59,921 bases of DNA, taken from Eubacterium sp. (lineage in GTDB: Bacteria > Bacillota > Clostridia > Lachnospirales > Lachnospiraceae). The stretch spans positions 1-59,921 of the forward strand of contig JAFYHN010000057.1 in assembly GCA_017539165.1 (NCBI GenBank). The letters are read 5' to 3'. Shown one piece after another: positions 1 to 59,921 of this stretch. The notes beneath the pieces were generated by a model. It was not told where the DNA came from. It made no database searches and saw only the letters and a program-made list of their open reading frames with translations. The position numbers were made by a program, and so were the translations under genes. Position 1 is the stretch's first letter, and every line of letters starts with the position of its first letter.

Positions 1-46
1 ATGTTAGATTACTACACCGAAAGGTGTGTTACTTGTTAAGTTGATT

Positions 47-127
47 GAACCGCCGTGTACCGAACGGTACGCACGGTGGTGTGAGAGGTCGGAATTTCTC
101 AATTAAGAGAAATTCCTCCTACTCGAT
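47..127 (+). mobile_element. Group II intron 3' end (domains V and VI)
   Basis: This looks like the last part of a bacterial group II intron whose body and reverse transcriptase lie left of the window. Domain V is visible as the stem ACCGCCGTG (about 49-57) pairing with CACGGTGGT (about 73-81), with an internal CGC triad, a short bulge and an upper TACC/GGTA stem. Domain VI is the perfect hairpin GGAATTTCTC (91-100) / GAGAAATTCC (107-116). It is followed by CTCCTACTCGAT, a typical 3' end of this intron class, so the splice site is probably near 126-127. The short GAAA-capped hairpin at 14-27 probably belongs to distal domain IV. The intron body is not visible, so subclass and activity cannot be judged. 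Confidence 0.85.
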
Positions 128-156
128 TGTAATAGGAAACTACGTTTCTTATTACA
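128..156 (+). repeat. Hairpin repeat, copy 1
   Basis: TGTAATAGGAAAC (128-140) pairs with GTTTCTTATTACA (144-156) around a TAC loop. It lies directly at the 3' exon of the group II intron. The motif recurs at 394-436 and, as a half copy, at 2549-2565. The flanking text (ACATAA, then AAACGCTCTGCCAAGAATG) is also shared with the second copy. Confidence 0.6.
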
Positions 157-275
157 TAAAAAAACGCTCTGCCAAGAATGTTTCACACGAAACTGTACTT
201 TTGGGTTAGTAACATTTTGACAATTCAATTTGTATAATTTTACAGGAATTAATTACCAATAAAAATGACAAAATG

Positions 276-386
276 ATATACATTATGCACTAAAAGATAT
301 TAAAGAATTGTCATATCATACAAAAGAATGGGTGAACACTCGTTATATTTCTCGAATTTGTTACATTGTTAGTGTATTTATATCAT
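276..386 (+). promoter_or_regulatory. Promoter block of the first FN3/DUF4874 gene
   Basis: Two segments are shared with the upstream region of the paralog at 2802: one at 276-299 (ATATACATTATGCACTAA) and one at 357-386, 81 bp later. The second contains a sigma-A-like pair, TTGTTA (358-363), 17 bp, TATCAT (381-386). In the paralog the two segments are also 80 bp apart, so spacing as well as sequence is kept. This supports a real regulatory region with an upstream site for an unknown factor. Confidence 0.6.
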
Positions 387-393
387 GATAGAC

Positions 394-545
394 TTTATTA
401 TGCAGTAGGAAACTGCGTTCCCTACTACATAATAAACGCTCCGCTAAGGATGCGTCTCGGCACTATTGGTAAATAGTTGCCTTTGGCAACACGCGCCTCG
501 CGCGGAGAGTGTCGCAAGCGACACTCTTTGTTCTAGTGGAGGAAC
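394..545 (+). repeat. Hairpin-rich inserted element, copy 2, in the leader
   Basis: TTTATTATG (394-402) pairs with CATAATAAA (428-436) and continues into AGTAGG/CCTACT, giving a hairpin of about 20 bp. Further hairpins follow: GTTGCC/GGCAAC near 476-490 and GAGTGTCGC/GCGACACTC near 506-525. This stretch lies between the promoter block and the start codon at 586 and accounts for the roughly 141 extra bases relative to the paralog. It therefore looks like an insertion that became part of the 5' leader. Nothing coding is seen in 160-585. Confidence 0.55.
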
Positions 546-585
546 TTATAGAGTCTTAAAAATTATAAGAAGGTAGGATAAAACA

Positions 586-2481
586 ATGAAAAAAAAGAGA
601 CTAGTTGCATTATTGCTTGCATTTTTCATGCTGTTTGGGATGAATTGTTTGGAAATTCCAGATGTTATTGCAGCAACAAAGACAATGAACACTACTGAAA
701 AGGTTAAATCCCTAAAAGTAACAAAAAAGGCTGAAAGCACAGTTACGTTAAAGTGGAAAAAGGTCAAAAATGCAGATGGTTACAAAGTTTACAGATCTGT
801 TAAGAAAAGTGCTGGGTACAAGGCGGTTGCTACTTGTAAGTCAGTAAATAAGACATCCGTAAAGATTAAGGGTCTTAAGAGTAATAAAGTTTATTACTTC
901 AAAGTCAGAGCTTATGATAAGGTAGATGGAAAAACAGTTTTTTCTAAGTTCAGTAAAATAGTTAAGGTTAAAACAACTGCAAAGAAGGGGGATAAAACTT
1001 TATCTACAACTTCTGAAAAAACAACTGAACAGGTTACAACTGAAGATAAAAAACCTGTTGAAGATCCAAATAAGTTAGTTGATCACGAGCAGACTATTGA
1101 CCTTACAGAGACAAAGGATACTCTCAATAATCCGGATCAGGGATTCTATAGAACGGTCAGAATAACTGCTGCTCCTGAGGGAAAGAGATTCATATATGGA
1201 GGGATTCCTGATAAAGGGGAATATGATTATGATCTTACTCAAATTGCAAATGGACCAAAGTTTATTCATATAAGAGCAGACCTGAGTCAGTTGTCAGAAA
1301 AGGTAAATGGTGTACAGGATTATGATCTTTCTGCGGACGCACTAGATGATTTTAGTAGTATGCTTAAAGCTGCATATGATGCAGACATAAGTGTAATAAT
1401 AAGATTCTGTTATTGTCCTGATTTTGGAAATGCATCTGATATGGAACCTGATATTTCAAGGATTGAAGGACATATCAAGCAGCTTGGTTCAGTAATCAAT
1501 AATTACCAGGAAACTGTCACTGCAGTTGAAGCTGGAATGGTAGGTCCTTGGGGCGAAATGCATACCAGCAAGATATGTGATAAGTATGCTCCTGAAAATT
1601 TAGCTATTGTTACTGATGTAAATAAAAGAATTATTGATTCCTGGCTTAGTTCTACCGAGGTTATTCCTATTCTAGTAAGAACTCCTTGGAGATTATATAT
1701 GTATAAAAACATGGATAGCGATACAGCTTACAGTACAGTTTCTCTTACAGGAAAAGAAAAGAGACTCGGTGTATACAATGATGCATTTCAGTCAAATGAA
1801 ACAGACACGGGTACATATATATATGGTAGAGACGGAGAAATAAGTTGGATGAAGGAGAATCTGGCAAGTCTTCCTTTCGGAGGAGAGGCTATTGGTCCTG
1901 ATTCTACATATCATGATATCAATAAATGTATTCCAGAAATGAAAAATCTTCATCTTTCATATTTGAACTATGAGTGGAACCAGGATGTAGTCGTAAAAAA
2001 ATGGCAGAATACTCAAAAATATGATCAGACTTGTGGAGACGATTCACTTTATTACGGAGAAACCGCGTATAAGTATATCGAAGATCATATGGGATACAGA
2101 TTTGTTCCAAAAAGTGCGAAACTTTCGTATAACGAAAAGAGAGATTCTCTGAACGTTTCAGTGGGAATAGATAATAAGGGATTCGGTAATCTTACCAAGA
2201 CAAAGAATGTATCTCTTATATTTGTAGAGCTTGATGCGAATGGAAATGAGACAGCGAATAAGTTTGAAGAAACAAATTGTGCATCATATAGTGGAGAAAA
2301 AATCCTGAAAGCATCTATTAGTTTTACTAATAATAAGATTTCAGCTGATAAATCATATAATGTTTATGTTCGACTTGATGATGGAAAAGGACACTACACT
2401 GTAAAGTTTGCTAACAAGCAGTGGAATAACAGCTTAAAGGCAAATAAGATCGGTGTGATAGAAGCAAAGAAAGATAAGTAA
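586..2481 (+). CDS. Secreted FN3 + DUF4874/DUF4832 protein (paralog 1)
   Basis: A 631-aa exported protein. Residues 1-29 form a signal peptide (KKKR, then a hydrophobic core ending near VIAA). Residues about 40-130 are a fibronectin type III domain with the usual W, Y and L pattern. A Thr/Lys/Glu linker (about 131-165) follows. The rest, starting around LNNPDQGFY (about 178), matches the DUF4874 then DUF4832 pair known from secreted proteins of gut and rumen bacteria, proposed to have a glycoside-hydrolase-like barrel. No catalytic role is shown. There is no sorting signal or anchor, so it is probably released or held non-covalently. The start follows AAGGTAGG, and a strong terminator follows the gene. 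The next gene is a clear paralog, so this is a tandem duplication. The function is unknown; carbohydrate binding or processing at the cell surface is my guess. Confidence 0.85.
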   Translation: MKKKRLVALLLAFFMLFGMNCLEIPDVIAATKTMNTTEKVKSLKVTKKAESTVTLKWKKVKNADGYKVYRSVKKSAGYKAVATCKSVNKTSVKIKGLKSNKVYYFKVRAYDKVDGKTVFSKFSKIVKVKTTAKKGDKTLSTTSEKTTEQVTTEDKKPVEDPNKLVDHEQTIDLTETKDTLNNPDQGFYRTVRITAAPEGKRFIYGGIPDKGEYDYDLTQIANGPKFIHIRADLSQLSEKVNGVQDYDLSADALDDFSSMLKAAYDADISVIIRFCYCPDFGNASDMEPDISRIEGHIKQLGSVINNYQETVTAVEAGMVGPWGEMHTSKICDKYAPENLAIVTDVNKRIIDSWLSSTEVIPILVRTPWRLYMYKNMDSDTAYSTVSLTGKEKRLGVYNDAFQSNETDTGTYIYGRDGEISWMKENLASLPFGGEAIGPDSTYHDINKCIPEMKNLHLSYLNYEWNQDVVVKKWQNTQKYDQTCGDDSLYYGETAYKYIEDHMGYRFVPKSAKLSYNEKRDSLNVSVGIDNKGFGNLTKTKNVSLIFVELDANGNETANKFEETNCASYSGEKILKASISFTNNKISADKSYNVYVRLDDGKGHYTVKFANKQWNNSLKANKIGVIEAKKDK

Positions 2482-2510
2482 TAGTTTTTATCAGTTGATA
2501 AGAAACTTTA

Positions 2511-2547
2511 GACCGACTCGGTATTTATTTCCGAGTCGGTTTTTTTC
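2511..2547 (+). terminator. Rho-independent terminator
   Basis: ACCGACTCGG pairs with CCGAGTCGGT around an eight- or nine-base loop and is followed by seven T residues. It separates the two paralogs into individual transcription units. Confidence 0.9.
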
Positions 2548-2548
2548 A

Positions 2549-2743
2549 ATGTAGTAGGAAACTGCGCAACTTGTTAAAATTTGTCATTTATGTCAAATTA
2601 AAGTCTTTAATAAGCGTTAATTATACTGCAATAATATACATTATGCACTAATAGATAGGTAGTATTTGTAACATTGCACTAAATAGAGGGCAGAAATTTG
2701 ATATTTTTGACTATTTGTTACATTGTTAATGGAATTACATCAT
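2549..2743 (+). promoter_or_regulatory. Promoter region of the second FN3/DUF4874 gene
   Basis: It starts with a truncated copy of the hairpin repeat (GTAGTAGGAAACTGCG, 2551-2566). ATATACATTATGCACTAA at 2634-2651 repeats the upstream block of paralog 1, and 80 bp later TTGTTA (2715-2720), 17 bp, CATCAT (2738-2743) repeats its core promoter. Here the start codon follows only about 60 bases downstream, without the inserted hairpins. No gene is seen between 2482 and 2801. Confidence 0.55.
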
Positions 2744-2801
2744 GTTAAAATTTCGACTATGAGAAAAATATATTACTCATAGAGTAATAAGGGAGGTTAA
2801 G

Positions 2802-4682
2802 ATGAAAACAAAGAGACTAGTTGCATTTTTACTAGCTGTTTTTATGACGTTTGTAATGATAAGTTCTAATATACAAACTGTTAATGCAGCAACAGCAGCA
2901 ATGAAAACATCAAGTAAGGTGGAAGGATTAAAGGTTACAGCTAAAACGGAAACTACTATTTCTTTGAAATGGAACAAACTTAAGAATGCAGATGGATATA
3001 AGCTTTATAAATCTGTAAAAAAAGATAGTGGTTATAAAGAATTAGCTACATTAAAGGGACTTAATAAGACAGCAGTAAAGATAAAGAATCTTAAGAGTAA
3101 TAAGGAATATTATTTTAAGGTTAAAGCGTATGACAAGGTAGATGGTAAAACAGTATATTCAAAGTTCAGTAAGATTATAAAGGTAAAAACACCTGCTAAA
3201 AAAACTACAACAGAAAAACCAAAGACAACCGAGCAGCCTAAGACAACCGAACAGCCAAAGACTACTGAGCAGCCAAAACCTGTTGTTAGTGACGATAAGA
3301 TGGTGGATTATAATCAGAGTATTGATTTTTCAGAAAGTAAAGCAACTCTTAATAATCCAGATCAGGGATTTTATTCTTCATACAGATTTTCAGTTACAGC
3401 TGGTGGAAAAAGATTTGTAGTTGGGAATTATGATTCAAATAAATATGATTCTTCTAATATCAAGAACGGACATAAGCTTGTTCAGGTAAGAGTAGATTTA
3501 AGTCAGCTTTCAAGTAAGATAAATGGAAAGCAGGATTATGATCTTTCTGCAGATGCTCTTAATGATCTGAAGACTCTTCTTCAGAATGCATATGATGCAG
3601 ATAAGAGTATAATTATAAGATTCTGTTATGCACCAAATTTTGGTGATAAGACTGATGCAGAGCCAAGTATTGCAAAGATACAGAGACATATCGAACAGCT
3701 TGGACCAGTTCTTACAAAATATCCGGATACAATAACAGCCATTGAAGCTGGTATGCTCGGTCCTTGGGGCGAGATGCATGGCAGTAAGATCTGTGACAGA
3801 TATGATGGAGATATGGCTAAAGTTAAAGAAACAAATAAGATGGTAATTGATGGATGGTTAAATAATACAAAAGATATTCCTATTCTGGTAAGAACTCCAT
3901 GGAGAATATATATGTATTATGATAAAGATAATGCTACATCTTATAAGACTGTTGCACGTTCAGGTAAGGCAACTAGACTTGGATTATATAATGACGCATT
4001 ATTCGCTAGTTCAAGTGATTCAGGTACATATATATATGATAGAAAAAGTGAGATAGACTGGATTTCACAGAATGTAACTAATGTTCCATTTGGTGGTGAA
4101 ACATACAATGCATCGTGTAATCTGCATAAAATTGAGAAGTGTGTTCCTGAAATGTTTAAGACACATCTTTCATATCTTGATTATGAATATGATCAGGCAA
4201 TTGTTGTAACAGAATGGCAGAGTACAAAGTATACAGAAGCTTGTGGTAGCGATAAGCTCTATTATGGCGAAACAGCTTACAAGTATATTGAAGACCATAT
4301 GGGTTACAGATATGTAGCTAAGAGTTCAAAGCTATCATATAATGCAAAGAGAGATAAGCTTAACGTATTAGTAGGACTCGATAATTCAGGATTTGGTAAC
4401 CTCACAAAGTCAAAGCAGGTTTCTCTCGTATTTGTTGAACTTGATGCTAATGGAAAAGAAACATCAACTAAGTTTGAACAGACAAACTGTGCTGAGTTTA
4501 ATGGTGAAAAGACACTGAAGACTTCTCTTGACTTTAAGAATAATCAGATATCAGCAAACAAGTCATATAACGTATATGTTCGTCTTGATAACGGAAGTGG
4601 ACATTATGCAATCAGATTTGCTAATAATCTGTGGAATGATAGTCTTAAGGCTAACAAGATTGGTACTATAAAAGCTAAATAA
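2802..4682 (+). CDS. Secreted FN3 + DUF4874/DUF4832 protein (paralog 2)
   Basis: A 626-aa paralog of the preceding gene with the same order: signal peptide (1 to about 30, ending VNAA), fibronectin type III domain (about 40-130), linker, then DUF4874 and DUF4832. The linker differs: it holds four short TTEQPK-type repeats, a typical flexible wall-spanning or glycosylated spacer. The C-terminal halves are very alike (ETAYKYIEDHMGYR is identical in both), while the region after the linker is more diverged. The ribosome site GGGAGG lies 6-7 bases before ATG. It has its own promoter and terminator, so the two copies can be regulated separately. Function unknown. Confidence 0.85.
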   Translation: MKTKRLVAFLLAVFMTFVMISSNIQTVNAATAAMKTSSKVEGLKVTAKTETTISLKWNKLKNADGYKLYKSVKKDSGYKELATLKGLNKTAVKIKNLKSNKEYYFKVKAYDKVDGKTVYSKFSKIIKVKTPAKKTTTEKPKTTEQPKTTEQPKTTEQPKPVVSDDKMVDYNQSIDFSESKATLNNPDQGFYSSYRFSVTAGGKRFVVGNYDSNKYDSSNIKNGHKLVQVRVDLSQLSSKINGKQDYDLSADALNDLKTLLQNAYDADKSIIIRFCYAPNFGDKTDAEPSIAKIQRHIEQLGPVLTKYPDTITAIEAGMLGPWGEMHGSKICDRYDGDMAKVKETNKMVIDGWLNNTKDIPILVRTPWRIYMYYDKDNATSYKTVARSGKATRLGLYNDALFASSSDSGTYIYDRKSEIDWISQNVTNVPFGGETYNASCNLHKIEKCVPEMFKTHLSYLDYEYDQAIVVTEWQSTKYTEACGSDKLYYGETAYKYIEDHMGYRYVAKSSKLSYNAKRDKLNVLVGLDNSGFGNLTKSKQVSLVFVELDANGKETSTKFEQTNCAEFNGEKTLKTSLDFKNNQISANKSYNVYVRLDNGSGHYAIRFANNLWNDSLKANKIGTIKAK

Positions 4683-4703
4683 GTTACTTAGAATTTATCT
4701 ATA

Positions 4704-4746
4704 TTAAAGCTCATTCTTCTTAATTGGGGAATGGGCTTTAATCTTT
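4704..4746 (+). terminator. Rho-independent terminator
   Basis: AAAGCTCATTC pairs with GGAATGGGCTTT with one wobble, followed by AATCTTTT. It closes the second paralog unit before the ispE operon. Confidence 0.75.
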
Positions 4747-4832
4747 TAAAACTATACAAAGTCAGTTTACCTGTGATAAAATTATAAATGTAGATTTCTA
4801 TATTTTTATCACATAATGACAAGGAAATATTT

Positions 4833-5801
4833 ATGATAACGAAAAATGCTTATGCGAAGGTTAATCTGTCACTTGATATAGTCGGAAGACGAGAAGATGG
4901 CTATCATCTTGTGAGAATGGTTATGCAGTCGCTGGATATAAAAGATATACTTACTTTTGAAAAAAGGATTTCGCCTGTTCCATCATCTGAGGAAGATGAT
5001 GACAGGATTATTATCGAACTGGTTTCAAGCGAAGGCTCAGGAGAGTTTGAATCTAAGAATAATAGTAATTCAGACAAGGATGATCTGGGACGCGTTCCTC
5101 TGGGTAAGGACAATCTCATATATAAGGTAGCAAAGCTTATGCTGGAAAAGTTTGTCTGGCCTGTGGCTCCGAACGAAGGAGTTAAGATAACTCTTGAGAA
5201 GCATATACCTATTGCAGCCGGAATGGCTGGTGGAAGCAGTGATGCTGCGGCTACATTTAAGGGAATAAACGAACTCTTTGGTCTCGGTATCATGGATCAG
5301 GATATGATGGATATGGGTGTAAAGCTTGGTGCGGATATCCCTTATTGTATTATGGGCGGAACAGCCCTTTCCGAAGGAATCGGCGAGGAACTGACAAAGC
5401 TTCCGGATATTCCGGACTGCTTCTTTCTTGTGGCAAAGCCTATTATCTCAGTTTCGACTGCTGAAGCATATGGTGGATATGATAAACTTATGGAAGAATC
5501 CTGCAGAAGCATTAAGCATCCGGATGTGGATGGCCAGGTAGATGCTATCTATGCCGGAGATCTAAAGAGAATTACTGATCTTTTTGCAAATGTACTTGAA
5601 TACGTTACTTCAGATAATCATGCGGAGATTGGAATCCTGGAGAATATCATGATGCAGTGCGGAGCGATAAATGCCATGATGAGTGGAAGTGGTCCGACTG
5701 TATTTGGAATATATGATAACAGAGAAGCTGCTGAGAATGCTGAGAAGAAGCTTCAGGAGACTGGACTCATTGAGAGTACATTTATCACAGTAGCTGTATA
5801 A
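4833..5801 (+). CDS. ispE: 4-diphosphocytidyl-2-C-methyl-D-erythritol kinase
   Basis: Phosphorylates CDP-methylerythritol in the non-mevalonate (MEP) route to isoprenoids. GHMP kinase features are clear: N-terminal AKVNLSLDIVG with DGYH, the glycine-rich ATP motif PIAAGMAGGSSDAA (about 126-138), and C-terminal MSGSGPTVFG. At 322 aa it is longer than usual (about 280-300) because of an acidic, serine-rich insertion at about residues 46-82 in the N-terminal lobe. The ATG follows AAGGAAA. It is the first gene of the run ending with rsmI; tmk follows after 33 bases. Confidence 0.95.
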   Translation: MITKNAYAKVNLSLDIVGRREDGYHLVRMVMQSLDIKDILTFEKRISPVPSSEEDDDRIIIELVSSEGSGEFESKNNSNSDKDDLGRVPLGKDNLIYKVAKLMLEKFVWPVAPNEGVKITLEKHIPIAAGMAGGSSDAAATFKGINELFGLGIMDQDMMDMGVKLGADIPYCIMGGTALSEGIGEELTKLPDIPDCFFLVAKPIISVSTAEAYGGYDKLMEESCRSIKHPDVDGQVDAIYAGDLKRITDLFANVLEYVTSDNHAEIGILENIMMQCGAINAMMSGSGPTVFGIYDNREAAENAEKKLQETGLIESTFITVAV

Positions 5802-5834
5802 CAGCGTCAAATCTAAAATAATAAGGTAGAACAT

Positions 5835-6470
5835 ATGAACAAGGGAATATTCATTACAATGGAAGGTCCGGACGGTTCCGGAAAATCAACTCAGATAGCG
5901 TTACTCAAGGAATATCTTGAGAGTGAAGGCTATGATGTACTGATAACAAGAGAGCCGGGAGGAACTACCATCAGTGAGGCTATACGAGGAATAATACTGA
6001 ACAAGAATTATACGGAAATGTCTCCAGTTACAGAGATGCTTCTCTATGCAAGTGCTAGAGCGCAGTTGATAGCAGAAGTGATTGGTCCGGTACTTGATAG
6101 AGGAGGTGCCGTGATCAGTGACAGGTTCGTAGATTCATCTCTTGTATATCAGGGTATGGCAAGAGGTTTGGGAGTAGATGCAGTATATGAAGTTAACAAA
6201 CAGGCTATAGGAAAATATATGCCTGATGTGACATTTATGCTGGATCTTCCTGCCGAGGTTGGTATCAGCAGAAAGAAGGATCAGAAGGAACTGGATCGAA
6301 TGGAACTTGAGAGTCTGGATTTCCATCGAAAAGTAGCTGAAGGTTACAGGAAGCTTGCGGAGAAGTTTCCTGACAGAATTGAAACCATAGATGCAACACT
6401 TCCTATAGAGCGTATTAGCGATTTGATTAAAGATAGGGTTCGTGTTATACTAAACGATGATGCTTTGTAG
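5835..6470 (+). CDS. tmk: Thymidylate kinase
   Basis: Converts dTMP to dTDP for DNA synthesis. P-loop GPDGSGKST at residues 11-19, the family motif REPGGT at 39-44, and the DR motif in SDRFVDSSLVYQG are all present. The arginine/lysine LID-like stretch near RKKDQKELDRME is also present. Length 211 aa is normal. The next gene is holB, the same tmk-holB-ricT order as in Bacillus. Confidence 0.96.
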   Translation: MNKGIFITMEGPDGSGKSTQIALLKEYLESEGYDVLITREPGGTTISEAIRGIILNKNYTEMSPVTEMLLYASARAQLIAEVIGPVLDRGGAVISDRFVDSSLVYQGMARGLGVDAVYEVNKQAIGKYMPDVTFMLDLPAEVGISRKKDQKELDRMELESLDFHRKVAEGYRKLAEKFPDRIETIDATLPIERISDLIKDRVRVILNDDAL

Positions 6471-6508
6471 GAGTGTCAGGATTCTATGGGGGAAATGGGG
6501 TGACAAAT

Positions 6509-7495
6509 ATGGATTTTAAAAAGATTATCGGACATGAAGAAATAATAAGTCGCTTCAGAAATAATATAGAACAGGGATGCGTTAGTCATGCCTATATTAT
6601 CGGCGGAGAAGAAGGTAGTGGAAAGTATACGCTGGCAAATGCATTTGCAAAAGCGTTACAGTGTGAAGCTGAAGGATCGGAGTCGTGCGGTGAGTGTAAG
6701 TCCTGTAAACAGGCTGAAAGTGGCAATCACCCTGACATAATATATGTTACGCATGAGAAACCGGGATCGATATCGGTAAGTGAGATCCGTGAGCAGGTTG
6801 TCAATTCCATGCAGATCAAGCCATATAATGGCAAGTATAAGATATACATTATCAGAGAAGGCGAGAAGATGACAGAAGAAGCTGAGAATGCTCTTCTGAA
6901 AACTATTGAGGAACCGCCTGAATATGGAATAGTCATTATACTTACAGCGAAGCCGGAGAAACTTCTTCCGACTATCCGCTCAAGATGTATGCTTATCACA
7001 ACTAAGCCTATTAAAGAGAAGGACATTCATGATTATCTCGTAAGTGAGTATGGTGTAGATGAGAAGAAGGCTACATTTGCGATAGAGTATGCGCAGGGTA
7101 ACCTCGGCAAGGCTATCATGCTTGCTACAAATGAAGAATACGAACAACTGATTCAGTCGGTTGTAAAGCTTGAAACGAACATTTACGATATGACAATGGA
7201 TGATATATCCGATGCCATACAGCATTGTTCCAGTTTCCAGATGAATATAAATGATTACCTTGACCTGATGATGATGTGGTACAGGGATATCCTGGTGCTT
7301 AAGGTTACCGGGAATCCGGATAAGATCCTTTTCAAGGAACAGTATCTGACCATAAGAGAACAGGCCAAGTATCTTTCATTTAATGAATTAGAGGAAAAAT
7401 CGCAGTCCATAAAGAGTGCAAAAGAAAGAATAAATGCGAACGCTAATCTTGCGGACATAATGCGTCTGCTTATAATCACACTTAAGCAGAAGTAA
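6509..7495 (+). CDS. holB: DNA polymerase III subunit delta'
   Basis: Clamp-loader subunit that helps place the beta clamp on DNA. The AAA+ fold is seen in the P-loop-like GGEEGSGKYT, a zinc-binding Cys cluster (CGECKSC with an upstream Cys), the sensor segment ALLKTIEEPP, and TIRSRC with the arginine finger. I start at the ATG at 6509 because MDFKKIIGHEEII is the usual beginning and GGGG lies 7-8 bases upstream. A GTG at 6473 would add 12 residues with no family match and no ribosome site. The C-terminal collar domain is complete. It is immediately followed by ricT. Confidence 0.92.
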   Translation: MDFKKIIGHEEIISRFRNNIEQGCVSHAYIIGGEEGSGKYTLANAFAKALQCEAEGSESCGECKSCKQAESGNHPDIIYVTHEKPGSISVSEIREQVVNSMQIKPYNGKYKIYIIREGEKMTEEAENALLKTIEEPPEYGIVIILTAKPEKLLPTIRSRCMLITTKPIKEKDIHDYLVSEYGVDEKKATFAIEYAQGNLGKAIMLATNEEYEQLIQSVVKLETNIYDMTMDDISDAIQHCSSFQMNINDYLDLMMMWYRDILVLKVTGNPDKILFKEQYLTIREQAKYLSFNELEEKSQSIKSAKERINANANLADIMRLLIITLKQK

Positions 7496-7515
7496 ATACA
7501 AGGAGTAACCGGTTA

Positions 7516-8433
7516 ATGAAGGAAGTCATAGGTGTAAGATTCAGACCTAACGGAAAGATATATTTTTTTGATCCGCTGGACATTCACGTTCAGAAGGGAG
7601 AAGATGTAGTTGTTGAGACAGCCAGAGGAGTAGAATATGGCAAATGTGTTCTCGGACGTAGAGTGATAACCGAGCAGAAGAGAATTCAGGGACTGAAGCC
7701 AATCCTCAGAAAGGCAACACCAGAAGATACTGAAAGATACGAAGCAAATAAAGAAAAATCAGAAGATGCATTTAAGCAGTGTCTTAAGAAGATTGACGAA
7801 CACGGACTTAAGATGAAGCTTATCGCAGCTGAATATACATTTGATAACAGTAAAGTACTTTTCTACTTCACAGCTGATGGAAGGGTAGACTTTCGTGAAC
7901 TTGTTCGTGATCTTGCATCAGTATTCAGAACACGTATAGAGCTTAGACAGATCGGTGTCAGAGATGAAGCTAAGATCTCTGGAGGTCTTGGTATGTGTGG
8001 AAGAGAGCTGTGCTGTCACAGTTTCCTTTCGGAATTCATTCCAGTTTCTATCAAGATGGCAAAGGATCAGGGACTTTCTCTTAATCCAACCAAGATATCA
8101 GGTGTTTGTGGAAGACTTATGTGCTGTCTGAAGCATGAGCAGGAAACATATGAATATCTGAACGGAAAGATGCCTGCAGTAGGTGATGAAGTAAAAGCTG
8201 GTGATGGAACAGTCGGAGTAGTGGCAGGAATAAATGTCATGAGACAGACAGTCAGAGTTATCGTTACTGATGAAGAAGGCAACAAGGATGCTGTTGAATA
8301 TAAGGTAGATGATCTAAGATTCAAACCTCGCAAGAAAAAGAAGCAGGAAAAGAAGGAAAACGAAGACGATAAAGAGCTTCGTGCATTGGAAGAGCTTGAA
8401 AAGGAAGATGGCGGAAAGTCAAACTATGAATAA
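7516..8433 (+). CDS. ricT: PSP1-domain protein RicT (YaaT family)
   Basis: In Bacillus RicT works with RicA and RicF, binds [4Fe-4S] clusters, and stimulates RNase Y processing and phosphorelay events. The 305-aa protein has the PSP1 domain and the conserved cysteines: C161, C166 and C167 in MCGRELCC, and C198, C203 and C204 in VCGRLMCC. The C-terminus is a lysine/glutamate-rich tail. AAGGAG lies 11 bases before ATG. The end overlaps the start of trmN6 (ATGAATAA), so translation is probably coupled. The partners RicA and RicF are not in this window. Confidence 0.93.
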   Translation: MKEVIGVRFRPNGKIYFFDPLDIHVQKGEDVVVETARGVEYGKCVLGRRVITEQKRIQGLKPILRKATPEDTERYEANKEKSEDAFKQCLKKIDEHGLKMKLIAAEYTFDNSKVLFYFTADGRVDFRELVRDLASVFRTRIELRQIGVRDEAKISGGLGMCGRELCCHSFLSEFIPVSIKMAKDQGLSLNPTKISGVCGRLMCCLKHEQETYEYLNGKMPAVGDEVKAGDGTVGVVAGINVMRQTVRVIVTDEEGNKDAVEYKVDDLRFKPRKKKKQEKKENEDDKELRALEELEKEDGGKSNYE

Positions 8434-9169
8434 AGTAGAGCTTTATGAAAATGAAAGAATAGATAATCTGGATATAAATGGGTTCCGTATTATACAGAAC
8501 CCATTTTGTTTCTGTTTCGGAATGGATGCGGTTCTTCTGGCAAATTTTGCAAAGATAAAACCAAATGCAGATGTTATAGACCTGGGAACCGGAACTGGAG
8601 TAGTACCGCTTCTTCTGGCTGCCAAGTCTAAGGGAAAAAGCTGGACGGGTCTTGAGATTCAGTCCAATATGGTAGATATGGCAAAAAGAAGTGTTCTTCT
8701 GAATGGAGTGGAAGACAGATGTAGTATTATCGAAGGTGATCTGAAATGTGTGAGGGAACTATTTAAGCCTGCACAGTTTGGGGCAGTTACATCTAATCCT
8801 CCGTACATGAAGGAGAATACCGGACTGAAAAATCCGAGTGATACAGTATATATATCAAGACATGAAACATTGGCAACGCTTGAAGATGTTGTCAGTGCAG
8901 CGTCATATCTGTTGAAAACCGGAGGAACATTTACCATGGTTCACAGACCGACAAGACTTCCGGATATAATGGAAACCATGGTCAGATATCGCCTGGAACC
9001 GAAAAGACTGATGATGGTTCAGCCGTCAGAAGGCAGGGAACCGAATCTGGTTCTGATTGAGGGTATAAAGGAAGCTGGAAAAGAATGCCGTATACTTCCG
9101 ACACTTATGGTTTACGACGCGGATGGTGAATACACAAAGGAGCTTTTATCTTATTATGGAAAGAACTGA
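8426..9169 (+). CDS. trmN6: tRNA1(Val) (adenine(37)-N6)-methyltransferase family protein
   Basis: A class I SAM-dependent methyltransferase (YabB/TrmN6 family). The SAM motif DLGTGTG begins at residue 52 and the N6-adenine signature NPPY is at 124-127. The start at 8426 gives MNKVELYENERIDNL, the family N-terminus, and is preceded by GGCGGAAAG. An upstream ATG at 8381 would overlap ricT by more than 50 bases and adds non-homologous residues. It sits between ricT and rsmI as in many Firmicutes. The exact tRNA substrate is taken from the family and not shown here. Confidence 0.88.
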   Translation: MNKVELYENERIDNLDINGFRIIQNPFCFCFGMDAVLLANFAKIKPNADVIDLGTGTGVVPLLLAAKSKGKSWTGLEIQSNMVDMAKRSVLLNGVEDRCSIIEGDLKCVRELFKPAQFGAVTSNPPYMKENTGLKNPSDTVYISRHETLATLEDVVSAASYLLKTGGTFTMVHRPTRLPDIMETMVRYRLEPKRLMMVQPSEGREPNLVLIEGIKEAGKECRILPTLMVYDADGEYTKELLSYYGKN

Positions 9170-10031
9170 GGATGAAAGAGAATTAAAGGGTGGAGTGCTG
9201 TATCTTGTCGCAACACCTATCGGAAATCTGGAAGATATGACATTCAGAGCGGTAAGGGTTCTTAGAGATGCAGATATAATCGCTGCAGAAGACACCAGAA
9301 ACAGTAGAAAGCTTCTGAACCATTTCGATATAAAAACTCCGATGACAAGTTATCATGAGTTCAACAGATTTGATAAAGCAGAAGTATTGATCGATAAACT
9401 AAGCAGTGGTCAGTCGGTGGCTCTTATCACTGATGCTGGAACTCCGGGAATATCGGATCCGGGTGAAGTTCTTGTTCAGATGTGCGTTGACAGAGGTATA
9501 GAAGTAGTTCCGGTGCCTGGAGCGGTTGCTGCTGTAAATGCACTTATTGCATCCGGACAGAAAACGAGGAGATTCGCATTTGAGGCATTTCTCCCACAGG
9601 AGAAGAAGGAGCTTCGAAGTGTACTTGATGAGCTGAAGATAGAGAGACGTACCATCATAATGTATGAAGCACCTCACAGATTGAGAAAAACGCTTGAGCT
9701 TCTTGAGAAAGAGTTGGGAAGTGGTAGAAGTGTCACAGTTTGTAAGGAACTAACAAAGAAACATGAGAAGTTTCTGAAAATGTCTCTGGGTGAAGCAGTG
9801 GAACTGTATAAGGATACGGAGCCGAGAGGGGAATATGTACTTGTAATAGAAGGAAAACCTGAGGAAGAGCTGACTGCGGAAAGACAGGCTCAGTGGGAAA
9901 ATATGAGTCTGGAGGAGCATTTACAGAAATATATAGACGAAGGAATGAGCAAGAAAGAAGCTATTAAGATGGTCGCCAAGGAAAGAGGCATTCCAAAACA
10001 GGATGTTTATAAGGTTGGAATCGAATTGTAG
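9156..10031 (+). CDS. rsmI: 16S rRNA (cytidine(1402)-2'-O)-methyltransferase
   Basis: Methylates the ribose of C1402 in the decoding centre of 16S rRNA. The tetrapyrrole-methylase-like fold shows LYLVATPIGNLEDMT at the N-terminus, AAEDTRNSRKLL, and the glycine-rich ALITDAGTPGISDPG. The length from 9156 (291 aa) matches the family. The ATG overlaps the end of trmN6 by 14 bases, with AAAGGAGC upstream. The upstream ATG at 9123 would add 11 unrelated residues. Last gene of the ispE-rsmI run. Confidence 0.95.
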   Translation: MERTEDERELKGGVLYLVATPIGNLEDMTFRAVRVLRDADIIAAEDTRNSRKLLNHFDIKTPMTSYHEFNRFDKAEVLIDKLSSGQSVALITDAGTPGISDPGEVLVQMCVDRGIEVVPVPGAVAAVNALIASGQKTRRFAFEAFLPQEKKELRSVLDELKIERRTIIMYEAPHRLRKTLELLEKELGSGRSVTVCKELTKKHEKFLKMSLGEAVELYKDTEPRGEYVLVIEGKPEEELTAERQAQWENMSLEEHLQKYIDEGMSKKEAIKMVAKERGIPKQDVYKVGIEL

Positions 10032-10048
10032 TTAAAAAAAAGTTTGTG

Positions 10049-10078
10049 TTGGCTAACTCTTTATTCATGTAGTATACT
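10049..10078 (+). promoter_or_regulatory. Promoter of the ferredoxin gene
   Basis: TTGGCT (10049-10054), 18 bp, TATACT (10073-10078). It gives a leader of about 40 bases ending in a very strong AAGGAGGA site. Confidence 0.55.
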
Positions 10079-10123
10079 CCGAACTAGGTTAGAACTTTTA
10101 TTTTTTTTAAGGAGGACACTACT

Positions 10124-10294
10124 ATGGCATATGTTATAAGTGATGCTTGTATTTCTTGCGGAACATGCGCAGGTAACTGCCCTGTAAGCGCTATCTCAGA
10201 GGGAGACGGACAGTTCGTTATCGATGCTGATTCTTGCATCTCATGTGGAGCATGCGCAGGTAACTGCCCTGTTGGAGCTATTGAAGAGGCATAA
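10124..10294 (+). CDS. 2[4Fe-4S] ferredoxin, 56 aa
   Basis: A short complete gene for a clostridial-type ferredoxin carrying electrons for low-potential redox enzymes. Two CxxCxxCxxxC clusters are exact: C9, C12, C15, C19 and C38, C41, C44, C48, each closed by a Pro. The two halves are near repeats (CISCGTCAGNCPV versus CISCGACAGNCPV). AAGGAGG precedes the ATG by 8 bases, and there is a promoter upstream and a terminator downstream, so it is a single-gene unit with signs of high expression. Confidence 0.95.
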   Translation: MAYVISDACISCGTCAGNCPVSAISEGDGQFVIDADSCISCGACAGNCPVGAIEEA

Positions 10295-10313
10295 TAGCTA
10301 TTAATATGAGTTA

Positions 10314-10348
10314 AAGGGAGACGCTGTACTATGTATAGCGTCTCTTTT
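10314..10348 (+). terminator. Rho-independent terminator
   Basis: GGGAGACGCT pairs with AGCGTCTCTT around GTACTATGTAT, followed by TTTT. It ends the ferredoxin unit just before the LUD gene. Confidence 0.8.
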
Positions 10349-10379
10349 AAGTTTAAGAGACTTTTAAAGGAGGTATGAA

Positions 10380-11018
10380 ATGAACGAGAATAGAAAGATC
10401 AGAAATGAACTTCTGGCACAGACAGTTATCAAGGGTCTTAAGTCCAGACATATGAACGGTTACTATGCTGAGACTAAGGAAAAGGCACTTGAGCTTGCTC
10501 TGAAAATGATTCCTGAAGGTTCAACTATTGGATGGGGTGGATCTATGTCTATAGCTGAGATCGGTCTGAGACAGGCAGTTCTCGATGGCAATTATACTGT
10601 ATTTGATAGAGGCAGTGCCAAGGATGAAGCTGAGAAAAAAGAGATTGATAAGAACGTGTACGGCTGTGACTACTATCTCACAAGTACAAATGCAATAACA
10701 GAAGATGGTATTCTCGTTAATCTGGATGGCAACTCAAACCGTGTAGCAAGTATTGCTTATGGACCAGAGCACGTTATCATGATAGTGGGAATGAATAAGG
10801 TTGCCAGAGATGTTGATGCTGCGGTTTATAGAGTGAGAAATGAAGCAGCTCCAGTAAACAGTCAGAGATTCCAGAATCCAACTCCTTGTGTAAAGACAGG
10901 AGTATGTGGAAACTGCAAGTCACCTGACAGCATATGCTGCAATATGCTTATAACAAGACTTGAAAGACATCCGGATCGTATTCATGTAATCCTTGTAAAT
11001 GATAATCTTGGATTCTAA
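10380..11018 (+). CDS. LUD-domain protein (lactate utilization LutC/YkgG-like)
   Basis: A 212-aa protein of the LUD (DUF162) family. Family signs include GWGGSMSIAEIGL, the DYYLTSTNAITEDGILVNLDGNSNRV stretch, and the Cys-rich C-terminus (GVCGNCKSPDSICC), which could bind metal. In LutABC operons the domain serves lactate oxidation, but no lutA or lutB is near, and single LUD proteins like this are common in Clostridia with unknown function. AAAGGAGG lies 6 bases before ATG. The ferredoxin next door may be a partner, which is an inference from position only. Confidence 0.85.
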   Translation: MNENRKIRNELLAQTVIKGLKSRHMNGYYAETKEKALELALKMIPEGSTIGWGGSMSIAEIGLRQAVLDGNYTVFDRGSAKDEAEKKEIDKNVYGCDYYLTSTNAITEDGILVNLDGNSNRVASIAYGPEHVIMIVGMNKVARDVDAAVYRVRNEAAPVNSQRFQNPTPCVKTGVCGNCKSPDSICCNMLITRLERHPDRIHVILVNDNLGF

Positions 11019-11055
11019 AAATCATATCAATAAAAAATTAAAGTCAGAAATAATA

Positions 11056-11106
11056 AAAGTCAGCTCTTACGTTTTTAGGGATAAACTTGGGAGCTGACTT
11101 TTTTGT
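11056..11106 (+). terminator. Rho-independent terminator
   Basis: AAGTCAGCTC pairs with GAGCTGACTT, followed by a run of T. It ends the LUD unit. Confidence 0.85.
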
Positions 11107-11508
11107 ATGATGGTTTGTATTTGTCCAAACTTGATCATAAGTTAATTATGATAGACTAATTATTTGTTCGTCAGAACTAAAATAGAAAACTGTTTTAAAG
11201 ATTTAAAATTTCTATAAAGTATTTAAAAGATTTTATCTGGAGTATCACTTCCCTTCAGATTTTTGTGTGAAATGTACCATAAGTGGCACTTTAGTCTGTG
11301 ATGCTATAATTACACACAAAAAAATTATGAATAAACTTATCCATCGGGAAACATGCCTGATACGGCAAGATAAGAAAAAATTTGCGGTTTTGACACGTGA
11401 ACCGCAGAAGATGTTACATAGCCATGATATCAAAAAAAAATGCGATATGCAAGCAAAAATAATAAAGAACAGGTTGGATGAATCGGAAAAATATGTTATT
11501 ATATAACC
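11107..11508 (+). promoter_or_regulatory. AT-rich leader/promoter region of mecA
   Basis: No convincing gene. A small hairpin TGCGGTT (11383-11389) / AACCGCA (11400-11406) is present. Right at the end, TTGGAT (11474-11479), 17 bp, TATTAT (11497-11502) forms a sigma-A-like promoter whose expected start point falls on the A of the mecA ATG. The 79-codon ORF at 11267-11506 has no ribosome site and no recognisable features, and I do not call it. Confidence 0.4.
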
Positions 11509-12204
11509 ATGAAGATTGAAAAAATTAATGAAAACCAGCTGAGGTTCACTGTATGGAATACGGATCTCCCTGATGAAGATCTGACCGTATCAGATCTTGC
11601 AGGACATTCAGAAAAAGCAGATGAACTTATCAGATATATGATGGATAAAGCTCGAGAAGAGTTCGGATTCGAAGCCGATCAGCAACCGATAGTTGTTGAG
11701 GCCATCCCGGTTAATAAGGATTGCATGGTTTTCCTAGTTACTAAGATAGATGAGAATAATCCTGATGCCAAATATTCATATATCCAGGAGTTAAAGAATC
11801 ACGCCCTGGACATGGCAAAAAGTATTAAAACGGGAAATATAGAGTATTCGACTCCTGAGCAGGGTAATGTTGATTCGTCCAAGTCTGCTGAAGAGGAATC
11901 GGATAAGGTTCTTCCTTATATGATATTTACTTCAAACGATATGGAGAAGTTTATTACTGTGTCTAAAATGGTCAAGAACTATTATGACAGTGATAATACA
12001 TTGTATAAATCAGCAGATGATAAAACGTATTACCTGATTATATCCCACAACAGAAATAGTGATCAGGAATTCCGCCATGTATGTGAGAGTCTGAGAGAGT
12101 TTGCTGTGCCTTATAAGTTTAACTATGCAACGAAGTATTATATGGAGGAGCATTTCAGAAAGGTTATAAAGGATTCGGCGCTTCAGACACTTGCAGAGTT
12201 GTAA
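11509..12204 (+). CDS. mecA: MecA-family ClpC adaptor protein
   Basis: MecA-type adaptors hand substrates to the ClpCP protease. The N-terminus (MKIEKINENQLRFTVWNTDL, then LTVSDLA and a helix with EKADELIRYMM) is the substrate-binding domain. The C-terminal half (about 135-225, FTSNDMEKFITVSKMV onward) is the ClpC-binding domain. An acidic linker at about 118-130 joins them. 231 aa is normal. There is no Shine-Dalgarno sequence before the ATG, unusual in this window, and a promoter lies only 7 bases away, so the message may be leaderless. Confidence 0.88.
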   Translation: MKIEKINENQLRFTVWNTDLPDEDLTVSDLAGHSEKADELIRYMMDKAREEFGFEADQQPIVVEAIPVNKDCMVFLVTKIDENNPDAKYSYIQELKNHALDMAKSIKTGNIEYSTPEQGNVDSSKSAEEESDKVLPYMIFTSNDMEKFITVSKMVKNYYDSDNTLYKSADDKTYYLIISHNRNSDQEFRHVCESLREFAVPYKFNYATKYYMEEHFRKVIKDSALQTLAEL

Positions 12205-12240
12205 TTAGTGTGGCCTGAAAGTGAAGATATAAACATATAG

Positions 12241-12275
12241 AAGTGCAGTCCATTGTTGGAATGCACTTTTATTTA
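12241..12275 (+). terminator. Rho-independent terminator
   Basis: AAGTGCAGTCC pairs with GGAATGCACTT (one mismatch), then TTTATTTAT. It ends mecA. Confidence 0.75.
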
Positions 12276-12314
12276 TAGAATGCGATCAGTGTTCTGAATA
12301 GCAAGGATAGATAC

Positions 12315-13742
12315 ATGAATAATCATAACCCAATAAAAACATTTTTTTCAGTAGCTGCGTGTCACGTTACAAGGTGGGGTCTCAGAGTTTTTCACAGAGG
12401 GGGGACAACACTTCCGGGCAAAGCAGCTCTTGTATTTGATAAAAAGATACTTGAAGTTGTTTCCGAAGGTATGGAGATAATAGTTGTAACGGGTACAAAC
12501 GGCAAGACTACAACTTGTGCGATGTTGAGAAATGCATTTCAGGAGAAAGGTATCGAGCCTCTGTCAAATGTATCCGGCGCGAACCTTCTTCCGGGAATCA
12601 CCGCGGAGTTTACTTCATCGGCAACTCTTAGTGGAAAACCGAAGAAGAAGTATGCGATAGTTGAGTGTGATGAGGCGGCATTGAAGACTGTTGTTCCTTA
12701 CATCAGACCGAAGGTTATAGTGGTGACCAATCTATTCCGTGATCAGCTGGACAGATATGGCGAGGTAATGCATACACTGGAAGAGCTTAAGCGAGGTATA
12801 AAACTTGATCCGGAAGCGAGACTTTGTCTAAATGCAGATTGTTCTCTAACAGCATCTCTTGCCACAGAAGTACCTAATCAGGTATATTTTTATGGAATCG
12901 GAGATGTGCTTCCTGATAATGATGAAGAAACGCTCTCAGATGCAAAGTACTGTATAAAGTGTGGTACAGAGTATAAGTATGATTATCATATATATGCTCA
13001 CCTTGGCGGATTTGTATGTCCGAAGTGTGGATACAAAAGAGTTATGCCGGACCTTGAAGTTACGGCTATCAACAGTCTTACATCAAAGGGAAGTAATGTA
13101 ACTATAGAATATGTTCCGAATGATAGAGGCAAAAAGAATAAGAAGGAGCCTAAGAGGGCGTCGGCTCAGCTTGAGATAGGTCTTCCGGCTTTTTATAATA
13201 TTTACAATGCAATAGCAGCTGTGGGGGCATTTGCCGCTGCAGGATGGAATAAAGAGATAGTACAGCATTCTCTAGCTAAGATTAATTCAAGTTTCGGAAG
13301 AATGGAGAACTTCAGATACAGAGGTACGAATATTCAGATGATACTTGTGAAGAATCCTGCCGGATGCAATCAGGCGATAACTTATCTGTCGGGACTTAAA
13401 GAAGACTACACGGTGGTTCTTTGTCTTAATGATAGAACAGCCGATAGTCATGATGTATCTTGGATATGGGATGCGGATTTTGAGAAAATAGCGAAGGATC
13501 CTTTCTGTAAGGAGATATATATGTCCGGAACAAGAGCTAAGGACATGAAAGTCAGGTTTAAATATGCTGGAGTTTCGGAAGAGAGGCTGTATATTATAGA
13601 AAATACACGTAAGCTTATTAAGAAGATGACGGAGTCGAAAAGACCGGTATTTGCACTTCCAAACTATACGGCTATGATGGAACTGAGAGCAGCATTAGGT
13701 GTGGCAACTGGAAAGAAAGCATTCTGGAAGGATCAGAGGTAA
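12315..13742 (+). CDS. murT: Lipid II isoglutaminyl synthase, subunit MurT
   Basis: With GatD it amidates the D-glutamate of lipid II to D-isoglutamine. The Mur ligase P-loop TGTNGKTTT starts at about residue 59. A zinc ribbon (C213xxC216 ... C235xxC238) is inserted in the central domain as in known MurT proteins, and the C-terminal DUF1727 domain carries LNDRTADSHDVSWIWD. Length 475 aa is slightly over the usual 440. The gatD gene follows after 9 bases, which confirms the pairing. Confidence 0.94.
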   Translation: MNNHNPIKTFFSVAACHVTRWGLRVFHRGGTTLPGKAALVFDKKILEVVSEGMEIIVVTGTNGKTTTCAMLRNAFQEKGIEPLSNVSGANLLPGITAEFTSSATLSGKPKKKYAIVECDEAALKTVVPYIRPKVIVVTNLFRDQLDRYGEVMHTLEELKRGIKLDPEARLCLNADCSLTASLATEVPNQVYFYGIGDVLPDNDEETLSDAKYCIKCGTEYKYDYHIYAHLGGFVCPKCGYKRVMPDLEVTAINSLTSKGSNVTIEYVPNDRGKKNKKEPKRASAQLEIGLPAFYNIYNAIAAVGAFAAAGWNKEIVQHSLAKINSSFGRMENFRYRGTNIQMILVKNPAGCNQAITYLSGLKEDYTVVLCLNDRTADSHDVSWIWDADFEKIAKDPFCKEIYMSGTRAKDMKVRFKYAGVSEERLYIIENTRKLIKKMTESKRPVFALPNYTAMMELRAALGVATGKKAFWKDQR

Positions 13743-13751
13743 AGGATAGTT

Positions 13752-14510
13752 ATGTCAGAAGTAAAGCTTAATATATGTCATATGTATCCGGAAGTTCTTA
13801 ATCTTTACGGAGACAGGGGAAATATCCTCTGCTTGATGAAACGTTTGGAATGGCGTGGAATAGAGTGTAATCTGTTTGAGGTCAAGATAGGTGATGTCGA
13901 TGATCTGACTAAGTATGATCTGTTTTTTATTGGTGGTGGACAGGATTTTGAGCAGGAAGTGCTTTTAAATGATCTAAAATCCGCTAAGGGCCGTAATATG
14001 AAAGCGGCGATAGAAGATGGAAAAACATTTCTCTGTATATGTGGTGGCTATCAGATGATGGGACACTATTATGAGACGAAAAACAAAGAAAAGTTAGAAT
14101 TCCTGGGTGCGATTGATTTTCACACAATTGGAAGTGATGAGAGGATGATCGACAATTACGTATTCAAATGTAATAAAGAGTCCGGTGGAAGTGATATAGT
14201 CGGATTTGAGAATCACAGTGGAAAGACTTACCTTAGTGATGGGGTGAATCCTCTGGGAACTGTTATCAGAGGATTTGGTAACAACGGTGAGGATAAGACC
14301 GAAGGAGTCAGATATAAGAATGTATATGGTTCTTATAGTCATGGTGCACTTCTTCCGAAGAATCCGGAATTTGCGGATCATCTCATTCTGACAACGTTGG
14401 AGAGAAAGTATGGCAGTTATGATCTGCCTGTTCTGGGCGACTCGGCAGAAAGAGAAGCCCATGATTATATGCTTGATAAAGTTTTGAGAGGTACGACAAG
14501 TGGTGACTGA
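13752..14510 (+). CDS. gatD: Lipid II isoglutaminyl synthase, glutaminase subunit GatD
   Basis: Glutamine amidotransferase that supplies ammonia to MurT. The class I amidotransferase nucleophile is C97 in CICGGYQMMG and the catalytic His is H197 in YSHGALLPK. The N-terminal MYPEVLNLYGDRGN segment is typical of the CobB/CobQ-like GatD group. 252 aa is normal. The stop codon overlaps the start of the next gene. Confidence 0.94.
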   Translation: MSEVKLNICHMYPEVLNLYGDRGNILCLMKRLEWRGIECNLFEVKIGDVDDLTKYDLFFIGGGQDFEQEVLLNDLKSAKGRNMKAAIEDGKTFLCICGGYQMMGHYYETKNKEKLEFLGAIDFHTIGSDERMIDNYVFKCNKESGGSDIVGFENHSGKTYLSDGVNPLGTVIRGFGNNGEDKTEGVRYKNVYGSYSHGALLPKNPEFADHLILTTLERKYGSYDLPVLGDSAEREAHDYMLDKVLRGTTSGD

Positions 14511-15555
14511 TAACATGGAAACGAAGCTTTTGGATGATTCTGCTGAAAGTATAGAGATTGCAGCAGACATATTAAAAAATGGAGGGCTTGTTGCATTTCC
14601 GACAGAGACAGTATATGGATTAGGCGGTGATGCACTGAGACCAGAGGCATCGAAGAAGATATATGCAGCTAAAGGAAGACCTTCAGACAATCCGTTGATA
14701 GTTCATATAGCAGACGTAGAGTCGGTAAATGAACTGGCAGTAGATATATCAGATAGTGCTAGACATCTGATGGAAGCCTTCTGGCCAGGACCTCTTACTA
14801 TCATTCTTAAAAAGAAGGAAGTAGTTCCTTCAGAGACAACAGGTGGACTTGATACAGTAGCGATACGTATGCCTTCACATCCAGCTGCTATGGAATTGAT
14901 AAGAAAAAGTGGAGTTTATATTGCAGCTCCATCTGCAAATACATCAGGACGTCCTTCTCCAACAACTGCTCAGCATGTTGTTGAAGATATGAATGGAAGG
15001 ATTGACGCAATAATAGACGGAGGCCCTGTCGGGATTGGAATAGAATCTACTATAGTAGATATGACGGGTGAAGTTCCGACTATATTAAGACCTGGATATA
15101 TTACGAAAAGAATGCTTGAGGAGATAGTTGGAGAAGTTGAGATTGATAAGGCGATAATCGAGCCAGATCCTAATCTCAGACCTAAAGCTCCAGGCATGAA
15201 GTATACACATTATGCGCCTGCAGGAATTCTTACTATAATAGAAGATAAAGCAGAACCCGGTAAGGTAACTGAGAATGTAGTAAGAGAGATAAACAGAAGA
15301 GCTGCTGAGAAGGAAAAAACAGCGATTCTTACTACGGAAGATAATGCACATCTATATCAGGCAGAGAATATAATACTTCTGGGAAAAGAGGGTGACGGAA
15401 AAACTGTTGCCGCAAGATTATATTCTGCACTAAGAGAGTGCGATGCTCTTGGGATTGAATACATTTTTAGTGAGAGCTATTATAGAGATGAGCTTGGTGG
15501 AGCGATAATGAACAGACTGCTTAAGGCTGCTGGACACAGAGTAGTGAAGGTATAA
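14500..15555 (+). CDS. tsaC: L-threonylcarbamoyladenylate synthase (Sua5 type)
   Basis: Makes threonylcarbamoyl-AMP for the t6A modification of ANN-decoding tRNAs. The YrdC domain shows AFPTETVYGLGGDA, KGRPSDNPLIVHI and the PSANTSGRPSPT segment. A C-terminal Sua5 domain (about 215-351, after KAPGMKYTHYAP) makes this the long form. The start is a GTG at 14500, preceded by GAGAGG at 8 bases. GTG 14503 and ATG 14515 are alternatives that change only the first few residues. It overlaps gatD by 11 bases. Confidence 0.93.
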   Translation: MVTDNMETKLLDDSAESIEIAADILKNGGLVAFPTETVYGLGGDALRPEASKKIYAAKGRPSDNPLIVHIADVESVNELAVDISDSARHLMEAFWPGPLTIILKKKEVVPSETTGGLDTVAIRMPSHPAAMELIRKSGVYIAAPSANTSGRPSPTTAQHVVEDMNGRIDAIIDGGPVGIGIESTIVDMTGEVPTILRPGYITKRMLEEIVGEVEIDKAIIEPDPNLRPKAPGMKYTHYAPAGILTIIEDKAEPGKVTENVVREINRRAAEKEKTAILTTEDNAHLYQAENIILLGKEGDGKTVAARLYSALRECDALGIEYIFSESYYRDELGGAIMNRLLKAAGHRVVKV

Positions 15556-15615
15556 AAGAACTTAACGTTCCCTGAGGGGCGCGAAGGATAAAAGATACAT
15601 ACAAGGAGGAGCAAA

Positions 15616-16044
15616 ATGAAAATATGTATAGGTTCTGATCATGGTGGTTACGCTTTAAAACTTGAACTGATCGAGCATCTTAAAGCCAGAGGTTTTGAAG
15701 TCAGCGATGTAGGATGCGATAGTGAAGCATCTTGTGATTATCCTATATATGCTAAGGCAGTTACAGATATCATTACAGAGAAAAAAGCTGATCTGGGAAT
15801 ACTTGTTTGCGGAACAGGTATTGGAATGTCAATGGCAGCAAATAAAGTAGAAGGAATTCGTGCAGCACTTTGTCATGATGTTTTCTCAGCAAAGGCTACA
15901 AGAGAACACAATAACGCGAATATACTGTGTATGGGTGCTCGTGTAGTTGGAGCGGGACTCGCAGAGATGATAGTTGATACATTTGTAGATACACCATTCT
16001 CGAATGATGAGAGACATATAAGAAGGATAAGTTATTATTCGTAA
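15616..16044 (+). CDS. rpiB: Ribose-5-phosphate isomerase B
   Basis: Interconverts ribose 5-phosphate and ribulose 5-phosphate. The family N-terminus GSDHGGYALK, the anion-binding CGTGIGMSMAANK and the conserved HNNANILCMGARVVG are all present. 142 aa is standard. AAGGAGGA lies 5-6 bases before ATG. It is the last gene before the structured element at 16051. Confidence 0.95.
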   Translation: MKICIGSDHGGYALKLELIEHLKARGFEVSDVGCDSEASCDYPIYAKAVTDIITEKKADLGILVCGTGIGMSMAANKVEGIRAALCHDVFSAKATREHNNANILCMGARVVGAGLAEMIVDTFVDTPFSNDERHIRRISYYS

Positions 16045-16050
16045 ATAAAA

Positions 16051-16282
16051 CACTTTTCACAGTAACTAAAAACTCCACTCGTAAGTCCGCATCGGACTCG
16101 AAGTTTTATTCAGCAAGCTGATAAAACATCTTGTACGATGCTCTACCGCTGCTACCGCAGCACTTACTCGTGTGTTTTTAGTCACCTGCTATCGCAGGTA
16201 CACCAAAAAAACGAGTTATATGACTCCAAGAATACAAGTATTCTTGTCGCATATACTCGTTTTTTGGTTACTGTGAAAAGTG
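16051..16282 (+). repeat. 232-bp multi-hairpin element closed by 16-bp perfect arms
   Basis: CACTTTTCACAGTAAC (16051-16066) and its exact complement GTTACTGTGAAAAGTG (16267-16282) enclose at least five internal hairpins. These are AGTCCG/CGGACT (16084-16098), TTTTATTCAGC/GCTGATAAAA (16104-16126), GCTGC/GCAGC (16148-16161), ACCTGC/GCAGGT (16184-16199), and a long one, 16203-16267, with CAAGAATAC/GTATTCTTG at its tip and ACGAG/CTCGT at its base. ACTAAAAAC (16065-16073) also pairs with GTTTTTAGT (16174-16182). It could be a structured RNA, a MITE-like non-coding mobile element, or both. The last hairpin ends in six T and may terminate rpiB transcription. No clear target duplication flanks it. 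Confidence 0.75.
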
Positions 16283-16311
16283 ACAATTTTCCACATTATG
16301 TAAAGTAACGG

Positions 16312-16340
16312 TTGACAAGAGGGCATTGTGGTGATATCAT
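16312..16340 (+). promoter_or_regulatory. Sigma-A promoter of the NlpC/P60 gene
   Basis: TTGACA (16312-16317), exactly 17 bp, TATCAT (16335-16340). The predicted start point is near 16347, which is the first base of the first WalR-type box. Confidence 0.75.
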
Positions 16341-16346
16341 ATTGAA

Positions 16347-16394
16347 TGTAACAAAATTGTAACAAATAGGTTAAGAATGTAAAGAAATTGTAAC
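16347..16394 (+). promoter_or_regulatory. Two WalR (YycF)-type direct-repeat boxes
   Basis: TGTAAC-N5-TGTAAC at 16347-16363 and TGTAAA-N5-TGTAAC at 16378-16394. Both match the WalR consensus TGTWAH-N5-TGTWAH at every fixed position. The boxes start 31 bp apart, about three helical turns, and a further lone TGTAAC lies near 16413. They lie at and downstream of the predicted start point, a position that in Bacillus usually goes with repression. No walRK is in the window. Confidence 0.7.
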
Positions 16395-16439
16395 AAAGCA
16401 CAAGATATTGTGTGTAACATAGACATAGGAGGTTACATA

Positions 16440-17993
16440 ATGTATAAACCATCAAAGAGAGTTATGGTAGTTGGACTCGCTGCCGGATTGCTTGCTTCAT
16501 CAGTAGGAGTGGTTCCTAATGTACAGGCAAAAGGACAGAACTATGACTCATCGAATGTTGGAATCGCCGATAAGGTAGGAGATTATATTCAGAACGGTGC
16601 TTCGGCTGACCCGATAGCTGATCTTACATCAGGAAAGGTTACAACAGCAGACGTTCAGGCTTCATTTAAAGCGGAAGCAAAGAAGAAAGAAGAAAAGAAA
16701 AACGCTGCTACAACAACAGATGCACCTAAGACAAAGCCTACTGATGCTAAGGTATATCCTCAGTTTCAGGATAGAGCTGTAGTAGCTGCTGATGATTCAG
16801 TTAATATCAGAAAAGAGGCCAGTACAGATTCAGAGGTAGTTGGAACACTTCAGAGAGGTGGTATCTGTCTTGTTGATGAGATCGGTAAGGAATGGTCAAA
16901 GATTGAATCAGGAAGTTGTGTAGGATATATAGCTAATCAGTTCCTTAAGTACGGAGATGATGCCGGTGATTGGAGCGATCATAATGATATTATGAGATAT
17001 GCAACAGTCAATACAGAAACTCTTAAGGTTCGTGAATCAAAGGATGAATCAAGTAACTGTGTAACTCTTATTCCTAAGGGAGAAGAGTTCTATGTATACA
17101 GCAATAGTGGTGAATGGATTGAGCTTTACATTGATGATGATCTCAGAGGATTTGTAAAGAGTGAATATGTTGATGTTCGTTATGACAATCCAAGAGCTAT
17201 ATCTGTTGAAGAGCAGGAAGAGATTAATCGTCAGATTGAAGAAGAAAAGCGTTTGGCTCAGGAAGAAGCAGATAGAGCTTGGCTTGAATATCTTGCTGGA
17301 CAGAATGAAAAAACAGTTGTTGCTACAGATGATGTAGATGAAGATACAATACCTACTACTGATAGTGAAGAAGTTTCATTAGCATTAGGAAATGAAGATG
17401 AAACTACGGAGCCATCTAATGATGAGGATGTATCCGAGAATGACGATACTACTACTTCGGATGAAGATGCTTCTGAAGAAACATCATCAAACGATGAAGA
17501 TGAGGCACCTGCAGAAGAGACTCCAGCAGAGACACCTGCAGAAACACCTGAAGAGACTCCAGCAGAGGAGCCTGCAGAAGAATCTCCAGCTCCAGCACCT
17601 GCTGTACCTGCAAGTGCGTCAGGACAGGCACTAGTTGATTATGCACTTCAGTTTGTTGGTAACCCATATGTATGGGGTGGTGAAGATCCTAATACTGGTG
17701 CAGACTGTTCAGGATTTGTAATGTATCTGGTTTATAATCTTGCAGGAATCTCACTTCCTCATGATGCAGAGCTACAGGCAAATTATGGTACAGAAGTTAA
17801 TCTGAGTGAGATTCAGCCTGGTGATCTGTTATTCTATGCTGGTGGTGGATATGCTATAGGACATGTTGCTATCTACATGGGAGATGGTCAGATTGTACAC
17901 GCATCTAACTCAGCTCCATACCCTGTTGGTGGTATCAAGGTAGGTAATTATGATTACAGAACTCCTTGCAAAGCAGTGAGAATAATGCCTTAG
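16440..17993 (+). CDS. Secreted NlpC/P60 peptidoglycan endopeptidase with two SH3b domains
   Basis: Cuts peptide stems of peptidoglycan. The start at 16440 follows TAGGAGG. It has a signal peptide (about 1-29, ending VQA), an Ala/Lys-rich segment, SH3b domain 1 (about 117-180, VNIRKEASTDSEVVG), SH3b domain 2 (about 190-248), a coiled EEQEEINRQ stretch, and a very acidic then Pro/Glu/Thr-rich linker (about 290-390). The NlpC/P60 domain is at about 397-517 with C423 (ADCSGF), H475 and H487. 517 aa in total. Regulation by a WalR-like factor fits its cell-wall role. It has a terminator of its own. Confidence 0.93.
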   Translation: MYKPSKRVMVVGLAAGLLASSVGVVPNVQAKGQNYDSSNVGIADKVGDYIQNGASADPIADLTSGKVTTADVQASFKAEAKKKEEKKNAATTTDAPKTKPTDAKVYPQFQDRAVVAADDSVNIRKEASTDSEVVGTLQRGGICLVDEIGKEWSKIESGSCVGYIANQFLKYGDDAGDWSDHNDIMRYATVNTETLKVRESKDESSNCVTLIPKGEEFYVYSNSGEWIELYIDDDLRGFVKSEYVDVRYDNPRAISVEEQEEINRQIEEEKRLAQEEADRAWLEYLAGQNEKTVVATDDVDEDTIPTTDSEEVSLALGNEDETTEPSNDEDVSENDDTTTSDEDASEETSSNDEDEAPAEETPAETPAETPEETPAEEPAEESPAPAPAVPASASGQALVDYALQFVGNPYVWGGEDPNTGADCSGFVMYLVYNLAGISLPHDAELQANYGTEVNLSEIQPGDLLFYAGGGYAIGHVAIYMGDGQIVHASNSAPYPVGGIKVGNYDYRTPCKAVRIMP

Positions 17994-18021
17994 ATTAAAT
18001 TAATTAATATGTCAAATATAT

Positions 18022-18052
18022 GGCAGACATCTTAGAGGTGTCTGCCTTATTT
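18022..18052 (+). terminator. Rho-independent terminator
   Basis: GGCAGACA pairs with TGTCTGCC around CTTAGAGG-like loop bases, then TTATTTATT. It ends the NlpC/P60 unit. Confidence 0.8.
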
Positions 18053-18117
18053 ATTAAATATGCACAAAAGAATGATATTATGGTTAACAAATAGTTACAT
18101 ATCGTTATCCGAAAGGG

Positions 18118-18184
18118 TGTTGATAACAATGTCTGAAAAGCCTCTAATCATGGGTTATTAACAAAGTTATCAACATTATCAACA
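18118..18184 (+). promoter_or_regulatory. Cluster of TTATCAACA-type sites upstream of hpf
   Basis: TGTTGATAA (18118-18126, inverted), TTATTAACA (18155-18163), TTATCAACA (18167-18175) and TTATCAACA (18176-18184). The last two are head-to-tail. They differ from the DnaA box TTATCCACA at one position. The rest of 18053-18276 is AT-rich without a gene. Confidence 0.35.
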
Positions 18185-18276
18185 GAATTGAGGTAAACAT
18201 AATCTGATTTCAAATAATTTAAAAATTCGTTACTTCTTACAAACTTTATTCAAAATAAGCATATTATTTGCTTTTA

Positions 18277-18305
18277 TTGAAGATTTATTGAACATATGTT
18301 ATAAT
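18277..18305 (+). promoter_or_regulatory. Sigma-A promoter of hpf
   Basis: TTGAAG (18277-18282), 17 bp, TATAAT (18300-18305), consensus at -10. The leader of about 107 bases contains CTTCAAA/TTTTGAAG and AACCG/CGGTT-TTTT hairpins before the GAAGGAG ribosome site. Confidence 0.75.
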
Positions 18306-18418
18306 AAGTATGCGATTTCAGATACTTCAAAGATGTGACTTTTTGAAGAAATAACCGCTAATATCGGTTGTTTTTCGAGTTAATGAAAGCGTAATCTAGC
18401 GAGAAGGAGAACAAGACT

Positions 18419-18946
18419 ATGAAATACGACATCTCAGGAAAAAATATCGACTTAACAGAAGGACTCAAGGCAGCTATCTATGATAAGCTTGGAAGACTCG
18501 AGAAGTTTTTTGCAGAAGATGCAAATGCACAGGTTACTCTATCTGTAGAAAAGGAGAGACAGAAGATAGAGGTTACGATTCCAATGAAGGGACATATTAT
18601 CAGAGCAGAACAGGTCAGTGATGATATGTACGTATCTATCGATATGGTAGCAGAGATCATTGAGCGTCAGGTTGTAAGATACAAGAAGAAGATTATTGAT
18701 CAGAATCAGGATGCTGCATACTTCCAGGACAGATTCCTTGAAGAAGATACAGAGGACTATGATGAGATACAGATTATTAGAAGCAAAAGATTTGGGGTGA
18801 AGCCTATGTATCCAGAAGATGCATGTGTTCAGATGGAGCTTCTTGGTCACAATTTCTACGTATTCCGCAATGCAGAGACTGATGAGGTTAATGTAGTATA
18901 TAAGAGAAAAGGAAATACATACGGACTTATTGAACCGGAGTTTTAA
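18419..18946 (+). CDS. hpf: Long-form ribosome hibernation promoting factor
   Basis: Binds the 30S subunit and joins ribosomes into inactive 100S dimers in slow growth. The N-terminal S30AE domain (about 1-100, starting MKYDISGKNIDLTEGLKAAI) and the C-terminal dimerisation domain (about 118-173, KRFGVKPMYPEDACVQMELLGHNFYVFRN) are both present, so this is the long form typical of Firmicutes (175 aa). It is a single-gene unit with promoter and terminator. Confidence 0.95.
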   Translation: MKYDISGKNIDLTEGLKAAIYDKLGRLEKFFAEDANAQVTLSVEKERQKIEVTIPMKGHIIRAEQVSDDMYVSIDMVAEIIERQVVRYKKKIIDQNQDAAYFQDRFLEEDTEDYDEIQIIRSKRFGVKPMYPEDACVQMELLGHNFYVFRNAETDEVNVVYKRKGNTYGLIEPEF

Positions 18947-18968
18947 TATTTAACTGATGATGCAGTTT

Positions 18969-19005
18969 AAAAGCCTTGAAATAGCCCTGCTACTTCAAGG
19001 CTTTT
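18969..19005 (+). terminator. Rho-independent terminator
   Basis: AAAAGCCTTGAA pairs exactly with TTCAAGGCTTTT around a 13-base loop. It ends hpf. The T-run is partly supplied by the stem. Confidence 0.8.
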
Positions 19006-19035
19006 ACTATTTTAGGAACATGGGAGATACAAAAT

Positions 19036-20142
19036 ATGAAGATATGCATTAAGTGTGGACAGCAGATAGATGATGATTCAGCATTTTGTCCTTATTGTGG
19101 AACTAAACAGGAACAAGTTAGTCCGCAACCTGTTCAGGGTCAAAGCGGTACACTGCCAGAGCAGCCGATAAATAATCAGCAGCCACAACAGGTACAGCCA
19201 GTGTATGGTCAGCCTGATCAGATGAACCAGTCGATATATGGCCAGCAGTCACAGCAGGTACAGCCGGTGTATGGTCAGCCACCGCAGATGAGTCAGCCAG
19301 TATATGGTCAACCACAGAAGGCACAGACTGGAATGTACGGCCAGCCACCGCAGATGGATCAGTCGATATATGGCCAACCACAGCAGGCACAGACTGGAAT
19401 GTACGGCCAGCCACCGCAGGTGAATCAGTCGATATATGGCCAGCAGCCACAACAGGTACAGACTGGAATGTACGGCCAGTCACCGCAGACGAATCAGTCA
19501 ATATATGGACAGCAACTACAACAGGTACAGACTGGAATGTATGGCCAGCCACCGCAGATGAATCAATCGATGAATGATCAGCAGTCACCGCAGATGCAGG
19601 AGGGAATAAAGATTTCTAAGCCACTGCTTATCATCGTACCGGCTCTTCTGATTTTGTTTATTATTTTAGGAGCGGTCGTATTTACAAATCAGAGAGGTGC
19701 CAGTTCGCCGGATAGTGCAATAAAGAATTATTATAATTCTCTTTCGACCGGAAATAGTAAGAAACATATTTCAAGTATGATGCCTAAACAGCTTGAGAAA
19801 GCCGCAGATAAGATAGCCCAAAGCGGTGAACTAGGTGGTGAATACAATAGCTTAGCGCAGATGCTTGATGAGACATTTGTTATATATAAGCAGGATGGTT
19901 TTAAGATTGATAAAGTAAGAATTCGCAGAAAAGAAAAACTAGGTAGTGATGAAGTTGCAGAATATGGAAAAGACCTTACAAAAGATTTAGCAGTAAAGGT
20001 AAATGTAACAGAGGTTTATGAGGTAGATACCACATACAAATTCAGAGAAAGCAAAGATGCTGACTGGGAAGAAGAAGATAGAAAACTGATGATCTATAAA
20101 GTTGGCGGCAGGTGGTATGCTATGCCAAACGGTCTTTTCTAA
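19036..20142 (+). CDS. Zinc-ribbon membrane protein with Gln/Pro/Tyr repeats
   Basis: A 368-aa protein of unknown function. Residues 4-21 form a zinc ribbon (C4xxC7 ... C18xxC21). Residues about 28-190 are low-complexity repeats of roughly 18-20 residues built around QQVQTGMYGQPPQMNQSIYG, about eight copies with clear DNA-level repetition (19200-19590). A single membrane segment spans about 195-217 (LLIIVPALLILFIILGAVVF). The remaining 150 residues form a soluble extracytoplasmic domain ending in KVGGRWYAMPN, like the small NTF2-like domains found on other lipobox-free membrane proteins. By topology the zinc ribbon is cytoplasmic. The repeat number may vary between strains. Confidence 0.8.
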   Translation: MKICIKCGQQIDDDSAFCPYCGTKQEQVSPQPVQGQSGTLPEQPINNQQPQQVQPVYGQPDQMNQSIYGQQSQQVQPVYGQPPQMSQPVYGQPQKAQTGMYGQPPQMDQSIYGQPQQAQTGMYGQPPQVNQSIYGQQPQQVQTGMYGQSPQTNQSIYGQQLQQVQTGMYGQPPQMNQSMNDQQSPQMQEGIKISKPLLIIVPALLILFIILGAVVFTNQRGASSPDSAIKNYYNSLSTGNSKKHISSMMPKQLEKAADKIAQSGELGGEYNSLAQMLDETFVIYKQDGFKIDKVRIRRKEKLGSDEVAEYGKDLTKDLAVKVNVTEVYEVDTTYKFRESKDADWEEEDRKLMIYKVGGRWYAMPNGLF

Positions 20143-20170
20143 AACAATTATATAGAACCAATCTAAAATG

Positions 20171-20202
20171 TAGGACAGGAAAAATATACTCCTGTCCTAT
20201 AT
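20171..20202 (+). terminator. Probable terminator
   Basis: TAGGACAGGA (20171-20180) pairs exactly with TCCTGTCCTA (20190-20199). The following T-run is weak (TATTTATG), so termination is likely but not certain. Confidence 0.55.
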
Positions 20203-20226
20203 TTATGCCGATTTTGTGTTTTTTTG

Positions 20227-20255
20227 TTGCGACTTGTATTCAATAATGTTATAGT
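20227..20255 (+). promoter_or_regulatory. Promoter of secA
   Basis: TTGCGA (20227-20232), 17 bp, TATAGT (20250-20255). A short leader follows, then AAGGAGGA (20274-20281). Confidence 0.65.
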
Positions 20256-20286
20256 ATTGAGTGGTTTACTGCAAGGAGGAAATAAT

Positions 20287-22992
20287 ATGCCAATTTTGGA
20301 TAAGATATTCGGTACACATAGTGACCGCGAATTAAAAAAGATCAAGCCATTGGTAGACGGTGTCCTTGCTCTGGATGAAAGTATGCAGAAGCTTTCAGAT
20401 GATGAACTTAGGGCAAAGACGACTGAATTCAAGGAAAGGCTTGCGAATGGAGAAACTCTCGATGACCTTCTCGTAGAGGCATTTGCCGTAGTAAGAGAAG
20501 CTGCATGGAGAGCTATCGGACTTAAGCCATTTCCGGTTCAGATAACCGGTGGTATCATTCTGCACCAGGGACGTCTGGCAGAGATGAGAACAGGTGAAGG
20601 TAAAACACTTGTTTCTACAATGCCTGCTTACCTTAACGCTCTTGAAGGAAAAGGTGTACACATCGTAACAGTCAACGACTATCTTGCTAAGCGTGACTCT
20701 GATTGGATGGGAAATGTACATAGATTTCTTGGACTTACTGTTAGTGCTATCATGCACGACTTTTCCACAGAAGAGAGACAGGAAGCATATAAAGCGGACA
20801 TCACCTATATTACAAATAACGAACTCGGATTCGATTATCTGAGAGATAACATGGCTGTTTACAAGGAGAGACTCGTACAGAGAGGGCTCCACTATGCCAT
20901 CATCGATGAGATCGACTCAATCCTTATAGATGAGGCTAGAACACCTCTTATCATTTCCGGTCAGAGTGGAAAGTCTACCGAGATTTATAAGATGTGCGAT
21001 TATCTTGCTCGTCGTATGCAGAGAGGTACAGCATCAACAGAGATCAGCAAGATGGATGCCATCATGGGAACAGATATCGAGGAAGATGGAGATTACCTTG
21101 TAAATGAGAAGGATAAGTTCATCGTGTTCACTGAACAGGGTGTTAAGGAGATCGAGCAGTTCTTCCATATAGATAATCTTACAGATCCGGAGAACCTTGA
21201 GATTCATCATACAATGCTTCAGGCTATCAAGGCGCATGCGCTCATGCACCGTGATCAGGACTATGTTGTAAAGGATGATGAAGTACTTATCGTCGATGAG
21301 TTCACGGGACGTATCATGCCAGGAAGACGATTCAATGAAGGTCTTCATCAGGCTATAGAGGCTAAGGAAAATGTAAAAGTTAAGAGAGAGAGTAAGACTC
21401 TTGCTACTATTACATTCCAGAACTTCTTCAATAAATACAATAAGAAGGCAGGTATGACAGGTACTGCTCAGACTGAGGAAATAGAGTTCCGTGAGATATA
21501 CGGAATGGATGTTGTAGTTGTACCTACTAACAAGCCTATTGCTCGTATAGATTACAACGATTCTATCTTCAAGACTAAGAAAGAGAAGCTCGATGCTATC
21601 GTAGAGAGTGTTGTTGAGGCACATGGAAAGAATCAGCCTGTACTTGTTGGTACAGTAAACATTGATTCTTCAGAAGAGATCAGTAAGCTTCTTAAGAACC
21701 GTGGAATCAAACATAACGTTCTGAATGCTAAGTATCATGAGCAGGAGGCCGAGATCGTTGCACAGGCAGGTCGTGCTGGAGCGGTTACTATCGCTACAAA
21801 CATGGCAGGTCGTGGTACTGATATTACTCTCGGTGGAAATGTTAAGAGCATGATACCTGAAATACTCAGATCTCATCATATTAAAGAGGAAATGGCTACT
21901 CCTGAGCAGATTAAGGATGCTGAGAAGGAAGCAGCAGAGATAGTTGAGAAGGAAGCAGAGATAGTTAGAGCTGCCGGCGGTCTTAAGGTTATTGGTACAG
22001 AACGTCATGAGTCACGTCGTATAGATAATCAGCTCCGTGGACGTTCAGGACGTCAGGGAGATCCAGGTGAATCTAAGTTCTATCTTTCACTTGAAGATGA
22101 TCTGATGAGACTCTTCGGTTCAGAGAGAGTTATGGGTGTTTATGATGCACTCAAGATTCCTGAAGGAGAAGAGATTGAACATAAGACTATAACTAATTTC
22201 GTTGAAAGAGCACAGAAGAAGATTGAGTCTAACAACTTTGCTGTCAGAAAGAGCCTTCTTGAGTACGACCAGGTTAATAACGAACAGCGTGAGGTAATCT
22301 ACGCTGAGAGACGTAAGGTTCTTGATGGAGAGAATATGCATGAGACAGTTCGCGAGATGATCGAGGATACTGTAGCAGCATATGTTGATAAGATTGCTTC
22401 AGGTGAGTCAGATCCTTCAGAGTGGGATATGAAAGAGCTCTCTTCTATGCTGAATCCTATTATTCCATTTGGTAAGATTGAGCTTACCGAAGAGGAGAAG
22501 GAAAGAGGAAATGTTGCTAAGCTCAAGGAAAGACTTCAGAAGGAAGCTCTTGAGATGTATGAAGCAAGATGCGAAGAAGAATTCGAAAATGAAGAACAGG
22601 TTGAAGAGATTGAGCGTGTCGTAATGCTGAAGACTGTCGATAGAAAGTGGATGGATAACATCGATGACATGGAACAGCTTCGTCAGGGTATCGGACTGCA
22701 GGGATATGGTAACAGAGATCCTGTAGTTGAGTACAAGCTCGCAGGATTTGACATGTTCAACGATATGATCGCTTCTATTAAGGAAGAGACAGCAAGTATC
22801 ATGTTCCATATCAAGCTTAAGCCACAGGAAGAAGTAAAGCGTGAGCAGGTGGCTAAAGAGACTGGAACCAATAAAGATGAGACATTAAAGAAAGAACCAA
22901 CAAAGCGTAAGGAAAAGAAGATAGGACGTAATGATCCATGCCCTTGCGGTTCTGGAAAGAAATATAAGAATTGCTGTGGCAGAGGAAAATAA
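20287..22992 (+). CDS. secA: Preprotein translocase ATPase SecA
   Basis: Motor that drives proteins through SecYEG. The start at 20287 ([18 protein letters not shown]) follows AAGGAGGA; the ORF extends 63 bases upstream, but those residues have no family match. Walker A in RTGEGKTL, the DEID box, the [12 protein letters not shown] region, the NMAGRGTDI motif and the [12 protein letters not shown] motif VI are present. The C-terminal zinc tail [16 protein letters not shown] is intact. About 901 aa. Given the large secreted proteins in this window it is their likely export motor. Confidence 0.97.
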
Positions 22993-23009
22993 ATTGATAT
23001 TTTGACACG

Positions 23010-23060
23010 ATTCAGTTTGGTAATTCCTTGCAAGAGAGGAATTGCTAAACTAAATCATGA
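23010..23060 (+). terminator. Probable terminator after secA
   Basis: GATTCAGTTTGG and AATTCC pair with GGAATT, CTAAACT and AAATC in a long imperfect stem, followed by ATGATTTTAAAATTTT. Confidence 0.5.
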
Positions 23061-23192
23061 TTTTAAAATTTTCAGCTTGTTATTTACAATGAGATGAGTT
23101 TGTAGTATTTTTATATACTGTTTTTATTATTCTATGCCGTGGACGTAAGGAAGTGGATGGAGTAAGGAGAAAAATAGAAGGGTGGTGGTTCA

Positions 23193-24312
23193 GTGCTTGA
23201 ACTTGATGAGTATAAACTGGAGCTCGGAAAGTACAAAACACCGCTGGCGGAAGTGAGGGATTCACTTTGACATAGCCGGTAAGGAAACAAGGATTAATGA
23301 ACTAGAGAAGTCTATGGAGGCTCCTGATTTTTGGGATGATGTAGAGAAGTCAGGTCAGATAATGAAGGAGCTTAAGGGTCTTAAGACTACGATAGAAAGC
23401 TATGAAAAGATGCAGACAGCCTTCGAGGACATCGAGACGATGATTGAGATGGCTGAGGAAGATTCTGATGATTCTCTTACGCAGGAAGCGGGAGATATGC
23501 TAAAAGATTTTAAGAAGGATTTTGAGGCATTCAGAATTGAAACTCTGCTTTCAGGAGAGTTCGATACCAATGATGCGACGGTTACCATTCATGCTGGTGC
23601 CGGCGGAACGGAAGCATGTGATTGGGTAAGCATGCTGTATCGAATGTATACAAGATGGGCAGATAAGCATAAGATGAAGCTTTCGGTTCTTGATCTTCTA
23701 GATGGTGAAGAAGCCGGTATCAAGTCAGTTACATTTCAGGTAGAGGGATTCCATGCATATGGATATCTTAAGTCTGAGCATGGTGTACACAGACTTGTAA
23801 GAATTTCCCCGTTTAATGCGGCAGGAAAAAGACAGACATCTTTCTGTTCGGTGGATGTTATGCCGATCATTGATGATTCTATAGAGATAGAAGTAAATGA
23901 TGATGATCTCCGTGTTGACACATATCGTGCAAGTGGAGCAGGAGGTCAGCATATAAATAAAACATCTTCAGCAATACGTATCACACATCTTCCTACAGGA
24001 ATAGTTGTTCAGTGTCAGAATGAGAGATCACAGCACCAGAACAGAGATACGGCTATGAAGATGCTTAAGGCAAAGCTGTACCTGATGGAGAAGGCAAAGC
24101 AGGATGAACAGCTTTCCGGTATTCGTGGTGAGGTTACAGAAAATGGTTTCGGAAGCCAGATCAGATCGTATGTTCTTCAACCTTATACAATGGTAAAGGA
24201 TCTGAGAACAGGGTGTGAGATGGGTGATGCAGGAAGAGTGCTGGATGGAGATATAGATCCGTTCATAAATGCATATCTTTCATGGATGGCTACCGAAGGA
24301 AAGACTGAATAG
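23193..24312 (+). CDS. prfB: Peptide chain release factor 2, with programmed +1 frameshift
   Basis: Releases peptides at UGA and UAA codons. The gene is in two frames: 23193-23267 (GTG start, 25 codons, MLELDEYKLELGKYKTPLAEVRDSL) and, after a +1 shift at CTT-TGA-C, 23269-24312. The internal stop is TGA at 23268-23270. An SD-like GAGGGA at 23255-23260 lies just before the slip codon, as in the known prfB autoregulation. The second frame carries SPFNAAGKRQTSFCSV and the catalytic GGQ in GAGGQHINKTSSA. A gene finder without recoding would start it at the ATG at 23314 and lose about 40 residues. hom follows after 10 bases. Confidence 0.95.
23255..23271 (+). promoter_or_regulatory. RF2 recoding site
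   Basis: GAGGGA stimulates the shift at CTT TGA C (23265-23271). When RF2 is scarce, ribosomes pause at UGA and slip +1; when it is abundant they terminate after 25 codons. Confidence 0.92.
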
Positions 24313-24322
24313 AGGTGAATGT

Positions 24323-25531
24323 ATGATAAACGTTGCAATACTTGGATATGGAACAGTTGGTTCTGGAGTATTCAAGATAATTAATGAGAATAACAGTCAT
24401 ATCTCACGCCGTGCCGGAGAAGAAGTACGTATTAAGTACGTTCTTGATCTGAGAGATTTCCCGGGTGATCCGGTTGAGAATGTTCTCGTGCATGATGTAG
24501 ATGTCATAATCGAGGATAAGGAAGTTGACGTAGTAGTTGAAGTAATGGGTGGCGTTGAGCCTGCACATACATTTGTTAAACGTGCTCTTGAGAGTGGTAA
24601 GAGTGTATGTACATCTAACAAGGAACTTGTTGCTAAGCATGGCGCTGAGCTTCTTGAGATTGCTTCTAATAACAACGTAAACTTCTTCTTTGAAGCTTCT
24701 GTAGGTGGCGGAATTCCGATAATCCGTCCGCTTGTAGAGTGTCTGACAGTTGATCATATTGAAGAGATTCAGGGTATCATGAATGGTACTACAAATTACA
24801 TCCTTACTAAGATGGAGGATGAAGGTGCTGATTTTGATACTGTTCTGAAGAGAGCTCAGGAAAAAGGATATGCAGAGAGAAATCCTGAGGCAGATATCGA
24901 GGGATATGATGCCTGCCGTAAGATAGCAATCCTTACTTCTCTTGCTTATGAGAGACAGGTTGATTTTGAGGACATTTACACAGAAGGAATCACTAAGATA
25001 ACAACAGATGATTTTAAATATATGAAGAAGATAGGTGCTTCTATCAAGCTTCTTGGAATGGCTCGAAAGGTCGATGGAACAACATATGCTATGGTTTCTC
25101 CATTTGTCATCTATCAGGACAATCCTCTATACAATGTTAAGAATGTATTCAATGCTATTCTTGTAAAGGGTGATATGCTCGGAGATGTAATGTTCTATGG
25201 TAAGGGAGCTGGTTCTCTTCCAACAGCCAGCGCAGTTGTTTCTGACGTAGTGGATGCTACAAAGAGAGGTGGCGCTTCAGTAAAGGTATACTGGAAGAAA
25301 GAGAAGAGAGTACTTGGATCTATAGATGCATTTACAACACCTTACTTTGTAAGAATTAAAGGAACAGGAATCGAGAAGGACGTTCTTGCTAAGTTTGGAG
25401 ACGTTCAGTATATCGAGGGTGATGCATCTCAGGATGAGACTGCATTTATCACTCCAGTGATGTCTGGTTCTGAATTTGAAAAGGCTGCAGAAGGATTTGA
25501 TATAATTAGCCGAATTCGTGTTTGTGACTAA
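24323..25531 (+). CDS. hom: Homoserine dehydrogenase
   Basis: Reduces aspartate semialdehyde to homoserine for threonine and methionine. The start at 24323 (MINVAILGYGTVGSGVF) follows AGAGGTGA; the longer ORF start at 24269 lies inside prfB. The NAD(P) Rossmann motif GYGTVGSG, the catalytic domain with GIMNGTTNYILTKM and the conserved KGAGSLPTASAVVSD are present. There is a C-terminal ACT domain (about 330-400), the usual site of threonine feedback. 402 aa. Together with lysC it forms the first and third steps of the aspartate pathway. Confidence 0.95.
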   Translation: MINVAILGYGTVGSGVFKIINENNSHISRRAGEEVRIKYVLDLRDFPGDPVENVLVHDVDVIIEDKEVDVVVEVMGGVEPAHTFVKRALESGKSVCTSNKELVAKHGAELLEIASNNNVNFFFEASVGGGIPIIRPLVECLTVDHIEEIQGIMNGTTNYILTKMEDEGADFDTVLKRAQEKGYAERNPEADIEGYDACRKIAILTSLAYERQVDFEDIYTEGITKITTDDFKYMKKIGASIKLLGMARKVDGTTYAMVSPFVIYQDNPLYNVKNVFNAILVKGDMLGDVMFYGKGAGSLPTASAVVSDVVDATKRGGASVKVYWKKEKRVLGSIDAFTTPYFVRIKGTGIEKDVLAKFGDVQYIEGDASQDETAFITPVMSGSEFEKAAEGFDIISRIRVCD

Positions 25532-25576
25532 TTCGGTATTATCTGGGGGAGAAATTTTTTCAGGAGGCATGAAGAA

Positions 25577-26779
25577 ATGCTAATAGTAAAGAAGTTCGGA
25601 GGTACATCGGTAGGCAATAAAGACCGTATCTTTAATGTTGCGAACAGATGTATTGAAGACTACAAGAAAGGTAATGATGTAGTTGTAGTACTTTCCGCTA
25701 TGGGTAAGTACACAGATGTGCTGATCGATATGGCTAAGGAGATCAATCCAAATCCTCCTAAGAGAGAGATGGACATGATCCTTACAACAGGCGAGCAGCA
25801 GTCAGTAGCTCTTATGTCTATGGCTATGGCAAGCCTTGGCGTTCCTGCTGTTTCACTGAACGCTTATCAGGTTGCTATGCATACAACAAGTGTATACAGC
25901 AATGCACGTCTTAAGAGAATTGATACTGAGCGTATCAGAAATGAGCTTGAGCAGCATAAGATAGTAATAGTAACCGGTTTCCAGGGAGTTAACAAGTATG
26001 ATGACTATACTACTCTCGGAAGAGGTGGATCAGATACAACTGCAGTAGCTATAGCAGCTGCTCTTCATGCAGATAAATGTGAAATCTACACAGATGTAGA
26101 TGGAGTTTATACAGCAGACCCTAGAAAGGTTCCTGCTGCCAGAAAGTTGAACGAAGTAACTTACGATGAGATGCTTGAGCTGGCTACACTTGGAGCGGGA
26201 GTTCTTCACAACCGTTCTGTAGAGCTGGCTAAGAAATATGGAGTACGTCTTGTAGTACGTTCAAGTTTGAATACAAATGAAGGAACCGTCGTAAGGGAGG
26301 GAACTAAGATGGAAAAGATGATAGTAAGTGGTGTTGCAGCTGATACAGATGCAGCCAGAGTAGCAGTTATAGGTCTTAAAGATGAGCCAGGAGTAGCATT
26401 TAAGTTATTCAATGCTCTTGCAAAACAGAATATAAATATAGATATGATCCTGCAGTCAATCGGACGTCATGGAAAGAAAGATATCTCTTTCACATGTTCA
26501 GATGAGGATGCAGATGTAGCAAAGCAGATCATCGAAGATCTTATGGACTTCGAAGAGATAGATGTTAACAAGGAAGTTGCAAAGGTATCTATCGTTGGTG
26601 CGGGAATGCAGTCAAATGCAGGTGTTGCAGCAAAGATGTTTGAAGCACTTTATGATGCTAACATCAACATCAGAATGATCTCTACTTCTGAGATCAGAGT
26701 AACTGTTCTTATCAATGAGAAGAACACAGAGCGTGCTATGAATGCTATCCATGACAAGTTCAATCTTGGTAATGAATAA
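25577..26779 (+). CDS. lysC: Aspartate kinase
   Basis: Phosphorylates aspartate, the first step to lysine, threonine and methionine. MLIVKKFGGTSVG is the kinase signature, followed by TTGEQQSVALMS and GRGGSDTTAVAIAAAL. Two ACT domains fill about 260-400 (DEPGVAFKLFNALA and SNAGVAAKMFEALYDANINI), so feedback control is expected. 400 aa. The ATG follows CAGGAGG by 9 bases; a closer ATG at 25570 runs into a stop after four codons. No lysine riboswitch is seen upstream. Confidence 0.95.
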   Translation: MLIVKKFGGTSVGNKDRIFNVANRCIEDYKKGNDVVVVLSAMGKYTDVLIDMAKEINPNPPKREMDMILTTGEQQSVALMSMAMASLGVPAVSLNAYQVAMHTTSVYSNARLKRIDTERIRNELEQHKIVIVTGFQGVNKYDDYTTLGRGGSDTTAVAIAAALHADKCEIYTDVDGVYTADPRKVPAARKLNEVTYDEMLELATLGAGVLHNRSVELAKKYGVRLVVRSSLNTNEGTVVREGTKMEKMIVSGVAADTDAARVAVIGLKDEPGVAFKLFNALAKQNINIDMILQSIGRHGKKDISFTCSDEDADVAKQIIEDLMDFEEIDVNKEVAKVSIVGAGMQSNAGVAAKMFEALYDANINIRMISTSEIRVTVLINEKNTERAMNAIHDKFNLGNE

Positions 26780-26806
26780 GATAAAAATGTCCCGGTGACA
26801 TTCAGA

Positions 26807-26836
26807 AGAGGGGTCTATCGGGCCCCTCTTTTGTGT
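26807..26836 (+). terminator. Rho-independent terminator
   Basis: AGAGGGG pairs with CCCCTCT around TCTATCGGG-like loop bases, then TTTTGTGT. It closes the prfB-hom-lysC run. Confidence 0.8.
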
Positions 26837-26891
26837 AAGTTCAAGGGGGAAGAGGCTCGTGAATGAAAATACGAAGCGGAGGTAAAAAGAA

Positions 26892-27374
26892 ATGAACGAT
26901 ACAATAACAATGACTATTAACAGACAGAAAAATATAGCGCTGATCGCACATGATGGAAAGAAAGCTGAGCTTATCCAGTGGTGTAAAGATAATTCTGAGA
27001 TTCTGAAGAAGCATTTCCTATGTGGAACAGGAACAACTGCGAGAATGATCACAGATGCGACAGATCTTCCGGTACGTGGATATAATTCAGGCCCTCTTGG
27101 AGGAGATCAGCAGATAGGTGCAAAGATTGTTGAAGGAAGAATTGACTTTGTTATATTCTTCTCTGACCCACTTACAGCAGCACCTCATGATCCGGATGTA
27201 AAGGCGCTCATGAGAATCGCACAGGTATATGACATACCATTTGCGAATAACAAAGCAACAGCTGATTTTCTGATTCATTCAACACTTATGGATGAGGAAT
27301 ATGATCATAAGATTATTAACTTTAAACAGAACATAGCTCAGAGAGCAGAAACTCTTCCTACAGAAGAGTTATAA
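26892..27374 (+). CDS. mgsA: Methylglyoxal synthase
   Basis: Turns dihydroxyacetone phosphate into methylglyoxal and phosphate, a glycolytic overflow bypass. IALIAHDGKKAELIQWC, FLCGTGTTARMI, SGPLGGDQQIGAKIVEGRIDFVIFFSDPL and PFANNKATADFLI are all family motifs. 160 aa; the family is 130-155, with the extra residues at the C-terminus. GGAGG lies 9 bases upstream. Its last six bases overlap the convergent gene on the other strand. Confidence 0.95.
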   Translation: MNDTITMTINRQKNIALIAHDGKKAELIQWCKDNSEILKKHFLCGTGTTARMITDATDLPVRGYNSGPLGGDQQIGAKIVEGRIDFVIFFSDPLTAAPHDPDVKALMRIAQVYDIPFANNKATADFLIHSTLMDEEYDHKIINFKQNIAQRAETLPTEEL

Positions 27375-27680
27375 ATCTTCGGAGTCTTCAATCTGTTCGA
27401 ATAGGTATGGGCGGCTTCTTTTGTAGCGGATTTTCATAGTTGTTCCGATAAGAGTTTCGGGATCGGGATCCGGAACAGGGAAGAAAGTATACCAGGAATT
27501 GACTTGCTTGTCATTTGCATTATAGACAACTTCATATCTTTTATACTCTTTTACTTGTGAGCCCAGTTTTGTATATGAATATGCCATATCGGTTTTTCCC
27601 GTAAAGGTAGCAGTAGAGTTTTCCCAGCCAGGGCTAAATCTATTGTGAGTAAGATTAACAAATAATTCGAACAGGTTCAT
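27369..27680 (-). CDS. Hypothetical protein, 103 aa
   Basis: I do not recognise this protein. It is hydrophilic with no membrane segment or signal peptide, rich in aromatic residues (FELFVNLTHNRFSPGWENS, YSYTKLGSQVKEYKRYEVVYN), and ends acidic. An AGGAGA site lies 7 bases before the ATG, and it is co-oriented with larE, which lies 17 bases upstream on the same strand, so the two are probably one transcript. It converges on mgsA with a 6-base overlap. A link to LarE is only positional. Confidence 0.65.
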   Translation of the reverse strand: MNLFELFVNLTHNRFSPGWENSTATFTGKTDMAYSYTKLGSQVKEYKRYEVVYNANDKQVNSWYTFFPVPDPDPETLIGTTMKIRYKRSRPYLFEQIEDSEDL

Positions 27681-27697
27681 CTGATCAGTCTCCTATA

Positions 27698-28486
27698 TTA
27701 ATTCATACTTCCGGTGCGATAACCGACAAGATCGATCGACACGAATTTAAATCCGTTTCTTTTAAATTCTTCGTAGATTCTTGTCCTGTTTTCTTCATTG
27801 AAAACCTTGGTTATCTCATCGGAATTTATTTCTATTCTGGCAAGATTTCCATGAGCCCTGACTCGAAGCTGATGGAATCCTAAGTTTTTAAGATATCTTT
27901 CGCAATATTCTATCATGGTAAGTTTCTCAGGTGTGATTTCATCTCCGTAAGGAATCCTGCTTGCGAGACAGGCGAGAGATGGCTTGTCCCATGTTGGAAG
28001 CCCAATTTCTTTTGAGAGTTCACGTATCTCATGTTTAAAAAAGCTCACATCTTTCAGCGGTGACCGCACACCGAGTTCCTCAACTGCCTGACTTCCAGGA
28101 CGATAGTCTCCCATATCATCCATATTAGATCCTTCAACCACATAAGATATGCCCTCTGATTTTGCTATATCAATAAGTGACATAAGCATGTTCTTCTTAC
28201 AGAGATAGCATCTGTTTTTGGGATTATCTTTAAATCCATCTATTTCAAGAGGGTTTAGTTCGAGAACTTTGTATCTAACGTCCATATTTTCACAAAGGCT
28301 GACTGCATCCTTGATTTCACTTGATGGAAATAGGCAGGATTTAGCAGTTACAGCTAAAACATTTTCCCCAAGTACTTCTTTTGCAGCATGGAGTAAAAAG
28401 GTAGAGTCGACTCCACCCGAAAAAGCAACGATCACACTATCCAGTTTTTGAAGATATTGTTTAAGGTTTAGGTACTTTTCGTGCAT
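27698..28486 (-). CDS. larE: ATP-dependent sacrificial sulfur transferase LarE
   Basis: LarE adds sulfur to pyridinium biscarboxylate during synthesis of the nickel-pincer cofactor of lactate racemase. The PP-loop AFSGGVDSTFLL is at about 21-32. CYLC (near 93-96) and the cysteine of KPSLACLASRIPYG are conserved, and the C-terminal part matches the family. 262 aa is normal. No larA, larB or larC is in this window, so either the pathway genes are elsewhere or this copy serves another sulfur-transfer role. Confidence 0.9.
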   Translation of the reverse strand: MHEKYLNLKQYLQKLDSVIVAFSGGVDSTFLLHAAKEVLGENVLAVTAKSCLFPSSEIKDAVSLCENMDVRYKVLELNPLEIDGFKDNPKNRCYLCKKNMLMSLIDIAKSEGISYVVEGSNMDDMGDYRPGSQAVEELGVRSPLKDVSFFKHEIRELSKEIGLPTWDKPSLACLASRIPYGDEITPEKLTMIEYCERYLKNLGFHQLRVRAHGNLARIEINSDEITKVFNEENRTRIYEEFKRNGFKFVSIDLVGYRTGSMN

Positions 28487-28662
28487 AACATCCCCTGATA
28501 ACTATTTTATATATTAAATGTGTCTTAAGTGATATGTGAACAATAATATAACTGTATCTATTATACGATGTTTATGCAAGTAAAACCATGAAAATGGATG
28601 AGAAATGATGTATAATCATCTCATTAAATATTCAAAGGATTTAAGGAAAGATTGGGAAAATT

Positions 28663-29322
28663 ATGAAGAACATTAATACAGTTATTTTTGACATGGACGG
28701 AACAGTTATGAATACATTGGAGGATCTTACTGTTTCAGTAAATTATGTGATGGAGAAGTTTGGTTTTCCGGTACATTCATCTTCGGAATATAGACTATAT
28801 TTTGGAAATGGAATCAGGCATGCTCTTGAACTGGCAGTTCCTGAGGGGACACCAGAAGAAGTTATAGATGAGATGCTCCCTGTATTCAAAGAACATTATG
28901 AAGTTCATTGTCTTGATAAGACTGGTCCATACAAGGGGATACTTGAACTTATGCAGAGTCTTAAGGAACGTGGATATAAGATGGCTATTGTATCTAATAA
29001 GATTGATTCAGCTGTAAAGGAACTGAATGAAAGGTTTTTCTCAAAGTATGTACAGGTAGCGATAGGTGAAAAGGATGGGATCCGACGTAAACCTGCTCCT
29101 GATACAGTTATTCAGGCGCTTAAGGAACTCGGAAGTACACAGGAAGATGCGGTATATGTTGGAGACTCTGAAGTGGATTTTCATACCGCTCAGAATTCTG
29201 AACTTCCATGTATATCAGTACTTTGGGGCTTCAGAGATAAAGATATATTAATAGATATAGGGGCTACGGTATTTGCAGATAAACCTTCGGATGTATTAGA
29301 GATACTTGAAAAGGAGGATTGA
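28663..29322 (+). CDS. HAD-family phosphatase (Gph-like)
   Basis: A 219-aa haloacid-dehalogenase hydrolase, cap type 1. The nucleophile D10 lies in FDMDGTVMNT, the cap is helical, motif II is in MAIVSNK, K is in RRKPAPDTV, and motif IV is VGDSEVDFHTA. It resembles phosphoglycolate phosphatase/beta-phosphoglucomutase relatives; substrate cannot be told from sequence. It is followed after 1 base by the AlkD-like gene, so the two are co-transcribed. Confidence 0.85.
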   Translation: MKNINTVIFDMDGTVMNTLEDLTVSVNYVMEKFGFPVHSSSEYRLYFGNGIRHALELAVPEGTPEEVIDEMLPVFKEHYEVHCLDKTGPYKGILELMQSLKERGYKMAIVSNKIDSAVKELNERFFSKYVQVAIGEKDGIRRKPAPDTVIQALKELGSTQEDAVYVGDSEVDFHTAQNSELPCISVLWGFRDKDILIDIGATVFADKPSDVLEILEKED

Positions 29323-29323
29323 T

Positions 29324-30013
29324 ATGATCATTGATGACATCAGAAATATGCTGTTTGAACTGCAGGATGAGAAGTATAGAGAGATGCAGGTCAAGATCAT
29401 TCCAAATGTTGATAAGGATTCAATCATTGGCGTAAGAACTCCGGAACTAAGAAAAATGGCTAAACAATATGTAAAGAATGATGATGTAGAAACATTTCTG
29501 GGTGCTCTGCCTCACAAGTATTTTGATGAGAATCAGTTACATGCTTTTATAGTTTCGGAGATGAAGGATTATAATAGCTGCATGGAAAGAACAGAGCAGT
29601 TTCTTCCATACATCAACAACTGGGCGACCTGTGATCAGATGTCACCAAAGATTTTTAAAAAGAATCGTGCTGATCTACTGAAGCATATTAAGAGATGGAT
29701 AAAGTCAAAGGAAACTTATACGATCAGGTTTGGGATAGGAATGTTGATGGAACATTTCCTTAATGAGGATTTTGATATAAGTTATCCGGAGTTAGTAGCC
29801 AAAGTTAGATCAGAAGAATACTATGTAAATATGATGATAGCATGGTATTTTGCGACTGCTCTGGCAAAACAATATGACTCGGTAATACCATATATCGAGC
29901 AGGAGAGACTGGATGTATGGACGCATAATAAGGCGATACAAAAGTCAGTGGAAAGCTATCGTATCACTCCTGAGCAGAAAGATTATCTGAAAACCTTTAA
30001 GAAAAGGCAATAA
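29324..30013 (+). CDS. DNA alkylation repair (AlkD-like HEAT) protein
   Basis: A 229-aa all-helical HEAT-repeat protein of the AlkD/DUF1061 family, whose known members excise bulky or positively charged alkylated bases without base flipping. Family signs are GVRTPELRKMAK, the FINNWATCDQMSPK-like stretch, and the YTIRFGIGMLMEHFL helix. The ATG at 29324 follows AAGGAGG by 6 bases; the earlier ATG at 29306 lies inside the HAD gene and lacks a site. Activity on DNA is inferred from the family. Confidence 0.85.
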   Translation: MIIDDIRNMLFELQDEKYREMQVKIIPNVDKDSIIGVRTPELRKMAKQYVKNDDVETFLGALPHKYFDENQLHAFIVSEMKDYNSCMERTEQFLPYINNWATCDQMSPKIFKKNRADLLKHIKRWIKSKETYTIRFGIGMLMEHFLNEDFDISYPELVAKVRSEEYYVNMMIAWYFATALAKQYDSVIPYIEQERLDVWTHNKAIQKSVESYRITPEQKDYLKTFKKRQ

Positions 30014-30103
30014 GATACCAATATATGTTAAAATTTTACATACTAAACATGCGAAAAAAGGTGTATAGTAAAAATTGGCTATGATGAAAGGGTAGATAGC
30101 ACT

Positions 30104-31297
30104 ATGGATGAGATTATATACGAAGGCGTTATTGAGAAACCAAATGTTGTAGTCGTAGGGAATTCCGGTGTTGGAAAGTCAACTCTTATCAATTCTCTTC
30201 TTCAGAGTTATGAGGCTGAGACGGGAATAGGAGAGGCAACAACGAAGAATATCCGAGTGCATGAAAATGACGCTCTGGGATTCAGATTAATAGATACCAT
30301 AGGTTTTGAACCGGGATTTCTAAATCAAAACAAGGCGATTAATGCACTGAGAAAGTGGTCGAAGGACAGTATCAAGAATGATGAGAAGCAGCAACAGATC
30401 AATCTGATATGGTACTGCATCGATGGGACTTCCAGAAAAATGTTCAGAAAGAATATAGAAATGCTCAGCAGGGCTACTTCTGTATGGCCCAGCGTTCCTA
30501 TCATTGTTGTCATCACGAAGTCTTACTCGAAACCTGAGAGGGATGAAAATGTCAGAATGGTTTGGAGGGCATTTGAAAACAGCAAGAAACTCAGTGCGAA
30601 TCTGAAAGCCGTAATACCGGTTGTGGCCGACACCTACAGGATAGATGAAGAGCTGAACATAAATGTAGTACCGGACGGGCTTGGTGAGTTGCTTGCAGAA
30701 ACAGTGAAGTTTCTTCCTGAAGGTCTTAATGCATCCGAAAAAGACAAGAAGACATTTTTTCTTCAACAGAAAAGGATGCTGGCACATTCTGTTGTGGGGG
30801 CATCGACAGTTGCCGGAGTTACGGTTGGTCTCGTACCGATTCCCATTCCTGATGGAACTATACTGACTCCGTTGGAAGTAGGTGAGATCAAGGGGCTGTC
30901 GAAGATCTATGAACTCGAATATGACAAGAATACAGAACTCTTTCAGACAATCGTGAATGCAGGAACTGCTGGAATTATCGCAAAGTCTGCATTAAATGCC
31001 ATAAAAGCTATCCCCGGACTGAATATCGCAGGAGATGTACTGAATGCTATAGTTGCCGGAACAATTGTTGCGGGACTTGGTGAAGGTTGCATATATGTCT
31101 TCGAACAGATTTATACCGGGCAGAAGAGTATTCAGGATATTGAATGGGTAAAAGGCATCCTGGACTCAAAAGTAGCGAGCTCTGTGACCGGCTCTCTAGG
31201 CAGGATCGTTCAGGAATATTCCGAGAAAAGTAAGGCTGGAAAGGTCACGAAGAAAGAACTGATGAAGATAATAATAGGAAACTTGAAACTGAAGTAG
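30104..31297 (+). CDS. Era-like/DUF697-type GTPase
   Basis: A 397-aa GTPase. Residues 13-210 form the G domain: G1 GNSGVGKST (19-27), G3 DTIGFE, and a G4 that reads TKSY in place of NKxD, so guanine specificity is unclear. The C-terminal half has glycine/alanine-rich amphipathic segments (VVGASTVAGVTVGLVPIPIPDG and a second near INAIVAGTIVAGLGEG) like the membrane-associating YcjF/DUF697 group. It stands alone with a weak ribosome site. Role unknown; stress or membrane functions have been suggested for relatives. Confidence 0.75.
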   Translation: MDEIIYEGVIEKPNVVVVGNSGVGKSTLINSLLQSYEAETGIGEATTKNIRVHENDALGFRLIDTIGFEPGFLNQNKAINALRKWSKDSIKNDEKQQQINLIWYCIDGTSRKMFRKNIEMLSRATSVWPSVPIIVVITKSYSKPERDENVRMVWRAFENSKKLSANLKAVIPVVADTYRIDEELNINVVPDGLGELLAETVKFLPEGLNASEKDKKTFFLQQKRMLAHSVVGASTVAGVTVGLVPIPIPDGTILTPLEVGEIKGLSKIYELEYDKNTELFQTIVNAGTAGIIAKSALNAIKAIPGLNIAGDVLNAIVAGTIVAGLGEGCIYVFEQIYTGQKSIQDIEWVKGILDSKVASSVTGSLGRIVQEYSEKSKAGKVTKKELMKIIIGNLKLK

Positions 31298-31303
31298 GAC
31301 GAT

Positions 31304-31378
31304 ATTTCGTTATTTTGTTATGTATAATTAACTAAAAAAATCCAATAATTTTGATATATAAGTGGAAAATAACGAAAT
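31304..31378 (+). promoter_or_regulatory. 13-bp inverted repeat upstream of xfp
   Basis: ATTTCGTTATTTT (31304-31316) and its exact complement AAAATAACGAAAT (31366-31378) flank a 49-bp AT-rich stretch containing TATAAT at 31323. It could be a pair of operator half-sites or a looped RNA stem. A second -10-like TATAAT lies near 31415. Confidence 0.45.
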
Positions 31379-31470
31379 TGAAAAATGTACTCACACTATT
31401 GAATTATTTTGTGTATAATAATTCACTGGGTAAAAATTATGATTTAAAAATATTTAAGAGAGGTTTTAGT

Positions 31471-33837
31471 ATGAATCACGATGTAATCACAGATGAGTAT
31501 CTCGAAAAAATGGATGCGTACTGGCGTGCTACTAATTATCTCGCTGCAGCTCAGCTGTATCTGCTTGATAATCCACTCCTGCGCGAACCACTTCAGAAAG
31601 AACACATTAAGAAGAAGATAGTAGGTCACTGGGGAACAGTTCCTGGACAGAACTTTATCTATGTTCATCTTAACAGAGTAATCAATAAGTACGATCAGGA
31701 TATGATCCTTCTTTCAGGTCCTGGACATGGTGGAAACTTCTTCGTTTCTAACGCATACCTTGAGGGATCATACAGCGAAGTTTACCCAAACATCAGTAGA
31801 GATGTAGACGGACTTCAGAAGCTTTGCAAGCAGTTCTCATTCCCAGGCGGTATCTCAAGCCACGTTGCTCCTGAGACTCCTGGTTCAATCCACGAAGGTG
31901 GAGAGCTTGGTTATTCTATAGCTCATGCATTTGGTGCAGTATTTGATAATCCAGATCTTATCGCTGCATGTGTAGTAGGTGATGGTGAGGCTGAGACTGG
32001 CCCTCTTGCTACTTCATGGCAGTCAAATAAATTCCTTAATCCTATTTCAGATGGTGCAGTACTTCCAATTCTTCACCTCAATGGATTTAAGATTTCTAAC
32101 CCTACAATTCTTGCTCGTCTTTCACATGAAGAGCTTGAAGCATTCTTCAAGGGTAACGGATGGAAGCCTTACTTCGTAGAAGGTTCAGATCCTAAGGAAA
32201 TGCATCGTAAGATGGCTGAGGCTCTTGATACAGTTGTTGATGAGATCAAGGCTATTCAGAAGAATGCAAGAGAAAACAATGACGCAACAAGACCAGTATG
32301 GCCAATGATCGTTCTTCGTACACCTAAGGGATGGACAGGACCAAAGGTAGTAGACGGACAGAAGATCGAAGGTTCATTCCAGGCACATCAGGTTCCTGTA
32401 ATGATGGACAAGCCAGAGCATATGCAGATCCTTCAGGAGTGGCTTGAGAGCTATCATGCAGAAGAGCTTTTCGATGAGCAGGGACGTCTTATTCCAGAAC
32501 TTCAGGAACTTGCTCCTAAGGGAGATAGAAGAATCGCTTCTAACCCTCATGCAAATGGTGGAAAGCTTCTTCATGACCTTAGACTTCCTGATTTCCGTAA
32601 ATATGCTGTTGAACTTGATAAGCCAGGTTCAGTTGATAAGCAGGATATGATCGAGCTTGGTGGATACATCAGAGACGTATTCAAGCTTAATGATGATCAG
32701 AAGAACTTCCGTATATTTGGACCAGATGAGACAATGTCAAACCGTCTCAACAAGGTATTCGAAGTAACAAACCGTGATTGGAATAACCCAATCGAAGAGG
32801 GAACAGATCAGTTCCTCGCAGCTGACGGACGTGTTATGGACTCAATGCTTTCAGAGCATATGTGCGAAGGATGGCTTGAAGGATATATCCTTACAGGTAG
32901 ACATGGTTTCTTCGCTAGTTACGAAGCATTCATCCGTATTATAGATTCAATGGCAGCTCAGCATGCTAAGTGGCTTAAGGTATGTAACGGCCTCTCATGG
33001 AGACAGCCTATCGCATCACTTAACCTTCTTCTTACATCAAACGTATGGCAGCAGGATCACAATGGATTCACACATCAGGATCCAGGATTCCTTGATCATA
33101 TCTCTAATAAGAAGGCAGACGTTGTTAGAATCTATCTTCCACCAGATGCTAACTGCTTACTCTCAACTATGGATCACTGTCTGAAGAGTAAGAACTATGT
33201 AAATGCAATCGTTGCAAGTAAGCACCCAAGACCACAGTGGCTCACAATGGAGCAGGCTGTTAAGCATTGTACTCAGGGTATCGGAATCTGGGATTGGGCT
33301 TCATCAGACAATGGTGATGATCCGGATGTAGTACTTGCTTGTTGTGGAGATACACCTACACTTGAGGCTCTTGCTGCTGTAGATATCATGCACAAGGAAA
33401 TGCCAGATGTTAAGGTTCGTTTCGTAAACGTAGTTGACCTTATGAGACTTGAGCCAAAGGATAGACATCCTCACGGACTTTCAGATGTTGACTATGATAC
33501 AATCTTTACAAAGGATAAGCCAATCGTATTCGCATTCCACGGATATCCAACACTTATCCACGAGCTTACATACACAAGACATAACCATAACATCCATGTT
33601 CATGGTTATCATGAAGAAGGTACAATCACAACTCCATTCGATATGAGAGTTCAGAATAAGATTGACCGTTTCAACCTTGTAATCGCTATGATCAACAACA
33701 TTCCATCACTTGGAAACAAGGGAGCATTCCTTGTACAGAAGATGAAGGATAAGCTTGTTGAGCATAAGACATACATCCATGATGTAGGTATCGATATGCC
33801 AGAAGTTGCAGATTGGAAGTGGACAGGTCTTAACTAA
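31471..33837 (+). CDS. xfp: Xylulose-5-phosphate/fructose-6-phosphate phosphoketolase
   Basis: A TPP enzyme that splits xylulose 5-P or fructose 6-P to acetyl phosphate plus a smaller sugar phosphate. Signature segments include [50 protein letters not shown] and the TPP motif [16 protein letters not shown]. 788 aa is normal. The start at 31471 follows AGAGAGG; the ORF extends upstream, but [20 protein letters not shown] is where similarity begins. It has a strongly biased set of codons (AAG, CTT, ATC), suggesting high expression. It is a single-gene unit. Confidence 0.97.
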
Positions 33838-33870
33838 GACTAAATCTTATTTTCATAAATATGAATTTAA

Positions 33871-33917
33871 TAGAAGACAATCGGAGTCATATCCCGATTG
33901 TCTTCTTATTTTTTTTG
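33871..33917 (+). terminator. Strong rho-independent terminator
   Basis: AGAAGACAATCGG pairs exactly with CCGATTGTCTTCT, then TATTTTTTTT. Its stem is almost the same as that of the terminator at 43490. Confidence 0.92.
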
Positions 33918-33943
33918 ACGCATTGGGCGTTTTGTGGTACTGT
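33915..33943 (+). promoter_or_regulatory. Promoter of the cca operon
   Basis: TTGACG (33915-33920), 17 bp, TACTGT (33938-33943). The -35 element starts within the T-run of the xfp terminator. Confidence 0.6.
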
Positions 33944-34010
33944 AAATAAGATGTTTAGACTAAGGAGAATCCTTAATAAACTCAGCTTTAGAAGACGTTA
34001 GGTAATAGAT

Positions 34011-35345
34011 ATGAAGATAGATATGCCGGCAGATGTCCGGTTCATTATTGAACAACTGAATAACTCGGGTTTTGAGGCTTACGCAGTAGGTGGCTGCGTA
34101 CGAGATGCTATACTTGGAAGAAAGCCAAATGACTGGGATATCACTACTTCAGCCACTCCGTACGAAGTAAAAGAAATATTCAGAAGAACCATAGATACTG
34201 GAATACAGCACGGAACTGTAACCGTTATGTTGAAAAAAAACGGTTATGAGGTTACGACTTACCGTATAGACGGAGAGTACACTGATCACAGAAGACCCGA
34301 TGGGGTGACATTTACAAGAGAACTGTCGGAAGATCTTCTGAGACGAGACTTTACGATAAATGCGATGGCATATAATGAGAAGGATGGTCTGGTTGATCTG
34401 TACGGAGGAGTTCAGGATCTGGAGAACAAGATCATAAGATGCGTCGGAAGTCCGGACGACAGATTTGATGAGGATGCACTCAGGATCATGAGAGCTGTAA
34501 GATTTGCAGCTCAGCTGGGATTCGATATAGATCCGGAGACCAGAGAAGCAGCAAGAAAACATGCTCCTGAGATAGAGAAAGTAAGCGCTGAAAGAGTTGA
34601 GACGGAACTTACAAAACTTCTGCTTTCTGCTTATCCGGAAAAGCTTCTGGAAATGTATGACCTGGGTATAACTTCAGTCATCCTTCCGGAATTCGACAGA
34701 CTAATTGCTACAGAACAGAATACACCATATCATATTTATGATGTGGGGAGACATACTATAGAAGTAATAAAAAATGTTCCTGCTACCAAAGTTATGCGAT
34801 ACGCCGCACTTCTACATGATATGGGAAAACCGGAGTGTCGCACAACAGATGAAAAAGGAATAGATCATTTCAAGGGACATGCTCATGTAAGTGAGAAGAT
34901 AGCGGAGCAGATTCTTCGACGTCTTAAGATGGACAACGACACTATCCGTGATGTGAAGAAACTTGTTTACTGGCATGACTATGGAATAAATGGAAATATT
35001 ACGAAGAAGACTATCAGACGAATGCTCAGCAATATGGGTGAGGAGTATTTTGAAGGATATGCATTTCTTCGTAAAGCCGATATAATGGGGCAGAGTACTT
35101 ATAACAGAGAAAATAGTCTGGAACTACTGAATCAGATCATCGCTTATCACGATGAGATAATGCAGGAAGGAAGTGCTTTGAAGATATCGGATCTTGCTGT
35201 TGGAGGCGGAGATCTTATAGCTGCGGGAATAAAGCCGGGACCGGAGATGGGAGAGATACTCAGAAATCTGCTGGACAGGGTGCTTGATGAACCAGATCTG
35301 AATAGCAGAGAGAAGCTTTTGGAAATAGTAAATAATAATTTATAG
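34011..35345 (+). CDS. cca: CCA tRNA nucleotidyltransferase
   Basis: Adds or repairs the 3' CCA of tRNAs. The class II nucleotidyltransferase head has AVGGCVRDAILGRKPNDWDI, the RRDFTINAMAYN motif and the RIMRAVRFAAQLGF ridge. A C-terminal HD domain (ALLHDMGKPECR, then KGHAHVSEKIA) is present, as in CCA enzymes with phosphohydrolase activity. 444 aa. First gene of a run that continues to yfhO; the AAA+ gene follows after 12 bases. Confidence 0.95.
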   Translation: MKIDMPADVRFIIEQLNNSGFEAYAVGGCVRDAILGRKPNDWDITTSATPYEVKEIFRRTIDTGIQHGTVTVMLKKNGYEVTTYRIDGEYTDHRRPDGVTFTRELSEDLLRRDFTINAMAYNEKDGLVDLYGGVQDLENKIIRCVGSPDDRFDEDALRIMRAVRFAAQLGFDIDPETREAARKHAPEIEKVSAERVETELTKLLLSAYPEKLLEMYDLGITSVILPEFDRLIATEQNTPYHIYDVGRHTIEVIKNVPATKVMRYAALLHDMGKPECRTTDEKGIDHFKGHAHVSEKIAEQILRRLKMDNDTIRDVKKLVYWHDYGINGNITKKTIRRMLSNMGEEYFEGYAFLRKADIMGQSTYNRENSLELLNQIIAYHDEIMQEGSALKISDLAVGGGDLIAAGIKPGPEMGEILRNLLDRVLDEPDLNSREKLLEIVNNNL

Positions 35346-35357
35346 GTGGGGTGAACC

Positions 35358-36809
35358 ATGATTGATTATACATTAAAGAATAGAATCGATGATGTATTCA
35401 GACTTATGGACGAGATACAGAATAAGGATCCGCAGCTTACTGCACAGACGGGTATGACGCTTCGTGAGATGCTGAAGTATAACCTTATTCAGTATATGGG
35501 ATTTCTTTTTGAATCTGACGGAACTGATGGAAGACAGGAACTGGAATTCATAAAAGATTATCTGGGAACGATAATGAATATCACCCAGTTTATGAACTTT
35601 AAATATGGCAAATGTATGGGCGCTGATTTCATTAATACACCGCCGAGATGCATGCTATATCTTGTGAAAAGTGATCTTACAGCAGGCGCGGTTAAGTCTT
35701 CAGCCGGAAGACCGGTTTCAAAAGAGGTTACTCTTCTATATAAAGAGATTGGAGCGGCATTTGTTGCTATTAATGGAGAGACAGTAACAGAGCTTGCCAA
35801 TCTTTCAAACTATACACTTATGCTCGATGAATTCCTGAAAGAATATGGGCTCTACTTTACTGATGGAGTTCCTAAAGGAAGAGTGAATCCAAAGAGCAGA
35901 AATCTTAGAAATAAAAAAGATGGAACGTCTGCGTCTTTAAATAAATCGGAGAGTAAACCTGTGGCTGCAAAGAAGGAAAGTGAAGAGGATGAATCTGAAG
36001 AAACTCTTGAGCAGCTGATGGAAGAACTTAACAGTCTTATAGGACTTAAGTCTGTTAAGCAGGATCTGACGAATCTGATAAATCTTGTAAAGATAAGAAA
36101 GCTTCGTGATGAAAGAGGCATGAAACAGCCGGACATAACACTGCATCTGGTATTTTCAGGTAACCCTGGAACTGGTAAGACAACTGTTGCCAGACTTCTT
36201 GCGAAGATTTACAAGGTACTTGGAGTAGTGAGTGAAGGTCAGCTTATTGAAGTGGACAGATCGAATCTCGTTGCTGGATATATAGGTCAGACTGCAACTC
36301 AGACAGCTGAGATCGTAGAGAGTGCTATAGGTGGAGTGCTCTTTATTGACGAGGCGTATACTCTTATTAAGAGTGGTGATGAGAAGGATTTCGGACAGGA
36401 AGCAGTAGATACACTTCTCAAACTTATGGAAGATAATCGTGATGATCTGATAGTTATTGTTGCAGGTTATACAGATAAGATGGAGGAGTTTGTTAATTCA
36501 AATCCAGGACTCAAATCCAGATTTAATAAGTATATATTCTTTAATGATTATTCAGGCAGTGAGTTGACAAGTATATTTACTTCGATGGCTAAGAAGCAGG
36601 AATATGAGCTCGATAAAGAAGCGAAAGAATATGTAAAAGAATATCTCACTGAGAGAGCAAAGGCGCATGAGGAAAACTTTGCAAATGCCAGAGAAGCCCG
36701 TAATTATCTGGAGCGTTGCATAGAGAGGCAGGCATCCAGAATCGTTGAATTCAAAGAAATAAGCGATGAAGATCTGAGAACTCTTAGACTGGCAGATGTA
36801 AAAGAGTGA
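35358..36809 (+). CDS. AAA+ ATPase of the CbxX/SpoVK type
   Basis: A 483-aa protein with an N-terminal helical region (about 1-165) of unknown fold, a charged linker (about 185-215), and an AAA+ domain. Walker A GNPGTGKT starts at about residue 268, pore-loop segment AGYIGQTA follows, Walker B LFIDEAYTL is at about 328-336, and sensor and arginine residues lie in NPGLKSRFNKYI. The group includes SpoVK and the Rubisco activase CbbX; there is no Rubisco or sporulation context here. It probably remodels an unknown protein. It sits between cca and a MATE transporter. Confidence 0.85.
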   Translation: MIDYTLKNRIDDVFRLMDEIQNKDPQLTAQTGMTLREMLKYNLIQYMGFLFESDGTDGRQELEFIKDYLGTIMNITQFMNFKYGKCMGADFINTPPRCMLYLVKSDLTAGAVKSSAGRPVSKEVTLLYKEIGAAFVAINGETVTELANLSNYTLMLDEFLKEYGLYFTDGVPKGRVNPKSRNLRNKKDGTSASLNKSESKPVAAKKESEEDESEETLEQLMEELNSLIGLKSVKQDLTNLINLVKIRKLRDERGMKQPDITLHLVFSGNPGTGKTTVARLLAKIYKVLGVVSEGQLIEVDRSNLVAGYIGQTATQTAEIVESAIGGVLFIDEAYTLIKSGDEKDFGQEAVDTLLKLMEDNRDDLIVIVAGYTDKMEEFVNSNPGLKSRFNKYIFFNDYSGSELTSIFTSMAKKQEYELDKEAKEYVKEYLTERAKAHEENFANAREARNYLERCIERQASRIVEFKEISDEDLRTLRLADVKE

Positions 36810-36816
36810 TAAACTA

Positions 36817-38166
36817 ATGGATAAGAAGATTTCACGTCGGGAGATGATGACGCAGTCACCAGTACCGGGGCTTATAACAAAGCTTTCGATTCCGACTATA
36901 ATAAGTATGCTGGTAACGGCATTTTATAATTCTGCAGATACGTATTTTGTTGGCAAGATATCCACTGGAGCTACGGCGGCAGTGGGTCTTGTCTTTTCTG
37001 TGATGGCTATTATTCAGGCCTTCGGATTCTTCTGCGGACAAGGTTCGGGCAATTATCTCTCCCGAATGCTTGGAGCAGGCAATAAGAAAGAAGCAAATGA
37101 TATGGCTTCTTCCGGCTTTGCACTGGCACTGATAATAGGTCTACTCGTAGTTGTGTTTGGTAATATATTTATTCATCCGCTGGTACACTGGCTTGGAGCA
37201 ACTCCCACGACTATAGAAGATACGGAAAACTATATGAGGATAATCCTTATAGGTGCTCCTTTTATGATGGGACAATTTGTTATAAATAATCAGCTTCGTT
37301 TTCAGGGGAGTGCCATATATGCTATGGTCGGACTGATGTGCGGAGCAGTGGTAAATGTAATCCTGGATCCGCTCCTTATAATTGTTTTTAACATGGGAGT
37401 AAGCGGTGCGGCGATAGCTACAGTATCTGGCCAGATCATCAGCTTTATAGTTCTCATAATTGGAAGTACCAAGGGAGAGAACATCAGATTGAATATAGAA
37501 AATGTTCACTTAAATATGCATTTTCTTATAGAGATCATAAACGGAGGTGCACCTTCTTTTTTTAGACAGGGACTTGCTGCTACAGCAACGCTTCTTCTGA
37601 ATAATTTTGCAGGAAAATACGGTGGAGATGCTGCTATAGCCGGAATGTCTATAGTTACCAGAGTTATCATGATCATGATATCTGCCCTGATAGGTTTCGG
37701 ACAGGGGTATCAGCCGGTATGTTCGTATAACTTTGGAGCAGGGCTTTACGGCAGAGTGCGGGAAGGATTCTTCTTCTGTGTTAAATGGGGAACGATCTTT
37801 CTGACATTTTTTGCAGTGATATCATTTGTATTCGCACCAGATATAATCGGATGGTTCAGAAATGATCCGGATGTGATCGCTGTTGGAAGGACGGCTCTTC
37901 GATATCAGTCATGTGTGCTTCCGATTGCGCCATTTACTATAATGACGAATATGATGCTACAGTCTATGGGACGGGGAGTCAAGGCAACGATAACATCTTC
38001 TGCCAAGAATGGTATATGTTTTATTCCGTTGATATTGATTCTTCCACATTTTTTTGGCATATTAGGTGTGGAGATAACGCAGACTTGTGCGGATGTGTTG
38101 TCTCTGGCTATATCAATACCGATGGTTTATGCGGAACTTAAACTTCTTTCACGGGAGGCAGTATGA
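36817..38166 (+). CDS. MATE-family efflux transporter
   Basis: A 449-aa integral membrane protein with about 12 membrane helices. The MATE features include PTIISMLVTAFYNSADTYFVGKI near the N-terminus, GQGSGNYLSRMLGAG, and the repeated half with GFGQGYQPVCSYNFGA. Likely a cation-coupled drug or metabolite exporter of the DinF/NorM-like group; substrate unknown. Its stop overlaps the hisA start (ATGA), so translation is coupled. Confidence 0.9.
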   Translation: MDKKISRREMMTQSPVPGLITKLSIPTIISMLVTAFYNSADTYFVGKISTGATAAVGLVFSVMAIIQAFGFFCGQGSGNYLSRMLGAGNKKEANDMASSGFALALIIGLLVVVFGNIFIHPLVHWLGATPTTIEDTENYMRIILIGAPFMMGQFVINNQLRFQGSAIYAMVGLMCGAVVNVILDPLLIIVFNMGVSGAAIATVSGQIISFIVLIIGSTKGENIRLNIENVHLNMHFLIEIINGGAPSFFRQGLAATATLLLNNFAGKYGGDAAIAGMSIVTRVIMIMISALIGFGQGYQPVCSYNFGAGLYGRVREGFFFCVKWGTIFLTFFAVISFVFAPDIIGWFRNDPDVIAVGRTALRYQSCVLPIAPFTIMTNMMLQSMGRGVKATITSSAKNGICFIPLILILPHFFGILGVEITQTCADVLSLAISIPMVYAELKLLSREAV

Positions 38167-38957
38167 GATTCAGACCTTGTATAGATATACATGATGGAAA
38201 AGTAAAACAGATAGTTGGTGGTTCTCTCAGTGATATTATGGGAGCCGAGACAAACTTTATATCTGATCAGGACGCAGGTTTCTTTGGAAGACTGTATAAA
38301 AAATACGGTCTTAAAGGAGGCCATATTATCCTGCTTAACAAGGCAGGTACAGATGAGTACTCTGCAGATATGGCTGCAGCGGAACTTGCTATGAAAGAAT
38401 ACCCTGACGGATTTATGATCGGCGGTGGAGTAACTGCTGAGAATGCGGCAGAGTTTATTCGTCTTGGAGCTACGCATGTTATAGTGACATCGTATGTCTT
38501 CAGAGACGGAATGATTGATTTTGACCGATTAGATAAGCTTGTAAATGAAGTAGGAAAAGAACATCTGGTTCTGGATCTTTCCTGTAGAAGAAAGGGAGAC
38601 TGTCTAGAGCAGGATGACTACTATATAGTTACTGATAGGTGGCAGAAATTCACGGATGCACCACTTACACATGATACATTAGATAAACTTAAAAACTATT
38701 CAGACGAATACCTTATCCATGCTGTTGATGTTGAAGGTAAAAGGGGCGGCATAGATAAGCGTCTGATGACACTTCTGGGAAGTTGGGAGAATGGAATTCC
38801 TATAACATATGCAGGGGGAGTTTCTTCATTTGATGATCTGGAGGTAGTTCGAAAACTTGGGAATGACCGAATCGATGTTACCATAGGAAGTGCTCTTTCG
38901 ATATTTGGAGGAGATATGGACTTTGATGAAGTTATAGATTACTTTGAAAGAGACTGA
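38163..38957 (+). CDS. hisA: ProFAR isomerase HisA, eukaryotic type
   Basis: Amadori isomerase of histidine synthesis (ProFAR to PRFAR). It is unlike ordinary bacterial HisA and resembles yeast HIS6: RPCIDIHDGKVKQIVGG, TNFISDQDAGFFGRLYKKYG, VIVTSYVF, LVLDLSCRRKGD, DRWQKFTDAPL, YLIHAVDVEGKRGGID and the phosphate site YAGGVSS then TIGSALSIFGG. The catalytic aspartates at the ends of strands 1 and 5 (D9 and the DLSC Asp) are in place. 264 aa. No other his gene is in the window. It is coupled to the MATE gene and lies 6 bases before yfhO. Confidence 0.9.
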   Translation: MRFRPCIDIHDGKVKQIVGGSLSDIMGAETNFISDQDAGFFGRLYKKYGLKGGHIILLNKAGTDEYSADMAAAELAMKEYPDGFMIGGGVTAENAAEFIRLGATHVIVTSYVFRDGMIDFDRLDKLVNEVGKEHLVLDLSCRRKGDCLEQDDYYIVTDRWQKFTDAPLTHDTLDKLKNYSDEYLIHAVDVEGKRGGIDKRLMTLLGSWENGIPITYAGGVSSFDDLEVVRKLGNDRIDVTIGSALSIFGGDMDFDEVIDYFERD

Positions 38958-38963
38958 TTAATA

Positions 38964-41597
38964 ATGAAAAATAGTGAGCAAACCAGCTCTGCATCAAAGA
39001 AGAAGCAGGGCTTTATAAAAAGAAACTGGTCGTGGCTTCTTGCCACGGCGATGACATTTGTCTTCATGGTTGCCCTTATGATATACAATAAGGTAACGCC
39101 GTTTGGAATGAATTCTTTTACTCTTGTGGACAGCATACATCAGTATGTTCCGTTCTTTAGTGATTACCGTGAGAAACTGCTGTCGGGCAGCAGTCTTGCA
39201 TATACCTGGGACGTAGGTATGGGACAGAATTTTCAATCACTTCTTCTGTACTATATGGCGTCACCGCTGAATCTGATCATAGTTTTCTTTACAAGAAAAG
39301 GCATTATAACGATGATGTCTGTTCTTATCGCGCTTAAAATAGTATTCTCTGCGGGGGCATTTGCCTTCTATCTGTCGAGAAGACGCGGAAAGATCTCCAA
39401 CAATTTTGTCATAACAGCCATGTCTTTCGGATATGCTCTGAACACCTATATGTGCGGATATTTCTGGAACCTGATGTGGTTAGACTGTATCATGGTATTT
39501 CCACTTATTATTCTCGGTTATGAGAAACTTATGGAGGAGAAGGATCCTCGGCTTTATATAGTTGCACTTTTCTACAGTATGTATTGTAACTACTATATAT
39601 CATTTATCATATGTATATTCCTTGTGCTCTGGTTCCTTGTCACAGGACATAAGAACTTCAAGGGATTTATCATGGATGGACTTCGATTTGCCGGATGTTC
39701 TCTTCTTGCGGCGGGAATGGCAGCAATCTCACTTGTGATGGCATATCTTGCTATTATGAAAACTGCTTCGGCAGGAACTGCTATGCCGGAATGGAACTGG
39801 TATCAGAACTTCTTCGATCTGCTTAAGAATCATCTGATCCTTGTTGCTCCTGAGACCATGGATGTTTTTGATGGAGAGGCAAATCTGTACTGTGGTACTT
39901 TTACGTATATGATGCTCTTCGTATATATATGTTCAGACAAGATTAAGCTTGTGGAGAAGATAAGAAAGCTTCTTCTGATCGCATTTATGATCATAAGTAT
40001 GAATCAGGAACTGCTGAACTTTATCTGGCATGGATTCCACAATCAGTATGGAATTCCAAACAGATTTGCGTTCCTTTATATCTTCGTTCTTCTTGTCATG
40101 GCGTATGAAGCGGCTGCCAAGATCAAGAAGACAAATGTTGTAGCAATTGCAGTTGGAATAATTCTGTCCAGTATCTTCATCGCAGTTCTATATCATGAGG
40201 TGACATTTGACGGCGTTGTATCTGATATGAAGATTATGATCATATCTTATATTCTGATAGTTGCTTATGCAGCATTCCTTATGCTTCGCAGTGGAAAGAT
40301 AGTTCCAGGGAAAGTGACCACGATATCTATGGCGCTCCTGATGACGGCTGAGATAATGGTAAATGCCTGGGTAGGTATCACGACAAATGGACTTTGTGAC
40401 GGTGAGTACTATATGAAGTACAGCGAAGAGATGGAGGATGTGGTTGGTGAGATGAATTCACGTGCCGCCAAGGACAACAATCTCTTCTACAGACAGGATA
40501 TAGTTTCGCCGATAATGCTGAATGAGAATACATATACCAATATGAAGAGTATCGGGACCTTCTGTTCAACCGTCAGAGGAGATATGGTAAGTACAATGGC
40601 CTACCTTGGTTTCTATACAGGTGCCAATGAGTATCTTTTTAATGGTTCGAGCCTTATGACAAATGACCTCTTCGGTGTTAAGTATGTATATCTAAGAGAT
40701 GATGATTACTATCCTGCAAAGGACGATTACAAGCTTGTGTTTGATGATGGGGAGACATTTGTTTACGAGAATGACAACGCACTTTCGCTCGGATATGCGG
40801 TAAGTGATAAGATAGAAGACTGGGATTACGGACATTATAACAGTGCGAATGTGCTGAATGAGTTTGCTAACAAAGCTGTAGGCTGTGGGGATATATACGA
40901 AGATGTGGATCCGTACTTTATAGTTTCGGGAACGAACTGTATGGCTGAGTATAACAGTAACAGTCCGGATACAATAAGCTATAGTGGCGGTTCTGGAGAC
41001 AGCATAACTATAGTTGCGACATTCTATGCAGAAGATAGTGGAAGATATTTCCTTAACTGCAGAGCAAACTATCTTGAAGAGATCGAGCTTGAGATCAACG
41101 ATGAGTATAAAGCCTCCGGAAGATATCAGACTCAGTTGTTCGATACCGGTGAGGTGACGGTCGGAGATAAGGTTACTTATAAACTTAAGTTCAACAGTGA
41201 TTATTCTCCAAGTGGAAGTGTTTCCATGTATATGTCGAAGCTCAACAGAGATAATCTGACCGAGCTTCGTGCTGCACTTACCAAGAATTCACTGAACGTA
41301 ACAGAACTGACAGACAGTACTGTTAAGGGTACTGTAGAAATGCAGGAGGATCAGATCCTCTGTCTTTCCATGCCTTATGATGAGGGTTGGAAGGTATATG
41401 TAGATGGAGAGCTTACAGATGTGGAAGACTGGTGTAGTGGTCTTATGGCTATCAGTATTCCGGAAGGTCAGCATGAGATATATATGAAGTTTGTGCCGGA
41501 TGGATTTATAAAAGGACTTCTTGTTACTATACTGTGCTGGATCATTTACATATTGCTTTGTCTGGTAGTGTCAGGAAAGATAAAGTTTCCTAATTGA
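38964..41597 (+). CDS. YfhO-family membrane protein
   Basis: An 877-aa GT-C-like membrane protein. Residues about 25-470 hold some 12 membrane helices, with FTLVDSIHQYVPFFSDYREKLLSG in the first extracytoplasmic loop, a family mark. Residues about 480-845 form a large outer domain ending in the typical LSMPYDEGWKVYVDG and PEGQHEIYMKFVPDG, then a last helix. In Bacillus YfhO takes part in lipoteichoic acid glycosylation; a sugar-transfer role at the outer membrane face is therefore likely. Its stop codon overlaps the -35 box of the next gene. Confidence 0.88.
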   Translation: MKNSEQTSSASKKKQGFIKRNWSWLLATAMTFVFMVALMIYNKVTPFGMNSFTLVDSIHQYVPFFSDYREKLLSGSSLAYTWDVGMGQNFQSLLLYYMASPLNLIIVFFTRKGIITMMSVLIALKIVFSAGAFAFYLSRRRGKISNNFVITAMSFGYALNTYMCGYFWNLMWLDCIMVFPLIILGYEKLMEEKDPRLYIVALFYSMYCNYYISFIICIFLVLWFLVTGHKNFKGFIMDGLRFAGCSLLAAGMAAISLVMAYLAIMKTASAGTAMPEWNWYQNFFDLLKNHLILVAPETMDVFDGEANLYCGTFTYMMLFVYICSDKIKLVEKIRKLLLIAFMIISMNQELLNFIWHGFHNQYGIPNRFAFLYIFVLLVMAYEAAAKIKKTNVVAIAVGIILSSIFIAVLYHEVTFDGVVSDMKIMIISYILIVAYAAFLMLRSGKIVPGKVTTISMALLMTAEIMVNAWVGITTNGLCDGEYYMKYSEEMEDVVGEMNSRAAKDNNLFYRQDIVSPIMLNENTYTNMKSIGTFCSTVRGDMVSTMAYLGFYTGANEYLFNGSSLMTNDLFGVKYVYLRDDDYYPAKDDYKLVFDDGETFVYENDNALSLGYAVSDKIEDWDYGHYNSANVLNEFANKAVGCGDIYEDVDPYFIVSGTNCMAEYNSNSPDTISYSGGSGDSITIVATFYAEDSGRYFLNCRANYLEEIELEINDEYKASGRYQTQLFDTGEVTVGDKVTYKLKFNSDYSPSGSVSMYMSKLNRDNLTELRAALTKNSLNVTELTDSTVKGTVEMQEDQILCLSMPYDEGWKVYVDGELTDVEDWCSGLMAISIPEGQHEIYMKFVPDGFIKGLLVTILCWIIYILLCLVVSGKIKFPN

Positions 41598-41622
41598 CCA
41601 TACCCTTGAAAAGAGATATAAT
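41594..41622 (+). promoter_or_regulatory. Promoter of the hybrid kinase gene
   Basis: TTGACC (41594-41599), 17 bp, TATAAT (41617-41622). The -35 box contains the TGA stop of yfhO. The leader is about 80 bases and holds repeated GTGCACT/TTGCACTA and ATAGTGG words. Confidence 0.75.
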
Positions 41623-41707
41623 CAGATATAGCTATGTGCACTTTATATAGTGGGATAATAAATGGGTTGCACTACTGATAGTGGATTAATATTTGAGAGG
41701 GTAAAAA

Positions 41708-43477
41708 ATGGATAAACTTAGGAAAATGGAACCACAGAAGCTTGCTATCATTACTGCGATACTGGTGCTGGCTCTAGGTGTTGCGGGTATTTTCGGATCC
41801 GGATTTTATTATGTGATCGGTTTTGTAGTCGTTGTTCTTCAGGCGATTCTGGTATTTATCATAATTAATACAGGTTCTGAACAGGCACAGGTCAAAACTG
41901 CTAGTGATAAATACAGGAAGCTCTTCAAGAATCTTCCTATCGGATTTGCACAGGCGAAGATCATTACAGATTCAACCGGAGCGGGAGTTGGTTATCAGCT
42001 TGAAGATGCTAACAATACATTTGGTTCATATTTCGGAATAGATAGAGAAGAATATGTCGACAAGGTTCTTGGCGACAGTAATATAGAAGTTCTCCAGGAT
42101 ATAAATGCTTGGTTTAAAGCATACAATACTTCAGGAACCAAAGAAGGTGACCTGATGGATGTTGAGATAACTATGGAGAAACTTGGAAAAGTCTTCAATA
42201 CAGTTATGTATAAGTCAGAAGCAGACTATATAAACATGGTTGTTATTGATGTTACCGAGCAGAAGGAGACTGAGGCTAAGCTGTCTCGTGCTATCGAAGA
42301 TGCAAATGCAGCTTATAAGACTCAGGCAGAGTTCCTTGCAAATATGAGTCATGAGATCCGTACACCTATCAATGGTATCCTGGGTATGATCCAGCTTACA
42401 CTTATGGCTGATGATCTTCAGGCGGATTACAGAGACAATCTTATCACAGCTAAAAACTGTGCAGATAACCTTCTCAGACTTATCAATGATATCCTTGATA
42501 TCAGTAAGCTTGAAGCAGGTAAATACAAGATTAAAGAGGAAATCTGTGATATCAAAGCTTCCATCGAAGAAACAGTTGCAGCTCATGTTCCTGCAGCAGA
42601 TGGAAAGAACATCGCACTTGATCTTACATTTGGCAACAATATACCTAAGCTTGTCAGAGCGGATGGCCAGCGTATCCAGCAGATACTTAACTGTTTACTT
42701 TCAAATGCCATCAAGTTCACTTCGGATGGTGGTGTAAGAGTTAAGATTGCAGCTCTCGATGATAAGGATGATATGGTGAGACTTCGTATCGCAGTTGCTG
42801 ATACGGGAATCGGAATATCGGATGCTGATATGAGTAAGCTCTTCGTGAGATTCTCACAGGTAGATGGTTCAGATACAAGAAGATACGGTGGTTCGGGACT
42901 TGGACTTGTTATCTCAAGACAGATAACAGAACTTATGAACGGAACTATCTCCGTACAGAGTAAAGAAGGAATTGGTTCTACATTTATCGCGGAGATTCCT
43001 ATCAAGGTAGTTAAGCCTGCCGAGATTGAAGCTCTTGAAGAAACAACCAAGGATGATCCTGCACTGTATTCAATCAGTAATGCCAATGGAAAGAATTCCA
43101 GAATCCTTGTTGCAGAGGATGAGCCTGTTAACCAGCAGGTTATCGGAAAGCTCCTTGGAATGGCCGGTTTCTCATATGATATTGCTGAAAACGGCGAGAA
43201 AGCAGTTCAGCTTTACAAAGAGAAAGAATATGATGCGGCACTCTTTGATGTACAGATGCCTGTAATGGATGGTATCGCTGCTACTCAGGAGATACGTAAG
43301 CTCGAGCTGGAGAATCATAAGAAACATCTTCCGATCATTGCAGTAACAGCCAGAGCAATGTTTGGAGATAAAGAAAGAATCATGAAGAATCAGCTGGATG
43401 ACTATATTGCTAAACCATATAATCTGAGTACAGTAGTTGATACATTGAATAAATACATAGAGAATAAAGAAAACTAG
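41708..43477 (+). CDS. Hybrid sensor histidine kinase / response regulator
   Basis: A 589-aa membrane signalling protein. Two membrane helices lie at about 13-55 with almost no outer loop, so it probably senses something in the membrane or cytoplasm. A PAS-like domain is at about 70-185, then HisKA with phospho-acceptor H215 (MSHEIRTPINGI), a HATPase domain with N, G1 (VADTGIGI) and G2 (GGSGLGL) boxes, and a C-terminal receiver with D514 (LFDVQMPVMDG). No output regulator lies next to it; the phosphate acceptor after the receiver (an Hpt protein) must be elsewhere. Confidence 0.93.
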   Translation: MDKLRKMEPQKLAIITAILVLALGVAGIFGSGFYYVIGFVVVVLQAILVFIIINTGSEQAQVKTASDKYRKLFKNLPIGFAQAKIITDSTGAGVGYQLEDANNTFGSYFGIDREEYVDKVLGDSNIEVLQDINAWFKAYNTSGTKEGDLMDVEITMEKLGKVFNTVMYKSEADYINMVVIDVTEQKETEAKLSRAIEDANAAYKTQAEFLANMSHEIRTPINGILGMIQLTLMADDLQADYRDNLITAKNCADNLLRLINDILDISKLEAGKYKIKEEICDIKASIEETVAAHVPAADGKNIALDLTFGNNIPKLVRADGQRIQQILNCLLSNAIKFTSDGGVRVKIAALDDKDDMVRLRIAVADTGIGISDADMSKLFVRFSQVDGSDTRRYGGSGLGLVISRQITELMNGTISVQSKEGIGSTFIAEIPIKVVKPAEIEALEETTKDDPALYSISNANGKNSRILVAEDEPVNQQVIGKLLGMAGFSYDIAENGEKAVQLYKEKEYDAALFDVQMPVMDGIAATQEIRKLELENHKKHLPIIAVTARAMFGDKERIMKNQLDDYIAKPYNLSTVVDTLNKYIENKEN

Positions 43478-43489
43478 ATTTTTAGAAGA

Positions 43490-43528
43490 AGACGATTGGG
43501 AAATGATTTCGATTGTCTTCTTTTTTTG
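43490..43528 (+). terminator. Strong rho-independent terminator
   Basis: AGAAGACGAT pairs with ATTGTCTTCT with one wobble, then seven T. The stem resembles the xfp terminator. Confidence 0.9.
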
Positions 43529-43622
43529 AATGCAAATCTGACCTTTTAAAAAAGTTCTAAATTGGGCATTTTAAAAATACCAGATTGAAAATATAATGCA
43601 CGAGTATGAAGGAGGAAATCAT

Positions 43623-44864
43623 ATGTCACGTATAGCTTTAATCTGGTTTGGAGCGGCTGTTTCAATAGCCGAGATATTAACGGGTGCATGTCTTGAAGGT
43701 CTGGGACTGAGACGTGGATTGATCGTAATAGTTTTAGGTCACATCATAGGAGGAATACTTCTGTATCTTGCCGGAATGATCGGTGTAAAGAATAAAGAAG
43801 GAGCGATGAAGTCATCGGCTTTGTCATTTGGACGATTCGGAAGTTACTTCTTTGCGATAATGAATATAATTCAGCTGGTGGGCTGGCAGGGAATAATGAT
43901 CTTCGATGCTGCGTATTCTGCAGAAGGAATCCTTGGTATAGGAACAAAATGGTGGAGCCTGATCATAGGAGTGCTTACTGTACTGTGGATAGTCCTTGGA
44001 AGTAAGAGCAGGGACAAATTGAATGTTGTAGTCATGGTACTGCTGCTTTTACTGACCGTTGTGATGTCATTTATCATATTCTCAGGAATCAAGAATGGAG
44101 CGGGAATCGGAAGCGGAGCCGCTGAAGTGCTCTCATTCGGTCAGGGACTTGAGCTTTCGATAGCAATGCCGCTTTCGTGGATACCGATGATTGCTGATTA
44201 TACTTATAAAGCTAAAAAGCCTGTAAAGACTACACTTTCTGCCTGTGTTACATACAGTGTTGCAAGTATGTGGATGTATATAATCGGACTCGGTGCAGCT
44301 GTGATCACTCACGAAACTAGAATCGATCAGATAATGCTTAAAGCAGGATTTGGAGCAGCAGGTCTATATATAATAGTATTCTCATGTGTAACGACAAACT
44401 TTATAGATGCATTTTCATGTAATCAGTCAACATATGCGCTGGTTCCAGAGGGAAAGTTTAGTTTGGATTCTGAAAAGAAGGCAACACTTAAAGAGAATAT
44501 CAAACTTAACTTGCCAGGGATAATCGACACGGTGATAGGAACTGTCTGTGCGATGATGTTCCCAATGGAGAACATCACAGAGTTCCTATACTTCATAGGT
44601 TCGATATTCGCTCCGATGATATCAGTTCAGATAGCAGACAACTTCATTCTCAGACATAATAAAGAAGATAGAAGAGTTGATATGACAGCTTCACTTGCCT
44701 GGATCGTAGGGTTCATCGTTTATCGAATCCTGATGAAAACCGATATGGTATTTGGAAATACACTCCCGGATATGGCAATAACTGTAGTAGTAACAATCGT
44801 ATTCAGAAAAGTCAGCGAACTTATCAATACATACTCACCTCAAAGAGTACAAAATGCAAACTAA
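43623..44864 (+). CDS. cytX: CytX-like cytosine/hydroxymethylpyrimidine permease
   Basis: A 413-aa NCS1-type transporter with about 12 helices. The N-terminal IALIWFGAAVSIAEILTGA and GHIIGGILLYLAG segments are characteristic of CytX, a presumed importer of the thiamine precursor HMP. The ATG at 43623 follows GGAGGAAAT; the earlier ATG at 43596 lies before the ribosome site. CytX is often under a TPP riboswitch, but no thi-box sequence is visible in the short upstream region, so substrate and control are less certain here. Confidence 0.8.
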   Translation: MSRIALIWFGAAVSIAEILTGACLEGLGLRRGLIVIVLGHIIGGILLYLAGMIGVKNKEGAMKSSALSFGRFGSYFFAIMNIIQLVGWQGIMIFDAAYSAEGILGIGTKWWSLIIGVLTVLWIVLGSKSRDKLNVVVMVLLLLLTVVMSFIIFSGIKNGAGIGSGAAEVLSFGQGLELSIAMPLSWIPMIADYTYKAKKPVKTTLSACVTYSVASMWMYIIGLGAAVITHETRIDQIMLKAGFGAAGLYIIVFSCVTTNFIDAFSCNQSTYALVPEGKFSLDSEKKATLKENIKLNLPGIIDTVIGTVCAMMFPMENITEFLYFIGSIFAPMISVQIADNFILRHNKEDRRVDMTASLAWIVGFIVYRILMKTDMVFGNTLPDMAITVVVTIVFRKVSELINTYSPQRVQNAN

Positions 44865-44866
44865 CC

Positions 44867-44909
44867 AAAATATGACAGTTGAAATCTGATTTCAACTGTC
44901 ATATTTTTG
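44867..44909 (+). terminator. Rho-independent terminator
   Basis: AAATATGACAGTTGAAAT pairs exactly with ATTTCAACTGTCATATTT around a CTG loop, then TTG. A very long perfect stem, likely active in both directions. Confidence 0.9.
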
Positions 44910-45242
44910 CTTTTGGAGACGAAATGTTGCACAAAAGTCTCCGTCAAATTCAACAAAGAAAATTGAGAAACGGTCAGAAACGTTCAAAGTCACCCCTAAA
45001 AGATGAACGTTTGTGACTGTTTTTTGTCAATAAAACGTTGCTTTTTTTTTGAAGAGATAATCGGATTTTTGGACTGTCTTGTGGAATGAGGATAAGGCAT
45101 GCTCAAGATAAGCAAAAAATTGGTGTTGTCAAAACAAAAAAAGCAACAAAATACGCCGTCGTGATTACTTGCTTCCGGACTATTTTTTTGAAAATTCATA
45201 AATGATAAGCTTTGAACAGACTCACAGAAAGGAGAGAAAAAA
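44910..45242 (+). promoter_or_regulatory. Leader region of the Tad locus with possible switching hairpins
   Basis: GGAGAC (44915-44920) pairs with GTCTCC (44937-44942). Then AAACGTTCA (44978-44986) can pair with TGAACGTTT (45004-45012), while the interleaved AGTCAC (44988-44993) can pair with GTGACT (45013-45018), which is followed by TGTTTTTT. The two stems exclude each other, a terminator/antiterminator-like layout. A third AAACGTT with nine T follows at 45034-45050. No gene and no clear -35/-10 pair is seen. GAAAGGAG precedes the TadZ start. Confidence 0.4.
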
Positions 45243-46205
45243 ATGAAAACCTTCCGAGTAGGAATATGTAGTTCAGATCCAGACTACAGTGTCAGACTCA
45301 TGGACTTTATTAATTCAGATACATCGCTGGGAATTAATGCAGTTATGTTTTCAAGTATGAATGCCTTAAGGGAGTATCTGGAAGTAGAAGATATTGATCT
45401 GATACTTACTGATGATACTTCTGAATGCTCTTTATTGCAGAAAGGTTATAACTACTATGATACAAAGGTGGTTGAGCTTTCGGATTATCAGATGGTGAGA
45501 TCTCATAGCTCAGGCTTGGAGGAAGAAGCTTACATTTATAAGTATCAGCCAGTGAGTGTCATATGTAAGCTTATCAAGAAGGAGCTTCTAGCCGGCACAG
45601 ACAGCAGTCGAAGGGTTGTCGAGTGTTTAGGAGTATATTCACCATTGGGCAGATGCGGAAAGACACGGCTTGCAAAAACCCTGGCAGGATATGACGAGGT
45701 TAGAGGCGGTCTTTATGTAGGAATGGAGGATTTTAGTGAGCGCATGAACGGATTGCAGAGCAATATTCTCTATTTAATCAAGAGTAAATCGCCGGATATT
45801 GGGGAGGCAATAAATACCGAGATTATTACAGAATCAGGTATTGGAAATTTATATCTGTCGGGAACGTATGCAGATACGCGAGATGTTACAAGTGAAGATA
45901 TGAAGATGTTACTGCAAGAACTTCTCAAGACCGGCCGATTTACGAGTGTGGTATGTGACATTGGAGAGGCAGCATTTGAGAACCTATCTATCTTAGACGT
46001 TTTCAATCATATATATATGCCAGTATTGGATGATCAGATATCGAAGAATAAGTTGGAAATATTTATGAAATACATGAGAGATACGGGAAATGCTCATATT
46101 CTCAGAAAGATAAAAACAGTTCATGTGCCGGATGTGGAGGCAGGCAGTAATGAAATGATAAAGGCGGTGTGGAGACTTAAGAACGGAGATGATGAATGGA
46201 GCTGA
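45243..46205 (+). CDS. TadZ/CpaE-like pilus assembly ATPase
   Basis: A 320-aa protein. Residues 1-110 form a receiver-like domain without the usual phospho-site set (VGICSSDPDYSVRLMDFIN, DLILTDDTSE). Residues 125-310 are a MinD/CpaE-like P-loop domain: SPLGRCGKTRLAKTLAG (133 on), where the signature lysine of the deviant Walker motif is replaced (LGRCGKT). TadZ proteins set the polar location of Tad pili. It is the first gene of the pilus run, with its end overlapping tadA by 10 bases. Confidence 0.8.
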   Translation: MKTFRVGICSSDPDYSVRLMDFINSDTSLGINAVMFSSMNALREYLEVEDIDLILTDDTSECSLLQKGYNYYDTKVVELSDYQMVRSHSSGLEEEAYIYKYQPVSVICKLIKKELLAGTDSSRRVVECLGVYSPLGRCGKTRLAKTLAGYDEVRGGLYVGMEDFSERMNGLQSNILYLIKSKSPDIGEAINTEIITESGIGNLYLSGTYADTRDVTSEDMKMLLQELLKTGRFTSVVCDIGEAAFENLSILDVFNHIYMPVLDDQISKNKLEIFMKYMRDTGNAHILRKIKTVHVPDVEAGSNEMIKAVWRLKNGDDEWS

Positions 46206-47431
46206 ATATAAAGCAGAGAATTAAGGAAAATGTCCTGGCAGGGATGAACCTTAGTGGTGAGATAAATGATGAAGATGTCATGGCAGTAATAGATCGTTGT
46301 ATTCTCGCTGAATTCAGAGATTTATATATTCCCTTAAGAGAACGTATCAGTCTTAGGAATGAGATATTCAATTCAATAAGGAAGATGGATATTTTATCAG
46401 ATTTTCTGGAGGATGATGAGATAACAGAGATCATGATAAATGGACCGGAAAACATCTTCTATGAAAAAGCAGGACAGCTGTATAAATCTGAGAAAACATT
46501 TGAAAGTACAGAAAGGCTGATGACGGTCATTCAGCAGATTGTGGGAGAAGCGAACAGGATGGTAAATGAGTCCAATCCCATAGTCGATTCTATTCTAAAC
46601 GACGGTTCAAGAGTGAACATTGTTTTGAAAGGGGTATCCGTAGATGGTTCTGCGGTTACGATCCGTAAGTTTCCCAAAGAAACTATGAATATGGAAAGGT
46701 TGATAGCGCTTGATTCACTGGATGAGAAAGTAGCCGGATTTTTAGGAATGCTGGTAGCATCAGGTTACAACATTTTTATAAGTGGAGGTACCGGTGCGGG
46801 CAAAACAACATTTCTAAGTGCACTTACTCAGTACATCCCGGAGGGCGAGAGGGTTGTGACTATTGAGGACAGTGCAGAGCTCAAAGTGAACGGAGTTAAA
46901 AACCTGGTAAGACTTGAGGCAAGAAATGCCAATGTAGAAGGAAAAAACATGATAACCATAAGAGATCTCATAAAGTGCAGTCTGAGAATGAGACCATCCC
47001 GGATCATAGTCGGAGAGGTGAGAGATGCTGCGGCAATAGATATGCTGCAGGCTATGAATACAGGACACGACGGAAGTCTTTCAACCGGACATGCAAATTC
47101 GGGACACGAAATGCTTATGAGACTTGAAGCGATGGTTCTTATGGGAGCGGACCTTCCTTTAAAGGCGGTAAGACAGCAGATTGCGTCAGCTATCGATATT
47201 GTGGTTCATTTGGGAAGATTAAGGGACAGATCAAGGAGAGTTTTGGAGATCAGAGAGGTGATAGGAATGGAAAATGAAGAAATCGTAACAAGGGAGTTAT
47301 TTAGATTTGTAGAGACGGGATCAGATAAATCGCGTGTTTACGGCGAGCTACAGAAGATAAATGACCTGATGAATGTTGGGAAGCTTATGAGTGCGGGATA
47401 CTTTGAAGTATACAGGGAGAAATATGTTTAA
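46196..47431 (+). CDS. tadA: Tad pilus assembly ATPase TadA/CpaF
   Basis: Hexameric secretion ATPase that powers pilus assembly and perhaps retraction. The N-terminal helical domain includes EITEIMINGPENIFYEK, then come Walker A GGTGAGKTTF (G198 on), the Asp box VVTIEDSAEL, Walker B RIIVGEVRDAAAIDMLQAMNTGHDGSLSTGHANS and the His box within it. 411 aa, normal. It starts within the last codons of tadZ, with GGAGA upstream, so translation is coupled. Confidence 0.95.
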   Translation: MELNIKQRIKENVLAGMNLSGEINDEDVMAVIDRCILAEFRDLYIPLRERISLRNEIFNSIRKMDILSDFLEDDEITEIMINGPENIFYEKAGQLYKSEKTFESTERLMTVIQQIVGEANRMVNESNPIVDSILNDGSRVNIVLKGVSVDGSAVTIRKFPKETMNMERLIALDSLDEKVAGFLGMLVASGYNIFISGGTGAGKTTFLSALTQYIPEGERVVTIEDSAELKVNGVKNLVRLEARNANVEGKNMITIRDLIKCSLRMRPSRIIVGEVRDAAAIDMLQAMNTGHDGSLSTGHANSGHEMLMRLEAMVLMGADLPLKAVRQQIASAIDIVVHLGRLRDRSRRVLEIREVIGMENEEIVTRELFRFVETGSDKSRVYGELQKINDLMNVGKLMSAGYFEVYREKYV

Positions 47432-48146
47432 AAATGTAAGCAGGGAGAATCTGGTCGGAGTTATGTGGGCGTCGATCCTGATGATAGGAGTCGCATTTGT
47501 ATTTTACAATTCGGTGTTCGGTTTACTATCTGGAATTGGAGTAGGTATTTATGGATATAAAGCTGCCATGAAGAGAGCGGCAGTTCGAAAGGAAAGAAGG
47601 ATTCTTGATCAGTTTAAGAACATGATCATCGCTATGCAGAGTGCGTTGGAAGCAGGAAATTCAATGGAAAATGCACTTATGTCAGCGGGACGGGATCTGA
47701 AGAAAATGTACTCCGACGATTCTGAGATGTTGGTTCAGATAAGACTGGTTGAGAAAAAGCTAAGGCTGAACGTTCCTTTTGAAAAAGCATTAAATGATCT
47801 TGCAGACAATATCGAATACGAAGAAGTAAGAGATTTTGTAAATGTAATAACAATTATAAAGAGAACGGGCGGAAATGCAATAAAAGTAATCAGGGATACA
47901 GTGGATAAACTGGTTTCTGAGATTGAACTCAGACAGGAACTTGAAGTAATGGTAGCGGCTAAGAAACTGGAGCAGCAGGTAATGATATATATGCCGGCTT
48001 TTATCATTTTGTTTCTTAGAACAACAAATAAAGGATTTCTGGATCCTCTTTATAACAGCATAACAGGTGCCATGATCATGACAGTTGTGTTAGTGGCAAA
48101 TGTAGCGGCAGACATGCTGGGCAAGAGGATTGTGAATATACAGTAG
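47424..48146 (+). CDS. tadB: TadB-type inner-membrane platform protein
   Basis: A 240-aa T2SSF-domain protein. An N-terminal hydrophobic pair (about 10-40) precedes the helical cytoplasmic domain (FKNMIIAMQSALEAGNSMENALMSAGRDL, a family mark) and further membrane helices near the end (MIYMPAFIILFL, MIMTVVLVANVAADML). The start at 47424 follows AGGGAGA and overlaps tadA by 8 bases; the ORF start at 47391 lies deeper in tadA without a site. TadC follows 15 bases later. Confidence 0.88.
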   Translation: MFKNVSRENLVGVMWASILMIGVAFVFYNSVFGLLSGIGVGIYGYKAAMKRAAVRKERRILDQFKNMIIAMQSALEAGNSMENALMSAGRDLKKMYSDDSEMLVQIRLVEKKLRLNVPFEKALNDLADNIEYEEVRDFVNVITIIKRTGGNAIKVIRDTVDKLVSEIELRQELEVMVAAKKLEQQVMIYMPAFIILFLRTTNKGFLDPLYNSITGAMIMTVVLVANVAADMLGKRIVNIQ

Positions 48147-48161
48147 AAGATGGAGGAAAGG

Positions 48162-49562
48162 ATGGCAAGATATACGGCACTCACTATAGTACTGATCATA
48201 GCAGTACTCGCGCTGATCAGTCGAAAGAATTATAGCAAGTATAAGGATGGAAGAGGACCGTTTTGGAATACCGCCGGGATGGTTGCATCTTTTATCCCAG
48301 TGGAAAGGATGAGTCAGCTTAAGCAGATCATCCGAAAGACAAATGTATTAAACAGTTCATCTCTCGAGGAGCAGGCGGAGTCGGTAGCAATCAGTCTGGT
48401 CCGGAAGTTTCTAATAGGTACTTTTCTGGTAGCAATACTGGTATTCGGGCTTAGCTTTATACCTGAAAAAAGTGTAGACAGGAGTACATTTGAAAGACCG
48501 GAAGCAGGCACTTCTTCAAACTATGTGGATCTTGAATTGATAGATGAAAAATCTAAAGAGCGAGAGACATATCAGATGGAAGTTCACCCCAGAGAACTGA
48601 CGGACGAGGAATTCGAAGAAGCAGTAAAAAAAGCAAAAGAATACATCGATTCCCAAATGCTTTTGAAAAACATATCAAAGGAAAAGGTTACCGGAAACCT
48701 GTTCTTCCCCACCGGAGATGAAACGGGAGCACTAAGTATCAGCTGGGAAACCAGCAGTCCGGATATAATAAACAGTTCTGGAAATGTGATGCTTGATGCT
48801 TCCAGAGAACCGGTCGTTGTGGATATCTTTGCAACGATAAAAGACGAAAACCATAAGGATGTCTACGAGACTTCGGTAACTGTGGTGTCAGATGAGAATC
48901 TAAGTAATTCCGAGAAGGCAAAGGTCGCAATACTAGAAATTGAAGAGAGAAACAGGTCTGAATCGGAGCTTAGTATACCTGACGAAATAGACGGAGTGAA
49001 GGTTGGTAAAAAGATTAATACCAGGAGCGAGATACTTCTTCGGGTTTTGGTTATCGGCTGTTTTGTCATCGGACTTCTTTCACTGCTGAGTATAAGCAGA
49101 ATGAAAGAGGCTGGAGACAAAAGGGATGAGGAGATAAGCGATGCATATTATGGGTTTATCAACAGATTGACGATTTATATCGGAGCGGGACTGACCATCC
49201 AGGATGCTATGAGATCAGCTGCGAAAAATGAACGGTGTGAGAGTCTTGTAAAGGAGATTGAATTTTCATTAAACAAGATCTCATCCGGTGTATCGGAGCA
49301 GCGGGTTTTATCAGAACTAGGCAATAATCTGGGATCACAAGATTACATGAGACTGATGTCTCTCATTTCCCAAAACATTGCATATGGAAATTCCAATCTG
49401 CTCAAACTGTTGGATGATGAGGTAAAGTCGGGATATTTCTCAAAAAAAGAATATATGAGAAAGAAGGGTGAACAGGCTTCTGAGAAGTTGCTTCTGCCCA
49501 CATCCATTTTACTGGTACTCGTAATTATGATCGTGATGTATCCGGCGTTTGTATCAATCTAA
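48162..49562 (+). CDS. tadC: TadC-type platform protein with an Ig-like insert
   Basis: A 466-aa T2SSF protein, about 150 residues longer than ordinary TadC. After an N-terminal helix and a helix at about 78-95, residues about 100-285 form an added domain outside the membrane. Within it, VTGNLFFPTG...SISWETSSPDIINSSGNVM and the VVVDIFATIKDENHKDVYETSVTVVS strand pattern match the atrophied bacterial Ig (aBig) fold. The T2SSF helices (YYGFINRLTIYIGAGLTIQDAMRSAA) and a last helix follow. The ATG at 48162 has GGAGGAAAGG just before it; ATG 48150 lacks a site. Confidence 0.85.
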   Translation: MARYTALTIVLIIAVLALISRKNYSKYKDGRGPFWNTAGMVASFIPVERMSQLKQIIRKTNVLNSSSLEEQAESVAISLVRKFLIGTFLVAILVFGLSFIPEKSVDRSTFERPEAGTSSNYVDLELIDEKSKERETYQMEVHPRELTDEEFEEAVKKAKEYIDSQMLLKNISKEKVTGNLFFPTGDETGALSISWETSSPDIINSSGNVMLDASREPVVVDIFATIKDENHKDVYETSVTVVSDENLSNSEKAKVAILEIEERNRSESELSIPDEIDGVKVGKKINTRSEILLRVLVIGCFVIGLLSLLSISRMKEAGDKRDEEISDAYYGFINRLTIYIGAGLTIQDAMRSAAKNERCESLVKEIEFSLNKISSGVSEQRVLSELGNNLGSQDYMRLMSLISQNIAYGNSNLLKLLDDEVKSGYFSKKEYMRKKGEQASEKLLLPTSILLVLVIMIVMYPAFVSI

Positions 49563-49585
49563 AAAGTATGTAAGGAGGAGAACTC

Positions 49586-49783
49586 ATGGATGAATTATTA
49601 TTCAACATCCAAAACAAAGTAAGACAGGCGACAATGGAGAATAAAGGGGTTGCAACGATTGAGATCATACTGATCCTGGTTGTTCTTATTGGGCTTGTAG
49701 TAGTTTTTAAAGGTCAGGCTGCTGCGTTACTGACCAAAATATGGAAAGCGGTTACTGAAGGGGCGAATTCTGTAACCGGATAG
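49586..49783 (+). CDS. Flp-type (type IVb) pilin
   Basis: A 65-aa major pilin candidate. The prepilin cleavage motif is KG/VATIE: cleavage after G21 leaves V at +1 and E26 at +5, followed by the hydrophobic stem IILILVVLIGLVVVF. The leader is unusually long and hydrophilic (21 residues). The short C-terminus (KIWKAVTEGANSVTG) is typical of Flp. TAAGGAGGAG precedes the ATG, the strongest ribosome site in the locus, fitting the need for many copies. Confidence 0.88.
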   Translation: MDELLFNIQNKVRQATMENKGVATIEIILILVVLIGLVVVFKGQAAALLTKIWKAVTEGANSVTG

Positions 49784-49825
49784 TAAGAATATAATAAGAG
49801 TTTCAAGATAGCGGAGGATAATGTA

Positions 49826-51271
49826 ATGAACAATAAAGGATATGTAACGATCTTCATATCAATGGTGCTGGTAGTAATGCTGGTCGTTGCATTAGCTGTA
49901 ATCAGGATAAACAGGCAGAGTTATGCACGGACAAAAGCCTCAACATCTCTGAGCAGTGCTATGTCCGGTGAACTGGCAAATTATAACAGATATATATTCG
50001 ATCGTTACCATATCCTTTTATTGGATAAAAATGCAAATGGAGCCGGAGAAGGTTCTCTGGAACAGGCGGTTGAGAATTCGCTAAGTTTTGATCTGGGAGA
50101 AGAATTCAGTGTGAACAGTGTTGAACTTGCAGGAATAACTGGGATAGTTGATGATGACTGTTCGGAATTTAAGAGGCAGATAAAGCAAAACTTCAAATAT
50201 GAGGTGGCTGAATACACGATCGAGAAAATAATGAATAAAACAAATGGTGAGGATGATCCTGTGGATCAGGAGACCATTCAGGATATAGATAATCAGATAA
50301 GTAATGAACAGGCTGGCATTTCGGAAAATGATGACGGTTCTCAGAGTTCAGATGAAGAAAATGATGATGAAAAGAAGAAAAAGAAGGAAGAGGATCCAAG
50401 AAAAACTCTGAAAAAATTTACGGATGCAGGGATAGCTAATCTGTTGCTTCCTTCGGATGCGGATCTGAGTTCCAATATAGTATCTGAAAATGGACTACCA
50501 TCAGACCTTTCTTCTGGAAGTGTATTTACTCCAATAAGGACAGATTTCAAAGATATGGATACTATGGAGCTTGATTCTATAGGAGCGAATGGTTGGAGTT
50601 CATCACTTGTGACGGATGCTGAAGCAATCACATATGCTGGTCAGTATTTTAACTGTCTGACGGATAAGAGATACGATGATACATACTTAAATCTTGAGAT
50701 GGAATATATATTGGCTGGAGAAAAAGATGACAATGCAAACTATAAAAAGGTAGTTGATGAAATTCTCATGGTCAGATTTGGATTTAACACTGCTTATATT
50801 CTGACAGATGTAACTAAAATGGCACGCTGTGAGGCTCTAGCAGCCGCAATAAGTTCTGCGGCTCCGATAATGCAGCCGGTAGTCAAATTTCTGTTGGCTG
50901 GATGTTGGGCATATATAGAAAGTGTTGCAGATGTATACCGTCTGGTCAGAAATCATAAGGTGCCATATATAAAAACTTCAGAGACATGGTTAACAGATTT
51001 CAACAGTCTGTCAAATCTGGAAAGTCTTTCAAATGGAAGTGCTGATGAAGAAGAAGGACTGGGATATAAAGAGTATCTGATGATACTTATGGCACTGACA
51101 GGTAAAGAAAAGTACTACAGGATGTTGGATCTTATGCAGATGAATGCAAATCATAATAGTACGAGTTCATATCGTATCGGAATAAAAGATTGTATAACAG
51201 CTTTCGGAATAGATGCGGAGATAGTTTATGACGGAAGAACATTTGCATTACATGAAGAAGCAGGATACTAG
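49826..51271 (+). CDS. DUF5702-type pseudopilin-like protein
   Basis: A 481-aa protein with a prepilin-like start, MNNKG/YVTIF, a single helix (about 8-25, ISMVLVVMLVVALAVI) and a large outer domain. Unlike the other pilin-like genes it has Phe instead of Glu at +5. After the helix the conserved RQSYARTKASTSLSSAMSGELANYNRYIFDRYHILLLD matches DUF5702, a family found in clostridial Tad loci. An acidic/lysine tract (about 165-195) interrupts the domain. Possible minor pilin or assembly factor; role unproven. Confidence 0.78.
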   Translation: MNNKGYVTIFISMVLVVMLVVALAVIRINRQSYARTKASTSLSSAMSGELANYNRYIFDRYHILLLDKNANGAGEGSLEQAVENSLSFDLGEEFSVNSVELAGITGIVDDDCSEFKRQIKQNFKYEVAEYTIEKIMNKTNGEDDPVDQETIQDIDNQISNEQAGISENDDGSQSSDEENDDEKKKKKEEDPRKTLKKFTDAGIANLLLPSDADLSSNIVSENGLPSDLSSGSVFTPIRTDFKDMDTMELDSIGANGWSSSLVTDAEAITYAGQYFNCLTDKRYDDTYLNLEMEYILAGEKDDNANYKKVVDEILMVRFGFNTAYILTDVTKMARCEALAAAISSAAPIMQPVVKFLLAGCWAYIESVADVYRLVRNHKVPYIKTSETWLTDFNSLSNLESLSNGSADEEEGLGYKEYLMILMALTGKEKYYRMLDLMQMNANHNSTSSYRIGIKDCITAFGIDAEIVYDGRTFALHEEAGY

Positions 51272-51289
51272 TATCATTACACTCTTATG

Positions 51290-51401
51290 GCCGGCCGGAT
51301 AGGTGTCTTCATACATCCTTTTCTAATTATCACGAAAAAATTATCACAAAAAAAGCACAGCCTCTTTAAAACAGAATCATGAGGGCATCTATCTGACCGG
51401 C
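51290..51401 (+). promoter_or_regulatory. Intercistronic long stem within the Tad operon
   Basis: GCCGGCCGGATAGGTG (51290-51305) pairs with CATCTATCTGACCGGC (51386-51401) at 15 of 16 positions, two of them G-U. The 80-base loop holds poly-A runs and CCTC/GAGG. It lies in the only long gap between Tad genes and may set mRNA processing or relative expression. It is not followed by a T-run. Confidence 0.45.
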
Positions 51402-51455
51402 TATAACAATTATTTCATTAAAAACTGATTCATTAAGGTAATCGAAGGAGAGAAT

Positions 51456-52217
51456 ATGAATAACAAAGGATCCGTTTCAATAGAGGCATCTCTGGTATTG
51501 CCGCTTTTTCTGTTCGTGATGCTCTTCTTTGTATATATCGGAAATATATATACAGTTAAAGCAGCTGTATATGAAGGGTGTATCGAAACTACGGAATATA
51601 TGGCTGAGTATGCATATCTGGCAGATAATTTTGATACAGCGGAAATCATGGATATGGCGATGGCGCAGGTCCGTTTTTTGGAATATGTAGATTCAAAAGC
51701 CCTCCTGGATAAATATATCGTCGGGGGTAAAGCAGGAGTAAGTTTTATAGGTTCGAGCTTTCCTGATGATGATGGGTTTATAGAACTGAAGGCTACATAT
51801 TTTATTCGGATAAATGTCCCTTTCTTCAGAAGTTATTCAACCAAGTGTACTGAGGTCATAAAACAACGGGCATATCTGGGAAGAAGGGATGGGCAGTCTG
51901 GAGAAGATGATAGATCAGAAGATGACAGATATGTGTATGTTGCAGAAAACGGTGTGGTATATCACAACTCGCGTAACTGCACATATCTTATGCCGGACAT
52001 TCATTTGAGTACTGTTCAGTCTGCTTCGTCTTCCGGGTATAAAAGATGCAGATATTGCGGCCAGGCGGAAGGTGCCGGATCACAGGTATATATAACAACT
52101 TATGGTGATGCATATCATTACAGAAAGAACTGTTCACGACTGAAAAGAACAGTGGAAAGAAAAAAGAAAAGTGAGGTAAGTCTCCCGCCATGCTCTAAAT
52201 GTGCCGGCGGGAGTTGA
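51456..52217 (+). CDS. TadE-like pseudopilin with a duplicated Cys/His tail
   Basis: A 253-aa protein. The prepilin motif is MNNKG/SVSIEASLVLPLFLF with Glu at +5, followed by the TadE-type helix and an outer domain to about residue 145. The C-terminus holds two similar units, VYHNSRNCTYL...YKRCRYCG (about 168-200) and AYHYRKNCSRL...LPPCSKC (about 212-250). Each has a His-x4-5-Cys then CxxC, which suggests two small zinc sites or disulfide-linked modules. This tail is not a usual part of TadE. GAAGGAGAG precedes the ATG. Confidence 0.82.
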   Translation: MNNKGSVSIEASLVLPLFLFVMLFFVYIGNIYTVKAAVYEGCIETTEYMAEYAYLADNFDTAEIMDMAMAQVRFLEYVDSKALLDKYIVGGKAGVSFIGSSFPDDDGFIELKATYFIRINVPFFRSYSTKCTEVIKQRAYLGRRDGQSGEDDRSEDDRYVYVAENGVVYHNSRNCTYLMPDIHLSTVQSASSSGYKRCRYCGQAEGAGSQVYITTYGDAYHYRKNCSRLKRTVERKKKSEVSLPPCSKCAGGS

Positions 52218-52222
52218 AGTAT

Positions 52223-52627
52223 ATGAAGGATAAAAAACAGAAAAATACAAACAGAGGATACATGACCCTGGAGGCAAGTCTGATAGTGCCGATGGTATTA
52301 AGTGCAATCTTTATGACCTTGTTCTGTCTGATTTTTGTCTATGAAAGAGGAATTATTCTTTCTTCAGAAAATGAAGCCCTATATACCATACCGTTAAAGG
52401 ATATTCGTAATGATAGTGTTACGGCATATCTGTCAGGAAGGGACTATGAAGAAGGAATGGCTTATGGAAGCTGCAATGTAAACGTGGATTATACAGGGCA
52501 TAAAGCAGGCTGCGAAGGGATGATCCATCTATACAGTGATTCTGATATAAGCAGTAAAAGAGAGATAGATGTATGTGTAGATCGTTTAAGGAGGTGGCAG
52601 CTGTATGATGATATTGCAGAAAAATAG
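52223..52627 (+). CDS. Second TadE-like pseudopilin
   Basis: A 134-aa protein. After the basic leader MKDKKQKNTNRG comes YMTLEASLIVPMVLSAIFMTLFCLIFVY: cleavage after Gly puts Glu at +5. A short outer domain follows. The ATG at 52223 lies 6 bases after the stop of the previous gene, with GGGAG upstream; an in-frame ATG at 52199 would start inside that gene with no site. Its end overlaps the next gene by 23 bases. Confidence 0.82.
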   Translation: MKDKKQKNTNRGYMTLEASLIVPMVLSAIFMTLFCLIFVYERGIILSSENEALYTIPLKDIRNDSVTAYLSGRDYEEGMAYGSCNVNVDYTGHKAGCEGMIHLYSDSDISSKREIDVCVDRLRRWQLYDDIAEK

Positions 52628-53906
52628 AGGGGCTAGTTGTTTTTTTGAAGTATGTGATGCTGAGATACCATCGAATTATGAGATAAGAATGCTCCAGAAT
52701 AATTCATTTAAATATATTCCTCCGACAGAATTGAGAGAGATAGACGGAAGGAAAAGTATTTATGTAAAAATAGATGGCTTAGGAACACTTGTCAGCAGAT
52801 TTAGAAAATATATTCCTGAGAAAAAGGAATTGGAAAAACTTCTAATATCTATAAAAAGGTGCATGTCAGAACTTCAGGATTATATGTTGGATCCTGGAGG
52901 GATGGTAATAGATATGGAACATATACTCTATTCTTCGGGAGAGGATAGATATAAGTTCGTGTACATTCCTGGATACAATCTGTCGTTTAGAAAGCAGATG
53001 AAAGATCTTTTTGAAGACATTATGAGGATATTTGATCACAAGGATCAGGACGGAGTTGTTTATCTATATGATCTGTACAGCAAAATCCTTATGGAAAACT
53101 TCACGCCTGACCTGTTCTGCAAGTTGATAAAAGAAAAGGAAGATATTCCAATAAAAGCGAAAGTGATCCAGACAGTTCCGGAGATAAAACAGGAAACAGA
53201 TTTTAGAACTATGCCCGATACTATAGAAGAAATCAAAACGGAAGATAAGGATAAGAATAGAAATATTGTGATGATCATAACGGCTGTTGCTGTTGCAGTC
53301 TTTATGTATATATTCCTTGGTTCCCAGTCACTTATGATCAGTGCAGTAATGGCACTGGTTATGGCAGTTTATATCGGCGTTGATATGATGCGAAAAAAAG
53401 AAGAAGAGGAAACCCGTTTAAGTATGGAACCATTATTGACATATGGAAGTTATGTGGCTGAAAGCGATGATGAGATCAGAAGACCAGAAATCGAAAAGAA
53501 AGAAGAACCTAAGAGGCTATTTAATGAAATAGAAGTTGCCGAAGTAGATGAGCCAGAGTTTTTTGAGACCACGGTTCTTATGGACGGAAATGAATTAACA
53601 AATGATTTAATGGGTATATCAAGGCTCATTCCGTGTGAAGGAAACAATAATGATCAGATATATCTTATAGAAGGGGAGACGCGGATCGGAAGAATGTCGG
53701 ATGCATGTGATATATGTATCGATGAACCATCTATAAGCAGAGTGCATGTGGTTCTGGAAAAGCAGGGCAAAACAGTAACGCTTAAAGATGTCGGATCTAC
53801 AAACGGTACATATTTGAATGAACACAGGTTAGAAAAAGATATATCAGAACAGCTTACTACAGGAGATATTATAAGCCTGGCCGGGCTGGCATATGAATGC
53901 AGATAG
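52605..53906 (+). CDS. DUF6382-FHA membrane protein
   Basis: A 433-aa protein common in clostridial Tad loci. Residues 1-180 form the DUF6382 domain (cytoplasmic, helical). After a charged linker, two membrane helices span about 220-262 (IVMIITAVAVAVFMYIFL, SLMISAVMALVMAVYIGV). A charged stretch follows, then a C-terminal FHA domain at about 350-430 with RIGR, SISRVHVVLE and GSTNGTYLNEHRL. FHA domains bind phosphothreonine, so assembly may be linked to a Ser/Thr kinase, not present here. Two adjacent ATGs follow AGGAGGTGG. Confidence 0.85.
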   Translation: MMILQKNRGASCFFEVCDAEIPSNYEIRMLQNNSFKYIPPTELREIDGRKSIYVKIDGLGTLVSRFRKYIPEKKELEKLLISIKRCMSELQDYMLDPGGMVIDMEHILYSSGEDRYKFVYIPGYNLSFRKQMKDLFEDIMRIFDHKDQDGVVYLYDLYSKILMENFTPDLFCKLIKEKEDIPIKAKVIQTVPEIKQETDFRTMPDTIEEIKTEDKDKNRNIVMIITAVAVAVFMYIFLGSQSLMISAVMALVMAVYIGVDMMRKKEEEETRLSMEPLLTYGSYVAESDDEIRRPEIEKKEEPKRLFNEIEVAEVDEPEFFETTVLMDGNELTNDLMGISRLIPCEGNNNDQIYLIEGETRIGRMSDACDICIDEPSISRVHVVLEKQGKTVTLKDVGSTNGTYLNEHRLEKDISEQLTTGDIISLAGLAYECR

Positions 53907-53925
53907 ATGAGAGAGAGGATAATAT

Positions 53926-56900
53926 ATGAATATAAAGACCAAAAGAATTATGGCATTTGTTATAGCAGTAACTATGGCATTGTCAATCATTCCGTATAGA
54001 GGAGTAAATACATATGCATTTGAAAATACAGAAAATGTAAAAGCGGATGGAGAAGAAACAGATATAGCAACTCCTACAGATCCAATAAATACCTTTGATA
54101 GAATATATTCGGAAGTAGACACTACATGTCTTGATTTCAGTGGATGTGAACTTCTGATGGTTCCGAAAAGCGAGGGGGTTATTACTGAAGATACTGAGAT
54201 CATTTCCGAAGTGGGCGGTGTCTATCTTTTGAGGTTTGAAAGTGAAGAAGAGACGCGTTTTGCCTATACATATTATTTTGATAAAGCTGAAATCATCGAG
54301 GTAAATGAAACAATAACGGGATGCGAATCAGACGAGGGCGAACCAACGGAAGGGACAGACCAAGAGGATATAGAAGAGACTGGTATTACAGAAGGGCGTG
54401 ATGAATATATAGCGCTTATTGATACCGGAGCGGATGGAAATAATGTTACAAAACAGATATCGGTGATAGGAGATGTTGTATCAGATGACAACGGTCACGG
54501 AAGTAAGATGGCTGCAGCAATCGCTGCAGTCAATCCTTTGGTACGAATCTTATCAATAAAAGCACTTGATAGCAGTAACAGAGGAAAACTTGCAGATATA
54601 TATGAAGCGATAGAGAGTGCTATATCTGAAAATGTATCTATCATTAATCTATCTGTCTCAAGTCTTGTGAGCACAGAAAGTGATATTATACAGAAGGCAG
54701 TGAAGGATGCAACAGATGCAGGGATATATGTAGTAGCTGCAGCAGGGAATAAAGGAGCCAGTGCTTCTTACTATACACCAGGCAATATACCGGAAGCATT
54801 TACTATCGGAGCCTGTGATAAGAATGGTAACCGGGTTTCCATATCGAATTATGGTTCTTGTGTAGACTACTATACTGAAGCGGATACTACTTCTGTTGCT
54901 GCAGCCAGATTTACAGGTTATCTTTCTATATACGGTATAAACGGTATAGAAAATAACAAAGATGTCTATACGAGAGAGAAGGTGGAAACTGAAGAAAAGG
55001 AGCCAGGGGTAATTATTGATAGTGAACCTATTGATACAGCGTCGGATACAGATGCGGTGCCAGATGAGAAACTAGACGAGAAACCGGTGAAAGGTGCTAT
55101 GGAAGGAACCATGGCTATTACAAATGGATCAGATGGGCTGAACTATCTTACGGTTACAAGGATATCCGGGGATAACTATAAATATTCAATAGGAACAAAC
55201 CATGGAACCTTTTATGCGTACTGTATAGATCCGAGTCTTATAAATCCAGATAATGAAGCGAATTATACTTTTAAACAACAACCGCTCGAATCATCCGGGA
55301 TTGCATATAAGAGAGAACTTACGACGGCACTCTGGTATGGACTGCATTACAGCAAGAGTGGAATACAGAGTTACAATGACTTCATCAAATCTATAGGTTA
55401 TTATTCTTCGGAAAATGACCTCTATAATCAGACTCATTATACAGCTGCATATGCGGCAGGTGGTGTTGGATATAGTAGAACAGCTTATCATGCTAAAGAT
55501 ACTTATGACAGGATGATGAGTTGGATTGAAAAAGCAGATCCAAATAAAGATGGTAAGTTTTACGTGGATACAGACGGTAATGAAGGAGATGCGGGTTCCG
55601 ATACAGAGAAGAAGTTTTATGCTGGAAATGGATATAGAGTCTACTTTGATTACAAAGGAGAAGATGTCAATAATCTAAGTTTTGCATTTGCAAGTGAAAG
55701 TAATGATAATGATGAGGCAAGTTACAATGTTAAGGTCAAAACAGAGGAGACTAAATCAGATTCTGTTTACGGATCTGGTCAGATAACAGAATGGATTCAC
55801 CTTATCCCACAGAATAAAAAGCCGTCTTCAGATATATGGGCAAATATCTCAACAAGAGTTCCTGTTCCTTCGAAAGGGAAGATATTTGTAGATGAGAATG
55901 GAAATGGAAAGATTGATAAAACATACACAAGTGGAAGTGCAGTAATATGGGGCAATTCCAAATTCAAGATATGGATAAATGATAAAGCCAGTAAAGGTCG
56001 TTATACCTCAGGAAGTTGTTTAAACAGTACAATATTTGCACAGACATGGGTTGCTTATACATCCAACTCCAAAGCACAGAGACTTGCATACCTATATATA
56101 CCTCAGTGTTCATCGATGCTTAACTTTTTCTGGAATGGATATGTTCCGGTGGAGAGATATGTAGCTATTCAGAAGATAGATGCCAATACCGGAAATCCGA
56201 TAAACGGAGTGACATTTGTTCTTAGTCATAATGGTGACAAGGAAAAGTATGCTTCAAATTATGATTCTTCTGCGCAGATAAAGATTGGGAATGACACAAT
56301 AAAGGGTTATGCATCGGCAGTTACCAGAACTGTGAAAGTTGGTAATAAGGAATATAAGGGTGTAGCTATATTCAAGTTTATAGATCTTCCAGAAAACAAA
56401 GAATATGGGTTTAGATTTTTAGAGGCTTCGGCTCCGAAACCATATAGAAATATTGAGGGCAACCTTAGTAAATCAGCGACTGATTTTAAAGAGATAAGTC
56501 CAGATGGTTCGAAGACATTTATTCTTAGTACATATGGTGAAGATAATACTGACAGGAGTGCAGCAATCATAAATGCGTTAAAATACAAAGTAAGAAACTA
56601 TAAACCTACATATGTAAAGCTAAATAAGTCTTCATCAAATACTTCTATTACAAGTGGAAATCCAAATTATTCTCTGGCAGGTGCAACCTACAGACTGTAC
56701 AGAACAAGAAACGATGCAGATAGTAATGCAAATTCTATTCATGAATTTGTAGTAAATGCGGATGGTGTAGCTGAAGAATGGCCGATACCTGTTGCATATA
56801 TGAATAAGAATGAAGATGGGACGCTAAAGAATACGGAATTCTACTATAAAGAAGTAAAAGCCGGAAAGAATTATAAATTGAATAAGTCTGTGGGTTCAGT

Positions 56901-59100
56901 TGTGGTTGCTGCTTCGAATCTTCAAGGGTCTCCTGCTTCTATAAAAGTTCAGGATGAACCGGTTTTGGCGAATGTTGAATGTATGATAATAAAGAAAGAC
57001 AAGTTATCAGGACTATCTCTTTCGGAAGGAGATTCGTCACTTGCAGGGACAAGCTTTACTGTGAAGTATTACGTTGATGACATTTCCGTTATACGTAGGA
57101 AACAGGACTTTGCTACTAAAACTCCGACCAAGACATTTAATATCAAAACGGCATGGAATGAAGAAAAGAAAGCATATGTGGCAAAAGTTCAGGATAAGCT
57201 TCCATTAGGATATATAACTATAGAAGAAACAGGTGCTCCGAAAAACTATAAGATTCAGAATTATAAAGCTGTTATTAACAACAGTAATAAAGAGTATGAA
57301 ATAACAGGAAGAGAAACATTTGTTCTTAAGTCTAAAGGAAGTGCAGGAACGGGATATGAAGATGGAACTGCATACTGGATAGAAGATGATGGAAAGGCTG
57401 CGAGAAATATAGCCATGACATATCAAGGAGAGATAAGTTTTATGGATACTCCTGTCAGGGCAGATCTTCATATTAAAAAGCAGGATAAGGATGGAAATGC
57501 TCTGGAAGGATTTAAGTTTAAAATTCTGAATACCTCTAATGGTGAGTTTCATTATATATATACGGATGAGAATGGAGAATATCATTCTTCGGCAAATAAG
57601 AATCCTAGAACGAGTGAAAGTATTAATGCAGCTGATACAAATGACTACGAAAAAGGAAATAAATATCCGCTATGGTTTGAAAATACGGAGAACAGTGAGA
57701 AGAAGATTCCATATTCGAATGAATATGGTGCTCTTTTGCCGGGAAATTATGAGGTGACAGAAGTAAGAGGTGGATTGAATAAAGATCCTAAGGGATATCA
57801 GTTGGAACCTGTAATGAGATTCGTTGTGGATGGAAAAACAGATGGAGCGGATATTAGTATAAGCTATAACGGAGCGGGTACAGTGATTGATTCGCCGGCT
57901 ATTGGTTTTGGTACAACGGCACTATGTATGGAAACTAACTCAGCTATGGCGCCTCAGAACACTGAGATAAGCATATCGGATATATGTTCATTTACATCAT
58001 TAAGAGCAGACACAGATTATACTATTGTAGGAACTGTAATGGTACGGGATATATCTACAGGAGAGTTAAGTGAGTATAAAGATTCGGAAGGTAATAACAG
58101 AAGAACGATAAAATCATTTAAAACAGGTAATGAATGGAATGGAACTATTTATTCGATAGATCAGGAAGAAGAGGTTCTGTTTAAAAAAGTTGATACAACG
58201 GATCTAAGTGGAAAGGATATTTTAATATATGAAGTATTGTATCTTGGTATAGTTACGGAAGCGGACTTAAATGACGAAGATACGGAATATAATCAATATG
58301 AAGATGGTGAGAAAGAGATTACATTTCCGATAAGACACGAAAATCCGGAAGATGAGAGTCAGACTATTCATATACCTAGGATAGCGACGACTGCAAATAC
58401 TTCGGAAGGAAAAGAAATTGAAGCCGGAGAAAAAGTCGTAATAGTAGATTCGGTTATGTACAGTAATTTATTGCCAGATACTTATACCATCAAAGGAAAA
58501 CTAATGAATAAATATACTGGAGAAGAAATCTACATAGATGAAAAAGCATTAGAGTCGCAGGTTACATTTACAATTGAAGATATAGAAGAATCAAATAAAA
58601 ATATGAGAGGAGCTCGAAACGGTCTGGTGGATGTTAGCTTTGAAGCTGATATGTCTAAACTCTTTAAAGAGGATTCTGATATATCTAATCTTGACGTAGT
58701 TGTGTTTGAAGAACTGTATGTTGGAGAAGGTAAGCCTGGAGATAGAAAGGTGGCGGAACATAAAGATATAGAAGATACAGATCAAACAGTTACAATAAAA
58801 AAGAAAGAAAAGATAACTACTGAAGAGACAACTGAAGTAACAACAGAAATTACGACGGAAACGACAACAGAAACAATAACGGCTGGGACGACACGTGAAA
58901 CAACTGAAGTGACAACACAGATCACTACAGAAGTCACTATAGAAAAACCCAAAGAGAAAGTATTTTCGAAAAAGAAAGAAGAAACCCCAAAGACAGGAGA
59001 TGAAGTCTCAATCGTGTTGGCAGTGATGATATCATTAATATCACTTGTCGTAGGACTTTTAATATTATATAAGAAGAGGATGAATAAAGAGGAAGAATGA
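53926..59100 (+). CDS. Giant sortase-anchored protein: subtilase, thioester-like, Cna and VaFE domains
   Basis: A 1724-aa surface protein. It has a signal peptide (about 1-30), then an acidic pro-like region with two copies of TPTDP/TEGTD-type spacers. A subtilisin-like domain (about 155-345) has D166 (IDTGAD), H191 (NGHGS), oxyanion Asn in AAAGN, and S323 in TTSVAAA instead of the usual GTSMAAP. A domain with FYAYCIDPS (C433) and NQTHYTAAYA (about 501-510) resembles thioester adhesin domains. Four Cna-type prealbumin folds follow (about 746-860, 893-1010, 1015-1160, 1180-1320). Two VaFE/T-Q ester repeats are at about 1331-1470 and 1486-1625 (DVVVFEELY). A Thr/Glu-rich spacer leads to TPKTG (1687-1691), a membrane helix and KKRMNKEEE. 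GAGAGGATA precedes the ATG. It is the last gene of the Tad run. Confidence 0.9.
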   Translation: MNIKTKRIMAFVIAVTMALSIIPYRGVNTYAFENTENVKADGEETDIATPTDPINTFDRIYSEVDTTCLDFSGCELLMVPKSEGVITEDTEIISEVGGVYLLRFESEEETRFAYTYYFDKAEIIEVNETITGCESDEGEPTEGTDQEDIEETGITEGRDEYIALIDTGADGNNVTKQISVIGDVVSDDNGHGSKMAAAIAAVNPLVRILSIKALDSSNRGKLADIYEAIESAISENVSIINLSVSSLVSTESDIIQKAVKDATDAGIYVVAAAGNKGASASYYTPGNIPEAFTIGACDKNGNRVSISNYGSCVDYYTEADTTSVAAARFTGYLSIYGINGIENNKDVYTREKVETEEKEPGVIIDSEPIDTASDTDAVPDEKLDEKPVKGAMEGTMAITNGSDGLNYLTVTRISGDNYKYSIGTNHGTFYAYCIDPSLINPDNEANYTFKQQPLESSGIAYKRELTTALWYGLHYSKSGIQSYNDFIKSIGYYSSENDLYNQTHYTAAYAAGGVGYSRTAYHAKDTYDRMMSWIEKADPNKDGKFYVDTDGNEGDAGSDTEKKFYAGNGYRVYFDYKGEDVNNLSFAFASESNDNDEASYNVKVKTEETKSDSVYGSGQITEWIHLIPQNKKPSSDIWANISTRVPVPSKGKIFVDENGNGKIDKTYTSGSAVIWGNSKFKIWINDKASKGRYTSGSCLNSTIFAQTWVAYTSNSKAQRLAYLYIPQCSSMLNFFWNGYVPVERYVAIQKIDANTGNPINGVTFVLSHNGDKEKYASNYDSSAQIKIGNDTIKGYASAVTRTVKVGNKEYKGVAIFKFIDLPENKEYGFRFLEASAPKPYRNIEGNLSKSATDFKEISPDGSKTFILSTYGEDNTDRSAAIINALKYKVRNYKPTYVKLNKSSSNTSITSGNPNYSLAGATYRLYRTRNDADSNANSIHEFVVNADGVAEEWPIPVAYMNKNEDGTLKNTEFYYKEVKAGKNYKLNKSVGSVVVAASNLQGSPASIKVQDEPVLANVECMIIKKDKLSGLSLSEGDSSLAGTSFTVKYYVDDISVIRRKQDFATKTPTKTFNIKTAWNEEKKAYVAKVQDKLPLGYITIEETGAPKNYKIQNYKAVINNSNKEYEITGRETFVLKSKGSAGTGYEDGTAYWIEDDGKAARNIAMTYQGEISFMDTPVRADLHIKKQDKDGNALEGFKFKILNTSNGEFHYIYTDENGEYHSSANKNPRTSESINAADTNDYEKGNKYPLWFENTENSEKKIPYSNEYGALLPGNYEVTEVRGGLNKDPKGYQLEPVMRFVVDGKTDGADISISYNGAGTVIDSPAIGFGTTALCMETNSAMAPQNTEISISDICSFTSLRADTDYTIVGTVMVRDISTGELSEYKDSEGNNRRTIKSFKTGNEWNGTIYSIDQEEEVLFKKVDTTDLSGKDILIYEVLYLGIVTEADLNDEDTEYNQYEDGEKEITFPIRHENPEDESQTIHIPRIATTANTSEGKEIEAGEKVVIVDSVMYSNLLPDTYTIKGKLMNKYTGEEIYIDEKALESQVTFTIEDIEESNKNMRGARNGLVDVSFEADMSKLFKEDSDISNLDVVVFEELYVGEGKPGDRKVAEHKDIEDTDQTVTIKKKEKITTEETTEVTTEITTETTTETITAGTTRETTEVTTQITTEVTIEKPKEKVFSKKKEETPKTGDEVSIVLAVMISLISLVVGLLILYKKRMNKEEE

Positions 59101-59147
59101 GAATAAAATACTGAAATATAATTACTTGCAAAAATATGATAAAAGTA

Positions 59148-59185
59148 GAACCAGTTGATCAAATTGATCGACTGGTTTTTCTTTT
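59148..59185 (+). terminator. Rho-independent terminator
   Basis: AACCAGTTGATC pairs with GATCGACTGGTT around AAATT, then TTTCTTTT. It ends the Tad/adhesin run. Confidence 0.9.
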
Positions 59186-59310
59186 AAGATGAAGATAAAG
59201 ATATTAAAAAATTTAGATGGAAAAAGTTGGGGTTAAATGCCCTTAAAAGCCCCACATATTGCGGCTGAAAAAAACTCTAAAAAAAAATAAAAATTTTTTT
59301 AAAAAAGGTG

Positions 59311-59339
59311 TTGACAGAGTGGGTCTCTTTTGTTATTAT
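59311..59339 (+). promoter_or_regulatory. Promoter of the tRNA/rRNA region
   Basis: TTGACA (59311-59316), 17 bp, TATTAT (59334-59339), preceded by A/T tracts (59266-59306) that act like an UP element in stable RNA promoters. The hairpin TCGCTG/CAGCGA (59348-59364) sits in the leader. 59186-59310 holds nothing else that I can identify. Confidence 0.8.
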
Positions 59340-59382
59340 AGACAAGCTCGCTGGAAAACAGCGACACAAAATAAGAGCTTCT

Positions 59383-59468
59383 GGAGAGGTATCGAAGTGG
59401 TCATAACGAGGCGGTCTTGAAAACCGTTTGTCCGCAAGGGCACATGGGTTCGAATCCCATCCTCTCCG
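59383..59468 (+). tRNA. tRNA-Ser (UGA anticodon)
   Basis: Acceptor GGAGAGG pairs with CCTCTCC (59461-59467), with G as discriminator. The anticodon stem CGGT-CTTGAAA-ACCG presents TGA. The long variable arm (TGTCCGCAAGGGCA) is typical of Ser, and the T arm is ATGGG-TTCGAAT-CCCAT. CCA is not encoded. It reads UCN codons, mainly UCA. Confidence 0.95.
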
Positions 59469-59523
59469 CTCCGGTTTATCTCAATTGATAAGCTAACATA
59501 TAATCGAAGAGATTCAGCGATTT

Positions 59524-59612
59524 GGAGAAGTACCCAAGTGGCTGAAGGGGCTCCCCTGGAAAGGGAGTAGGTCGTTAATAGCGGCGCGAGGGTTCAAATC
59601 CCTCCTTCTCCG
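59524..59612 (+). tRNA. tRNA-Ser (GGA anticodon)
   Basis: Acceptor GGAGAAG pairs with CTTCTCC (59605-59611), with G as discriminator. The anticodon arm CTCCC-CTGGAAA-GGGAG presents GGA. The long variable arm (GGTCGTTAATAGCGGC) is Ser-type, and the T arm is GAGGG-TTCAAAT-CCCTC. CCA is not encoded. It reads UCC and UCU. Confidence 0.95.
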
Positions 59613-59921
59613 TAATTCTTGGATAAAACCCAAGCTGAATCGAGAGAGATTATATAGTTTGCACCTTGATTATTTTGTAATCAAGCAAGCCTGCAGAGCA
59701 GTCTTGAAAACACTTCGTGTTTTGTGTATGTGACTTAGTCACATATCGTCGATTTCTTCGGGATCGATGACAGTTCTTTGATAACTTAATAATGATGACA
59801 ACCCCGAAAATTCTTTTAAATAAGAATATTCGGAATTGAACGAATCCAAATAAGAACAGTAAGTTTTGGAATGGTAAACGTTAACGTTTAACTATGACAA
59901 GGATAGTTGAGAAATCAACAC
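59613..59921 (+). other. Probable rRNA operon leader with boxA-like signal
   Basis: No coding sequence. A chain of hairpins is seen: CTTGATTA/TAATCAAG (near 59671-59688), AAAACAC/GTGTTTT, TATGTGAC/GTCACATA and TCGTCGAT/ATCGATGA. Then comes GTTCTTTGATAACT (about 59773), close to the boxA found in Firmicute rrn leaders and spacers (TGTTCTTTGAAAACT). A perfect 16-bp palindrome TAAACGTTAACGTTTA is at 59875-59890. The 16S gene itself is not in the window, so this is an inference. Confidence 0.5.

What the first reader, a model, noticed from the sequence alone, without database searches (positions are those of the whole stretch)
16051..16282. Compact 232-bp multi-hairpin element with perfect 16-bp closing arms
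The outer arms are 216 bp apart yet exactly complementary, and inside are at least five hairpins plus a second long-range pairing (16065-16073 with 16174-16182). This is far more structure than a terminator needs. It could be an undescribed structured RNA, or a MITE-like element, and it sits just upstream of a WalR-type promoter.
Basis: seen in the sequence. Interest (0 to 1): 0.7.

Follow-up and report, generated by a model that had tools for sequence, protein, structure and literature searches.

The report
Dispersed branched RNA-like mobile repeat
The 232-bp multi-hairpin stretch is one copy of a scattered, transposon-like repeat family of Lachnospiraceae bacteria that keeps an elaborate fold while its sequence changes, and it looks like a distant cousin of a catalogued RNA of unknown function (Clostridiales-1) that turns out here to travel as a miniature transposon.

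Summary
In detail: 16051-16282 has exact 16-bp closing arms, the second long-range pairing and a fold far beyond chance; I count four hairpin loops, not five. It is one of about 24 places in this genome, with relatives in 38 of 61 genus genomes, own included. On 53 aligned cores, 42 of 47 base pairs change on both sides; orthologous sites show paired changes in place. The minus strand folds best and is usually co-directional with both neighbouring genes (63 of 119 copies, versus 18 opposite). The family shares architecture with Rfam Clostridiales-1 RNA (RF01699), though the window copy does not match that model. RF01699 copies in this genus include ~201-bp MITEs: 17-bp inverted ends, exact 7-8-bp target duplications in 10 of 14 cases, and an IS1182-like insertion sequence with the same ends. 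Best reading: an old MITE-like element whose minus-strand transcript would fold into a branched RNA between genes. Transcription, effect and transposase are unproven; no target duplication was found for the window family.

The parts
16051..16066 (+). P1, left closing arm (TIR-like); common form in relatives TTACTATTCACRG
   Evidence: exact complement of 16267-16282; same arm, with paired changes, in other copies
16065..16182 (-). P2-P3 branch: long stem, GA/GA internal loop on the minus strand, inner three-way junction; most of the core modelled by R1/R2
   Evidence: fold; covariation on 53 relatives
16089..16141 (-). P4, long hairpin with variable stem and G(CUUG)C tip on the minus strand; short or missing in the short class
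   Evidence: loop tally; alignment
16148..16161 (-). P5, hairpin with C(GGUA)G loop on the minus strand, followed there by conserved GUAGAG
16183..16200 (-). P6, hairpin with C(GAUA)G loop on the minus strand (C(GNA)G or C(GNNA)G loops are the commonest in relatives)
16202..16268 (-). P7, long hairpin, sequence freely variable between copies, CUUG tip
   Evidence: different stem at the orthologous site of the sister genome
16267..16282 (+). P1', right closing arm
15616..16044 (+). rpiB-type sugar-phosphate isomerase gene; stop codon 6 nt before the element
   Evidence: Pfam PF02502; ORF
16312..16394 (+). promoter-like site (16312-16340) and two WalR-type boxes (16347-16363, 16378-16394)
   Evidence: consensus matches only
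16440..17993 (+). SH3/NlpC-P60 protein gene
   Evidence: Pfam PF00877, PF08239

Best explanation
16051-16282 is a copy of an old, non-autonomous, MITE-like mobile element. Its closing arms P1 are the remains of terminal inverted repeats. Its inside specifies, on the minus strand, a branched RNA: a three-way junction of P2, P6 and P7, with a second junction carrying P4 and P5. Copies were spread in the past by a transposase acting in trans; this is inferred by analogy with the related Clostridiales-1 elements, for which an IS with the same ends was found. The copies persist mainly where their structured strand would be co-transcribed between genes, and pairing is kept by selection or by palindrome-templated repair. 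The likely effect is on the transcript: a very stable fold just after a stop codon or tRNA end that shields or separates upstream and downstream segments of an operon without ending transcription. Shown: family, fold, covariation, positions, orientation bias. Inferred: transposition mechanism, transcription, effect on mRNA. The window copy lies in the less common orientation, after rpiB and upstream of the next gene's promoter.
For: 27 rows of R1 at E<0.01 in this genome, 3 of them opposite-strand echoes of a palindromic arm, so 24 places, the weakest of them partial; 38 of 61 genus genomes at E<=0.01. Pair count on 53 cores: 88.9% of cells paired versus 32-41% when slid, 42 of 47 pairs with double changes, covariation 0.473 versus 0.05-0.10 slid and 0.156 shuffled. 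In-place paired changes at orthologous sites. Dispersal: L047 and L079, 96% identical over 233 bp on two contigs of this genome. Orientation: 63 of 119 copies with both neighbouring genes in minus-strand (S) sense, 18 of 119 both opposite; upstream stop to element median 7 nt in the 63; RF01699 elements 22 versus 3 of 39. The S strand folds more stably in 103 of 111 copies and has more G-U pairs in its folds, 260 versus 136, with C(GNA)G, C(GNNA)G and G(CUUG)C loops commonest. RF01699 as MITE: exact 7- or 8-bp duplications in 10 of 14 pairs of ends and an IS1182-like IS with the same ends.
Against: No target duplication in the window family: 59 elements, 5- and 7-mers at the shuffle mean, 8-mers weakly above it (15 of 300 shuffles as high). 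No transposase-bearing partner with its ends among the places read. The window copy is in the minority orientation. One-sided changes hardly favour an RNA strand: G-U on S 145 versus A-C 119 in 53 pairs of copies; on A4, 71 cells G-U-like on S versus 68 on the plus strand. No transcription data. Sites empty in this genome but filled in G021 mostly keep one arm, so they look like losses rather than pre-insertion sites.
Confidence: 0.6

Rival explanations
1. A domesticated cis-acting RNA regulator: the fold senses or binds something and controls the downstream gene, like a riboswitch or protein-binding leader.
For: Complex conserved junctions; position before start codons (median 42 nt in the 63 copies with both neighbours in S sense); sites shared by several genomes: tig-tRNA-greA, mnmE-mnmG, oadB-oadA (gene names by eye).
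Against: Neighbouring genes share no function: the largest groups of alike neighbours are 7 (greA, tig) and then 4 or fewer among 119 copies. About 24 places in this genome. Presence at one site changes between close species: 11 of 24 tig-greA loci have it, while G039 keeps one arm and G018 nothing although their GreA is 99% identical to that of a carrier. In the window the next gene has a promoter-like site of its own after the element.
Confidence: 0.13
2. A structured DNA rather than RNA: single-strand or cruciform folds are what is selected (for transposition or recombination), and perfect stems are kept by palindrome-templated repair.
For: Stems almost purely Watson-Crick (1462 of 1483 positions, by a method that favours such stems); no clear G-U strand bias in changes; cGNAg, cGNNAg and gCNNGc are also very stable DNA loops (recalled, from no call); DNA fold z -12.5.
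Against: Orientation bias relative to neighbouring genes; GA/GA loop and GNA/GNNA tips only on one strand, the one usually in gene sense.
Confidence: 0.15
3. A purely selfish repeat with no effect on its host; orientation bias arises because insertions in the other orientation are more harmful.
For: Losses that leave one arm, internal deletions (L014, L093, L388), tandem arrays (L137).
Against: Compensatory change in place at orthologous sites suggests more than neglect, unless palindrome-templated repair explains it.
Confidence: 0.12

Closest known systems
Clostridiales-1 RNA (Rfam RF01699)
   Same: Closing stem, long variable hairpin with G(CUUG)C tip, UGAG/CGAA stem with a GA/GA loop, AAGC[hairpin]GCGGA junction, several copies per genome, same orientation bias relative to genes
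   Different: Window copy gives no RF01699 row up to E 10; extra hairpin P5 in the second junction, P6 instead of the GGAUUGC third hairpin, different ends
MITEs mobilised in trans by an insertion sequence (here IS1182-like, for RF01699)
   Same: Short, inverted ends, multi-copy
   Different: No target duplication or partner transposase found for the window family; strongly branched, covarying inside
BOX, RUP, ERIC and Correia repeats
   Same: Folded interspersed repeats that can be transcribed as parts of operons and affect transcripts (passages of PMC3049150)
   Different: Other hosts; architecture and sequence not compared by any search here

Membership tests
Clostridiales-1 RNA RF01699 | Score over the curated cut-off (48 bits) | tested here: not met
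   window copy no row. Relatives: 6 of 20 loci at E<=1, 24-55.3 bits, one (L204) over the cut-off; 8 of 20 short-class loci 30.8-42.1 bits
Clostridiales-1 RNA RF01699 | Closing stem plus long hairpin with G(CUUG)C tip | tested here: met
   searches compared by eye with the model; in the window the G(CUUG)C tip is on P4, while P7 has A(CUUG)U
Clostridiales-1 RNA RF01699 | UGAG...CGAA stem with GA/GA loop and AAGC[hairpin]GCGGA | tested here: inconclusive
   by eye only: window minus strand has CACGAGTAAGT...GTAGAGC[P4]GCGGACTTACGAGTG; GA/GA loop and GCGGA present, AGAGC for AAGC, neighbouring letters differ
Clostridiales-1 RNA RF01699 | Third hairpin GGAUUGC-GGGA...GGAGCAAUCC | tested here: not met
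   absent from the window fold; model
MITE | Short repeat in many places of one genome | tested here: met
MITE | Terminal inverted repeats | tested here: met
   arms of relatives
MITE | Target-site duplication | tested here: inconclusive
   59 elements: no signal at 5 or 7, weak at 8 (15 of 300 shuffles as high)
MITE | Autonomous partner with the same ends | tested here: inconclusive
   not found by pattern in the own genome (36 places) or 16 chosen genus genomes (47 places); 13 places read in full
Intrinsic terminator | Stem followed by a T run | tested here: not met
   0 found in 15500-16600
Riboswitch / cis-regulator | Consistent association with genes of one function | tested here: not met
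   largest groups of alike neighbours 7, then 4 or fewer, among 119 copies

The most novel reading that the evidence does not exclude
A superfamily of transposon-borne RNAs, comprising Clostridiales-1 and the window family, carries one conserved RNA core (tandem G-A pairs, GUAGAG/GCGGAC junction, CUUG-capped arm). Different insertion-sequence ends mobilise it, and it inserts or survives in sense between operon genes because the core does something useful there, such as insulating transcripts or preventing polarity, so that Lachnospiraceae have repeatedly domesticated it.
Probability: 0.25. Interest if true: 0.75.

Novelty: new variant of a known kind. Interest (0 to 1): 0.52.

Why it matters
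It puts an orphan Rfam class in a new light. Clostridiales-1 is typed in Rfam as an sRNA gene and appears once in the main text of its discovery paper, in a table row 'y n n, Clostridiales, human gut' whose column headings I did not see (one passage of PMC2864571). In this genus many copies have the ends and target duplications of a MITE and share their ends with an IS1182-like insertion sequence. A second, more diverged family with the same architecture turns over its stems almost completely while junction letters persist. That makes testable whether mobile elements in gut and rumen bacteria spread structured RNAs that shape operon transcripts.

Tried and rejected
Intrinsic terminator: none found. 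Known Rfam family by direct scan of the window: none at the element. An IS partner with the window family's ends: own genome with one mismatch (36 places) and 16 chosen genus genomes exact (47 places, 13 of 16 genomes); I read 13 of these places in full (5 own, 8 others). The only pair a few kb apart among the listed exact places, G029:C8, encloses an ORF of 1177 codons that by eye does not look like a transposase (no family search done). G-U versus A-C as proof of an RNA strand: inconclusive. rpiB neighbourhood: rpiB-NlpC adjacency seen only in this genome and G021 among 30 loci, some cut by contig ends, so little in-place history for the window site. Literature: two searches for Clostridiales-1 / RF01699 listed 2 and 5 papers, none by its title or abstract start about mobility; searches listed nothing on this family by title. 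I saw passages of PMC2864571, PMC11109978 and PMC3049150, and search listings for the rest. The library holds only open-licence papers.

Rows dropped before counts: of 143 matches I used 119; left out were copies reached twice through overlapping loci, opposite-strand matches to the palindromic arm, and L092, L101, L103. Loop and fold tallies used 111 of the 119 (distinct, 125-245 bp). Context counts include tandem and orthologous copies, which are not independent, and rest on simple ORF picks. For RF01699 duplications one search used 7 of 20 fetched loci (11 lacked the right end, 2 lacked full flanks); one search found 16 pairs of ends and kept 14 by length. A4 is fitted to its model.

Full report
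Observation. The closing arms 16051-16066/16267-16282 and the second pairing 16065-16073/16174-16182 are exact. Folding is far better than shuffles on either strand and with DNA parameters. There are four hairpin loops: P4 16089-16141, P5 16148-16161, P6 16183-16200, P7 16202-16268.

A family. Blastn in the own genome found six further stretches at E<1e-11, 74-79% identical, covering mainly the left two thirds. A covariance model R1 (9 copies) gives 27 rows at E<0.01 in the own genome, 3 of them opposite-strand echoes of a palindromic arm, so 24 places, the weakest partial, and matches in 38 of 61 genus genomes. In 299 genomes drawn across the family, R2 (53 copies) matched 14 at E<=1e-3: this genome and 13 others, the latter with matches of 50-125 nt only (strict filters, 10 candidates scored per genome, so absences mean little). 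A 20-base probe of the P5 junction hit 33 stretches of the named genome collection: 30 are titled Lachnospiraceae, Robinsoniella, Eubacterium or Clostridia, several from rumen; 3 are Acidobacteria or Verrucomicrobia bins that I take for chance.

Anatomy. A long class (about 214-240 bp) has all stems; a short class (mostly 173-198 bp) has a short stub or nothing for P4. On the minus strand (S) the commonest hairpin tips are C(GNA)G (GAA 80, GTA 13, GGA 9, GCA 6), C(GNNA)G (GATA 6, GAAA 5, GTCA, GTTA and GTAA 3 each) and G(CTTG)C 18; rarer ones exist. The P2/P3 internal loop is GA opposite GA on S. S folds more stably in 103 of 111 copies. Stems differ freely between copies while junction letters stay.

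Covariation. On 53 cores 42 of 47 pairs have changes on both sides, 88.9% of cells pair (32-41% when slid), and the covariation score is 0.473 versus 0.156 shuffled. The alignment was fitted to the model, which flatters the structure. At orthologous sites, found by neighbouring proteins, pairs change together in place: window/L118, L082/L124, L083/L121 and others, beside uncompensated changes in each. In 53 similar pairs of copies, 748 double Watson-Crick changes stand against 145 G-U, 119 A-C and 548 other mismatches (pairs are not independent, and misalignment inflates the last class).

Position. Of 119 copies, 63 have both neighbours pointing in S direction, 18 both opposite, 31 divergent or convergent, 7 with one side open. 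In the 63, the upstream stop is a median 7 nt before the element (range -29 to 1170) and the downstream start a median 42 nt after it. In tig-tRNALeu-greA the element starts about ten bases after the tRNA: present, by eye, in 11 of the 24 loci where tig was found upstream (30 loci looked at of 49 matches); in G039 a single arm is left, in G018 nothing, although their GreA is 99% identical to that of the carrier G055. The window copy differs: it is in plus-strand sense after rpiB, and the next gene has a promoter-like site and WalR-type boxes beyond it. The same junction in the sister genome G021 carries two copies in tandem.

Gain and loss. Two copies of this genome on different contigs are 96% identical over 233 bp (L047, L079), so dispersal has happened. 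Six sites filled in G021 were asked in the own genome: all six lack a full element; at four (L106, L111, L113, L122) one P1 arm, by eye, remains at the junction, and two (L050, L108) are unclear. This looks like deletion of old palindromes rather than virgin sites, though a target resembling the arm is not excluded. Target duplications were not seen.

Relation to Clostridiales-1. Some relatives of the window element match RF01699 on the S strand: 6 of 20 loci at E<=1, with L204 over the cut-off (55.3 bits), L198 40.9, L203 35.8, L200 33.3, and 8 of 20 short-class loci at 30.8-42.1 bits. In reverse, R2 gave 11 rows at E<=1 over 39 RF01699 loci; 6 rows are below 0.001, from three contigs (L246 and L268 are the same stretch). 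The two share closing stem, CUUG-capped hairpin, a UGAG/CGAA-type stem and an AGC[hairpin]GCGGA junction. I take them for cousins; common descent is not proven, and the window copy is not a member by the curated score.

Clostridiales-1 as a MITE. RF01699 passes its cut-off in 46 of 61 genus genomes and has no match in 14 control genomes. G056 and G029 have near-identical copies with unique flanks. The commonest repeated unit is about 201 bp with ends GACATAAGTGTCAAAAG...CTTTTGACACCCACATC; other RF01699 copies lack the right end (11 of 20 fetched). Seven copies with both ends and flanks show a mean 6.43 of 7 matching flank letters versus 4.58 shuffled, 0 of 1000. In a wider set, 14 of 16 pairs of ends kept by length, 6 have exact 7-bp and 4 exact 8-bp duplications; 1 of 2000 shuffles reached the 7-mer mean. 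The same ends, with an exact 7-bp duplication ATTATAT, bound a 1867-bp element in G033 with a 554-codon DDE transposase (Pfam DDE_Tnp_1_6, DDE_Tnp_1, DUF772; NCBIfam IS1182 136 bits, below its cut-off of 270). I found no paper saying so in searches.

Reading. The window element is best seen as an old MITE-like carrier of a branched RNA of the Clostridiales-1 type. Family, fold, covariation, positions and the MITE nature of many RF01699 copies are shown; how the window family moved, that it is transcribed, and what it does to transcripts are inferred.

Noticed in passing
16312-16394: Promoter-like TTGACA-17-TATCAT followed by two WalR-type boxes upstream of an SH3/NlpC-P60 gene; the boxes lie downstream of the -10, as in repressed WalR targets (recalled).
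   Followed up: partly
L374:479-2345 (G033:C13): IS1182-like insertion sequence whose ends equal those of Clostridiales-1 elements, with an exact 7-bp duplication.
   Followed up: yes
L375:383-453 (G029:C2): 71-bp mini-element made only of the CUUG-capped hairpin and both ends, with a 7-bp duplication ATTTAAT.
   Followed up: partly
L137 (G011:C32:33705-34199): Four tandem short-class copies every 129 bp; by eye the inner ones lack P7.
   Followed up: no
L338, tig-greA spacer of G059: A different tandem hairpin repeat fills the same tig-tRNA spacer in another species.
   Followed up: no
44867-44907: A simple perfect hairpin, the only other place in the window with 16-mer inverted pairs less than 250 bp apart.
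   Followed up: no
L376, L377 (G029): Two Clostridiales-1 copies at different sites with the same extra stretch of about 108 bp inside the third hairpin.
   Followed up: no
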